Shown in pieces: positions 1-40,752 of a stretch of 40,752 nucleotides of DNA. The stretch's first letter is position 1. Each line of letters opens with the position of its first letter. The notes beneath the pieces were generated by a model. The model did not search any database, was not told the origin of the DNA, and saw nothing but the letters and a program-made list of their open reading frames with translations. This DNA is from Mycobacterium sp. (GTDB lineage: Bacteria > Actinomycetota > Actinomycetes > Mycobacteriales > Mycobacteriaceae): NCBI GenBank assembly GCA_003987775.1, contig RXJD01000094.1, positions 1 to 40,752 of the forward strand. The letters are read 5' to 3'. A program made the translations under genes and the position numbers.

Positions 1-107
1 CCATCTCGTTCTACCGTGACCCGAATCGCCCCAACAGCGATCGAACAGGCCCCGTCCCAAACGCTCTTAATTCAGCAGTCTCCTAGAACGGGTTGCGCCC
101 GGTGGCG

Positions 108-602
<495 letters not shown>

Positions 603-1652
603 TCATTCGCTCCTCGAGCCGAGAACGGGATTCTCGCTTTCGACCCTACCCGGCGCGTATCCGTGTGCGGCAGCCACATCCGGGTGTGCGCGCACCCGGC
701 TCTTCCAGGCATTGCGGCCGTAGACGGAGTGGATCGGATCCGTCGGGTCGGGCGCCGGGCGCGCGCGTTCGGCCAACTCGGCGGGCAACGACAGCACCGG
801 CAACTGCGCCTGCAGCGCCGGGTTGAAGAAGTAGGGCACCGAGATCCGCTCGGCACCCGCGTCGGCCAGATTCACCCGGTGTTCGGTGGCGCGCAGGTAG
901 CCCCCGGTGGCCACCTCGAGCAACTCACCGATGTTGACGACGAAAGCGCCGTCCACCGGTGGGACGTCGACCCAGCGATCCTGCCCCGGAGACCGTCGTA
1001 CCTGCAAGCCCCGGCTGCCCGGCTCGGCCAGCAGCAGCGTGAGCACCCCGGAGTCCTTGTGAGCGCCGACGCCCTGCGGGGATGCGGCGTGCGCCGGGTA
1101 CCGGATGATCTTGATCAGCGTTGCGGGCCGGTCGGCAAAGGCCTCGTCGAAGACGTCCGGCGGGGCGCCGAGGGCGGCCGCCCAGTGCCGCAGCAACGTG
1201 CGCGCTACGCCGGACAACGCAGCATCCCACTGCGCGACGATGCCCGGCAGATCAGGCATGGCGGCCGGCCACTGGTTGGGGCCTTGCAGCCATAGATAGT
1301 CGGGCCGGCCGGGTCCGCCGATGGGCGGACGCTCCGGGCCGATGTCGATCTGCTCGCGCCAGTCGACTTCGCCCCGGGTCAACTCCCCACCCAGCCGGGT
1401 GTAGCCACGGAAGTGCGGGCTGCGCACCATCGCGATGGCATCCTTCTCGGCCTGCGGCAGCGCAAACAGCCGCCGCGCCGCATCGAGCACCCGGGCCACC
1501 AGCCCGGCGGGAACCCCGTGACCGAGCAGATAGAAGAAGCCCACCTCGTGTGCGGCCCGCCGCAGACTGGCGCGCAGCCGGTCGGAATCGGCCCCCAGAT
1601 CCACTATCGGAAGGGCCGTGACGCTCCCCACATTCGACATCCGCTCCATCAT
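603..1652 (-). CDS. 2-oxoglutarate/Fe(II)-dependent oxygenase, isopenicillin-N-synthase-like
   Basis: The 349-residue protein belongs to the DIOX_N plus 2OG-FeII_Oxy family. The N-terminal part has the family pattern LPIVDLG and HEVGFFYLLGHGVP (residues 14-48). The iron ligands are visible as H198 and D200 (GAHKDSG) and H258 (ATEHRV), and the 2-oxoglutarate-binding R-x-S is R269/S271 (ERISVPYFF). The length is normal and the core intact, so the enzyme should be active. Substrates of such enzymes vary widely (hydroxylation, desaturation, ring closure) and cannot be predicted here. Three ATG codons lie near the 5' end (1652, 1649, 1640); the last has GGAG just ahead of it, so the true start may be 12 bases shorter. 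The flavin reductase follows 6 bases after the stop. I do not recall this gene in the M. tuberculosis fadE5 region, so it looks like a lineage-specific insertion. Confidence 0.85.
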   Translation of the reverse strand: MMERMSNVGSVTALPIVDLGADSDRLRASLRRAAHEVGFFYLLGHGVPAGLVARVLDAARRLFALPQAEKDAIAMVRSPHFRGYTRLGGELTRGEVDWREQIDIGPERPPIGGPGRPDYLWLQGPNQWPAAMPDLPGIVAQWDAALSGVARTLLRHWAAALGAPPDVFDEAFADRPATLIKIIRYPAHAASPQGVGAHKDSGVLTLLLAEPGSRGLQVRRSPGQDRWVDVPPVDGAFVVNIGELLEVATGGYLRATEHRVNLADAGAERISVPYFFNPALQAQLPVLSLPAELAERARPAPDPTDPIHSVYGRNAWKSRVRAHPDVAAAHGYAPGRVESENPVLGSRSE

Positions 1653-1777
1653 CGCCGCAGGTAAGCAGGTATGCCAGGGCTGCGATCAGCCGTATCCCAA
1701 CCGGTTGGTTAGTTAGGCCGTGAAATGTTCCTCACATCGACTTGCGTTGAACAACGAAGCCGAGATATTTTAACGGT

Positions 1778-1793
1778 GTTACTGGTGGGTAAC
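1778..1793. promoter_or_regulatory. Inverted repeat upstream of fadE5
   Basis: The sequence GTTACT-ggtg-GGTAAC is a near-perfect dyad (one T:G mismatch at the inner edge) centred about 58 bases before the fadE5 start. A closely similar but perfect dyad, CTTACT-N4-AGTAAG, lies between fadA2 and fabG4. The size fits an operator for a TetR- or MarR-like dimer. The cognate regulator is not known from the sequence. Confidence 0.5.
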
Positions 1794-1843
1794 TTAGACC
1801 TAGTACCCAACCACAGGTGGCATTCTCAACGAGGAGGACCGTA

Positions 1844-3679
1844 GTGAGCCACTACAAGAGCAACGTTCGTGACCAGGAATTCAACCTGTTCGAGGTGCTG
1901 GGTGTCGACAAGGCGTTAGGCCAGGGTGAATTCAGCGACCTGGACGCCGACACCGGCCGCGAGATTCTGGCGGAAGTAGCCCGGTTGGCCGAAGGGCCCG
2001 TCGCCGAATCTTTCATCGAAGGTGACCGCAACCCGCCGACCTTCGACCCGAAGACTTTCTCGGTGACCTTGCCGGAGGCCTTCAAGAAGTCCGTCAACGC
2101 CGTGATCGACGCCGGCTGGGACAAGGCAGGCCTCGACGAGGCACTCGGCGGCATGCCGATGCCCAAGGCGCTGATGTGGGCCATCAACGAGCACATCCTG
2201 GGCTCCAACCCGGCGGTGTGGATGTACGCCGGCGGCGCCGGGTTCGCGCAGATTCTGTACCACCTCGGCACCGAGGAGCAGAAGAAGTGGGCCGTGCTGG
2301 CTGCCGAACGGCGCTGGGGCTCGACCATGGTGCTGACCGAGCCGGATGCCGGCTCCGACGTCGGCGCCGGCCGCACCAAGGCCATCCAGCAGGAGGACGG
2401 CACCTGGCACATCGAGGGTGTCAAGCGCTTCATCACCTCGGGTGACTCGGGCGACCTGTTCGAGAACATCTTCCACCTGGTGCTGGCCCGTCCGGAGGGC
2501 GCCGGTCCCGGCACCAAGGGGCTGTCGCTGTTCTTCGTGCCCAAGTTCCTGTTCGACCCGGAGACGGGCGAGCCGGGCGAGCGCAACGGCGTGTACGTCA
2601 CCAACGTCGAGCACAAGATGGGCCTGAAGGTTTCGGCCACCTGTGAGCTGTCCCTGGGCGTGCACGACAAGCCCGCCATCGGCTGGCTGGTCGGCGAGGT
2701 GCACGACGGTATTGCGCAGATGTTCGAGGTGATCGAGCAGGCCCGGATGATGGTGGGCACCAAGGCGATCGCCACGCTGTCCACCGGATACCTGAACGCA
2801 CTGGAGTACGCCAAGTCCCGCGTCCAGGGTGCCGACCTGACCCAGATGACCGACAAGACGGCTCCCCGGGTCACCATCACGCACCACCCCGACGTGCGCC
2901 GGTCGCTCATGACCCAGAAGGCATACGCCGAGGGCCTGCGGGCGCTCTACCTCTACACCGCCACGTTCCAGGACCCGGCGGTCGCCGAGGCGATCCACGG
3001 GGTGACGCCGGAGCTGGCCGCCAAGATCAACGACCTGCTGCTCCCGATCGTCAAGGGTGTCGGCTCCGAGCAGGCCTACGCCAAGCTCACCGAGAGCCTG
3101 CAGACCTTCGGTGGGTCCGGCTTCCTGCAGGACTACCCGGTGGAGCAGTACATCCGGGACGCCAAGATCGACTCCCTGTACGAGGGCACCACCGCCATCC
3201 AGGCGCAGGACTTCTTCTTCCGCAAGATCGTGCGCGACAAGGGCGTGGCCCTGGCGCACGTGTCGGGCGAGATCCAGAAGTTCGTCGACAGCGAGTCCGG
3301 CAACGGGCGGCTCAAGAGCGAGCGGGCGCTGCTGGCCAAGGCACTCACCGACGTCCAGGCGATGGCTGCCTCGCTGACCGGCTACCTGATGGCCGCTCAG
3401 GAGGACGTCACCAGCCTCTACAAGGTGGGCCTGGGTTCGGTGCGGTTCCTGATGAGCGTCGGCGACCTGGTCATCGGCTGGTTGCTGCAGCGTCAGGCCG
3501 CCGTGGCCATCGAGGCCCTGGACGCCGGAGCCGACGGTGCCGAGCGGTCCTTCTACGAGGGCAAGATCGCGGTCGCGTCGTTCTTCGCGAAGAACTTCCT
3601 ACCGCTGTTGACCAGCACCCGCGAGGTGATCGAGACCCTGGACAACGACATCATGGAGCTCGACGAAGCCGCTTTCTGA
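1844..3679 (+). CDS. fadE5: Acyl-CoA dehydrogenase FadE5
   Basis: The 611-residue FAD-dependent acyl-CoA dehydrogenase oxidises acyl-CoA to trans-2-enoyl-CoA. The start chosen is GTG at 1844 ([18 protein letters not shown]), which has GAGGAGG at 1831-1837 and matches mycobacterial FadE5. An in-frame start codon at 1817 is upstream of that ribosome site and is rejected. Visible motifs: the FAD/substrate stretch [13 protein letters not shown], the flavin-domain segment [20 protein letters not shown], and the catalytic base E447 in YEGTTAIQ, followed by the C-terminal helical extension found in these roughly 600-residue ACADs. From memory, E447 is also the catalytic base in the M. smegmatis homologue. 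The gene stands alone on its strand, bounded by an inverted repeat upstream and a strong terminator downstream. fadA2, fabG4 and htdX nearby supply the other steps of the cycle. Confidence 0.96.
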
Positions 3680-3691
3680 GTAGCTACGACG

Positions 3692-3722
3692 AAAATCCCC
3701 CCGCTGCGGCGGGGGGATTTTT
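3692..3722 (+). terminator. Rho-independent terminator after fadE5 (bidirectional form)
   Basis: A perfect 13-bp stem (AAAATCCCCCCGC pairing with GCGGGGGGATTTT) closes a TGCG tetraloop, followed by further T residues. It begins 12 bases after the fadE5 stop. Because the outer stem is A-rich on one side and T-rich on the other, it could also stop transcription arriving from the fadA2 side. Confidence 0.9.
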
Positions 3723-3863
3723 GCGTCTGGCGGCGATTCCGTTGGGCCCACCGGCGCGACACTGACACCACACACACGACACGCCGTGAAGGGTGTGCGC
3801 ACGTTCAATCTCGGCGCAGGCGCCGGATTCAAAGCGGGGTGCGGGACGGAGCGGCCGGAACGC

Positions 3864-3901
3864 AAAAAGACCGCCGCTGGATCCCCTCACTCCAGCGGCG
3901 G
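3864..3901 (-). terminator. Rho-independent terminator after fadA2
   Basis: An 11-bp perfect stem (3871-3881 with 3891-3901, CCGCCGCTGGA and its complement) has a 9-base loop. Read on the minus strand it is followed by TCTTTTT (3864-3870), the polarity expected for transcripts coming from fadA2, whose stop lies about 175 bases upstream of it. Confidence 0.75.
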
Positions 3902-4077
3902 CCCTTCTCGTTCGCCCGTCCACGCTGACCGGCAATCGATCCAGGGATTGCCCCGCGTTGCCGTCGGGGTCGGGGGGTCAGACCACAACACGGGGCTATC
4001 CGTTCGAGCGGTTACCCATATGTGCGCGTGCCTAACCAAATAAATCCAAAATTTGACCGGTGATTTTCAGCACGCCG

Positions 4078-5385
4078 TCAGGCCTCGAGAATCGCAGCCA
4101 CGCCCTGTCCGCCGGCAGCACAGATCGAGATCAGCGCGCGCGCCTGGCCGCCCGTTTCGGCCTTCTTCTGCGCCAGTTGCTTGGCCGTCTGCGCCAGGAT
4201 GCGCCCGCCAGTGGCCGCAAACGGATGCCCCGCGGCCAGTGACGACCCGTTGACGTTCAGCTTGGACCGGTCGATGGAGCCCAGCGCAGCGTCGAGCCCC
4301 AGCCGCTCCTTGCAGTACTCCTCGGACTCCCACGCCTGCAGGTGCGCCAGCACCACCGAAGCGAACGCCTCGTGGATCTCGTAAAAGTCGAAATCCTGCA
4401 AGCTCAGACCGTTACGCGCGAGCAGGCGCGGAACCGCGTAGGTGGGCGCCATCAACAGTCCGTCGTATCCGTTGACGTAGTCGACGGCGGCGGTCTCGGA
4501 GTCCACCAGGAAGGCCAGCGGCGCCACGTTGTGGTCGGCCGCCCACTGCTCGGTGGCCAGCAACGCCACCGAGGCGCCGTCGGTCAGCGGGGTCGAGTTG
4601 CCGGCGGTCATGGTCGCGTCGCCGGCCTTCACCCCGAACACCGGGCGCAGGGTGGCCAGCTTCTCCGGACTGGAATTGGGCCGCAGGTTGTCGTCGCGGT
4701 ACAGGCCCAGGAAGGGCGACACCAGGTCGTCGAAGAAGCCGCGGTCGTAGGCGTCGGCCATGTTTCGGTGGCTGGCGACGGCCAGTTCGTCCTGGTCGAC
4801 GCGCTTGATCCCCATCTCTTTGGCGGTGACGGCGGCGTGCTCGCCCATGGACTTGCCGGTGCGTGGCTCGCTGTTGGCCGGGATCTCGATACCCAGGTTG
4901 GCCGGCAGGGTGCCCACCAGCTTCAGCCGCTGCACGTTGGACTTGGCTCGCCGCAGCTTGAGCAGGGTGCGGCGAAGGTCGTCGCCCAGTCCGATCGGCG
5001 GGTCGGAGGTGGTGTCAACGCCCCCGGCCGCCGCAACGTCATAGCGGCCCGCCGCAATGCCGTCTGCGGCCGCGATGGCCGCCTGCAGACCGGTGCCGCA
5101 GGCCTGCTGGATGTCGAAGGCCGGAGTGTGCGGGTTCAGTTCCGAGCCGAGCACGCATTCGCGCATGAGATTGAAGTCGCGGCTGTGCTTGAGCACCGCG
5201 CCACCGACCACCGCGCCCAGGCGCTCGCCCCGCAGGTTGAATCGGTCCACCAGTCCGCTCAGAGCAGCGGTGAACATGTCCTGGTTGGACGCGTCCGCGT
5301 AGGCGCCGTCCGAGCGTGCGAAGGGGATACGGTTGCCGCCGAGTACTGCGACGCGGCGCTTGGTCTGGTCACTGGCAGGGGCCAC
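4078..5385 (-). CDS. fadA2: Acetyl-CoA acyltransferase (thiolase) FadA2
   Basis: The 435-residue thiolase cleaves 3-ketoacyl-CoA with CoA, or condenses acyl units in reverse. The nucleophilic cysteine is C96 in DIQQACGTGLQAA. The second site is in NVNGSSLAAGHPFAATGGR (GHP histidine), and the C-terminal general-acid cysteine is in ISICAAGGQGVAA. The start is GTG at 5385 with GGAG about six bases upstream. The gene is divergent from fabG4. The roughly 125-base region between them carries a perfect CTTACT-N4-AGTAAG dyad and so probably contains promoters for both directions. Length and position agree with M. tuberculosis fadA2 (Rv0243). Together with FadE5, HtdX and FabG4 it completes a cycle whose hydroxyacyl intermediate has (R) stereochemistry, as inferred from the HtdX and FabG4 families. 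Confidence 0.95.
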   Translation of the reverse strand: MAPASDQTKRRVAVLGGNRIPFARSDGAYADASNQDMFTAALSGLVDRFNLRGERLGAVVGGAVLKHSRDFNLMRECVLGSELNPHTPAFDIQQACGTGLQAAIAAADGIAAGRYDVAAAGGVDTTSDPPIGLGDDLRRTLLKLRRAKSNVQRLKLVGTLPANLGIEIPANSEPRTGKSMGEHAAVTAKEMGIKRVDQDELAVASHRNMADAYDRGFFDDLVSPFLGLYRDDNLRPNSSPEKLATLRPVFGVKAGDATMTAGNSTPLTDGASVALLATEQWAADHNVAPLAFLVDSETAAVDYVNGYDGLLMAPTYAVPRLLARNGLSLQDFDFYEIHEAFASVVLAHLQAWESEEYCKERLGLDAALGSIDRSKLNVNGSSLAAGHPFAATGGRILAQTAKQLAQKKAETGGQARALISICAAGGQGVAAILEA

Positions 5386-5465
5386 TGTTGTCTCCGTCGA
5401 TCACCGGTAGTCCGGGGGGTTAGTTTTGGGGTATCAGCGTTTCGCAGGCAATACTACCCAGTGTT

Positions 5466-5481
5466 CTTACTCTCAAGTAAG
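5466..5481. promoter_or_regulatory. Perfect inverted repeat in the fadA2-fabG4 promoter region
   Basis: CTTACT-ctca-AGTAAG is a perfect 6-bp dyad with a 4-base spacer, 30 bases before the fabG4 start and 80 bases before the fadA2 start. A weaker neighbouring copy, ATACT-accc-AGTGT, lies at 5451-5464. A related dyad precedes fadE5 at 1778-1793. This suggests one shared dimeric regulator for the cluster, which remains unidentified. Confidence 0.55.
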
Positions 5482-5510
5482 TTCGTCCCCTGACACGGAA
5501 GGCAAGCTCA

Positions 5511-6875
5511 GTGGCACCCAAGGTCTCGCCCGATCTGTTCTCCCAGGTGGTCAACTCCGGCCCCGGATCGTTCCTGGCCAAGCAACTTGGAGTCCCCCAA
5601 CCCGAAACGCTGCGCCGGTACCGGCCGGGCGATCCGCCGCTGGCCGGGTCGCTGCTGATCGGCGGTGCGGGCCGGGTTGCCGAGCCGCTGCGGGCGGCGC
5701 TGGAATCCGACTACGACCTGGTGGGTAACAACCTGGGCGGACGGTGGGCGGACTCGTTCGGCGGCCTGGTGTTCGACGCCACCGGCATCACCGAGCCGAC
5801 CGGCCTCAAGGCCCTGCACGACTTCTTCACTCCCGTCGTGCGCAACCTCGGCCCGTCGGCGCGGGTCGTGGTGGTAGGCACCACGCCGGACGCGATCGAG
5901 AGCCCACACGAGCGCATCGCTCAGCGCGCACTGGAGGGCTTCACCCGCTCGGTCGGCAAGGAACTGCGCCGCGGCGGCACCTCGGCGCTGGTGTACCTGG
6001 CGCCGGACGCCAAACCGGCCGCCACCGGCCTGGAATCCACCATGCGGTTCATCCTCTCGGCCAAGTCGGCCTACGTCGACGGCCAGGTGTTCTACGTCGG
6101 CGCGGCCGACTCGACGCCGCCGGCCGACTGGGACCGGCCGCTGGACGGCAAGGTCGCGATCGTCACCGGGGCCGCGCGCGGCATCGGCGCCACCATCGCG
6201 GAGGTGTTCGGCCGGGACGGCGCCCGCGTCGTCGCGATCGACGTGGAATCAGCCGCCGAGGCGCTGGCGGAGACCGCGAGCAAGGTGGGCGGCACCCCGT
6301 TGTGGCTGGACGTCACGGCCGAGGACGCGGTCGAGAAGATCTCCGAGCACCTGCGCGACCACCACGGCGGCAAGGCCGACATCCTGGTGAACAACGCCGG
6401 CATCACCCGCGACAAGCTGCTGGCCAACATGGACGACGCCCGCTGGGACGCCGTGATCGCCGTCAATCTGCTTGCGCCGCTGCGGCTCACCGAAGGACTG
6501 GTGGCCAACGGCACCCTCGGCGACGGCGGCCGGGTGATCGGGTTGTCGTCGATCGCCGGGATCGCGGGCAACCGCGGCCAGACCAACTACGGCACCACCA
6601 AGGCCGGCATGATCGGCATCACCCAGGCACTGGCTCCGCAACTGGCCGAAAAGGGCATCACTATCAACGCGGTGGCGCCCGGCTTCATCGAGACCGAGAT
6701 GACGGCCGCCATCCCGCTGGCCACCCGCGAGGTGGCCCGCCGAATGAACTCGATGCTGCAGGGCGGCCAGCCCGTCGACGTCGCCGAGACCATCGCCTAT
6801 TTCGCGAGCCCGGCCTCGAACGCCGTGACGGGTAATGTGATCCGGGTCTGCGGCCAGGCGATGATCGGGGCCTGA
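5511..6875 (+). CDS. fabG4: High-molecular-weight 3-ketoacyl reductase FabG4
   Basis: The 454-residue protein has the HMwFabG architecture: an N-terminal flavodoxin-like Rossmann domain (about 1-200), then a complete short-chain dehydrogenase/reductase domain. The cofactor loop is TGAARGIG from T219. The catalytic set is S347, Y360 and K364 (LSSIAG...TNYGTTKAG), the numbering I recall for the M. tuberculosis enzyme. Family knowledge says HMwFabG enzymes use NADH to reduce 3-ketoacyl-CoA to (R)-3-hydroxyacyl-CoA, reversibly. The start is GTG at 5511 with GGAAGG at 5497-5502. htdX begins 2 bases after the stop, so the two are one operon. The divergent partner is fadA2. Confidence 0.95.
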
Positions 6876-6877
6876 CA

Positions 6878-7732
6878 GTGAACCAACCCAGTGGGCTTCG
6901 CAACATGCTGCGGGCAGTGGCCGGGGCGCTGCCGGTAGTGTCCCGGTCCGACCAGCTGCCCAACCGCTCCGTCACGGTGGAGGAACTGCCGATCGACGCC
7001 GCGAACGTGGCCGCTTACGCGGCGGTCACCGGGCTGCGCTTCGGCAACAATGTGCCGCTGACGTATCCCTTCGCACTGACCTTCCCGTCGGTGATGTCGT
7101 TGGTGACCGGCTTCGACTTCCCGTTCTCCGCAATGGGTTCGGTGCACACCGAGAACCAGATCACGCAGTACCGGCCGATCTCGGTGACCGACACGGTCGG
7201 CGTGCGGGTGCACGCCGAGAACCTGCGCGAGCACCGCAAGGGTCTGCTGGTCGACCTGGTCACCGACGTCAGCGTCGGCAACGAACCGGCGTGGCACCAG
7301 GTGACCACCTTCCTGCACCAGCAGCGCACCAGCCTGTCCGACGAGCCCAAGCCGCCGCCGCAGAAGCAGCCCAAGCTGCCGCCGCCGTCGGCGGTGCTGC
7401 GCATCACCCCGTCGCAGATCCGTCGTTACGCCGCAGTCGGCGGCGACCACAATCCGATCCACACCAGCTCGGTGGCCGCCAAGCTGTTCGGCTTCCCCAC
7501 CGTCATCGCTCACGGAATGTTCAGTGCCGCAGCGGTTTTGGCGAATATCGAAGCCCACTTCCCGGATGCCGTACGGTATTCGGTGCGGTTCGGCAAGCCG
7601 GTGCTGTTGCCGGCGACCGCGGGGCTCTACATCGACGAGCGCAAAGTCGATGGGCAAGACGGATGGGAGTTGTCGCTGCGCCACATCTCCAAGGGCTACC
7701 CGCACCTGACGGGGACGGTTCAGCCCCTCTAG
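6878..7732 (+). CDS. htdX: (R)-specific 3-hydroxyacyl dehydratase HtdX (MaoC-like)
   Basis: The 284-residue double-hotdog protein has a degenerate N-terminal hotdog followed by an active MaoC-like C-terminal domain. The hydratase-2 signature is clear: YAAVGGDHNPIH with D190 and H195, then FPTVIAHGM. Such enzymes interconvert (R)-3-hydroxyacyl and trans-2-enoyl thioesters. A proline-rich linker (KPPPQKQPKLPPP) joins the domains. The GTG start lies 2 bases after the fabG4 stop, indicating translational coupling. FabG4 uses the same hydroxyacyl stereochemistry. The stop codon overlaps the stop of the convergent ClC gene within a CTAG tetranucleotide (7729-7732). Confidence 0.93.
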   Translation: MNQPSGLRNMLRAVAGALPVVSRSDQLPNRSVTVEELPIDAANVAAYAAVTGLRFGNNVPLTYPFALTFPSVMSLVTGFDFPFSAMGSVHTENQITQYRPISVTDTVGVRVHAENLREHRKGLLVDLVTDVSVGNEPAWHQVTTFLHQQRTSLSDEPKPPPQKQPKLPPPSAVLRITPSQIRRYAAVGGDHNPIHTSSVAAKLFGFPTVIAHGMFSAAAVLANIEAHFPDAVRYSVRFGKPVLLPATAGLYIDERKVDGQDGWELSLRHISKGYPHLTGTVQPL

Positions 7733-9015
7733 CCCGCCCGGTCGTCCAGCCGCCTGCGACGCCGGCGCAGCGCGAGCCTGTCCAGCGTGTGCGCTCCGAC
7801 CGCGGTGACGGCGAACACGAGCAGCATCCAGATCGGCGGCCGCGCCAACTCCCAGACGAACAGCGCCGCCCAGATCGGCGAGCCCTGCGTCACCGCAAGC
7901 ACCCCGGCGGCGGCGCCCAGCGAGATCACCGGCCCGTGCAGGTGCGTTCCCGCCACCTGATTGAGGCTCAGCACCAGCAGGGTCCCGGCCGCCGCCCCGG
8001 TGGCCAGCGACGGGGTGAGCAGGCCGCCGGCGCCGCCGGCGCGCAGGAACAGCGCCGTCAGCACCGGTTTGAGCGCCAGGATGACGGCCGCTGATGCCAG
8101 TGTCATGCCGGAGGCGAGGCTGACGGTGAGCACGCTCTTGCCGTTGCCGGGCAGTTCGGGCCACCAGTGCGAACAGATTCCGGTCAGCAACCCGGCGCCG
8201 GCCAGGGCGGGGATCAGCACCCAGGATCGGATGAGTTGCGCCGGGCGCGCTGCGGCGATGATCTTGTTGAACACCCAGCCTACTGCGAAGGCGATCGGTG
8301 CCAGGGCCAGCCCGTGCGCACTCAGCAGGTACGCGGATTCCGCACTGGGCCAATGCAGTTCGTTCTGGTCGTGGGTGACCGCCGAGCCGACCGCGACGGC
8401 CAGGCTCGACGTGATCAACGCGGCGCCGACAGCGCGCAGCCGCCAGGTGTTCAGCAGAATCCGCAATGTGAAGAGCGCACCGGCCAGCGGGACTGCGTAC
8501 ACCGCGCCGAGCCCGGCGCCGGCGGCGCAGGCCAGCAGGATCTCCCGGTCGCCCGGCGACAGCCGCTTCAGCCAGGACGTACCGAAATCGCCTAGCACAG
8601 CCGCGAATTGGCGCGGCGCGCCTTCGCGGCCCAGGGAGGCGCCGGAGCCGACCAGGACCACCTGAAGCATGGCGTCGATGCTCCAGGTCAGCCGCGGCAC
8701 CCGTTCGTGCCGGGCGATGGTGCCCGCCAGCGGCGGCACCGGCACTCGGCGCCGCAGTAGCCACCAGCCCAGGCCGGCCAGTGCCGCGCCGATCATAGGG
8801 CCCACCGCCCGCCGGACCGGGCTGCTGCCGGTGATCCCGTCGAGCAGCGAGCCGAAAGTGTAGTGATACGTGAGGTGTTCGACCGAACGCAGCACCACCG
8901 TGGTGGTCAACCCGGCCAGACCGGCCAGCAGGCCCACGATGACGACCGCACAGAAGAAGGCACAGAAATAGTCCGGGCCGGGCTTTCGGGGCACGCCTGC
9001 CGACAATACGGCCAC
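7729..9015 (-). CDS. ClC-family chloride channel or chloride/proton antiporter
   Basis: The 428-residue polytopic membrane protein has ClC selectivity-filter motifs: GSGASLGREGAPRQ (the GxGxPx region with the gating glutamate of GREG kept) and GGLLTPSLATGAAAG, the GxFxP-like segment. About ten hydrophobic helices are visible, with an arginine-rich C-terminus (RRRRRRLDD) and no CBS domains. A role in chloride or acid handling is inferred from the family; transporter versus channel cannot be decided. The start is uncertain: GTG at 9015 is used, but an in-frame GTG a few codons later (before PRKPGPDYF) is equally possible. I do not recall a ClC gene at this place in M. tuberculosis, where the toxin-antitoxin pair Rv0239-Rv0240 sits between htdX and the TetR gene. 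Confidence 0.85.
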   Translation of the reverse strand: MAVLSAGVPRKPGPDYFCAFFCAVVIVGLLAGLAGLTTTVVLRSVEHLTYHYTFGSLLDGITGSSPVRRAVGPMIGAALAGLGWWLLRRRVPVPPLAGTIARHERVPRLTWSIDAMLQVVLVGSGASLGREGAPRQFAAVLGDFGTSWLKRLSPGDREILLACAAGAGLGAVYAVPLAGALFTLRILLNTWRLRAVGAALITSSLAVAVGSAVTHDQNELHWPSAESAYLLSAHGLALAPIAFAVGWVFNKIIAAARPAQLIRSWVLIPALAGAGLLTGICSHWWPELPGNGKSVLTVSLASGMTLASAAVILALKPVLTALFLRAGGAGGLLTPSLATGAAAGTLLVLSLNQVAGTHLHGPVISLGAAAGVLAVTQGSPIWAALFVWELARPPIWMLLVFAVTAVGAHTLDRLALRRRRRRLDDRAG

Positions 9016-9057
9016 CGAAGCGGTTGCGCACCGGTTGCCGGCGGTCCATGATGACGC

Positions 9058-9828
9058 ATGTTTGCCAGGGTCCGGCCGGTCGCCGGCGTCGTTCTGCTGG
9101 TCGCGCTAATGACAGCCAGGCTCCCCGTCGCCCGGGCCGAACCGGCCGACTTCGTGGTGCTGCAGGACGTCGACCCGACGATCGAGGCGGATATCCGCTA
9201 CTACACACCACACAACTTCACCGGCGATCCGGTCGACGGCTATCGCGCCCCGCTGTGCGTTCTGACCCGAGTGGCAGCGGAAGGGCTGCACCGCGCCCAG
9301 CAGCAGCTGATCCCGCGCGGCTACACGCTCAAAGTGTACGACTGCTACCGGCCGCAGCGGGCCGTCGACGACTTCGTCAGGTGGGCAGGCGATCTCGCCG
9401 ATCAACGGATGAAGGCCGAGTTCTACCCGCGCGTCGACAAGGCGGTTCTGTTCCGCGACGGATACATCGACTCCCGCTCGGGGCACAGCCGGGGCAGCAC
9501 CGTCGATCTCAGCGTGGTACGGCTGCCCGCCGCGCCGACCGCGCCGTATGTTCCGGGCCAGCCGCTCGTCGATTGCACGGCACCGGCAGCGGCGCGGTTC
9601 CCCGATGACTCGATCGACATGGGCTCGGGTTTCGACTGTTTCGATCCGCTCGCGCACACCCAGGCGATCCAGGGGTACCAGCTGGAGAATCGGATGCTGC
9701 TGAAAGATGTTCTGCAGCAACAGGGCTTCGTCAACTATGCGAACGAATGGTGGCACTACACCTATCAGCCAGAGCCCTACCCGGACACCTACTTCGACTT
9801 CCCAGTAGACCGATCCTCGGTTTCCTAG
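9058..9828 (+). CDS. Exported VanX/DdpX-like D-Ala-D-Ala dipeptidase (peptidase M15D)
   Basis: The 256-residue protein has a signal peptide (hydrophobic core VAGVVLLVALM, predicted cleavage after ARA at residue 27). The mature part matches zinc D-Ala-D-Ala dipeptidases: SGHSRGSTVD gives zinc ligands H143 and D150, DMGSGFDCFD is the family substrate loop, and EWWHYTY gives catalytic E230 and zinc ligand H233. It should cleave D-Ala-D-Ala dipeptide outside the membrane, in peptide salvage or peptidoglycan turnover. Nothing else resembling a vancomycin resistance cluster is present. A weakly supported ATG at 9058 is used, 42 bases from the divergent ClC gene. The stop overlaps that of the convergent TetR gene within CTAG (9825-9828). 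Confidence 0.87.
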   Translation: MFARVRPVAGVVLLVALMTARLPVARAEPADFVVLQDVDPTIEADIRYYTPHNFTGDPVDGYRAPLCVLTRVAAEGLHRAQQQLIPRGYTLKVYDCYRPQRAVDDFVRWAGDLADQRMKAEFYPRVDKAVLFRDGYIDSRSGHSRGSTVDLSVVRLPAAPTAPYVPGQPLVDCTAPAAARFPDDSIDMGSGFDCFDPLAHTQAIQGYQLENRMLLKDVLQQQGFVNYANEWWHYTYQPEPYPDTYFDFPVDRSSVS

Positions 9829-10448
9829 CCGATGACGGCGCCGGACCCTTCGCGATCGGGCGGCGCCCCCCGCAGGCCGGCCCAGAACAGGTCGATCATC
9901 ATGGCGGCGGCGGCATCGACGTCAATGTCACCGGTGCTCAGCCGGCTGGCCACCGCCTCACCGGCGCCCACCAAAGCCACTGCCATGATTTCGATTTCGG
10001 CGTCCGAGCGCGGGCTGCGGGTACCGGCCCGCACCAGCCCAGCCACCAGTTCGATGATCTGCTCGCGGCCCTCTCGCACGGTGTGGGCGAACGCCTGCGA
10101 GCTGGTGGCCTGGGTGTACATGACGATCCAGGACGCGCGGTTCTCGTCGATGTAACGCAGGAACGCGACAATAGTGTTGCGCAGCAGATCTTTTGGACTC
10201 TGCGTGAAGTCGATGTCGGCGCGCACCGCGTCGATGAAGCGGCTCATCTCCCGGTTCAGGCAGGCGCCGAAGAGGTCTTCCTTGGAGCCGTAGTAGAGGT
10301 AGAGCATCGGCTTGGAGATCTCGGCGGCTGCGGCGATCGTATCCATCGACGTCTCGTGGTAGCCGTTGACCGAGAACATCTGTACAGCGGCATCGAGCAT
10401 CTGCTGCTCGCGGACAGCACGCGGTAACCGCTTGGTACCACCCGCCAT
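9825..10448 (-). CDS. TetR-family transcriptional regulator (Rv0238-like)
   Basis: The 207-residue regulator has a normal TetR helix-turn-helix at about residues 15-60 (QMLDAAVQMFSVNGYHETSMDTIAAAAEISKPMLYLYYGSKEDLF, given here in family order). An all-helical ligand-binding C-terminal domain follows. It starts at ATG 10448, 42 bases after the lpqI stop on the same strand, so it may be cotranscribed with lpqI. Just upstream, GGGGATAG occurs twice with an 11-base period (10451-10469 on the plus strand as CTATCCCC); the nearer copy may be the ribosome site. It is a candidate regulator of the fad/fab cluster, but no copy of that cluster's dyad is seen in front of this gene. The ligand is unknown. 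Confidence 0.88.
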   Translation of the reverse strand: MAGGTKRLPRAVREQQMLDAAVQMFSVNGYHETSMDTIAAAAEISKPMLYLYYGSKEDLFGACLNREMSRFIDAVRADIDFTQSPKDLLRNTIVAFLRYIDENRASWIVMYTQATSSQAFAHTVREGREQIIELVAGLVRAGTRSPRSDAEIEIMAVALVGAGEAVASRLSTGDIDVDAAAAMMIDLFWAGLRGAPPDREGSGAVIG

Positions 10449-10490
10449 TGCTATCCCCTATCTATCCCCATCAAGGGTAAGCACTTTCCG

Positions 10491-11672
10491 TCAGCGGCCA
10501 CACTGGGCCGTAACGCCCTTCATGGCCGCCACCCGGACCAGCGAGGCGTCCACCTGCTGCACCGGCAGATCGCCGGCGTTGACCGCCTGCTCGAGCCGGT
10601 CGAGCACCGCGGGCACCTCCTTGGTGGTCACCCACAGCGCGATGTCGGTGCCGGCCTGCAGCGTCTTGAGCACGGCCTCCGTCACCCCGAACCGGTCGGA
10701 GATCGCCGCCATGCTGGACACGTCGTCGCTGAACACCGGGCCGTTGAACGGCGGTCCGCCGTAGCCGGTGCCGCCACGCAGCAGGTCGAGCGCGGCCTTG
10801 CTCAGGCTGGCCGGGTCACTGCCGGTCAACCCGGGCACCTGCATGTGACCGACCATCACCGCCACCGGGATGGCGTTGAGCAGGGTGCGGTACGGCACCA
10901 GGTCGTTGGCGATCAGGTCCGACAGCGGCGGCGTGGTGACCCCGCCGGTGTGCGAGTCACCGGAGCCGTGGCCGTGCCCGGGAAAGTGCTTGAGCACCGG
11001 CAGCAGCTTCGCGTCGCGCAGACCCTGGGCGTAGGCGCCGGCGTATTCGGTGACCTTCGCCGGATCCGCGCCGAACGAGCGGTCGCCGATCACGCTGTCG
11101 TCGGGCTCGTCGGTCACGTCGACCACCGGCGCGAAGTCGACGGTGAAACCGAGTTCCTTCATCTTGCGGCCCCGGGTCAGTGCCAGGTCGTGCACCTGCT
11201 GGGCCGTCATCGTCTGCGCCATCTCCTTGGCGGTCGGGCCGCGGCCGTCCAGCAGCGTCCGCAGCCGCGACACCCGGCCGCCCTCTTCGTCGACCCCGAC
11301 CGCAAGCGGCAGCGGACTGGCGGCGTTGGCGATCTCGGCCAGTGGGCCGGGCAGCATGCTCAGGTCGGTGTCACTGCCGATGAGGATGCCGCCGACGTGG
11401 AAGTCGGTGACCACGGCCCTGGCATCGGCGGCGTCACGCACCCCGACCATCAGCAGCTGGGCCAGCTTGTCGCGCAGGTTGGGGATCTTGCCCGGGACGT
11501 CCGGCGGGTCGGCGCACACCCGGGGACCCGGCGCAGCCGCCGGGGTGGAGCTGGAACTCGGGGAGCCGGAGCTGCTGGTGGCCGACGACTTCCCCGGCTT
11601 GGTCCCGCCGTGGCAGGCGACGACCAGCATCGACGCGGCGGCAAGGACGGCCAGGGTGCGCGGAAAAGCCAT
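10491..11672 (-). CDS. lpqI: Lipoprotein LpqI, glycoside hydrolase family 3 (NagZ-like)
   Basis: The 393-residue lipoprotein has a signal peptide ending in a lipobox (LVVAC, Cys20) and then a low-complexity Ser/Gly/Ala/Pro linker (about 24-52). The GH3 domain shows the NagZ hallmark KHFPGHGHGSGDSH (from K228), carrying the histidine loop used as acid/base, and VFSDDVSSM, with the nucleophilic aspartate in the SDD at 315-317. NagZ-type enzymes remove beta-N-acetylglucosamine from muropeptides; mycobacterial LpqI is known for this. It should act at the outer face of the cytoplasmic membrane in cell-wall recycling. It is divergent from the small DUF2613 genes. Confidence 0.93.
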   Translation of the reverse strand: MAFPRTLAVLAAASMLVVACHGGTKPGKSSATSSSGSPSSSSTPAAAPGPRVCADPPDVPGKIPNLRDKLAQLLMVGVRDAADARAVVTDFHVGGILIGSDTDLSMLPGPLAEIANAASPLPLAVGVDEEGGRVSRLRTLLDGRGPTAKEMAQTMTAQQVHDLALTRGRKMKELGFTVDFAPVVDVTDEPDDSVIGDRSFGADPAKVTEYAGAYAQGLRDAKLLPVLKHFPGHGHGSGDSHTGGVTTPPLSDLIANDLVPYRTLLNAIPVAVMVGHMQVPGLTGSDPASLSKAALDLLRGGTGYGGPPFNGPVFSDDVSSMAAISDRFGVTEAVLKTLQAGTDIALWVTTKEVPAVLDRLEQAVNAGDLPVQQVDASLVRVAAMKGVTAQCGR

Positions 11673-11729
11673 CCGGACATGCTGTCACGGGCGTTTCACC
11701 GCCGGGTTCTGGGGGCAACCCCCCTGTTC

Positions 11730-11918
11730 GTGCCCGGGTTCACGCTGACGGCGGCAGTGAGCATTGCGGCTGGTTTGCTGCTGGGGGCCGCCGCGACCGT
11801 GGGAGTGACGCTCGTCGTCTCGGGTGGCGACGGGGCGCCCGCTCAGCCGGAACCGGTGCCGGTGGTGATGTCCACGGTGGTCCAGTACGGCGACCGATGC
11901 CCGACGTCCTTCTGCTAG
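11730..11918 (+). CDS. DUF2613 small membrane/secreted protein, first copy
   Basis: The gene encodes a 62-residue protein with one hydrophobic segment (AAVSIAAGLLLGAAATVGVTLVV) and a short polar tail ending YGDRCPTSFC with two cysteines. The GTG start at 11730 is preferred over upstream in-frame starts because it aligns residue for residue with the second copy: serine 11, then GLLLGAAA and GVTL in register. DUF2613 proteins (M. tuberculosis Rv0236A) are annotated as small secreted proteins of unknown function next to aftD. No clear ribosome site is seen; a GGGGG-caa-CCCCC hairpin lies just upstream at 11711-11723. The tail is cysteine-containing, unlike that of the second copy. Confidence 0.65.
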   Translation: MPGFTLTAAVSIAAGLLLGAAATVGVTLVVSGGDGAPAQPEPVPVVMSTVVQYGDRCPTSFC

Positions 11919-11928
11919 GTTCGGGTAC

Positions 11929-12102
11929 ATGAACCGGATCGTCGCGCCCGCTGCCGCCAGTGTGGTTGTCGGCCTGCTGCTCGGCGCGGCCGCGGTCTTC
12001 GGCGTCACCTTGATGGTCCAGCAGGACACGAAGCCGCCACTGCCCGGGGGCGATCCGTCGTCATCGGTGCTCAACCGGGTCGAGTACGGCAACCGTAGCT
12101 AG
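11929..12102 (+). CDS. DUF2613 small membrane/secreted protein, second copy (Rv0236A-like)
   Basis: A 57-residue protein starts at ATG 11929, 10 bases after the stop of the first copy. It has one hydrophobic segment (SVVVGLLLGAAAVFGVTLMV) followed by a polar tail with PPLPGGDPSSS and the end NRVEYGNRS. From memory it is nearly identical to M. tuberculosis Rv0236A, including the C-terminal YGNRS. The function is unknown. The constant position just before aftD suggests a link with the arabinosyltransferase, for example as an accessory peptide, but this is inference. The gene is short enough to be missed by routine gene calling. Confidence 0.85.
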   Translation: MNRIVAPAAASVVVGLLLGAAAVFGVTLMVQQDTKPPLPGGDPSSSVLNRVEYGNRS

Positions 12103-12148
12103 CGAACCGAAGGGCGAGCTTTCGGCCCTGTCGCGTCGCTGGCTGCTG

Positions 12149-15100
12149 TTGGTCGGAGCCGTATCGCTGGCTCTGTCGTTCCTGCAGTCACCTGGCCAGG
12201 TCTCCCCCGACACCAAACTGGACCTCACCGCCAACCCGCTGCGCTTCCTCGCCCGTGCCACCAACCTGTGGAGCAGCGACCTGCCGTTCGGCCAGACGCA
12301 GAACCAGGCTTACGGCTATCTGTTTCCGCATGGCACGTTCTTCCTGATCGGCCACGCGCTCGGCGTGCCCGGCTGGGTCACCCAGCGCTTGTGGTGGGCG
12401 CTGCTGTTGACGGTGGGTTTCTGGGGCATGCTGCGGGTCGCCGAGGCTCTGGGCATCGGCAGCCCGAGCTCCCGGCTGCTGGGCGCCGTCGCGTTCGCGC
12501 TGTCGCCGCGGGTGCTGACCACGCTGGGATCGATCTCCTCGGAAACGCTGCCGATGATGCTCGCGCCCTGGGTGCTGCTGCCGACGATTCTCGCCCTGCG
12601 GGGTGATTCGCGGCGCTCCGCCCGGGTGCTGGCCGCACAGGCGGGGATCGCGGTGGCGCTCATGGGCGCCGTGAATGCGATCGCGACGCTGGCCGGTTGC
12701 CTGCCGGCGGCGATCTGGCTGGCCGCGCACCGGCCCAATCGGCGCTGGCTGCGCTACGCCGCGTGGCTGGCGGTGGCGCTGGTGCCGGCGGTGCTGTGGT
12801 GGGTGGTGGCGCTGAGCCAGTTGCGCGGCGTCAGCCCGCCGTTTCTGGACTTCATCGAATCCTCGGGCGTGACGACGCAGTGGTCGTCGCTGGTGGAGCT
12901 GCTGCGCGGAACCGACAGCTGGACCCCGTTCGTGGCGCCCACCGCGACGGCGGGGGCGCCGCTGGTGACCGGGCCGGTGGCGATTCTGGGCACCTGCCTG
13001 GTCGCCGGGGCCGGGCTGGCCGGGTTGGCCGGTACCGCGATGCCGGCCCGCGGCCGGCTGGTCACGATGCTGCTGGTCGGCGTGACGTTGCTGGCCGTCG
13101 GCTACAGCGGTGGGCTGGGATCGCCGGTCGCTCATCAGGTACAGGCGTTCCTGGACGGCGCCGGCACCCCGCTGCGCAACGTGCACAAGCTGGGGCCGGT
13201 GGTGCGGATTCCGCTGGTGCTCGGTTTCACACACCTGCTGGGCCGGATTCCGCTACCGGGCAGCGCGCCCAAGGCGACGTGGCTGGCCGCGTTTGCTCAT
13301 CCGGAGCGGGACCGCCGGGTGGCGGTGGGGATCGTCGCGCTCGTCGGGCTGATGGTCAGCACCGCGCTGGGCTGGTCGGCACGCCTGACCCCGCCCGGCA
13401 CGTTCAGCGCGCTGCCCGACTACTGGCATGAGGCGGCCGACTGGCTCACCGCCCACCGGGACGGGCGGGTGCTGGTGGTGCCCGGCGCTCCCTTCGCGAC
13501 CCAAGTGTGGGGCACCAGTCACGACGAGCCACTGCAGGTGCTGGGCAGCAGTGCCTGGGGGGTACGCGACTCGATTCCGCTGACACCGCCGCAGACCATT
13601 CGCGCGCTGGATTCGGTGCAACGACTGTTCGCCGCCGGGCGGTCGTCCGCCGGCCTTGCCGACACCCTTGCCCGACAAGGCATTTCGTATGTGGTGGTGC
13701 GCAACGATCTGGACCCCGAATCGTCGCGGTCAGCCCGGCCCATCCTGGTGCACCGCGCCATCGCGGGGTCACCGGGGCTGACCGAGGTGGCCGAGTTCGG
13801 GGCCCCGGTGGGCCCCGGACTGCTGGCCGGCTTCGTCAACGACTCCGGGTTGCGACCGCGGTACCCGGCCGTGCAGATCTACCGGGTGGGCACCAACGGC
13901 AATGCCGGCGCGCCCTACTTCACCGACGCTGCGCGACTGCCCCGCGTCGACGGTGGGCCCGAAGTGCTGCTGCGACTGGACGAACGACGGCGGCTGCTGG
14001 GCGGGCCGCCGCTGGGTCCGGTGCTGATGACGGCCGACGCCCAGGCCGCCGGGCTACCGACGCCGGTGGTCACCGTCACCGACACCCCGTTGGCCCGCGA
14101 GACCGACTACGGGCGCGTCGACCTGCACTCGTCGGCGATCCGGGCACCGGGAGACGCCCGGCACACCTTCAACCGGGTGCCGGACTACCCCGTCCCCGGC
14201 GCCGACACCGTCTACGGGAGCTGGACCGGCGGCCGCATCACGGTGTCGAGTTCGTCGTCGGATGCCACGGCCCTGCCCGATGTCGCGGTGGCGACCTCCC
14301 CTGCCGCCGCCGTCGACGGCGACCCGGCCACCGCCTGGGTGTCCAACGCCCTGCAGGCCGCCGTCGGACAGTGGCTCCAGGTCGATTTCGATCATCCGGT
14401 GACCAACGCGGTCCTCACCCTCACACCCAGCGCATCGGCCGTCGGCGCGCAGGTGCGCCGCATTCTGGTGGAGACGGCCAACGGCAGCACCACGTTGCGG
14501 TTCGACGAATCCGGCAAGCCGTTGAGCGTCGCACTGCCGGTCGGTGAGACGCCGTGGGTGCGGATCACCGCCGCCGGCACCGATGACGGATCGGCCGGGG
14601 TGCAGTTCGGTATCACCGACCTGACGGTCACTCAGTACGACGCGTCCGGTTTCGCCCATCCGGTGCAGTTGCGGCACACGGTGTCGGTGCCGGGGCCGCC
14701 GCCCGGCGCGACGATCGCGGGCTGGGACCTGGGCGCCGAACTACTGGGCCGGCCCGGTTGCGCGCCGGGACCTGTCAGCATGCACTGCGCGGCGTCGATG
14801 GCGCTGGCCCCCGAGGAGCCGGTCAACATGAGTCGCACCTTGACGGTGCCGGCCCCGGTATCGGTGACGCCGACGGTGTGGGTCCGCCCGCGGCAGGGCC
14901 CCAAACTGGCCGACTTGATCGCGGAGCCCAATACCGCTCGGGCGTACGGAGATTCGGACCTGGTCGAGGTGCCCGGCTCGGCGTATGCGGCGACCGACGG
15001 CGATCCGGCGACGGCCTGGACAGCTCCGCAGCGGGTGGTGCAGTACAAGACGCCCGCGACGCTCACCCTCAAGCTGCCGCGGGCCACCGAGGTGACCGGG

Positions 15101-16312
15101 CTGCGGCTGGCGCCCAGCCGCACGACGCTGCCCGCCCATCCGACCATGGTGGCGGTGGACCTCGGCGACGGGCCGCAGGTGCAGGCGGTGGATCCGGGCC
15201 GCGACGTCCAGACGCTGACGCTGCACCCTCGGGTGACCGACTCCGTCACGGTGAGCCTGCTCGATTGGCAGGACATCATCGACCGCAACGCGCTGGGCTT
15301 CGACCAGCTCAAGCCACCCGGGCTGGCCGAGATCGTGGCGCTGGGCGCCGACGGCAACCCGATCGCGGCGGCCCGCGGCGGCGCAGCCGCGCGCTCGCGG
15401 GAGGTTTTCGTCGACTGCGAACACGGTCCCGTGCTCGCGGTCGCGGGCAGATTCCTGCACACCTCGATCCGGACCACGGCGGGGGCCCTGCTGGACGGTG
15501 CGCCGATCGCGGCGCAGCCCTGTGAACCGGGGCCTATCGAGTTGCCGGCAGGCCGGCAGGAGTTGCTGATCAGTCCGGGGGCGGCTTTCGTAGTGGACGG
15601 CGCGTGGCTGCCCGTGCTGCCCCAATCACCAGCTGCACCAGTCATTTCCGCCGAGCTTGGAGCCTGGGGAGCGGCCCGGCGTGAGGTGCGGGCGCCGGCC
15701 TCGGGAAGCGAGCGGGTGCTGGTGATTCCGGAGAGCATCAATCCCGGGTGGGTGGCCCGCGCGAGCAACGGAGCGCGTCTGACGCCGGTGGCGGTCAACG
15801 GGTGGCAGCAGGGCTGGGTGGTGCCCGCCGGAGCCGCGGACACGATCACGCTGACCTTCACCTCGAATGCGATCTATCGAGCCGGTCTCGGTGTGGGGTT
15901 GAGCTTGTTGCCGCTGCTGGCGGTGCTGGCGTTCTGGCGGCGCAGAGTCGGGGGCGACGACGGGCCGCCGGCGGCACCGTGGCGTCCCGGCCCCTGGGCC
16001 GGGGTCGCCGTGCTCGGAGCGGGGGCGTTGATCGCCGGTCTGCCCGGCGCTCTGGTGGTCGGGGCCTTGCTCGCCGTGCTGCATGTCGCGCCGGACCGGT
16101 GGCGCGAGGGGCTGGCGGTCGGCCTGAGCGCCGGTGGCATCGTGTTGGCCGGCGCGGTACTGTCGCGCCATCCGTGGCGCTCGGTCGACGGTTACGCGGG
16201 ACATTCGGCCAGTGTTCAACTGCTGGCGCTGATTTCGCTCGCCGCGGTGGCTACCTCGGTGGTGGTAATGCCACGGCGGTCAAAGACTGCGGGGCCCGAT
16301 CTGCTCCACTGA
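12149..16312 (+). CDS. aftD: Alpha-(1->3)-arabinofuranosyltransferase AftD
   Basis: About 1390 residues. The N-terminal half is a polytopic GT-C fold (DUF3367) with the conserved first loop SPDTKLDLTANPLRFLARAT and an FPHGTFF motif. Two discoidin/F5-8-type-C-like carbohydrate modules follow, each with an A-x-DGDPATAW motif (near residues 719 and 944), then a C-terminal membrane region from about 1245. AftD adds alpha-1,3-linked arabinofuranose from decaprenyl-phospho-arabinose to arabinogalactan and lipoarabinomannan on the periplasmic face. The start is uncertain: TTG at 12149 is the first ATG/GTG/TTG in a frame open from 12014, yet homologous-looking residues (SALSRRWLLLVGAVSLALSF) begin about 9 codons earlier. 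A CTG start near 12128, preceded by AAGGGCGAG, is possible. The 3' end overlaps the convergent carbonic-anhydrase-like gene by 33 bases. Confidence 0.94.
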   Translation: MVGAVSLALSFLQSPGQVSPDTKLDLTANPLRFLARATNLWSSDLPFGQTQNQAYGYLFPHGTFFLIGHALGVPGWVTQRLWWALLLTVGFWGMLRVAEALGIGSPSSRLLGAVAFALSPRVLTTLGSISSETLPMMLAPWVLLPTILALRGDSRRSARVLAAQAGIAVALMGAVNAIATLAGCLPAAIWLAAHRPNRRWLRYAAWLAVALVPAVLWWVVALSQLRGVSPPFLDFIESSGVTTQWSSLVELLRGTDSWTPFVAPTATAGAPLVTGPVAILGTCLVAGAGLAGLAGTAMPARGRLVTMLLVGVTLLAVGYSGGLGSPVAHQVQAFLDGAGTPLRNVHKLGPVVRIPLVLGFTHLLGRIPLPGSAPKATWLAAFAHPERDRRVAVGIVALVGLMVSTALGWSARLTPPGTFSALPDYWHEAADWLTAHRDGRVLVVPGAPFATQVWGTSHDEPLQVLGSSAWGVRDSIPLTPPQTIRALDSVQRLFAAGRSSAGLADTLARQGISYVVVRNDLDPESSRSARPILVHRAIAGSPGLTEVAEFGAPVGPGLLAGFVNDSGLRPRYPAVQIYRVGTNGNAGAPYFTDAARLPRVDGGPEVLLRLDERRRLLGGPPLGPVLMTADAQAAGLPTPVVTVTDTPLARETDYGRVDLHSSAIRAPGDARHTFNRVPDYPVPGADTVYGSWTGGRITVSSSSSDATALPDVAVATSPAAAVDGDPATAWVSNALQAAVGQWLQVDFDHPVTNAVLTLTPSASAVGAQVRRILVETANGSTTLRFDESGKPLSVALPVGETPWVRITAAGTDDGSAGVQFGITDLTVTQYDASGFAHPVQLRHTVSVPGPPPGATIAGWDLGAELLGRPGCAPGPVSMHCAASMALAPEEPVNMSRTLTVPAPVSVTPTVWVRPRQGPKLADLIAEPNTARAYGDSDLVEVPGSAYAATDGDPATAWTAPQRVVQYKTPATLTLKLPRATEVTGLRLAPSRTTLPAHPTMVAVDLGDGPQVQAVDPGRDVQTLTLHPRVTDSVTVSLLDWQDIIDRNALGFDQLKPPGLAEIVALGADGNPIAAARGGAAARSREVFVDCEHGPVLAVAGRFLHTSIRTTAGALLDGAPIAAQPCEPGPIELPAGRQELLISPGAAFVVDGAWLPVLPQSPAAPVISAELGAWGAARREVRAPASGSERVLVIPESINPGWVARASNGARLTPVAVNGWQQGWVVPAGAADTITLTFTSNAIYRAGLGVGLSLLPLLAVLAFWRRRVGGDDGPPAAPWRPGPWAGVAVLGAGALIAGLPGALVVGALLAVLHVAPDRWREGLAVGLSAGGIVLAGAVLSRHPWRSVDGYAGHSASVQLLALISLAAVATSVVVMPRRSKTAGPDLLH

Positions 16313-16882
16313 GCCGTCGAGCGCCATTAGCCAGGTCTCGACGTCGATTCCAGGGTGGCGGCGCAGCGCCTCCTCGCGGAACGTACCGAGAATCCGTTCG
16401 TGGGTGGCCGTCTCACGTTCCGGGGTTGAGATCGCATCGGGGCCGTAGGCGATCTGCACCGCGCCACAGTCGCGATGGTTGACCACGAAAATACCGTTGA
16501 TCGAGTGCAATTCGATGGATGCAGCCAGGTTGTCCCAGAACGTGTTGTGCCACGCCTCCCAGTGCTGGGACACCGCGCCCGCTGCGGCACCGGCCAGAGC
16601 GAACTGGCTGTACCGGTTCACCAGGCCCCGTCCCAGCATGTACTCGTTGGTGGGATTCACGAACCGAGGGTCGATGCACATCAACAGCATGGCGTCATAG
16701 CTCGCTGGCGGGATCTCCGGTGCTGCCGCGGCTCTCGGCGCAGCCGCGGCCGCCGCTCCCAAACCCGCCATCGCCAGCATCCGGCGACGGCCGACAACGC
16801 GGTTTAGGAATTCAGCTTTGTGCAATTCTCTGCTCGACTTTCTGGCGCCGGAAAGAGCGGACGATACGACGCAGAGGACCAT
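16280..16882 (-). CDS. Tat-exported beta-carbonic-anhydrase-like protein
   Basis: From ATG 16882 the protein has 200 residues. An N-terminal twin-arginine signal is visible (VVGRRRMLAMAG followed by an alanine-rich core and AAAAPEIPPA, about 29-60). The rest is a beta-class carbonic anhydrase domain with zinc ligands C69 in MCIDPRF (C-x-D-x-R, with D71 and R73) and H136/C139 in VNHRDCGA. It should hydrate CO2 outside the cytoplasmic membrane, or serve another zinc-dependent role. The open frame continues upstream into the divergent gene, but that extension is not protein-like and is rejected. The stop lies inside the 3' end of aftD. A shorter start at MLAMAG (residue 35) would destroy the Tat motif. 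Confidence 0.82.
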   Translation of the reverse strand: MVLCVVSSALSGARKSSRELHKAEFLNRVVGRRRMLAMAGLGAAAAAAPRAAAAPEIPPASYDAMLLMCIDPRFVNPTNEYMLGRGLVNRYSQFALAGAAAGAVSQHWEAWHNTFWDNLAASIELHSINGIFVVNHRDCGAVQIAYGPDAISTPERETATHERILGTFREEALRRHPGIDVETWLMALDGSVEQIGPRSL

Positions 16883-16948
16883 ACAGGTGAATCGGGGCGC
16901 GCTATGCGAAATTGCACGTAGTCGCCATAGTCCGAGGAGTTGTGGGCC

Positions 16949-18382
16949 ATGAACTGGTTTTCGGCACCCGAATATCGGCTGGGTGCACTGGTCCTGGAGC
17001 GCGGCGTTGCCGCGATCTACCTCGTTGCGTTCGTGGCGGCGGCGCGGCAGTTCCGGGCCCTGATCGGGGAGCGCGGGATGCTGCCGGTGCCGGTGCACCT
17101 GGCGAAGCGCTCGTTCTGGCGGGCGCCGAGCATCTTTCACCTGCGCTATTCCGACCGGTTGTTCGCCGGGGTGGCGTGGTTCGGCGCGGCCGTGGCGGCC
17201 GCGACGGTTGGCGGGCTGGACCTGGTGCCGTTGTGGGCGGCGGTGGCGATGTGGGCGACGCTCTGGGTGCTGTATCTGTCGATCGTCAACGTGGGCCAGG
17301 TCTGGTATGGGTTCGGTTGGGAGTCCCTGCTGCTGGAAACCGGTTTCCTGATGATCTTTCTGGGCAACGCGCAGGTGGCTCCACCCGTGCTGACGTTGTG
17401 GTTGGTGCGCTGGCTGTTGTTCCGCGTCGAGTTCGGCGCGGGGCTGATCAAGATGCGCGGCGATTCCTGCTGGCGCGATCTCAGTTGTCTTGACTATCAC
17501 CACGAAACCCAGCCGATGCCGGGCCCGTTGAGCTGGTTCTTCCATCACCTGCCCCGGCCGCTGCATCGAATTGAAGTAGCGGGCAACCACTTCGCACAGC
17601 TGGTGGTGCCGTTCGGATTATTCGCCCCGCAACCCTTCGCCAGCATCGCGGCTGCCGTTATTGTCGTCACCCAGCTGTGGCTGGTGGCTTCGGGTAACTT
17701 CGCCTGGTTGAACTGGCTGACGATCTTTCTGGCGTTCAGCGCCGTCGACGTCGGTTCGGTGGCCGTGTTGGTGCACGTTGGCGCCTTCGGGGCCGTGCCC
17801 AATCCCCCGGTGTGGTTCGTGGTGCCGGTGATCGCTGTGACCGCGCTGATGCTGGTGCTGAGCTACTGGCCGGTCCGCAACATGCTTTCGCCGGGCCAGC
17901 GGATGAATATGTCCTTCAACGCCTTCCATTTGTGCAACACCTACGGCGCGTTCGGCAGCATCAGCCGCATTCGTCAGGAGGTGGTGATCGAAGGCACCTC
18001 CGATGCGGGTGCTGAGACCGCCTGGCAGGAATATGAATTCAAAGGCAAGCCCACCGCGTTGCGGCGACTACCGCGCCAGTTCGCGCCCTACCATCTGCGA
18101 CTGGACTGGCTGATGTGGTTCGCCGCCATCTCGCCCGGTTACGCGCTGGCGTGGATGACCGCCTTCCTGCACCGGCTGTTGCGCAACGACCCGGAGACCT
18201 TGAAGCTGTTGCGGCGGAACCCATTTCCGGATTCACCGCCGCGGTACGTCCGCGCGCAGCTGTACAGGTACCGGTTCACCACGCCCGCCGAGCTGCGTCG
18301 CGACCACGCCTGGTGGCACCGGACACTGATCGGCAGCTATGTGCCGCCGATGTCGTTGCGGTCGTCAGTTCAGGACAAGTGA
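16949..18382 (+). CDS. Lipase maturation factor (LMF1)-like membrane protein
   Basis: The 477-residue polytopic protein matches the lipase maturation factor family. The signature is unmistakable: GAGLIKMRGDSCWRDLSCLDYHHETQPMPGPLS, read across residues about 164-196 (quoted in family order), then FFHHLPRPLHRIEVAGNHFAQLVVPF. Six to eight hydrophobic helices are visible. The ATG at 16949 has GAGGAG at 16934-16939; an in-frame TTG at 16940 overlaps that site and is rejected. In animals LMF1 helps secreted lipases fold in the ER; the bacterial role is not established. Here it diverges from the carbonic-anhydrase-like gene (66 bases) and converges with, and overlaps by 18 bases, a PE protein carrying a lipase-like PE-PPE domain. 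Confidence 0.85.
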   Translation: MNWFSAPEYRLGALVLERGVAAIYLVAFVAAARQFRALIGERGMLPVPVHLAKRSFWRAPSIFHLRYSDRLFAGVAWFGAAVAAATVGGLDLVPLWAAVAMWATLWVLYLSIVNVGQVWYGFGWESLLLETGFLMIFLGNAQVAPPVLTLWLVRWLLFRVEFGAGLIKMRGDSCWRDLSCLDYHHETQPMPGPLSWFFHHLPRPLHRIEVAGNHFAQLVVPFGLFAPQPFASIAAAVIVVTQLWLVASGNFAWLNWLTIFLAFSAVDVGSVAVLVHVGAFGAVPNPPVWFVVPVIAVTALMLVLSYWPVRNMLSPGQRMNMSFNAFHLCNTYGAFGSISRIRQEVVIEGTSDAGAETAWQEYEFKGKPTALRRLPRQFAPYHLRLDWLMWFAAISPGYALAWMTAFLHRLLRNDPETLKLLRRNPFPDSPPRYVRAQLYRYRFTTPAELRRDHAWWHRTLIGSYVPPMSLRSSVQDK

Positions 18383-19588
18383 GCCGTGGGAGAAGTACGG
18401 GCCGGCCCCGGGCGTCAGCGATGAATAGCCGCTGTTGACGATCGGCTGCAGAAATGTGTTCAGACCGTTGACGATCGGCTGCGGGACGCCGAATTGCTGC
18501 AGCGGCAGCAGCATCGGCAGCGTCGGTGACGGGATCATGTAGGTGGTGATGGTGCCGCCCAGCGGAGTGAGGACGCTGGACACCGTGACGGTGTCCGACA
18601 TCGACGCGTATGCCGTCTGGTTGTGGTAGTAGGCCGTCCCGAACAGTGAGTTGACGACTGCCGGGATGTTCCACGGCCGGTCCGGCGGATTGGCCCAGGC
18701 GTCGTACTGGGAGAACACCACGCTGACGTCGTACTGGGTATTCGTCAGGGCCTGCACCGTGTAATTCACTATTGGCACCGTGAACCCGTTGGGCAGGTAG
18801 GTCTGCATCACGCCGAGTTCCGGACTGGCGAACAGGGCGAACTGCAGTGCGCTGGGCGGCGGGGCGCCGGTCGGGTTCGCCGCCAGGTAGGCCAGCTCGC
18901 GGTTGACGACCAGGGTTCCCTCCGACAGTGCTGCGATGCGCACCGGCGAGCCACTGCCGTTGACGAACGCGTTCATGATCTGGTCGTTGAGCGCCCGCTG
19001 TCCGAATGCGACGGCGTCGTTGACATCGGGAGCCGCCAGGCTGCCGCTGAGAAGGCCCATGCTGGCCGGATAGTTGACGATCTGAGCGAGTGTCCCCGCG
19101 AACCAGTTCTGCCCGATGGCGTGGTTGATGAGTTCGTAGCCCTGCAGGATCGACACCGAAAGCGGGCCCGGGACGCTGCCCCCGTACAGCAGTTGACCGA
19201 GGTAGGGAAGTCGGGTGAGGAAGTTGGGTAGATAAAGGGGCCCCGCGCCGGGGACGGCGATCCTGGTTCCCGCGGCCGCGTTCGGCACGGCCGACACGTG
19301 TCCGGCGTTGGCGATCTCGGTTGTCACGTATGCGTTCGCACTTGCCGCCAGGCGCAGTATCAACCGCTCCTGATACTGAACCGTCTGCGCGGCCACCGCC
19401 TGATAGTCGCGGCCGAACGTACTGAACAGCGTCGCCACGGCCGTGGACACCTCGTCTTCAGCCGCGGCCAGCAGCGATGTGGTGGAATGCGCGGCCGCAG
19501 CGCCGGCCCCGGTGACCGCGGAACCCACGGCGGCCAGGTCTTCGGCGGCAGCAGTCAGGAAGTCAGGCGCCGCAACGACATACGACAC
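18365..19588 (-). CDS. PE family protein with C-terminal PE-PPE (alpha/beta hydrolase) domain
   Basis: The 407-residue protein has a PE domain (residues 1-95, MSYVVAAPDFLTAAAEDLA) ending in the ESX secretion motif YVTTE (Y87 to E91). The PE-PPE domain follows (about 110-350), an alpha/beta hydrolase fold shared with mycobacterial esterases. The nucleophile elbow reads ALSEG with S222, so the first glycine of the usual G-x-S-x-G/S is alanine. Candidate acid and histidine residues lie in FSQYDAWANPPDRPW and YYHNQTAY. It is expected to be exported by ESX-5 and to act on lipids or esters at the cell surface. The start is GTG 19588 with GGGAGG just upstream. No dedicated PPE partner is adjacent. 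Confidence 0.9.
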   Translation of the reverse strand: MSYVVAAPDFLTAAAEDLAAVGSAVTGAGAAAAHSTTSLLAAAEDEVSTAVATLFSTFGRDYQAVAAQTVQYQERLILRLAASANAYVTTEIANAGHVSAVPNAAAGTRIAVPGAGPLYLPNFLTRLPYLGQLLYGGSVPGPLSVSILQGYELINHAIGQNWFAGTLAQIVNYPASMGLLSGSLAAPDVNDAVAFGQRALNDQIMNAFVNGSGSPVRIAALSEGTLVVNRELAYLAANPTGAPPPSALQFALFASPELGVMQTYLPNGFTVPIVNYTVQALTNTQYDVSVVFSQYDAWANPPDRPWNIPAVVNSLFGTAYYHNQTAYASMSDTVTVSSVLTPLGGTITTYMIPSPTLPMLLPLQQFGVPQPIVNGLNTFLQPIVNSGYSSLTPGAGPYFSHGSLVLN

Positions 19589-20003
19589 ATCTGCCTCCCT
19601 GCGGGGGCCGGTTCAGGACGGGGTCGTCGCCAGATTACTCACCGGACGTTATTCATCCTCGCGAATCCGGGAAATTCGGGACTATTTCCTGAAAGCGGAG
19701 CAGACGCCGAACCGGGACTTCCGGACTTCTTTTCCCGGCATATCGGTAATCTGCTTTTTCGGCTGCCGTCCTCATCATCGGGCGCCAGCAGCTTCTCGGG
19801 GTAATAAAATGTATTCATTCGCGGTCGGCCGTGGTCCACGTGGGCGGATGGAGCCACCGACAACACCGGCTCGCCGGGAAGGCCGAAACCCGTTGCCATC
19901 AATGGCGATACCCCATAGGAAACTCATACCCGTCGACCTATATACGAAGTATGTTTCGTAATCTACGCTTCATGGTATCCGGCCACCTCTGAAAGGGCAC
20001 GAC
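19589..20003. other. Divergent intergenic region between the PE-PPE-domain gene and the small secreted-protein gene
   Basis: This 415-base region has lower GC than its surroundings in two patches (about 19800-19815 and 19935-19965). It must hold the promoters of both flanking genes. A perfect inverted repeat at 19943-19960 is described separately. A minus-strand ORF at 19639-19902 (87 codons) has no ribosome site or family resemblance and is not called. Confidence 0.5.
19943..19960. promoter_or_regulatory. Inverted repeat upstream of the secreted-protein gene
   Basis: TACGAA-gtatgt-TTCGTA is a perfect 6-bp dyad with a 6-base spacer, ending 43 bases before the ATG at 20004. Size and position fit an operator. 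The regulator is not identified. Confidence 0.4.
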
Positions 20004-20450
20004 ATGAAGGGCACCATGATCGCAGCTGCGGCGGCGCTCGCAACCATCCTGACAACCAACGCCGCACCCGCCCGGGCCGAGGTCCCGAACTTAGCCGGTG
20101 TGTACCTCTACGCGGACGAGGACGGCGACACCGGAATGTGGACCATCAGAACCACCTGCACACCCGACTGCGTCGCTCACGTCACGACCTCTTCAGGGCG
20201 CAGCTTCGATGCCGCGCTGGTCGATGGGCGCTATATCAATACCCGGACCATTCCCGGCGGAGTGACCTGCCCGGGTCATACCGCCGGCGACTTCGGCCGC
20301 TGGATCCCCGCCAGCGAGCATCCGGTTACCGTCACGCAATGGTGGGACCCGGTGACGCTGACCGGCGAGGTGGATTTCTTCAACGACGCGGCGCCGTGCG
20401 CTCTGGCCGACCACCGGGACAGCTTCAGGCTGACGAGAATCGACCGCTGA
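20004..20450 (+). CDS. Small secreted protein of unknown function
   Basis: The 148-residue precursor has a clear Sec signal peptide (MIAAAAALATILTTNAAPARA, cleavage near residue 25). The mature part of about 120 residues has four cysteines (CTPDC, CPGH and PCAL regions), many tryptophans and a largely beta-like pattern (WTIRTTC, VTVTQWWDP, GEVDFF). It resembles short conserved mycobacterial secreted proteins, but I do not recognise a named family. The ribosome site is AAAGG upstream of the ATG. A dyad lies 44-61 bases before the start. Its stop abuts the stop of the convergent TPP-enzyme gene with no gap. Confidence 0.85.
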   Translation: MKGTMIAAAAALATILTTNAAPARAEVPNLAGVYLYADEDGDTGMWTIRTTCTPDCVAHVTTSSGRSFDAALVDGRYINTRTIPGGVTCPGHTAGDFGRWIPASEHPVTVTQWWDPVTLTGEVDFFNDAAPCALADHRDSFRLTRIDR

Positions 20451-22097
20451 CTACAGCGTCTCATCGAGCTCGCCCAACCGATCGGTGAGCCGTAGGTTCT
20501 CCGAGTAGTCGACCGGGCATGCGATCAGGGACACCCCGTCGTCGTCCAGCGCAGCGCGCAGCGTCGGAAGCAGCTCCTCGGCACTGGAGATCCGATATCC
20601 CTTGGCGCCGAAACTTTCCGCGTACTTCACCACATCGGGATTGCCGAACGACACGTATTGGTGCTCGCCGAGTTCGAGGTCCATCTTCCACTCGATGAGC
20701 CCGTATCCACCGTCCTCCCAGATCAGCACGACCAGCGGGATCTTCTCCCGCACCGCGGTCTCGATCTCCTGGGAGTTCATCAGGAACGCGCCGTCACCCA
20801 CCACTGCCAGCACCTTCGAATCGGGCTGGGCCAGTTTCACCCCCAACGCACCGGGCAGGGCAAAACCCATGGTGGACAAGCCGTTTGAGATCAGGCAGGT
20901 GTTGCGCTGATAAGTCGGGTAGAGCCGGGCCATCCACATCTTGGTGGCGCCGGTGTCGACCAGCACCACGTCGCTGCGCCCCAGCGCCGCCCGGGTGTCG
21001 GCAACCACCCGCTGCGGCGCCAACGGGAACCGCGAATCACGTTGTCCCCGCGTGAATTCCTCGTCGAGTAAACCCGACCCGGGGACCTCGACGTCGTCGA
21101 AGCGGCGCCCGTCCAGCGCGTCGGCCAATTGGTTCAGCGAGTCGCTGATGTCGCCGATGATGCCGACGTCGACCGAGTAGTGCGCGTCAACCTCCGCCGG
21201 GAAACGGTGGATGTGGATGATCTTCTTGTCGGCCTGCGGGTTGATGCGGACCGGGTCGAACTCCTGCAACTCATAGCCGACCGCGATGACGACGTCGGCG
21301 TTGTCGAACCCGAAGTTGACGTAGTCGTGCCGCATGAACCCCAGGGTTCCGATGCCGTTCGGATGATCGTCGGGCATCACGCCCTTGCCGTGAAAGCTGT
21401 TGGCGACCTTGATGCCAAGCTGTTCAGAGAACCGCACCAATGCCTCGGTCGCGTCGCTGCGTGCGGCACCGTGCCCGGCCAGCACCACCGGCCGCTGTGC
21501 CGTACGCAGGATGTCAACCGCGCGCGCCACCTGGCGGGCCGCCGGCGCGTCCGCGCGAACGACGTTGCGCGGCAGCGGCGCCAGCTCGGGATAGTCGGCA
21601 GCATCCGCGTCGATGTGTTCGGGCACCGCGAGATACACCGCAGCCGGCCGTTCGGTCTCGGCGACCTTAAACGCTTTGCGGACCATCTCCGGTATGGCCC
21701 TGGGGGTCGGCACCGCGGCCGACCACCGGGTGATCGGGGCGAACATCGACACCAGGTCGACGTACTGATGTGACTCCTTGTACTCGCGGTCCTGACCCAC
21801 CTGCGCGGAGATGGCGACCATCGGTGTGCTGTTGGTGGTGGCGTCAGCGACGCCGAGCTGCATGTTGATGGCACCCGGACCCAGCGTCGCCGACACCACG
21901 GCGGCGCGGCCGGTGACCCGGCCGTACATCTCCGCCATGAACGCCGCGGCTTGTTCGTGCCGGGTCAGGATGTAGCGGATGTCGGAGGCGGCCAGCGCCT
22001 TGATCAAGCGGATGTTCTCCTCGCCGGGTATCCCGAAGACGACCGCGACGCCCTCGTTTTCCAGGCACTTGACGATCAGCTCAGCCGCTGTGGACAT
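20451..22097 (-). CDS. Acetolactate synthase-like thiamine diphosphate enzyme (catabolic AlsS type)
   Basis: The 548-residue protein has three domains in the order PYR (1-170), central Rossmann-like (190-330) and PP (360-540). The catalytic glutamate is E48 in TRHEQAAAFMAEMYGR. The TPP-metal motif starts at G434 (GDGAFLMNSQEIETAV) and ends in WEDGGYG, where D462 takes the place of the usual asparagine, as in AlsS-type enzymes (WND). No FAD-binding region of biosynthetic IlvB is obvious, and no small regulatory subunit gene is nearby. It probably decarboxylates pyruvate or a related 2-ketoacid and ligates the product to a second molecule; the acceptor is unknown. The start is ATG 22097 with GAGAGG upstream. 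It is divergent from gabD1, so a metabolic link to succinic semialdehyde is possible but unproven. Confidence 0.85.
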   Translation of the reverse strand: MSTAAELIVKCLENEGVAVVFGIPGEENIRLIKALAASDIRYILTRHEQAAAFMAEMYGRVTGRAAVVSATLGPGAINMQLGVADATTNSTPMVAISAQVGQDREYKESHQYVDLVSMFAPITRWSAAVPTPRAIPEMVRKAFKVAETERPAAVYLAVPEHIDADAADYPELAPLPRNVVRADAPAARQVARAVDILRTAQRPVVLAGHGAARSDATEALVRFSEQLGIKVANSFHGKGVMPDDHPNGIGTLGFMRHDYVNFGFDNADVVIAVGYELQEFDPVRINPQADKKIIHIHRFPAEVDAHYSVDVGIIGDISDSLNQLADALDGRRFDDVEVPGSGLLDEEFTRGQRDSRFPLAPQRVVADTRAALGRSDVVLVDTGATKMWMARLYPTYQRNTCLISNGLSTMGFALPGALGVKLAQPDSKVLAVVGDGAFLMNSQEIETAVREKIPLVVLIWEDGGYGLIEWKMDLELGEHQYVSFGNPDVVKYAESFGAKGYRISSAEELLPTLRAALDDDGVSLIACPVDYSENLRLTDRLGELDETL

Positions 22098-22174
22098 CCG
22101 CTACCTCTCTGTTTCGTTGCTAGTGGCAGGCTAGTTGTTGGACGGTTCACGACAACCCTGACAGGAGGGCCAGC

Positions 22175-23551
22175 GTGCCCATCGCCACCATCAACCCGGC
22201 CACCGGCGAAACAGTCAAAACCTTCACCCCCGCGACCGACGACGACGTCGAAGCAGCGATCGCGCGCGCCTACGCACGCTTCCAGGACTACCGCCGCAAC
22301 ACCACCTATGCCCAGCGTGCCGAGTGGGCAAACGCCACCGCCGACCTGCTCGAAGCCGAGGCGGACGACACCGCGGCCATCATGACTCTCGAGATGGGCA
22401 AGACGCTGGCCAGCGCCAAGGCCGAAGTGCTCAAGTGCGCCAAAGGATTTCGTTACTACGCCGAGAACGCCGAGGCGTTGCTCGCCGACGAGCCGGCCGA
22501 TGCCGGCAAGGTGAACGCATCCCGCGCGTTCACCCGCTACCAGCCGCTGGGCGTGGTACTTGCGGTGATGCCGTGGAACTTCCCGCTGTGGCAGGCCGTG
22601 CGGTTCGCGGCGCCGGCGCTGATGGCCGGCAATGTCGGCTTGCTCAAGCACGCGTCCAACGTCCCCCAGTGCGCGCTGTACCTCGCCGACGTCATTGCCC
22701 GCGGCGGCTTCCCGGACGGCTGCTTCCAAACGTTGCTGGTCGCCTCGGGTGCGGTTGAGAAGATCCTGCGCGATCCCCGCGTCGCGGCCGCCACGCTGAC
22801 CGGCAGCGAACCGGCCGGGCAGTCAGTGGGCGCCATCGCCGGGGACGAGATCAAGCCGACCGTGCTGGAACTCGGTGGCAGCGACCCGTTCATCGTGATG
22901 CCGTCGGCGGATCTGGACGCAGCGGTGAAGACGGCGGTCACCGGCCGGGTCCAGAACAACGGGCAGTCCTGCATCGCCGCTAAACGCTTCATCGTCCACA
23001 CCGACATCTACGACGAATTCCTCGACAAGTTCGTCGCCCGGATGCAGGCGCTGAAGGTCGGTGACCCCACTGACCCGGACACCGACGTCGGGCCGCTGGC
23101 CACCGAGTCCGGCCGCGACGAGATCGCCCAGCAGGTCAAGGACGCCGCCGCGGCGGGCGCCACCATCCGCTGCGGCGGCGAGACTCCCGACCGGCCGGGC
23201 TGGTTCTACCCGCCGACGGTCATCAGCGACATCACCAAGGACATGGCGCTCTACACCGAGGAGGTGTTCGGCCCCGTCGCGTCGGTGTACCGGACCGCCG
23301 ACATCGACGAGGCGATCGAGATCGCCAACGCCACCACCTTCGGCCTGGGGTCGAACGCCTGGACCGAGGACGAGGCCGAGCAGCAGCGCTTCATCGACGA
23401 CATCGTGGCCGGCGCCGTCTTCATCAACGGCATGACGGTGTCCTATCCGGAGCTGCCGTTCGGCGGCGTCAAGCGGTCCGGCTACGGCCGCGAGCTGGCG
23501 GGCCTGGGAATCCGGGAGTTCTGCAACGCCAAGACGGTGTGGGTGGGGTAG
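22175..23551 (+). CDS. gabD1: Succinate-semialdehyde dehydrogenase (NADP+) GabD1
   Basis: The 458-residue aldehyde dehydrogenase oxidises succinic semialdehyde to succinate, feeding the TCA cycle. The active site is intact: general base E232 in VLELGGSDPFIVM and nucleophile C266 in NNGQSCIAAKRF, with the usual 34-residue spacing. The N169-type motif VMPWNFPLWQAVRFAAPALMAGN is present. The start is GTG 22175, directly downstream of AGGAGGG (22163-22169). The length agrees with the shorter, functional form of mycobacterial GabD1 (Rv0234c). It is convergent with the R2lox remnant, with 6 bases between the stops. Confidence 0.95.
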   Translation: MPIATINPATGETVKTFTPATDDDVEAAIARAYARFQDYRRNTTYAQRAEWANATADLLEAEADDTAAIMTLEMGKTLASAKAEVLKCAKGFRYYAENAEALLADEPADAGKVNASRAFTRYQPLGVVLAVMPWNFPLWQAVRFAAPALMAGNVGLLKHASNVPQCALYLADVIARGGFPDGCFQTLLVASGAVEKILRDPRVAAATLTGSEPAGQSVGAIAGDEIKPTVLELGGSDPFIVMPSADLDAAVKTAVTGRVQNNGQSCIAAKRFIVHTDIYDEFLDKFVARMQALKVGDPTDPDTDVGPLATESGRDEIAQQVKDAAAAGATIRCGGETPDRPGWFYPPTVISDITKDMALYTEEVFGPVASVYRTADIDEAIEIANATTFGLGSNAWTEDEAEQQRFIDDIVAGAVFINGMTVSYPELPFGGVKRSGYGRELAGLGIREFCNAKTVWVG

Positions 23552-23557
23552 CGCCCC

Positions 23558-23680
23558 TCAGACCGCGGCCAGCGCGCGCTCGTCTTCGTCGGCGAAGTCG
23601 TCCTCGAGCTGCACCGGCGAGTAATCGAGGTCGATCTTCAAGCCGCCCGCCACCATCGAACCGGTATGGGTGCGTGTCAC
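23558..23680 (-). pseudogene. R2lox (Rv0233-like) in-frame deletion remnant
   Basis: This 40-codon ORF starts with GTG at 23680, inside the end of the TetR gene (GTGA overlap, 23677-23680), and has AGGAGG immediately upstream. Its first 14 residues, MTRTHTGSMVAGGL, match what I recall as the N-terminus of the R2-like ligand-binding oxidase (MTRTRSGSLAAGGL in M. tuberculosis Rv0233, 314 residues). The remainder, with DYSPVQLEDDFADED, matches my memory of the R2lox C-terminal tail. None of the iron/manganese-ligand helices is present. Position between gabD1 and the TetR gene is exactly that of Rv0233. The simplest reading is loss of about 270 codons by in-frame deletion, with the start, coupling and stop kept. 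It could still be translated as a 40-residue peptide. The C-terminal match is from memory and needs an alignment. Confidence 0.7.
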
Positions 23681-24372
23681 GTGACCTCCTGTGATCGGGC
23701 CGGGTTCGGGGCCTGGCCGGCGGCCGAACGCGGCGCGGAGAACGCGTCCGACAGCACCGCGACGAGTCGGCGCACGGCGAGCGCCGGTTGTTCGGGAGTG
23801 GGCTCGTCCAGACCGAGGATCGGGTCCAGACCGCGCATGTAGGGCGCCAGCGCCAGGTGCGGAAAGATCATCAGCAACAACGACAGCAGCGCGTCGGTGT
23901 CGGAATCCGCACGCAGATCGCCGCGCCGGTGTGCCTCGGTCACCAGCGGGCGCAGCACCTCCAGGTAGTGCCGGTGGATGACGTTGCGGACGCTGATGCG
24001 CGCGTCGGTGTCGACCTCCAGCGTCGCCGCGGCGTGCAGTGCGCGCTCACGGGGATGCTCGGCGTAATAGGCGACCCAGACGTCCAGTAGATCGGTCAGG
24101 AACTCGAAGAACGGCCTGCTCGGATCGAGTTCGCGGATGGTGCCCTCGATGTAGGCCCGCACGCGCTGGCTGCCGACGTCGGCGATGTAGGCGTAGAGGT
24201 CACGCTTGTCCGCGAAGTACTGGAAGAGGCTGCCCTTGGCGACGCCGGCGCGCCGGGCGATGACGTTGAGGCTGCCATTGGAGAACCCATGGGCACCGAA
24301 CTCGGCCTCCGCCGCCTCGATGACCGCGGCCCGGCGGGCCGGGTCGACACGTGCCCAGGTAACCGTCGGCAT
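23677..24372 (-). CDS. TetR-family transcriptional regulator (Rv0232-like)
   Basis: The 231-residue regulator starts at ATG 24372 (MPTVTWARVDPARRAAV), which has GGGAGG just upstream. The longer frame to 24399 would start inside the operator and is rejected. The HTH is at about residues 12-55 (AEFGAHGFSNGSLNVIARRAGVAKGSLFQYFADKRDLY, given in family order). The C-terminal domain is helical and unassigned. The stop overlaps the start of the R2lox remnant, so the regulator was once translationally coupled to R2lox. Its promoter region carries a perfect palindrome (24391-24407), probably its own operator, and a CRP-type site. Autoregulation plus cAMP control is inferred. Confidence 0.9.
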   Translation of the reverse strand: MPTVTWARVDPARRAAVIEAAEAEFGAHGFSNGSLNVIARRAGVAKGSLFQYFADKRDLYAYIADVGSQRVRAYIEGTIRELDPSRPFFEFLTDLLDVWVAYYAEHPRERALHAAATLEVDTDARISVRNVIHRHYLEVLRPLVTEAHRRGDLRADSDTDALLSLLLMIFPHLALAPYMRGLDPILGLDEPTPEQPALAVRRLVAVLSDAFSAPRSAAGQAPNPARSQEVT

Positions 24373-24390
24373 TGGCCTCCCCTCGCCGTA

Positions 24391-24407
24391 AATGACCACT
24401 GGTCATT
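24391..24407. promoter_or_regulatory. Palindromic TetR-type operator before the TetR gene
   Basis: AATGACCA-c-TGGTCATT is a perfect 8-bp dyad with a single-base centre, beginning 19 bases upstream of the TetR start codon. Such 16-18 bp dyads are typical TetR-family operators. The adjacent TetR protein is the obvious candidate ligand. Confidence 0.75.
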
Positions 24408-24409
24408 CT

Positions 24410-24429
24410 ACTGTGAGCCAGTTCACAGT
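24410..24429. promoter_or_regulatory. CRP-type binding site (TGTGA-N6-TCACA)
   Basis: ACTGTGA-gccagt-TCACAGT is a perfect 7-bp dyad containing an exact TGTGA-N6-TCACA core (24412-24427), the consensus of mycobacterial CRP (Rv3676). It lies 2 bases from the TetR-type operator and 38-57 bases upstream of the TetR start, so both proteins could bind the same promoter. Confidence 0.75.
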
Positions 24430-24448
24430 CAAGGCGCGTCAGCGTGCG

Positions 24449-26155
24449 TCAGGGGCGCATCTCGTACGCCCCGTTGAGGGGCAGCACGAATTCCTTCCAC
24501 ACGGTGTCGTAGCGCGCCGGATCGTTGGCCGGACGGCGAATCATGCGCAACGCGAACTTGGCCTGTTCGTCGGTGGTGGCGGCCTTGTCATGCAGCTCCA
24601 CGGCGTAGGTATTGAAGTCGCGGACCAGCAGCCCGAAGATCTCGTCGAGCAGCGCCTCGTCCACTCCGGACAACGGGGCTTCCTCCAGGATCAGCTGCGC
24701 GTACGGCACCAGCGCGAAGATCTGTCCCACACCGAAGGCGAAGTCGATGTCCTTCTGCTGCGCCGCATCCGGGGTGGCGCCGGCCAGCATCTCGGCCAGC
24801 ACGTCGATCTGCTGACGCAGCAGCGCGACGTTCGGCAGGTGCCCGTAGCTGTCGAACGGCGCCCGCCAGTCGTGGAAGCGGACCTTGCCCAGACCGCCGG
24901 TGGGTCCCTGGTTGAACAGGAACGTGTCGTCGGCGTCGTCGTCGCGGCGGCCGATCAGCGGCAGCGCGCCGTCCGGAGCGAACAGGAAGTTCGGCATGAA
25001 CTTGGCCAGCAGCCCGATGTTGATGTGGACGGTGCCCTCCAGCCGGGGCAGCAGGCCGATCTCGCGGGCGACGGTCTCGAAGAAGGTGTCCTTCTCGACG
25101 CCCTTGGCCGCGATGACGTCCCACAGCGCGGTGATCACCCGCTCGCCCTCGCTGGTCACCTTGGCCTTGGTCAGCGGGCTGTACAGCAGGTAGCGACGGT
25201 CCTCGGCCGACGCGCTGCGCATGTAGTCCGAAGCCCGGGCGCACACCAGTCGCATGGCGACGAGCCGCGCGTAGGCGTCGGTGAACAGCCGGCGGACGTG
25301 GCTGAAGTCGGTGACGACGGTGCCGTACAGGTGCCGGTTGGCGGCGTGGTTGATGGATTCGTAGAAGGCGTGCGTGCACATGCCGACGGCGCCCCAGCCG
25401 AGGTTGTACTTGCACACGTTGACCGTGTTCAGCGCGGCGTGGAAGGCGCCCATGCCGCGGTGCAGCAGGTCGGCCTCGGTGACGGGGTAGTCGTGCAGCG
25501 CGTAGTTGGCCACGTAGTTCTGCGAGTTGACGACGTTCTTCTTGCACTCGTACCGGTCGTCCTGGGAGTCCGCGGCGAAGAAGACGTACTCCGGCGAACC
25601 GGAACCGTCGTCGATGCGGCCGAACGTCGAAACCATCCGCGCGACGTTGGCGTTGCCGATGTAGTACTTCTCGCCGTTGGCGACCCAGCCGTGCTCGGAC
25701 GGCGTGAGGATCAGATCGGTCTGATAGACGTCGGCGCCGTGCGTCTGCTCGGACAGGCCGAAGGCGAACACCTCACCCTGCTCCAGCTGGGCGGCGGCCT
25801 TGCGCTTGGCGTCCTCGTTGTCGCTCATCCAGATCGGGCCCAGACCCAGGGCGGTCACCTGGAAGGGGTACCAGTAGCTCAGGCCGTAAAAGCCGATGAT
25901 CTCGGCGAATTCGCTGATCCGGTAGGTGTCCCAGCGGCAGTCGGCCGCGCCGTACTCGGCCGGCGTCATCAGCGAGGCGAAGATGCGGTTCTCGGCGATG
26001 TGGTTGAGGAAGTCGGAGTACCAGACGCGCTCGTGGTCGTCGTGCTTGAGCTTCGCCTTACCCCGGTTCTCGAAGAAGTCCACCGTGGCCTGCATGATCT
26101 CCCCCGACCGGGCATCCGGGTACTTGCGTTGCAGTTTGTTGGGATTGAGCAGCAT
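24449..26155 (-). CDS. fadE4: Acyl-CoA dehydrogenase FadE4
   Basis: The 568-residue protein is a divergent acyl-CoA dehydrogenase of the long mycobacterial kind; length and order match M. tuberculosis fadE4 (Rv0231). The FAD-contact segment is VFAFGLSEQTHGADVYQTDL, the middle beta-domain includes WVANGEKYYIGNANVARM, and the likely catalytic glutamate is E373 in LEGTVHINIG, analogous to the YEGTTAIQ of FadE5. It oxidises acyl-CoA thioesters; chain length is unknown. It precedes the TetR gene on the same strand, with 76 bases between holding the operator and CRP site. The start is ATG 26155, upstream of which lies a 128-base gap after the PE_PGRS stop. Confidence 0.92.
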   Translation of the reverse strand: MLLNPNKLQRKYPDARSGEIMQATVDFFENRGKAKLKHDDHERVWYSDFLNHIAENRIFASLMTPAEYGAADCRWDTYRISEFAEIIGFYGLSYWYPFQVTALGLGPIWMSDNEDAKRKAAAQLEQGEVFAFGLSEQTHGADVYQTDLILTPSEHGWVANGEKYYIGNANVARMVSTFGRIDDGSGSPEYVFFAADSQDDRYECKKNVVNSQNYVANYALHDYPVTEADLLHRGMGAFHAALNTVNVCKYNLGWGAVGMCTHAFYESINHAANRHLYGTVVTDFSHVRRLFTDAYARLVAMRLVCARASDYMRSASAEDRRYLLYSPLTKAKVTSEGERVITALWDVIAAKGVEKDTFFETVAREIGLLPRLEGTVHINIGLLAKFMPNFLFAPDGALPLIGRRDDDADDTFLFNQGPTGGLGKVRFHDWRAPFDSYGHLPNVALLRQQIDVLAEMLAGATPDAAQQKDIDFAFGVGQIFALVPYAQLILEEAPLSGVDEALLDEIFGLLVRDFNTYAVELHDKAATTDEQAKFALRMIRRPANDPARYDTVWKEFVLPLNGAYEMRP

Positions 26156-26283
26156 GACGGTGGCTCCAGAGCGATTTCGGATTGAGGACGGGTAGACCGT
26201 ACTTCAATACCTGCTCACCCGTACAAAAACCCGGTGGGAGATGGGTCAGACGTGCGCTGGCGAGACCCGCGCAACAGGCCGGA

Positions 26284-29200
26284 TCAGCCGCCGGCCCCGC
26301 CGCTGCCACCGTCCCCGCCGGCCCCGCCGTTCACGGGATCGCCCACGGGTAGTCGTCCGGGCTCGCCGGGCAGGCCGGCACTGCCCTGGTTGCCGCCGGT
26401 GCCGCCGGTACCGCCACCGCCCCCGGTGCCGCCGGGCGCGAAAGCGCTCGGCGTGATCAAACCCGTACCCCCCTTGCCGCCGGCGCCACCGACACCGCCG
26501 GCACCTCCGCTACCGCCGGGGATGACGGTATCGCCACCGGCGCCGCCGTCACCGCCGCGCCCGCCATTTCCGGCGTACTCGGTGATCTCGAAACCGTTGT
26601 TGCTGAACGCGTTTCCGCCGTCGCCGCCGCTACCGCCCCGGCCGCCGGTGCCCCCTTCGATGGTGCCCGCGCCGCCGGTGCCGCCCTGCCCGCCCGCGCC
26701 GCCGCGGGAGCCGAACGAGTCGATGCCGCCGGTGCCGCCGCTACCGCCGGTCCCGCCGATCAGTCCCTGCCCGCCGTCGCCGCCGCGTCCGCCCGCTCCA
26801 CTGGGCCCGCCGAACCGGTACGCGTTACCGAAGTTGCCGCCGCTGCCACCGCTGCCACCGCCACCGCCGTTGCCGGCGAGGCCGTCGACACCGCCCTGGC
26901 CGTTGGTGACTCCGGTTCCGCCGTTGCCACCGGCGCCGCCGGAACCTGCGCCGCCACCGTCACCACCCTGTCCGCCGGCACCGACCCGCTGCAGCAGGCT
27001 CGCGTCGATTCCCTTGCCACCGGTGCCGCCAACGCCGCCGGTGCCGCCGAGTCCTCCGGCGCCGCCGCTGCCGCCGCCGCCGTGCAGCGACTGTCCGCCG
27101 TCGCCGCCGATACCACCGGTGCCACCCACACCGCCGGTGCCGCCCCGCTGACCATCAGGTCCGGCGATCAGGGTGCCCGTTCCATCGGCGCCGGTGATCC
27201 CCGCGCCGCCACTGCCGCCGTTGCCGGCGGCCCCGCCCCGACCGCCATCGCCGTAGTCGGCGTCCCCGCCGCGACCTCCCAGACCGCCGCTACCGCCGGT
27301 GCCGCCCCCGCCGACGGCATGTCCGCCGTCGCCGCCGGTGCCGCCGGTGCCACCGTTGCCGTAGCCCAGAGCGTGTCCGCCGGACCCGGCGTCGCCACCC
27401 GCGCCACCATCGCCTGCCCGCGCGCCGCCCGTGCCACCAGCACCGCCGTGGCCACCGTCACCGCCTTGGCCGGCAGTGGACGGGTCCCCAGCATGGCCGT
27501 CGCCGCCGTGCCCCCCAGCACCGCCGTTGCCGTACGTCCCGCCGTGGCCGCCGTCTCCGCCATCGCCGGCGGGGCCGGACCCAACCAGGCCGTTGGCACC
27601 GTTGCCGCCCGTGCCACCGTTTCCGCCGCTGGTGGGAGTGATTCCGGTTGCTCCTTGGACCGGGAAGCGGGCCCCGAAGCCACCCGCGCCACCGGACCCG
27701 CCCAAACCGGGGTTTCCGCCGTCACCGCCCCGCCCACCGCGGCCATTGTTGACGGCCATGTCCCCGTCCTGCCCGTTGCCGCCGTCGCCGGGGGTGCCGC
27801 CGTTCCCGCCGTCACCACCAGCTCCGCCGAAGCCGTAATTGCCCCAGGAACCGGCGGTCGCGGCGCCTCCGGCGCCACCCTTGCCACCGGCACCACCAGA
27901 ACCGCCGTTGCCTCCGTCAGCTCCATGACCACCATCGGCACCCGCATCGGCGCCGTCGGCACCCGCCAGGCCGTTGCTGCCCGCGCCGCCCCGGCCGCCC
28001 TGGCCGCCCCAGCCGCCGGCCCCACCGTCACCGGCTTTCGTCCCACCCGCGCCGCCGGCGCCGCCGGCACCACCGGCACCACCGGCGCCGCCATCGGTCG
28101 CGGTGCTACTCGGCGCCGCCGAGACGCCGGCCGCGCCGTCCCCGCCCGGGCCGCCTCGGCCGCCGTTGCCGTAGAGGCCGCCGTTGCCGCCGGCGCCACC
28201 CGCAGCGCCGGTTCCTCCGGGTGTGATCGCGTCGGCACCAAACCCGCCTGCTCCGCCATTCCCTCCGCTGGTGGGTGAGAATCCGTACTGTCCGTTCGCT
28301 GCGACGACATTATTGGCGCCCAGTCCCCCGGCGCCGCCGGCACCGCCGAGGCCCGGGTTTCCGCCGTCGCCGCCGCGCCCGCCGACACCGTCGTTGACGG
28401 TGAAACTCCCGTAACGCCCGTCTCCGCCATCGCCCGCGGCGCCGCCGGCACCGCCGACACCACCGACCCCACCCGCTCCGTGGCCATTCGCCTGTTTCAG
28501 CGCACCGCCGCTGCCGCCGGCGCCCCCGGCGCCGCCGGCGCCGCCATTACCGCCATGTCCACCGTTGCCGCCGTCGGCGCCGAAAGTGACACCGTCGGCA
28601 CCCCTGAGGCCATCTCCGCCGGCACCTCCGGCGCCGCCGGCACCGCCGGCCCCACCGAGCCCGGTCATCCAGTTCCCCGCGCCGCCGGTGCCGCCGGCCC
28701 CGCCCTGGCCGCCCTGGCCGCCCGGGCCGATCGCGGCGCCTCCGAGTCCGCCGACTCCACCAGCGCCGCCGTTACCGTTCAACCAGCCCCCGGCGCCGCC
28801 GTTACCGCCCCGGGCGCCGGTCCCGCCGGCCACCGCGGCAGCGCCTCCGGCCCCACCAGCACCGCCGTTGCCGAGCATCCCCGCGGCTCCGCCGTTGCCG
28901 CCGTTCTGGCCGGGAGCACCCGAGCCGCCCGCGCCTCCGTTACCGATCAACAGCCCGCCCGCCCCGCCGGCCTGGCCGGTACCCGGTGCACCGTTGGCGC
29001 CGTCACCGATCAACGGCCGGCCCAGCAGGGCCTGGGTCGGTGCGTTGAGGACCCCCAGCACTCCGGACTGCGCCAGCTGTAGCGCGTTGCCGGCCTCCGC
29101 GCCGGCATAGGCCCCCGCGCTGATGCCCAGATTCCGCACGAACTGCTCGTAGAAGGCGCTCATCTGCGAACTCACGGCCTGATATTGCGTGCCGTGGGTG

Positions 29201-29367
29201 GCGAACAACGCCGCGACAGTCGCGGAAATCTCGTCTTCGGCGGCGGGCAGCAATGTCGTCGTCGAAAAAGCCGCAGCGCTGTGCGCCGCGCTCAGCGCCG
29301 AACCGAGTCGGGCCAGGTCCGAGGCTGCTCCGGCTACCCATAAGGACGAGACGGACACAAACGACAT
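26284..29367 (-). CDS. PE_PGRS family protein
   Basis: The 1027-residue protein starts at ATG 29367 ([22 protein letters not shown]); an upstream in-frame ATG at 29379 is possible. The PE domain (about 1-95) ends with the YAGAE secretion motif (YxxxE). A conserved linker, [20 protein letters not shown], leads to some 880 residues of GGAGG/GNGG-rich PGRS repeats running to the stop. No extra C-terminal domain is seen. Such proteins are exported by ESX-5 to the cell surface; functions vary and mostly concern the host or cell wall. The dense (GGX)n DNA repeats make this a probable site of length variation and assembly error. From memory no PE_PGRS gene lies between fadE4 and php in M. tuberculosis. 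Confidence 0.93.
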
Positions 29368-29625
29368 AAGACCCACCATTCGAAGACGCCCGACGCTCTG
29401 TCGCGGGGCGACGGTAACGCGCCGCGAACAGGCACGTCAACGAAAAAATATGTAAACGTATGAGATGCATATTCAAATACGATGTGGTAATGGATCGTTC
29501 TAGCGGTGGACTGAGCACCTGGCTAAGCATCGTCGAAGACGACGCGGAAACGTTCGGCGAAGACACTTTCCGCCGTTCCTTACGAGGGCTTAAAAATGCC
29601 TCCGCGGCGACCTAGCATCAAAGGC

Positions 29626-30606
29626 GTGTCAGAACTAAATACCGCCCGGGGAACCCTCGATACCGCCGATCTCGGCGTCACGCTCATGCACGAGCACGTG
29701 TTCATCATGACCACGGAAATAGCGCTGAATTACCCCGAAGCCTGGGGTGACGAAGAGAAACGGGTGGCCGACGCCGTAGCCCGCCTCAACGAGCTGAAGT
29801 CCCGCGGCGTGGACACCATCGTCGACCTGACGGTGATCGGACTCGGTCGCTACATCCCGCGCATTGCGCGCGTGGCGGCCCAGACCGAGCTGAATATCGT
29901 TGTGGCGACCGGGCTTTACACCTACAACGACATTCCGTTCCGGTTCCACTACGAAGGGCCGGGCGGCATGCTCGACGGCCCCGAGATCATGACCGACATG
30001 TTCGTCCGCGACATCGAGCAGGGCATTGCCGATACCGGAATCAAGGCCGGCATCCTCAAATGTGCCACCGACGAACCCGGCATCACCCCGGGCGTCGAAC
30101 GGGTGTTGCGGGCGGTCGCCCAGGCCCACAAGCGCACCGGCGTTCCGATCTCCACCCACACCCACGCCGGACTGCGGCGCGGGCTCGAGCAGCAGCGCAT
30201 CTTCGAAGAGGAAGGCGTGGACCTGACCCGGGTGATCATCGGGCACTCCGGTGACAGCACCGACGTCGGCTATCTCGAAGAGCTGATCTCCGCCGGGTCG
30301 TATCTGGGAATGGACCGCTTCGGCATCGACGTGATCCTGCCGTTCGAGGAGCGGGTTCAGATCGTGGCGACCATGTGCGAGCGCGGGCACGCCGACAAGA
30401 TGGTGCTTTCGCACGACGCCAACTGCTACTTCGACGCGCTGCCCGAGGCGCTGGTTCCGCAGATGGCGCCGAATTGGCACTACCTGCACATCCACAACGA
30501 CGTCATCCCCGCGCTCAAGCAGCGCGGCGTCACCGACGAGCAGATCCACACCATGCTCGTGGAGAACCCGCGCAAGATCTTCGATCGCCAGGGCGCCTAT
30601 CAGTGA
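29626..30606 (+). CDS. php: Phosphotriesterase-like lactonase (PLL)
   Basis: The 326-residue amidohydrolase from GTG 29626 has exactly the length I recall for M. tuberculosis Rv0230c. An in-frame ATG at 29596 would add 10 residues. All metal ligands are visible: H22 and H24 (MHEHVF), the carboxylated lysine K145 (GILKCATDE), H178 (STHTHAG), H207 (IGHSGDSTD) and D264 (LSHDANC). PLL enzymes hydrolyse lactones, including acyl-homoserine lactones, with weak phosphotriesterase activity. The stop overlaps the start of the acyl-CoA synthetase by GTGA, so this is the first gene of an operon. A 7-bp dyad with a 16-base loop (GCGGAAA...TTTCCGC, 29544-29573) lies in the leader. Confidence 0.93.
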   Translation: MSELNTARGTLDTADLGVTLMHEHVFIMTTEIALNYPEAWGDEEKRVADAVARLNELKSRGVDTIVDLTVIGLGRYIPRIARVAAQTELNIVVATGLYTYNDIPFRFHYEGPGGMLDGPEIMTDMFVRDIEQGIADTGIKAGILKCATDEPGITPGVERVLRAVAQAHKRTGVPISTHTHAGLRRGLEQQRIFEEEGVDLTRVIIGHSGDSTDVGYLEELISAGSYLGMDRFGIDVILPFEERVQIVATMCERGHADKMVLSHDANCYFDALPEALVPQMAPNWHYLHIHNDVIPALKQRGVTDEQIHTMLVENPRKIFDRQGAYQ

Positions 30607-32060
30607 CGGTCCCGTCGATCGGAACCCAGATCTCGCAGCTGGCCGCGCTCGCCCCCGACGAGCCGGCCGTCAGCTGCGACGGCAGCACCATCACCCGCCG
30701 CGATCTCGACCTGTCCACCAACCGCTTGGCCCGCGCCTACGCCGAGCGCGGCGTCGGGGTCGGCGACTACGTGACGATCGTGCTGCCCAACTCCGTGGAA
30801 TGGATTCAGGCGGCGGTGGCGTGCTGGAAGTTGGGGGCAGTGCCGCAGCCGTTGTCGCCGCGACTGCCCCAAGCGGAGTTCGCCGACCTGTTGGGGTTGC
30901 GCCCCTCAGCCCTGCTGGTGGGCCGCGATCATCCCGGAACACCCAGTGTGCCAAAAGGTTTCGTGCCAGAGGCCTCGGACGCACCGCTTCCTGAAGCGGT
31001 GTCGCCGTGCTGGAAGTCGATGGCGTCGGGCGGCAGCACCGGGCGGCCGAAGCTCATCGAGGCCGGCGGCGACAGTCGGGTCCCGCCGGCGATCGGCTAC
31101 CCGCTGGGCATGCAGGAGGGCGACACCACGCTGGTGCCGGTGCCGCTGACGCACAACACCGGGTTCACCACCGCCCTGATCGCGCTGATCATGCGCCAGC
31201 ACCTGGTGTTGATGAGCCGGTTCGACCCGCACGAATTCCTGGCGACGATCGGGCGCCACCGCGTCAGCTTCCTGGTCACCGTGCCGACGATCATGCAGCG
31301 ACTGCTGCCGGTGTACCGGGCCGATCCGGAATCGTATGACCTGTCCTCGCTGCGACGGTTGTGGCACCTGGCCGCACCGTGCCCTCCGGCGGTCAAGCAG
31401 GCCTGGATCGACCTGATCGGGCCCGAGAAGGTCTGGGAACTCTACGGCGGCACCGAGTTACAGGCGTTGACCTTCATTTCCGGCGACCAGTGGCTGACGC
31501 ACCCGGGCTCGGTCGGGCAGGTGGTCAGCGGGGAGATGAAGGTACTCGACGACGACGGCAATGAATGCCAGCCCGGCGTAGTCGGCGAGATTTACATGCG
31601 TCCGAACCCCGGCAGCGCGCCGACGTATCGCTACATCGGCTCCACCGCGAAGTCGCGCGACGGCTGGGATTCGCTGGGCGACCTCGGTTACTTCGACGAC
31701 GAAGGCTTCCTGTATCTGTCGGACCGCCGGGTCGACATGTTCACCGCCGGAGGCCGCAACGTCTACCCGGCCGAGATCGAGAACGCGCTGTCGGCTCACC
31801 CAGAAGTGTTGTCCTGCTTAGTGGTTGGGGTTCCCGATGACGACCTGGGCCAGGTGCCCTACGCGCTGGTGCATACCCTCGACGGATCCGGCCTGGACGC
31901 CACGGCCGTGCGCGAATTCGTCGGGGAACGGCTGGCGGCCTACAAAGTGCCCCGTATCGTGGAGTTCGTCGACGCGCCACTGCGCGACGACGCCGGCAAG
32001 GCGCGTCGCTCCGCGGTGCGCGACACCATCATTGCGCGATTGCAGGTTGGGGGCCCGTGA
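30603..32060 (+). CDS. Acyl-CoA synthetase / AMP-binding ligase (FadD-like)
   Basis: The protein has 485 residues from GTG 30603, which overlaps the lactonase stop by 4 bases. ANL superfamily motifs are intact: the ATP loop ASGGSTGRPK (141-150), WELYGGTE, GDLGYFDDEGFLYLSDRRVD and the hinge region, GGRNVYPAEIE, and the C-terminal catalytic lysine K466 (DDAGKARRS). It should activate a carboxylate with ATP and load it onto CoA or a carrier protein. The lower-length N-terminus resembles bile-acid or small-acid CoA ligases more than long-chain FadD proteins, but substrate specificity cannot be read. Being coupled to a lactonase suggests it may activate the hydroxy acid released from a lactone. 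Confidence 0.88.
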   Translation: MTVPSIGTQISQLAALAPDEPAVSCDGSTITRRDLDLSTNRLARAYAERGVGVGDYVTIVLPNSVEWIQAAVACWKLGAVPQPLSPRLPQAEFADLLGLRPSALLVGRDHPGTPSVPKGFVPEASDAPLPEAVSPCWKSMASGGSTGRPKLIEAGGDSRVPPAIGYPLGMQEGDTTLVPVPLTHNTGFTTALIALIMRQHLVLMSRFDPHEFLATIGRHRVSFLVTVPTIMQRLLPVYRADPESYDLSSLRRLWHLAAPCPPAVKQAWIDLIGPEKVWELYGGTELQALTFISGDQWLTHPGSVGQVVSGEMKVLDDDGNECQPGVVGEIYMRPNPGSAPTYRYIGSTAKSRDGWDSLGDLGYFDDEGFLYLSDRRVDMFTAGGRNVYPAEIENALSAHPEVLSCLVVGVPDDDLGQVPYALVHTLDGSGLDATAVREFVGERLAAYKVPRIVEFVDAPLRDDAGKARRSAVRDTIIARLQVGGP

Positions 32061-32803
32061 TGGATGCCACCCGGTATTCGGCGTTGAGCGACGTCGGGTG
32101 CGAGCGGTCCGACAACCAGGACCGCTGGGGCGCCGATCCCGACCAGCGCCTGTTCATGGTGGCCGACGGCGTCGGCGGCAGCCGGGACGGGGCGCTGGCC
32201 GCCCAGACCATGGTCGACATCCTGCCCCGCTATGTCGCCCACCATCTTCCGTCCGATCAGCGCGACGCGGCGAATGGGCCGGAGCGTCTGGGCCGGGCCA
32301 TCGCCGAACTGTCCGACGATCTGCACTCCAAAGCACAGACCGATGCCAGGTACGCGGGAGCCAACAGCACCCTGGTCGCGCTCGTCGTCGTCGGGTCGCG
32401 TGCGTTGGTCGCCCACCTGGGTGACAGCCGCGCCTATCTGCTGCGCGACGGGCAGCTGACCCAGCTCACCCGTGACCACACCCTGGTGCAGTCGCTGGTG
32501 GATGCGAATCAGGTCCAGGCCGAGGACGCCGGGAACCTGCGGGTGCGCAATGTGGTGACGCGGTACATGGGAATGAAGCCGCCGGCCAAAGCCGACTCCA
32601 GCGCTCAGGACCTGTCGGACGGCGACCGGATCCTGTTGTGCAGCGACGGTTTACACGGCATCGTCAAGGAACCGACGCTGACCCGGATTCTGGGCAAGTA
32701 CGACGATCCCGGCGAGGTGTGCGCCGCGCTGATCGCCGCGGCCCGGGGCGAGGGTGCGCCGGACAACGTCACCGCGCTGGTGGTCGACGTTTCCGGCTCG
32801 TAG
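32057..32803 (+). CDS. PP2C-family serine/threonine phosphatase
   Basis: The 248-residue soluble phosphatase starts at GTG 32057 (GTGA overlap with the ligase stop) or ATG 32060. PPM motifs are present in order: ERSDNQDRW, FMVADGVGGS, AHLGDSRAYLLRDG, LTRDHTL, LCSDGLHG and APDNVTALVV, including the metal-binding aspartates. It has no transmembrane segment, unlike PstP. Family function is Mg/Mn-dependent dephosphorylation of serine or threonine. No kinase is adjacent. It is the third gene of an operon and ends 5 bases before a GT-C-like membrane protein, so it may regulate an envelope enzyme. Confidence 0.88.
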   Translation: MMDATRYSALSDVGCERSDNQDRWGADPDQRLFMVADGVGGSRDGALAAQTMVDILPRYVAHHLPSDQRDAANGPERLGRAIAELSDDLHSKAQTDARYAGANSTLVALVVVGSRALVAHLGDSRAYLLRDGQLTQLTRDHTLVQSLVDANQVQAEDAGNLRVRNVVTRYMGMKPPAKADSSAQDLSDGDRILLCSDGLHGIVKEPTLTRILGKYDDPGEVCAALIAAARGEGAPDNVTALVVDVSGS

Positions 32804-32808
32804 CCCGG

Positions 32809-34563
32809 GTGACCGTCCTTCGGCGGTGGACCACCGGGCGCCGCGGCGGCCTCACGGTGTTCGTCTGCTACCTGCTGGCGGCCGTCGTGCTGACCATCGG
32901 CGCCTGGCGCGATCCGAGGTCCGGCTGGGCCGGCGGCTGCTGCGATCAGGAGCAGACGATCTGGTACCTGGGCTGGGCGCCGCACGCCCTCGCGCACGGG
33001 CACAACCCGTTCTTCACGACGCAGATCGGTGCGCCCGCCGGGGTCAACCTGATGTGGAACACCCCGATGACACTGCTCGGGCTGCTCGGGTGGCTCCCGG
33101 CGAAAATCGGCGGCCCGATCTTCGGATTCAACGTGCTGATGGTGCTCGGCGTCGCCCTCAGCGGCTCGACCGCATGGCTGGCGATTCGGCGCTGGACCGG
33201 CGACGGCCCCGGCCCCATCGTCGGTGGCGCGGTGTACGCCTTCTCTCCCTACATCGCCTCGCACGCCGCGCTGCACCTCAATCTCGCATCGGCCTGGGTT
33301 CCCCCGCTGGTGCTGATCGCCATCGACGACCTGCTGGTGACCCGGCGCCGACCGCCCTGGCAGGCGGGGGCGGCACTCGGCTTGCTGGCAACAGCACAGC
33401 TGCTGATCGCGGCGGAGATGCTGGCGACCGGCGTCGTGGCCGTCGCGGTGTTGATTTGCGTGCTGGCCCTGGTCGGCCGTTCGCACCGGCGCGACGCACT
33501 GGCCCGGCTCGTTCCCGGCCTGGCGGTTGCCGTGCTGGTCTTCCTCACGCTTTCGGCCTGGCCCCTGATCATCCAGTTCTTTGGACCACAACGCATCACC
33601 AAGCAGGTTCAGGACCCCAAGACCTTCTCCACCGACCTGCTGAACCTGGTCATTCCGACGCCGTATCAACTGATCGCCCCGCAGGCGGCCACCCGGGTTT
33701 CCGAGCACTTCAGCGGCCTGTACCACGAGGCGACGGCCTATCTCGGCCTGCCGCTGCTGGTCATCCTCGTCGTCGTGGCCGTCCGGCAGTGGGGCGACCA
33801 GCGAATCCGCGTCGCGAGTGGCACCGGCGGTCTGCTGCTGGTGCTCTCGTTCGGACCCTGGCTGCATATCGGCGCGGAGGCGGTGCCCGTCCCGCTTCCC
33901 TGGCTGCCCTTCAGCACGCTGCCACTGCTGCGCCACGTGCTGCCGGGGCGCTTCACGCTGTTCGTCTGGCTGGCGGTCGCGGTGATCGTCGCGATCGCCC
34001 TCGCGCGGGCGACCCGGCTGGCCCCGCGCCCCAGGGCGCAGTGGCTGCTCGCGGTGGCCGCGGCGATTGCGGTGATCATCCCCGCTCCGCTCCAGCGGAT
34101 GCCGTTCTACACTCCCGCCTTCTTCCGGACGTGGGCGAGCCACCACATCGGGTCCGACGAAACGGTGCTCGTCGCGCCGTATTTCCGCGACCCACAGGGC
34201 CGGGCCGCACCGATGCTGTGGGCGGCGGAGACCGACTACGGGCTGCGCATGCCGGAGGCCTACGCCTACATGCCGCAACCGGACGGTGGGACCCGGCCCG
34301 GGCCGCCCGCGACGCGGCTGTTCTCGGTGATGGTGGCGATTCAGGAAGGCACGTCGCTGGTGGCGCGCGGTGAGATTCGCGACCAGGTGAGCGCCGATCT
34401 GGCGCGGGCGGGAGTGCGCCACGTCATCGTCGGGCCGACGCGCGGGTGGCGGGAGATGATCGCCTTCTTCGGCGATCTTTTCGGTCGGGCGCCCGAGTAC
34501 GTCGGCGAGATCGCGATCTGGCGCGACGTCGATGTCCAGGGGGTTGTCGCGCCGCCGCCCTGA
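32809..34563 (+). CDS. Polytopic membrane protein, GT-C glycosyltransferase-like
   Basis: The 584-residue protein starts at GTG 32809, 5 bases after the phosphatase stop. It has about twelve hydrophobic helices. The first extracytoplasmic loop (GWAGGCCDQEQTIWYLGW, then GHNPFFTTQIGAPAGVNLMW) resembles the acidic first loop of GT-C transferases that use polyprenyl-phosphate sugars. A soluble C-terminal portion follows from about residue 440 (HHIGSDETVLVAPYF). No named family is certain. A role in adding sugar to an envelope lipid or polymer is inferred from the fold pattern and operon. The stop is 4 bases from the stop of the convergent acyltransferase. Confidence 0.75.
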   Translation: MTVLRRWTTGRRGGLTVFVCYLLAAVVLTIGAWRDPRSGWAGGCCDQEQTIWYLGWAPHALAHGHNPFFTTQIGAPAGVNLMWNTPMTLLGLLGWLPAKIGGPIFGFNVLMVLGVALSGSTAWLAIRRWTGDGPGPIVGGAVYAFSPYIASHAALHLNLASAWVPPLVLIAIDDLLVTRRRPPWQAGAALGLLATAQLLIAAEMLATGVVAVAVLICVLALVGRSHRRDALARLVPGLAVAVLVFLTLSAWPLIIQFFGPQRITKQVQDPKTFSTDLLNLVIPTPYQLIAPQAATRVSEHFSGLYHEATAYLGLPLLVILVVVAVRQWGDQRIRVASGTGGLLLVLSFGPWLHIGAEAVPVPLPWLPFSTLPLLRHVLPGRFTLFVWLAVAVIVAIALARATRLAPRPRAQWLLAVAAAIAVIIPAPLQRMPFYTPAFFRTWASHHIGSDETVLVAPYFRDPQGRAAPMLWAAETDYGLRMPEAYAYMPQPDGGTRPGPPATRLFSVMVAIQEGTSLVARGEIRDQVSADLARAGVRHVIVGPTRGWREMIAFFGDLFGRAPEYVGEIAIWRDVDVQGVVAPPP

Positions 34564-34567
34564 GCCG

Positions 34568-35743
34568 CTAGGGCGCGACCGCGTCCGCCTCGATGTCCTG
34601 CGACTCGGTGTTGCGTTCGCGTTTCTCCCAGCGACGCAACGCTTCCCGGCACGGCGACTCGACCAGCGCGTAGCTCACCGCGGCGATCGCGATTCCGAAC
34701 ACCAGGGTCAGTGCCAGGACCACCGGCATGTGGCCGTTGAACGCGAAGATGCCGAGCACCGGGAACACCATGTCCAGCGCGGCCAGGTGCCAGATGAACA
34801 GGCCGTAGGACCAGCGGCCCAGGGTCACCATCACCGTGCTGCCCAGCAGCCGGTGCGCAGTGTCCGGCCGGTCCAGCACCAGCGGCGCCAGCAGAGCGAA
34901 AGCCACCACCGACCCCATCGCGGTCTTCACCGAGAACTGCAGCGCGCTGCTGGGCACCAGACCCGCCGGCCCCGCCAGCGGCGAGGCCGCCACCAGGTAG
35001 GCCGACACCGCGATCGCTGCCATCAGGATGCGGCCCACTTTTTTGGCGGCCAGCCGGTGGATCCACCCGAGCGGAGTGTGCACCAACTCGGCCAGGATCA
35101 TCCCCGCCGCGAACCAGGAGAAGTAGGCGGGCGGCCAGTTCAGCGGATTCGCGCCGGGACCGCCGCCCAGCACCGCCAGCGGCAGCCAGCCCCACGCCCA
35201 GCTCAGCGCGCCCAGTACGGCGATGACGGGCAGCCGCGCACCGACCGGAATCCGGCGGGCGAGCCACGCCAGGATCGGCAACGCCAAATAGAAGGTCACC
35301 TCCACCGACAGGCTCCACATCTGCGTGAGGCCGCCGGTCAGCGTCAGGGGCACATAGATCTGGGTGAGCGTCAGGTTGGCCAGCCAGACCGTCGGACTGG
35401 CGTGGTTGGAGTCGGGCAGCAGGGTCAGGATCACCACCACCGCCACCAGGTAGGCCGGCATGATGCGGACCACCCGGGAGCGCAGGTAGTGCCCGGTGCG
35501 GGGACGCGGTTTGAGGTCGCGTTCGGCCGCGGCGTGCCCGCGCCACAACAGGAATCCCGACAAGGCGAAGAACACCGCGACGGCCAGGTCGAAACGGCCG
35601 AACAGACGGCCGTCGATGCCGCTGGAATGCCCCGTCTGAAAGGCCACGTGGGTGATGACCACGCCGATGGCCGCACAGGCGCGCATTCCCTCGACGGCGG
35701 GCAGGAAGTTGCGGGTGCCACCCACCTGCAGGCCGTCAGTCAC
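34568..35743 (-). CDS. Acyltransferase 3 family, TmaT-like trehalose monomycolate acetyltransferase
   Basis: The 391-residue acyltransferase_3 membrane protein starts at GTG 35743 (MTDGLQVGGTRNFLPAVEG); upstream in-frame codons are rejected as non-homologous. The family motif is AVEGMRACAAIGVVITH with H32, followed by FFALSGFLLWRG, about ten helices and a basic cytosolic end. The position beside the DUF3068 gene matches M. tuberculosis Rv0228 and, from memory, the corynebacterial TmaT locus. TmaT acetylates trehalose monomycolate before MmpL3 export. A paralogous acyltransferase cannot be ruled out. It is divergent from the DUF3068 gene. Confidence 0.8.
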   Translation of the reverse strand: MTDGLQVGGTRNFLPAVEGMRACAAIGVVITHVAFQTGHSSGIDGRLFGRFDLAVAVFFALSGFLLWRGHAAAERDLKPRPRTGHYLRSRVVRIMPAYLVAVVVILTLLPDSNHASPTVWLANLTLTQIYVPLTLTGGLTQMWSLSVEVTFYLALPILAWLARRIPVGARLPVIAVLGALSWAWGWLPLAVLGGGPGANPLNWPPAYFSWFAAGMILAELVHTPLGWIHRLAAKKVGRILMAAIAVSAYLVAASPLAGPAGLVPSSALQFSVKTAMGSVVAFALLAPLVLDRPDTAHRLLGSTVMVTLGRWSYGLFIWHLAALDMVFPVLGIFAFNGHMPVVLALTLVFGIAIAAVSYALVESPCREALRRWEKRERNTESQDIEADAVAP

Positions 35744-35962
35744 GGTCCCAGTTTGCCTGTGCGTGTTGCCGGCGGCAGCGGGTACACCTCGGGCCGGGCC
35801 GGGTCCGTACATTGGGCCCTGGGTTCGCGCCTAGGTTCATACGGAGCGGCACCGCGTTCTCCTGTTAGGGTCGAACGGGTTTGCCTCGCTGCTTGGTCAG
35901 GGCAAAGCGGGTCGCGACCGGTGTGTCCCGGACGAACTCATGGACAGGGAGGTCACAGCAAC

Positions 35963-37228
35963 GTGAACCGAGCAGTCATGTTGCGCATCGCCGCATGCGG
36001 AACTATCGGTCTCGGAGCCGCACTGCTGATCGCCGCGTTGTTGTTGTCCACCTACACCAGCAGCAGGGTCGCGAAGATCCCGCTCAACCTGGACGCGACG
36101 CTGATCAGCGAGGGCACCGGAACCGCGATCGACGCCGCCTCCCTGTCCACCGACCGGGTCGTCGTCAACCAGAACGTTCCCCTGGTCTCCCAGGAGCAGA
36201 TCAGCGTCGAAGCGCCCGCCAACGCCGACGTCGTCACCCTGCAGGTCGGGTCGTCCGTCCGGCGCAGCGACAAGCAGAAGGACAGCGGGTTGATGCTGGC
36301 CATCGTCGACACCGTGACGGTCAACCGGAAGACGGCAATGGCGGTCTCGGACGATTCCCACCCGGGCGGCTACGTGCAGAAGCCGCGCGGCATCGGCGAC
36401 GAGAACCCGCCGACCGCGATGCCGTTGCGGCACGAGGGCCTGGCCTACCGCTTCCCGTTCAACACCGAGCGCAAGACCTACCCCTACTTCGACCCGATCG
36501 CCCAGAAGCCGTTCGACGCCAACTATGACGGCCAGGAGGACGTCAACGGCCTGAGTACCTACCGGTTCACGCAGAACGTGGGCGTTAACAGCGAGGGCAA
36601 GCTGGTGGCCCCGATCACCTATCCGTCGCTGTACGGCGGCAACGAGGACGGCAAGATCACCACGAGCGCGTCGATGTGGGGTGTGCCCGGGGAACCGAAC
36701 GAGCAGATCACCATGACCCGCTACTACACCGCCAAGCGCACCTTCTGGGTGGACCCGGTGTCGGGCACGATCGTCAAGGAAACCGAGCAGGCCCACCACT
36801 ACTACGCCCGCGACGCACTCAAGCCCGAGGTGACGCTGGTCGACTACAAGCTCACCTCGACTCAGGAGACGGTGGAGTCGCAGGTCAACTCCGCGCGGGA
36901 CGAACGCGACCGGGTGGCCTTGTGGTCACGGGTGCTGCCGATCACGTTCACCGCCATCGGGCTGATCGCACTGATCGGCGGCGGCGTGCTGGCCTCGTTC
37001 AGCCTGCGCACCGAGAGCGCATTGACCGACCCGAGCCTGGATCGCGACGACACCGACTTCCTGCGGCGGGCGGGGCTCGAACCTCCGACTCCGGGAGCGG
37101 AAGCCGAAACCGAGAAGATTCCCGCCCAGCGACCTGATCTGGTCGAGGACGATCCGAGTCCACTGGATCCCGATCCGCCGAAAGACCCGCCGGAGGGTTC
37201 GGAGTCTCCGCCGACCGAACGGACCTAG
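35963..37228 (+). CDS. DUF3068 (PorA-family) envelope protein, Rv0227c-like
   Basis: The 421-residue protein, the same length as I recall for Rv0227c, starts at GTG 35963 with GGGAGG at 35947-35952. An N-terminal membrane helix (about 8-28) is followed by a roughly 290-residue extracytoplasmic domain, a second helix (about 323-346, LPITFTAIGLIALIGGGVL) and an acidic, proline-rich cytoplasmic tail (DPSPLDPDPPKDPP). From memory, the corynebacterial and M. smegmatis relatives are needed for lipomannan maturation to lipoarabinomannan. That makes it a functional neighbour of AftD and of the membrane gene 3 bases downstream. Confidence 0.88.
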   Translation: MNRAVMLRIAACGTIGLGAALLIAALLLSTYTSSRVAKIPLNLDATLISEGTGTAIDAASLSTDRVVVNQNVPLVSQEQISVEAPANADVVTLQVGSSVRRSDKQKDSGLMLAIVDTVTVNRKTAMAVSDDSHPGGYVQKPRGIGDENPPTAMPLRHEGLAYRFPFNTERKTYPYFDPIAQKPFDANYDGQEDVNGLSTYRFTQNVGVNSEGKLVAPITYPSLYGGNEDGKITTSASMWGVPGEPNEQITMTRYYTAKRTFWVDPVSGTIVKETEQAHHYYARDALKPEVTLVDYKLTSTQETVESQVNSARDERDRVALWSRVLPITFTAIGLIALIGGGVLASFSLRTESALTDPSLDRDDTDFLRRAGLEPPTPGAEAETEKIPAQRPDLVEDDPSPLDPDPPKDPPEGSESPPTERT

Positions 37229-37231
37229 CCC

Positions 37232-37299
37232 GTGCGGGCCTGGATGGCCCGAGGAGGAGCCGGGCAATCCAGCCAACGCATGCGGGCCTGGATGGCCCG
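37232..37299. repeat. Short direct repeat of the start region of the Rv0226c-like gene
   Basis: The 19-base sequence TGCGGGCCTGGATGGCCCG occurs at 37233-37251 and again at 37281-37299. The 48-base offset keeps frame. It encodes RAWMAR twice and provides two potential start codons, GTG and ATG. Confidence 0.9.
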
Positions 37300-38983
37300 G
37301 CCGGCGTACGCCCTCGCTCTGTCGCTGCTGGTGGCCGGGCCGCTGTTGGGTCCCGGATATCTGCTGCTGCGCGACGCGGTGTCCACTCCGCGGTCCTACC
37401 TCTCTGACACCGCACTCGGCTTGACGGCCGCGCCCCGCGCGACGCCTCAGGACTTCGCGGTGGCGCTGGCGTCACACGTCCTCGACGGCGGTGTGGTGGT
37501 CAAAGCGCTTCTGGTGCTGGGCCTGTGGCTGGCCGGCTGGGGTGCGGCGCGGTTGGTGGCGGCGGTGCTGCCCGCGGCTTCGGGTGGCGGCGAATTCGTC
37601 GCGACCACGGTGGCGATCTGGAACCCCTACGTCGCCGAGCGGCTGCTGCAGGGCCATTGGAGTCTGCTGGTCGGCTACGGCTGCCTGCCGTGGGTGGCGA
37701 CGGCGATGGTCGGATTGCGCAGTGGTGACGCGGGCTTCTGCGGGCTGGCTTTCTGGATCGCGCTGGCCGGGCTGACACCGACCGGGCTGATCCTGGCCGC
37801 GACGGTGGCGCTGGTCTGCGTGGCTGCGCCCGGGAACGGACGGCCACGGTGGCTGTCTGCCGTGGCGGCATTGGGCTGCTCGGTGGTGGGCGCGCTGCCG
37901 TGGCTGGTTGCCTCACTGGCCGGGTCGTCGTTGCGGGTTGGCAACGAGGCCGGCGTCGACGTCTTCGCCCCCCGAGCCGAGCCGGGTCTGGGCACCCTGT
38001 TGAGCCTGGCCGGCCTGGGCGGGATCTGGAACGGCGACGCGGTCCCCACCTCGCGGACAACGCTTTTCGTGGTGGCAGCGGCCACCGTGCTGCTGGGGGT
38101 GGTCGCGGTGGGACTGCCGGTGGCGGTGCGGCGACCGGCCGCCCGGCCGCTCCTGCTGCTCTCGGTGGCGGCTGTGGTGTTGCCGGCCCTGCTGGCGACC
38201 GGCCCCGGATTGCACGTGCTGCGCGCGGCGGTGGACGCGGTGCCGGGCCTGGGGGTGCTGCGCGACGGCCAGAAGTGGGTGGCGCTGGCGGTGCCCGGCT
38301 ACTGCCTGGCGGCTGCCGGCGCGGTGGTGACGCTGCGCCGGTGGCTGCCGTCGACGGTCACTGCGGTGGTGTGCTGCCTGGTGTTGGTGCTGGTGCTGCC
38401 CGATCTGGCCTGGGGGGCGTGGGGCAGGGTCGCCCCAGTGCGCTACCCGCCGGGGTGGACGGCGGTGAGGGCCCGGATCAACGGCGAGCCCGGTGCCGTC
38501 GCCGTCCTGCCCACCGGGACGATGCGGCGCTTCTCCTGGTCGGGGCCGGCTCCGGTGCTCGATCCGCTGCCCCGCTGGGTCCGTGCCGATGTGCTGAGCA
38601 CCGGCGACCTGGTGATCTCCGGAGTGACCGTGCCGGGGGAAGGCGACCACGCCCGGGCCGTGCAGCAGTTGCTGCTGTCCGGGCAGGAGCCTTCGAAATT
38701 GGCCGCGGCGGGGGTGGCATGGCTGGTGGTCGAGTCGGGCAGCCCCGGCGACATGGGTTTCAGCCCACGCACCGTCTCCTCTCTGACGCCGGCCTACCGG
38801 GACAACGACATCGCGCTGTACCGCATAGGCGGCCGCAGCGCGGGCGCACCGGCGTCTCACCGCCGGTGGGTCCTGCTCGCACATTTCGCCTGGCTGGCTC
38901 TGCTGGCGGCCGGCGGGACGGGGTTGGCACTGCGCACGGTCACCGACCGCCGCGCCAGAGTTCATGGCGCAAATCACCAATGA
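37232..38983 (+). CDS. Polytopic membrane protein, Rv0226c-like (possible GT-C)
   Basis: The protein has up to 583 residues and about eleven hydrophobic helices. It starts at GTG 37232, 3 bases after the DUF3068 stop, or at ATG 37280 (567 residues). Notable segments are VAIWNPYVAERLLQGHWSLLVGYG in the membrane part and LRDGQKWVALAVPGY. A soluble end after about residue 400 (AVRARINGEPGAVAVLPTG) recalls GT-C proteins such as the N-terminal region of AftD. Function is unknown, but it probably works with the DUF3068 protein in envelope glycan assembly. The start codon region is duplicated (see repeat), so the true start is ambiguous. The ribosome site GAGGAGG at 37251-37257 is 22 bases from the second start, too far to settle it. 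Confidence 0.8.
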   Translation: MRAWMARGGAGQSSQRMRAWMARPAYALALSLLVAGPLLGPGYLLLRDAVSTPRSYLSDTALGLTAAPRATPQDFAVALASHVLDGGVVVKALLVLGLWLAGWGAARLVAAVLPAASGGGEFVATTVAIWNPYVAERLLQGHWSLLVGYGCLPWVATAMVGLRSGDAGFCGLAFWIALAGLTPTGLILAATVALVCVAAPGNGRPRWLSAVAALGCSVVGALPWLVASLAGSSLRVGNEAGVDVFAPRAEPGLGTLLSLAGLGGIWNGDAVPTSRTTLFVVAAATVLLGVVAVGLPVAVRRPAARPLLLLSVAAVVLPALLATGPGLHVLRAAVDAVPGLGVLRDGQKWVALAVPGYCLAAAGAVVTLRRWLPSTVTAVVCCLVLVLVLPDLAWGAWGRVAPVRYPPGWTAVRARINGEPGAVAVLPTGTMRRFSWSGPAPVLDPLPRWVRADVLSTGDLVISGVTVPGEGDHARAVQQLLLSGQEPSKLAAAGVAWLVVESGSPGDMGFSPRTVSSLTPAYRDNDIALYRIGGRSAGAPASHRRWVLLAHFAWLALLAAGGTGLALRTVTDRRARVHGANHQ

Positions 38984-39123
38984 GTTACGGCGACAATGCG
39001 TTTCGGCTCATATCCCGATCGTGGTTCTGGCCAAATTCATACGAAACTTTATTGATGAAGCAGATTTCGCTATATAGCCTTCTTTACGGAGCTACGACAA
39101 CCGCCGTGCCGTAAAGGAACCTG

Positions 39124-39909
39124 ATGCAACTCGACCGCACCACTCGACCCTCGTCGTCGGGCAAGCGAGCCCAGGGATTGTTGCTCGGCTACAGCGGCGC
39201 CCTGGCCTTCGTCGCCGGCTTCGTCAACGCCGTCGCCCTGTTGTTGCTCGCCTTCCCGGTCGGCAACCTCACCGCCGTCACCACCCAGCTCGGCATGAAC
39301 ACCGCCAACCCACTGCTGTACGAAGGTCACATCCTGGCGGCGATCCTGCTGGGGTTCTGGTTCGGCGCCTTCGTCGCAGGGGCCATCCTCGGCCACAGCC
39401 ACCACCTACCGGGCCCCCGGCACGCCGCGGTGCTGACCGTCGAAGCGATCCTGCTGATCCTTGCCGCACTCGGCGTGGAGGAGACCCAGGTCAACGCGTT
39501 GATCGAGTCGCTCGGAGTCGAGCAGACGGCAGTGCAGGCGTTGCTGGCCGCCGCCGCACTCGGCATGCAGAACGGCTTGACATCCAGCTTCCGCGGGATG
39601 GCGATCCGCACCACCCACTTCACCGGCACCGTGACCGACCTCGGGTTGATGCTCGGCCGGGCCCGACGGCAGGGCATCGAGAAGTGGAAGGCCGCCGTGC
39701 TCTCGCTGACTCTCGTGCTCTTCCTGGGCGGCGGGACCGCCGGCCTGCTGATCGGAACGTCACTCGAGGGCTACGCCTTATTGGTGCCGGCGGCGCTGTG
39801 CGCCACGATCGCCGCAATGAGCGCTTGGCCTTTCCGTGGCCGGACCCGGTTTATGACAGCCTGGCAGGCACCGCGGCGCGTCAGCCAACCCGCAGCGGTC
39901 AGCGCCTGA
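39124..39909 (+). CDS. DUF1275 (YoaK-like) membrane protein
   Basis: The 261-residue protein starts at ATG 39124 with AAGGA seven bases upstream. Six or so hydrophobic helices are visible. Family features include GYSGALAFVAGFVNAVALL, VGNLTAVTTQLG, AALGMQNGLTSSF and THFTGTVTDLG. DUF1275 proteins are widespread and their function is not established. It stands alone after a 140-base gap and is followed by a GC-rich hairpin. Confidence 0.88.
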   Translation: MQLDRTTRPSSSGKRAQGLLLGYSGALAFVAGFVNAVALLLLAFPVGNLTAVTTQLGMNTANPLLYEGHILAAILLGFWFGAFVAGAILGHSHHLPGPRHAAVLTVEAILLILAALGVEETQVNALIESLGVEQTAVQALLAAAALGMQNGLTSSFRGMAIRTTHFTGTVTDLGLMLGRARRQGIEKWKAAVLSLTLVLFLGGGTAGLLIGTSLEGYALLVPAALCATIAAMSAWPFRGRTRFMTAWQAPRRVSQPAAVSA

Positions 39910-39918
39910 TCGCCGGCA

Positions 39919-39942
39919 CGGCCGACGTTACGGAGTCGGCCG
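39919..39942 (+). terminator. Candidate hairpin terminator after the DUF1275 gene
   Basis: A perfect 8-bp stem (CGGCCGAC with GTCGGCCG) and 8-base loop begins 10 bases after the DUF1275 stop. There is no T tract, so it would be an atypical intrinsic terminator of the kind proposed for mycobacteria. Confidence 0.4.
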
Positions 39943-40117
39943 GCACCTCTTCAGGCACACCCCGGGCCGCGCATGCAGGACATGCGAAGACATCGGTGAC
40001 CTGGTGCCAGCGGATGCGCGGGGATGCACCACTGCTGCGAACGTGACCTAATCACGTGGCGCGGACGCCCCGGTCGATCGCGCGTTTCGTGACGATTCAA
40101 GCCACTCACCCATCTCC

Positions 40118-40133
40118 GATTTGTTTACAAATC
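40118..40133. promoter_or_regulatory. AT-rich inverted repeat upstream of the PE_PGRS gene
   Basis: GATTTGT-tt-ACAAATC is a perfect 7-bp dyad about 144 bases upstream of the ATG at 40277, in the most AT-rich stretch of this part of the window. It suggests a protein-binding site; the protein is not known. Confidence 0.4.
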
Positions 40134-40276
40134 AGATTATTTTGAGTATGGGATCCGTAATCGCATCTTTCCGCTTATGCTCGCCGGACACGGAGCGCTC
40201 GCCTCCCGGTCAGGGTTGCGTGCCGCCTGTGGGACTTGTCCCGACAGCACGTCGAGCGCGGAAGTGAGTGTCTCTT

Positions 40277-40752
40277 ATGTCGTTTGTGTCGGTGTCTCCG
40301 TCGTGGGTGTTGGCGGCTGCTTCGGATGTGGCGCGGATTGGGTCGTCGGTGAGTGCGGCGAATGTGGCGGCGGCGGTGTCGACGACGGCGGTGGTGCCGG
40401 CGGCGGCTGATGAGGTGTCGGCGGCGATTGCGGCGTTGTTTGGCGATCACGCCAGTCAGTACCAGGCGATGGGGGCGCAGTTGGGTGAGTTTCATGCCCA
40501 GTTTGTGCGGGCGTTGACTGCTGGTGCGGGGGCATATGGCGTGGCGGAGGCGGCTAATGCTGCGGGGCAGGTGTGGGAGTCGGATGTGTTGGGGGTGGTT
40601 AATGCCCCGACGATGGTGTTGGTGGGGCGGCCGTTGATCGGCGATGGCGCCAGTGCGGCCGCAGGTACCGGTCAGGCGGGTGGGGCTGGGGGGTTGTTGT
40701 GGGGTAATGGCGGCAATGGTGGTTCGGGGGCGGCGGGTCAAGACGGGGGCGC
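40277..40752 (+). CDS. PE_PGRS family protein, 3' truncated by the window end
   Basis: From ATG 40277 the frame is open for 158 codons to the window end. The PE domain ([22 protein letters not shown]) ends with the secretion motif YGVAE. A linker, [19 protein letters not shown], leads to the first PGRS repeats ([15 protein letters not shown]). The linker closely matches that of the complete PE_PGRS gene at 26284-29367, so the two are paralogues. Total length is unknown. Confidence 0.92.

What the first reader, a model, noticed from the sequence alone, without database searches (positions are those of the whole stretch)
23558..23680. R2lox gene reduced to a 40-codon in-frame scar that keeps its start, coupling and stop
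Between gabD1 and the Rv0232-like TetR gene, where R2lox (Rv0233) is expected, there is only a 40-codon ORF. It starts with what I recall as the R2lox N-terminus (MTRTHTGSMVAGGL) and continues with a segment resembling its C-terminal tail. The ribosome site and GTGA overlap with the TetR gene are intact. A natural deletion that leaves start, coupling and stop in frame is unusual. It suggests that the whole oxidase was dispensable, or that the residual peptide or the coupling is still useful.
Basis: partly seen in the sequence, partly recalled or inferred. Interest (0 to 1): 0.75.

Follow-up and report, generated by a model that had tools for sequence, protein, structure and literature searches.

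The report
Oxidase gene deleted down to stub
A metal-dependent oxidase gene has been cut by a natural in-frame deletion to its first and last few codons in one Mycobacterium, and related species have lost the same gene separately with different cuts, so it looks like ordinary, repeated gene loss rather than a new small gene.

Summary
On the minus strand at 23558-23680, a 40-codon ORF holds the first 13-14 residues of R2lox (Rv0233 type) and its last 25, in frame, between a TetR gene and convergent gabD1. Against an intact 312-residue gene of a close relative the net loss is 272 codons (816 bp). No other R2lox was found in the genome. That the peptide or the coupling is still useful is not supported: R2lox is the last gene before a convergent neighbour, the joined ORF was seen in no other genome searched, and the start is GTG where 32 of 32 relatives' loci checked have ATG. 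Eight further species whose loci I read have lost R2lox behind a retained TetR gene, with different cut points; on a TetR+GabD1 tree eight absences (window included) need 7 changes. TetR stays under purifying selection without R2lox and its operator-like palindrome is conserved, so it probably serves something besides R2lox. Best reading: an illegitimate deletion, probably recent (one step, or two leaving a 2-codon island), removed a dispensable oxidase; staying in frame is a 1-in-3 coincidence. Ordinary gene loss, but a useful set of natural R2lox knock-outs and evidence that its patchy distribution is partly vertical loss.

The parts
23558..23680 (-). 40-codon in-frame remnant of R2lox (GTG start, TGA stop)
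23642..23680 (-). codons 1-13, from the R2lox N-terminus
23636..23641 (-). codons 14-15, TTG AAG, at the joint; codon 14 is CTC, CTG or CTT in 97 of 97 relative rows; GGC TTG AAG occurs in frame at codons 256-258 of M. gordonae DSM 44160 R2lox
23561..23635 (-). 25 codons from the R2lox C-terminus (residues 288-312 of the intact gene)
23685..23690 (-). AGGAGG ribosome site of the remnant, inside the end of the TetR gene
   Evidence: sequence
23677..24372 (-). TetR regulator (Rv0232-like by recall, 231 aa from MPTVTW; a longer GTG start at 24399 is possible); its TGA overlaps the remnant's GTG
24391..24407 (.). palindrome AATGACCANTGGTCATT over the -10, probable TetR operator (inferred)
24405..24432 (-). 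promoter-like TTGACT-16-TAGAAT
24412..24427 (.). TGTGAN6TCACA palindrome between the promoter hexamers, CRP-like (motif recalled, binding not tested); exact in 9 of 23 relative promoters
22175..23551 (+). gabD1-like aldehyde dehydrogenase (PF00171), convergent, ends 6 bp from the remnant's stop
24449..26155 (-). acyl-CoA dehydrogenase upstream of TetR (name fadE4 recalled)

Best explanation
A natural deletion remnant. The ancestor had the usual order acyl-CoA dehydrogenase - TetR - R2lox facing gabD1. Illegitimate recombination without long homology removed the middle of R2lox (net 816 bp), either in one step (about 1 nt of homology plus changes or filler at the joint) or in two (729 bp between CGGC repeats, then 87 bp over AG, leaving codons 257-258 as an island). 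The joint is in frame, a 1-in-3 chance, so start and stop survive. R2lox ends the unit and is dispensable, so little selects against the loss; TetR and gabD1 on either side were kept. Shown: the homology, the missing middle, no second copy found, repeated loss elsewhere, constraint on TetR. Inferred: the mechanism, that it is recent, and that the 40-residue peptide does nothing.
For: Both ends match syntenic intact R2lox in relatives. No R2lox elsewhere in the genome. Of 219 TetR-bearing genomes among 396 searched, 209 have an R2lox match (fragmentary ones included) and 10 none. Nine of those 10 loci were read (window, M. innocens, M. angelicum, M. gastri, five unnamed): each deletion differs. 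On a quick TetR+GabD1 tree of 63 rows, 8 absences need 7 changes, at least 6 by well-supported branches. Broken copies stand at the same place in M. attenuatum (matches in three frames, stops in each) and M. genavense (stops at codons 231, 234, 241, unless these are sequence errors). TetR dN/dS is 0.038-0.065 for the window against four clade members, 0.043 between R2lox-less innocens and gastri, 0.106 between R2lox-less L112 and L114. The remnant has 3 lineage-specific changes outside the joint, all synonymous, like intact relatives (2-3), which suits a recent event. [quoted passage not shown]
Against: Zero amino-acid changes in the remnant would also fit selection on the peptide. The two-step model needs two in-frame deletions; the one-step model needs two changes in codon 14 beside the joint. 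The ribosome site is good. No reads and no sister strain of this species could be examined.
Confidence: 0.87

Rival explanations
1. The 40-residue peptide is a functional small protein kept by selection, for instance as a tail-derived interactor or a short ORF that tunes TetR mRNA.
For: Intact frame, Shine-Dalgarno site and stop; no amino-acid change against G006, two M. gordonae assemblies and G202 in the 38 shared codons.
Confidence: 0.06
2. Assembly error: the real genome has a full R2lox here.
For: Draft assembly of 114 contigs; reads not available.
Against: The joint has at most a few bp of homology, so there is no repeat to collapse; no R2lox sequence turns up on any other contig; completeness is given as 100 with 0.03 contamination.
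Confidence: 0.05
3. A deliberate in-frame laboratory deletion.
For: The design resembles one: start, a few codons and stop kept.
Against: I saw no cloning or recombinase scar at the joint (by eye); several other species carry R2lox deletions at this locus.
Confidence: 0.02

Closest known systems
R2lox (R2-like ligand-binding oxidase; M. tuberculosis Rv0233, PDB 3ee4/4ac8)
   Same: Both ends of the ORF, and its place between TetR and gabD1, are those of R2lox in relatives.
   Different: The whole Pfam-matched core (residues 28-265 of the intact homologue) is missing, so it cannot be the enzyme.
R2lox losses in M. gastri, M. innocens, M. angelicum and five unnamed species
   Same: R2lox removed behind a retained TetR gene, in seven of these eight with gabD1 next to it.
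   Different: Different cut points: gastri keeps about 7 N-terminal codons with CTG where ATG is expected; angelicum's TetR frame now reads into the last R2lox codons and uses its stop; innocens keeps no R2lox that I recognise.
Broken R2lox in M. attenuatum and M. genavense
   Same: Loss of the same gene at the same place.
   Different: Stops and frameshifts, not a clean deletion.

Membership tests
R2lox enzyme | Ferritin-like Ribonuc_red_sm core (PF00268) with the dinuclear metal site | tested here: not met
   PF00268 matches residues 28-265 of the intact homologue, all within the deleted part; the own genome's only PF00268 hit is on contig 25.
R2lox enzyme | Score above the NCBIfam curated cut-off | tested here: not met
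   34.5 bits against 346.
Deletion remnant of R2lox | Both ends homologous to an intact syntenic orthologue, middle missing | tested here: met
Deletion remnant of R2lox | No functional copy elsewhere in the genome | tested here: met
.
Deletion remnant of R2lox | Joint real in reads and sister strains | not testable with these tools
   One genome per species is held, and no reads.
Functional small protein | Conserved as a 40-codon ORF across species | tested here: not met
Functional small protein | Translated and with a phenotype | not testable with these tools
   Needs ribosome profiling or proteomics.

The most novel reading that the evidence does not exclude
R2lox is a conditionally costly part of a TetR-controlled lipid response: mycobacteria keep the regulator under selection but repeatedly cut out the oxidase, and in this lineage the operon still makes a 40-residue tail peptide from the intact promoter, which may keep one of R2lox's non-catalytic contacts.
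Probability: 0.07. Interest if true: 0.55.

Novelty: new member of a known kind. Interest (0 to 1): 0.33.

Why it matters
The physiological function of R2lox is stated to be unknown (PMC6060897, passages seen). Natural knock-outs in separate Mycobacterium lineages, with relatives that keep the gene beside them (persicum and ostraviense beside gastri and innocens; szulgai beside angelicum; the gordonae group beside the window), give matched pairs for lipid or metabolite comparisons without engineering. The remnants also show directly that part of the patchy NrdB/R2lox distribution, for which PMC4428469 suggests horizontal exchange, is vertical loss. The finding itself is ordinary gene decay.

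Tried and rejected
A second R2lox elsewhere in the genome: none found. Long direct repeats at the deletion ends: none seen; at best 1-4 nt, depending on the model. TTGAAG from codons 21-22: these read TTG AAG only in L025 among the 13 relatives printed, so codons 256-258 (GGC TTG AAG in M. gordonae DSM 44160, GGC CTG AAG in G202 and G227) are the better source, but unproven. A terminator kept in the remnant: none by the consensus scan of 23300-24500, whose one hit lies in TetR. A 56-bp palindrome between R2lox and gabD1 in G006 and M. gordonae is absent from the window, but also from G227 and M. szulgai with R2lox (by eye), so it is not linked to the loss. Rfam on three loci that hold this palindrome (L022, L122, L114): nothing at or above the gathering score. 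Other TetR targets that would explain its retention: operator-like sites with up to 2 mismatches lie at three more places in the own genome, against 1 for the control pattern; one lies upstream of a gene that looks like isocitrate lyase (name recalled), but only 11 of 118 genomes had any match to that site with up to 1 mismatch, and at least five of the matches lie at the TetR promoter itself: a weak lead. Literature: searches for the R2lox full name with Mycobacterium, for Rv0233, R2lox, Rv0232, and for R2lox + gene loss + mycobacteria (the last found 0 papers; one search listed 30 of 39) showed no listed title about R2lox deletions in mycobacteria. Structure prediction of the 40-mer was not tried.

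Full report
WHAT IS THERE. On the minus strand at 23680-23558 a 40-codon ORF starts with GTG, overlaps the TGA of a TetR gene (GTGA), has AGGAGG four bases upstream of the start, and stops 6 bp from the stop of convergent gabD1. Its last 25 residues are the R2lox C-terminus and its first 13-14 the R2lox N-terminus. The N-terminal match on its own is weak in PDB (5 bits) but is residue-for-residue identical to the syntenic gene in G006. In relatives a 312-313-residue R2lox stands here: of the 80 best TetR loci, four have no R2lox match, one (L086) only fragments, and one (L071) a match broken near its end. Net loss in the window: 272 codons, 816 bp. In the own genome P0003 matches only the two halves of the remnant. 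The window belongs to an unnamed Mycobacterium of the M. gordonae group; the nearest rows by path on a TetR+GabD1 tree are G227, G006 and M. gordonae DSM 44160. Rv0232, gabD1 and fadE4 are names from recalled synteny.

THE JOINT. Scar codons 12-17 are GGC GGC TTG AAG ATC GAC. All 97 relative rows (some genomes appear twice) have CTC, CTG or CTT at codon 14, never TTG; codon 15 is AAG in one row. So either codon 14 took two synonymous changes beside a 1-nt joint, or TTG AAG came in at the joint. The in-frame 9-mer GGC TTG AAG exists at codons 256-258 of M. gordonae DSM 44160 (rows L005 and L022, the same genome); G202 and G227 have GGC CTG AAG there, G006 GGC CTG CAG. A two-step history (codons 14-256 lost over a 4-bp CGGC repeat, then 259-287 over AG) is possible but unproven. 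No long direct repeat was seen at the ends, which points to end joining or replication slippage and speaks against an assembly collapse.

IS THE REMNANT KEPT BY SELECTION? Over 38 codons it differs from G006, two M. gordonae assemblies and G202 by 12-13 synonymous and no other changes (the count includes the 2 at codon 14), and from G227 and the MAG L025 by 5 and 6 non-synonymous ones as well; the other seven relatives compared show 2-6 non-synonymous differences. Changes found only in the remnant, outside the joint: 3, all synonymous, over 37 codons against five relatives; the intact relatives show 2-3 synonymous of their own, and one of them 3 non-synonymous. That is no sign of decay, but with 3 changes it cannot tell a recent deletion from purifying selection. 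The start is GTG where 32 of 32 relatives' loci checked have ATG. R2lox is the last gene of its unit, so the kept overlap has no downstream gene to serve: it couples the remnant to TetR, not the reverse.

REPEATED LOSS. In a sample of 396 genomes of the genus, one per species, 283 have an R2lox match at E 1e-10 or better (some are fragmentary) and 219 have this TetR at 1e-60 or better; 209 have both, 74 R2lox only, 103 neither, and 10 the TetR without R2lox. I read nine of the ten sites; for frederiksbergense I only saw that no R2lox or gabD1 match lies in the fetched stretch. In eight of the nine, gabD1 follows TetR directly; in G160 no gabD1 match lies in the 6 kb fetched. The cuts differ. 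M. gastri keeps about seven N-terminal codons with CTG where ATG is expected. G104 keeps a start and MTRSGSL before the frame runs into a palindrome. G160 keeps a frameshifted N-terminus. M. angelicum's TetR frame runs into the last R2lox codons (LAGV) and uses the R2lox stop. M. innocens, G180 and G387 keep nothing I recognise, and G236 at most a few bases; these readings of short stretches are by eye. Of the nine, only the window keeps R2lox's own start and stop together in frame. On a quick tree of TetR+GabD1 (63 rows; 26 of the 89 loci put in lacked enough gabD1 and were left out, attenuatum among them; genavense counted as present) the eight absences need 7 changes, at least 6 forced by starred branches; shuffled labels need 7.7 on average, and L119 (G180) sits on a long branch. 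M. attenuatum (matches in three frames, stops in each) and M. genavense (stops at codons 231, 234, 241, unless sequence errors) carry broken copies, and in G227 an IS110-family transposase gene sits between TetR and an intact R2lox.

WHY TETR STAYS. TetR is under purifying selection with or without R2lox: pairwise dN/dS (simple Nei-Gojobori, residues 1-213, no branch test) is 0.038-0.065 for the window against four clade members, 0.043 for R2lox-less innocens and gastri, and 0.106 for R2lox-less L112 and L114; pairs that both have R2lox give 0.023-0.101, and mixed pairs outside the window's clade 0.043-0.134. The somewhat higher values among some R2lox-less rows could be slight relaxation. Its promoter carries a 17-bp palindrome AATGACCANTGGTCATT over the -10 (24391-24407), the only match in the window with up to 3 mismatches (0.05 expected; 5 of 100 shuffles had one). 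I asked for 27 relative promoters and the script found 23: 22 carry the palindrome with 0-2 mismatches and one with 4, R2lox-less ones included. Autoregulation by TetR is my inference. The regulator probably has a job besides R2lox; the upstream acyl-CoA dehydrogenase is the obvious neighbour, and a site upstream of an isocitrate-lyase-like gene is a weak second lead.

VERDICT. A real, clean deletion remnant, one of a series of independent losses of a dispensable oxidase. What stands out is the series and the retained regulator, not the in-frame scar. PMC4428469 (section 13 and passages read) reports differential NrdB distribution and non-essentiality and suggests horizontal exchange; the remnants here show loss as well. 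PMC6060897 and PMC3824934 (passages seen) say respectively that the physiological function is not known and that R2lox is not believed to take part in ribonucleotide reduction. PMC4181829 (passages seen) predicts Rv0232 within the Zur regulon, which I did not test.

Noticed in passing
L122:2358-2413, L022:5168-5223; genomes G000, G006, G119, G202, G227, G104, G236: An interspersed palindrome family with fixed ends GAGCAGACGC...GCGTCTGCTC and inner arms that vary but, in the copies listed, mostly stay self-complementary (by eye); 12-57 copies per genome in 7 genomes against 0 for the control pattern. It sits between R2lox and gabD1 in G006 and M. gordonae. It looks like a bidirectional terminator family with conserved tips; no Rfam match at gathering score in three loci.
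   Followed up: partly
window 24391-24432: The TetR promoter combines a CRP-like TGTGAN6TCACA palindrome between the hexamers (exact in 9 of 23 relative promoters) with a probable TetR operator over the -10 (0-2 mismatches in 22 of 23).
   Followed up: partly
L072:4100-4199 (M. angelicum): The deletion fused the TetR reading frame to the last codons of R2lox, so TetR borrows the R2lox stop codon.
   Followed up: yes
L120:1212-2447 (G227): An IS110-family transposase gene inserted between TetR and R2lox in a gordonae-group relative, separating genes that overlap or nearly touch in the other group members.
   Followed up: partly
G000:C74:45783-45799, G006:C1:1021121-1021137: The same operator-like site AATGACCACAGGTCATA upstream of an isocitrate-lyase-like gene (name recalled) in both genomes.
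   Followed up: partly
G074, G088, G114, G328: Genomes of 3.1-3.3 Mb give 2 to 7 weak R2lox matches each, suggesting decayed copies; not read.
   Followed up: no
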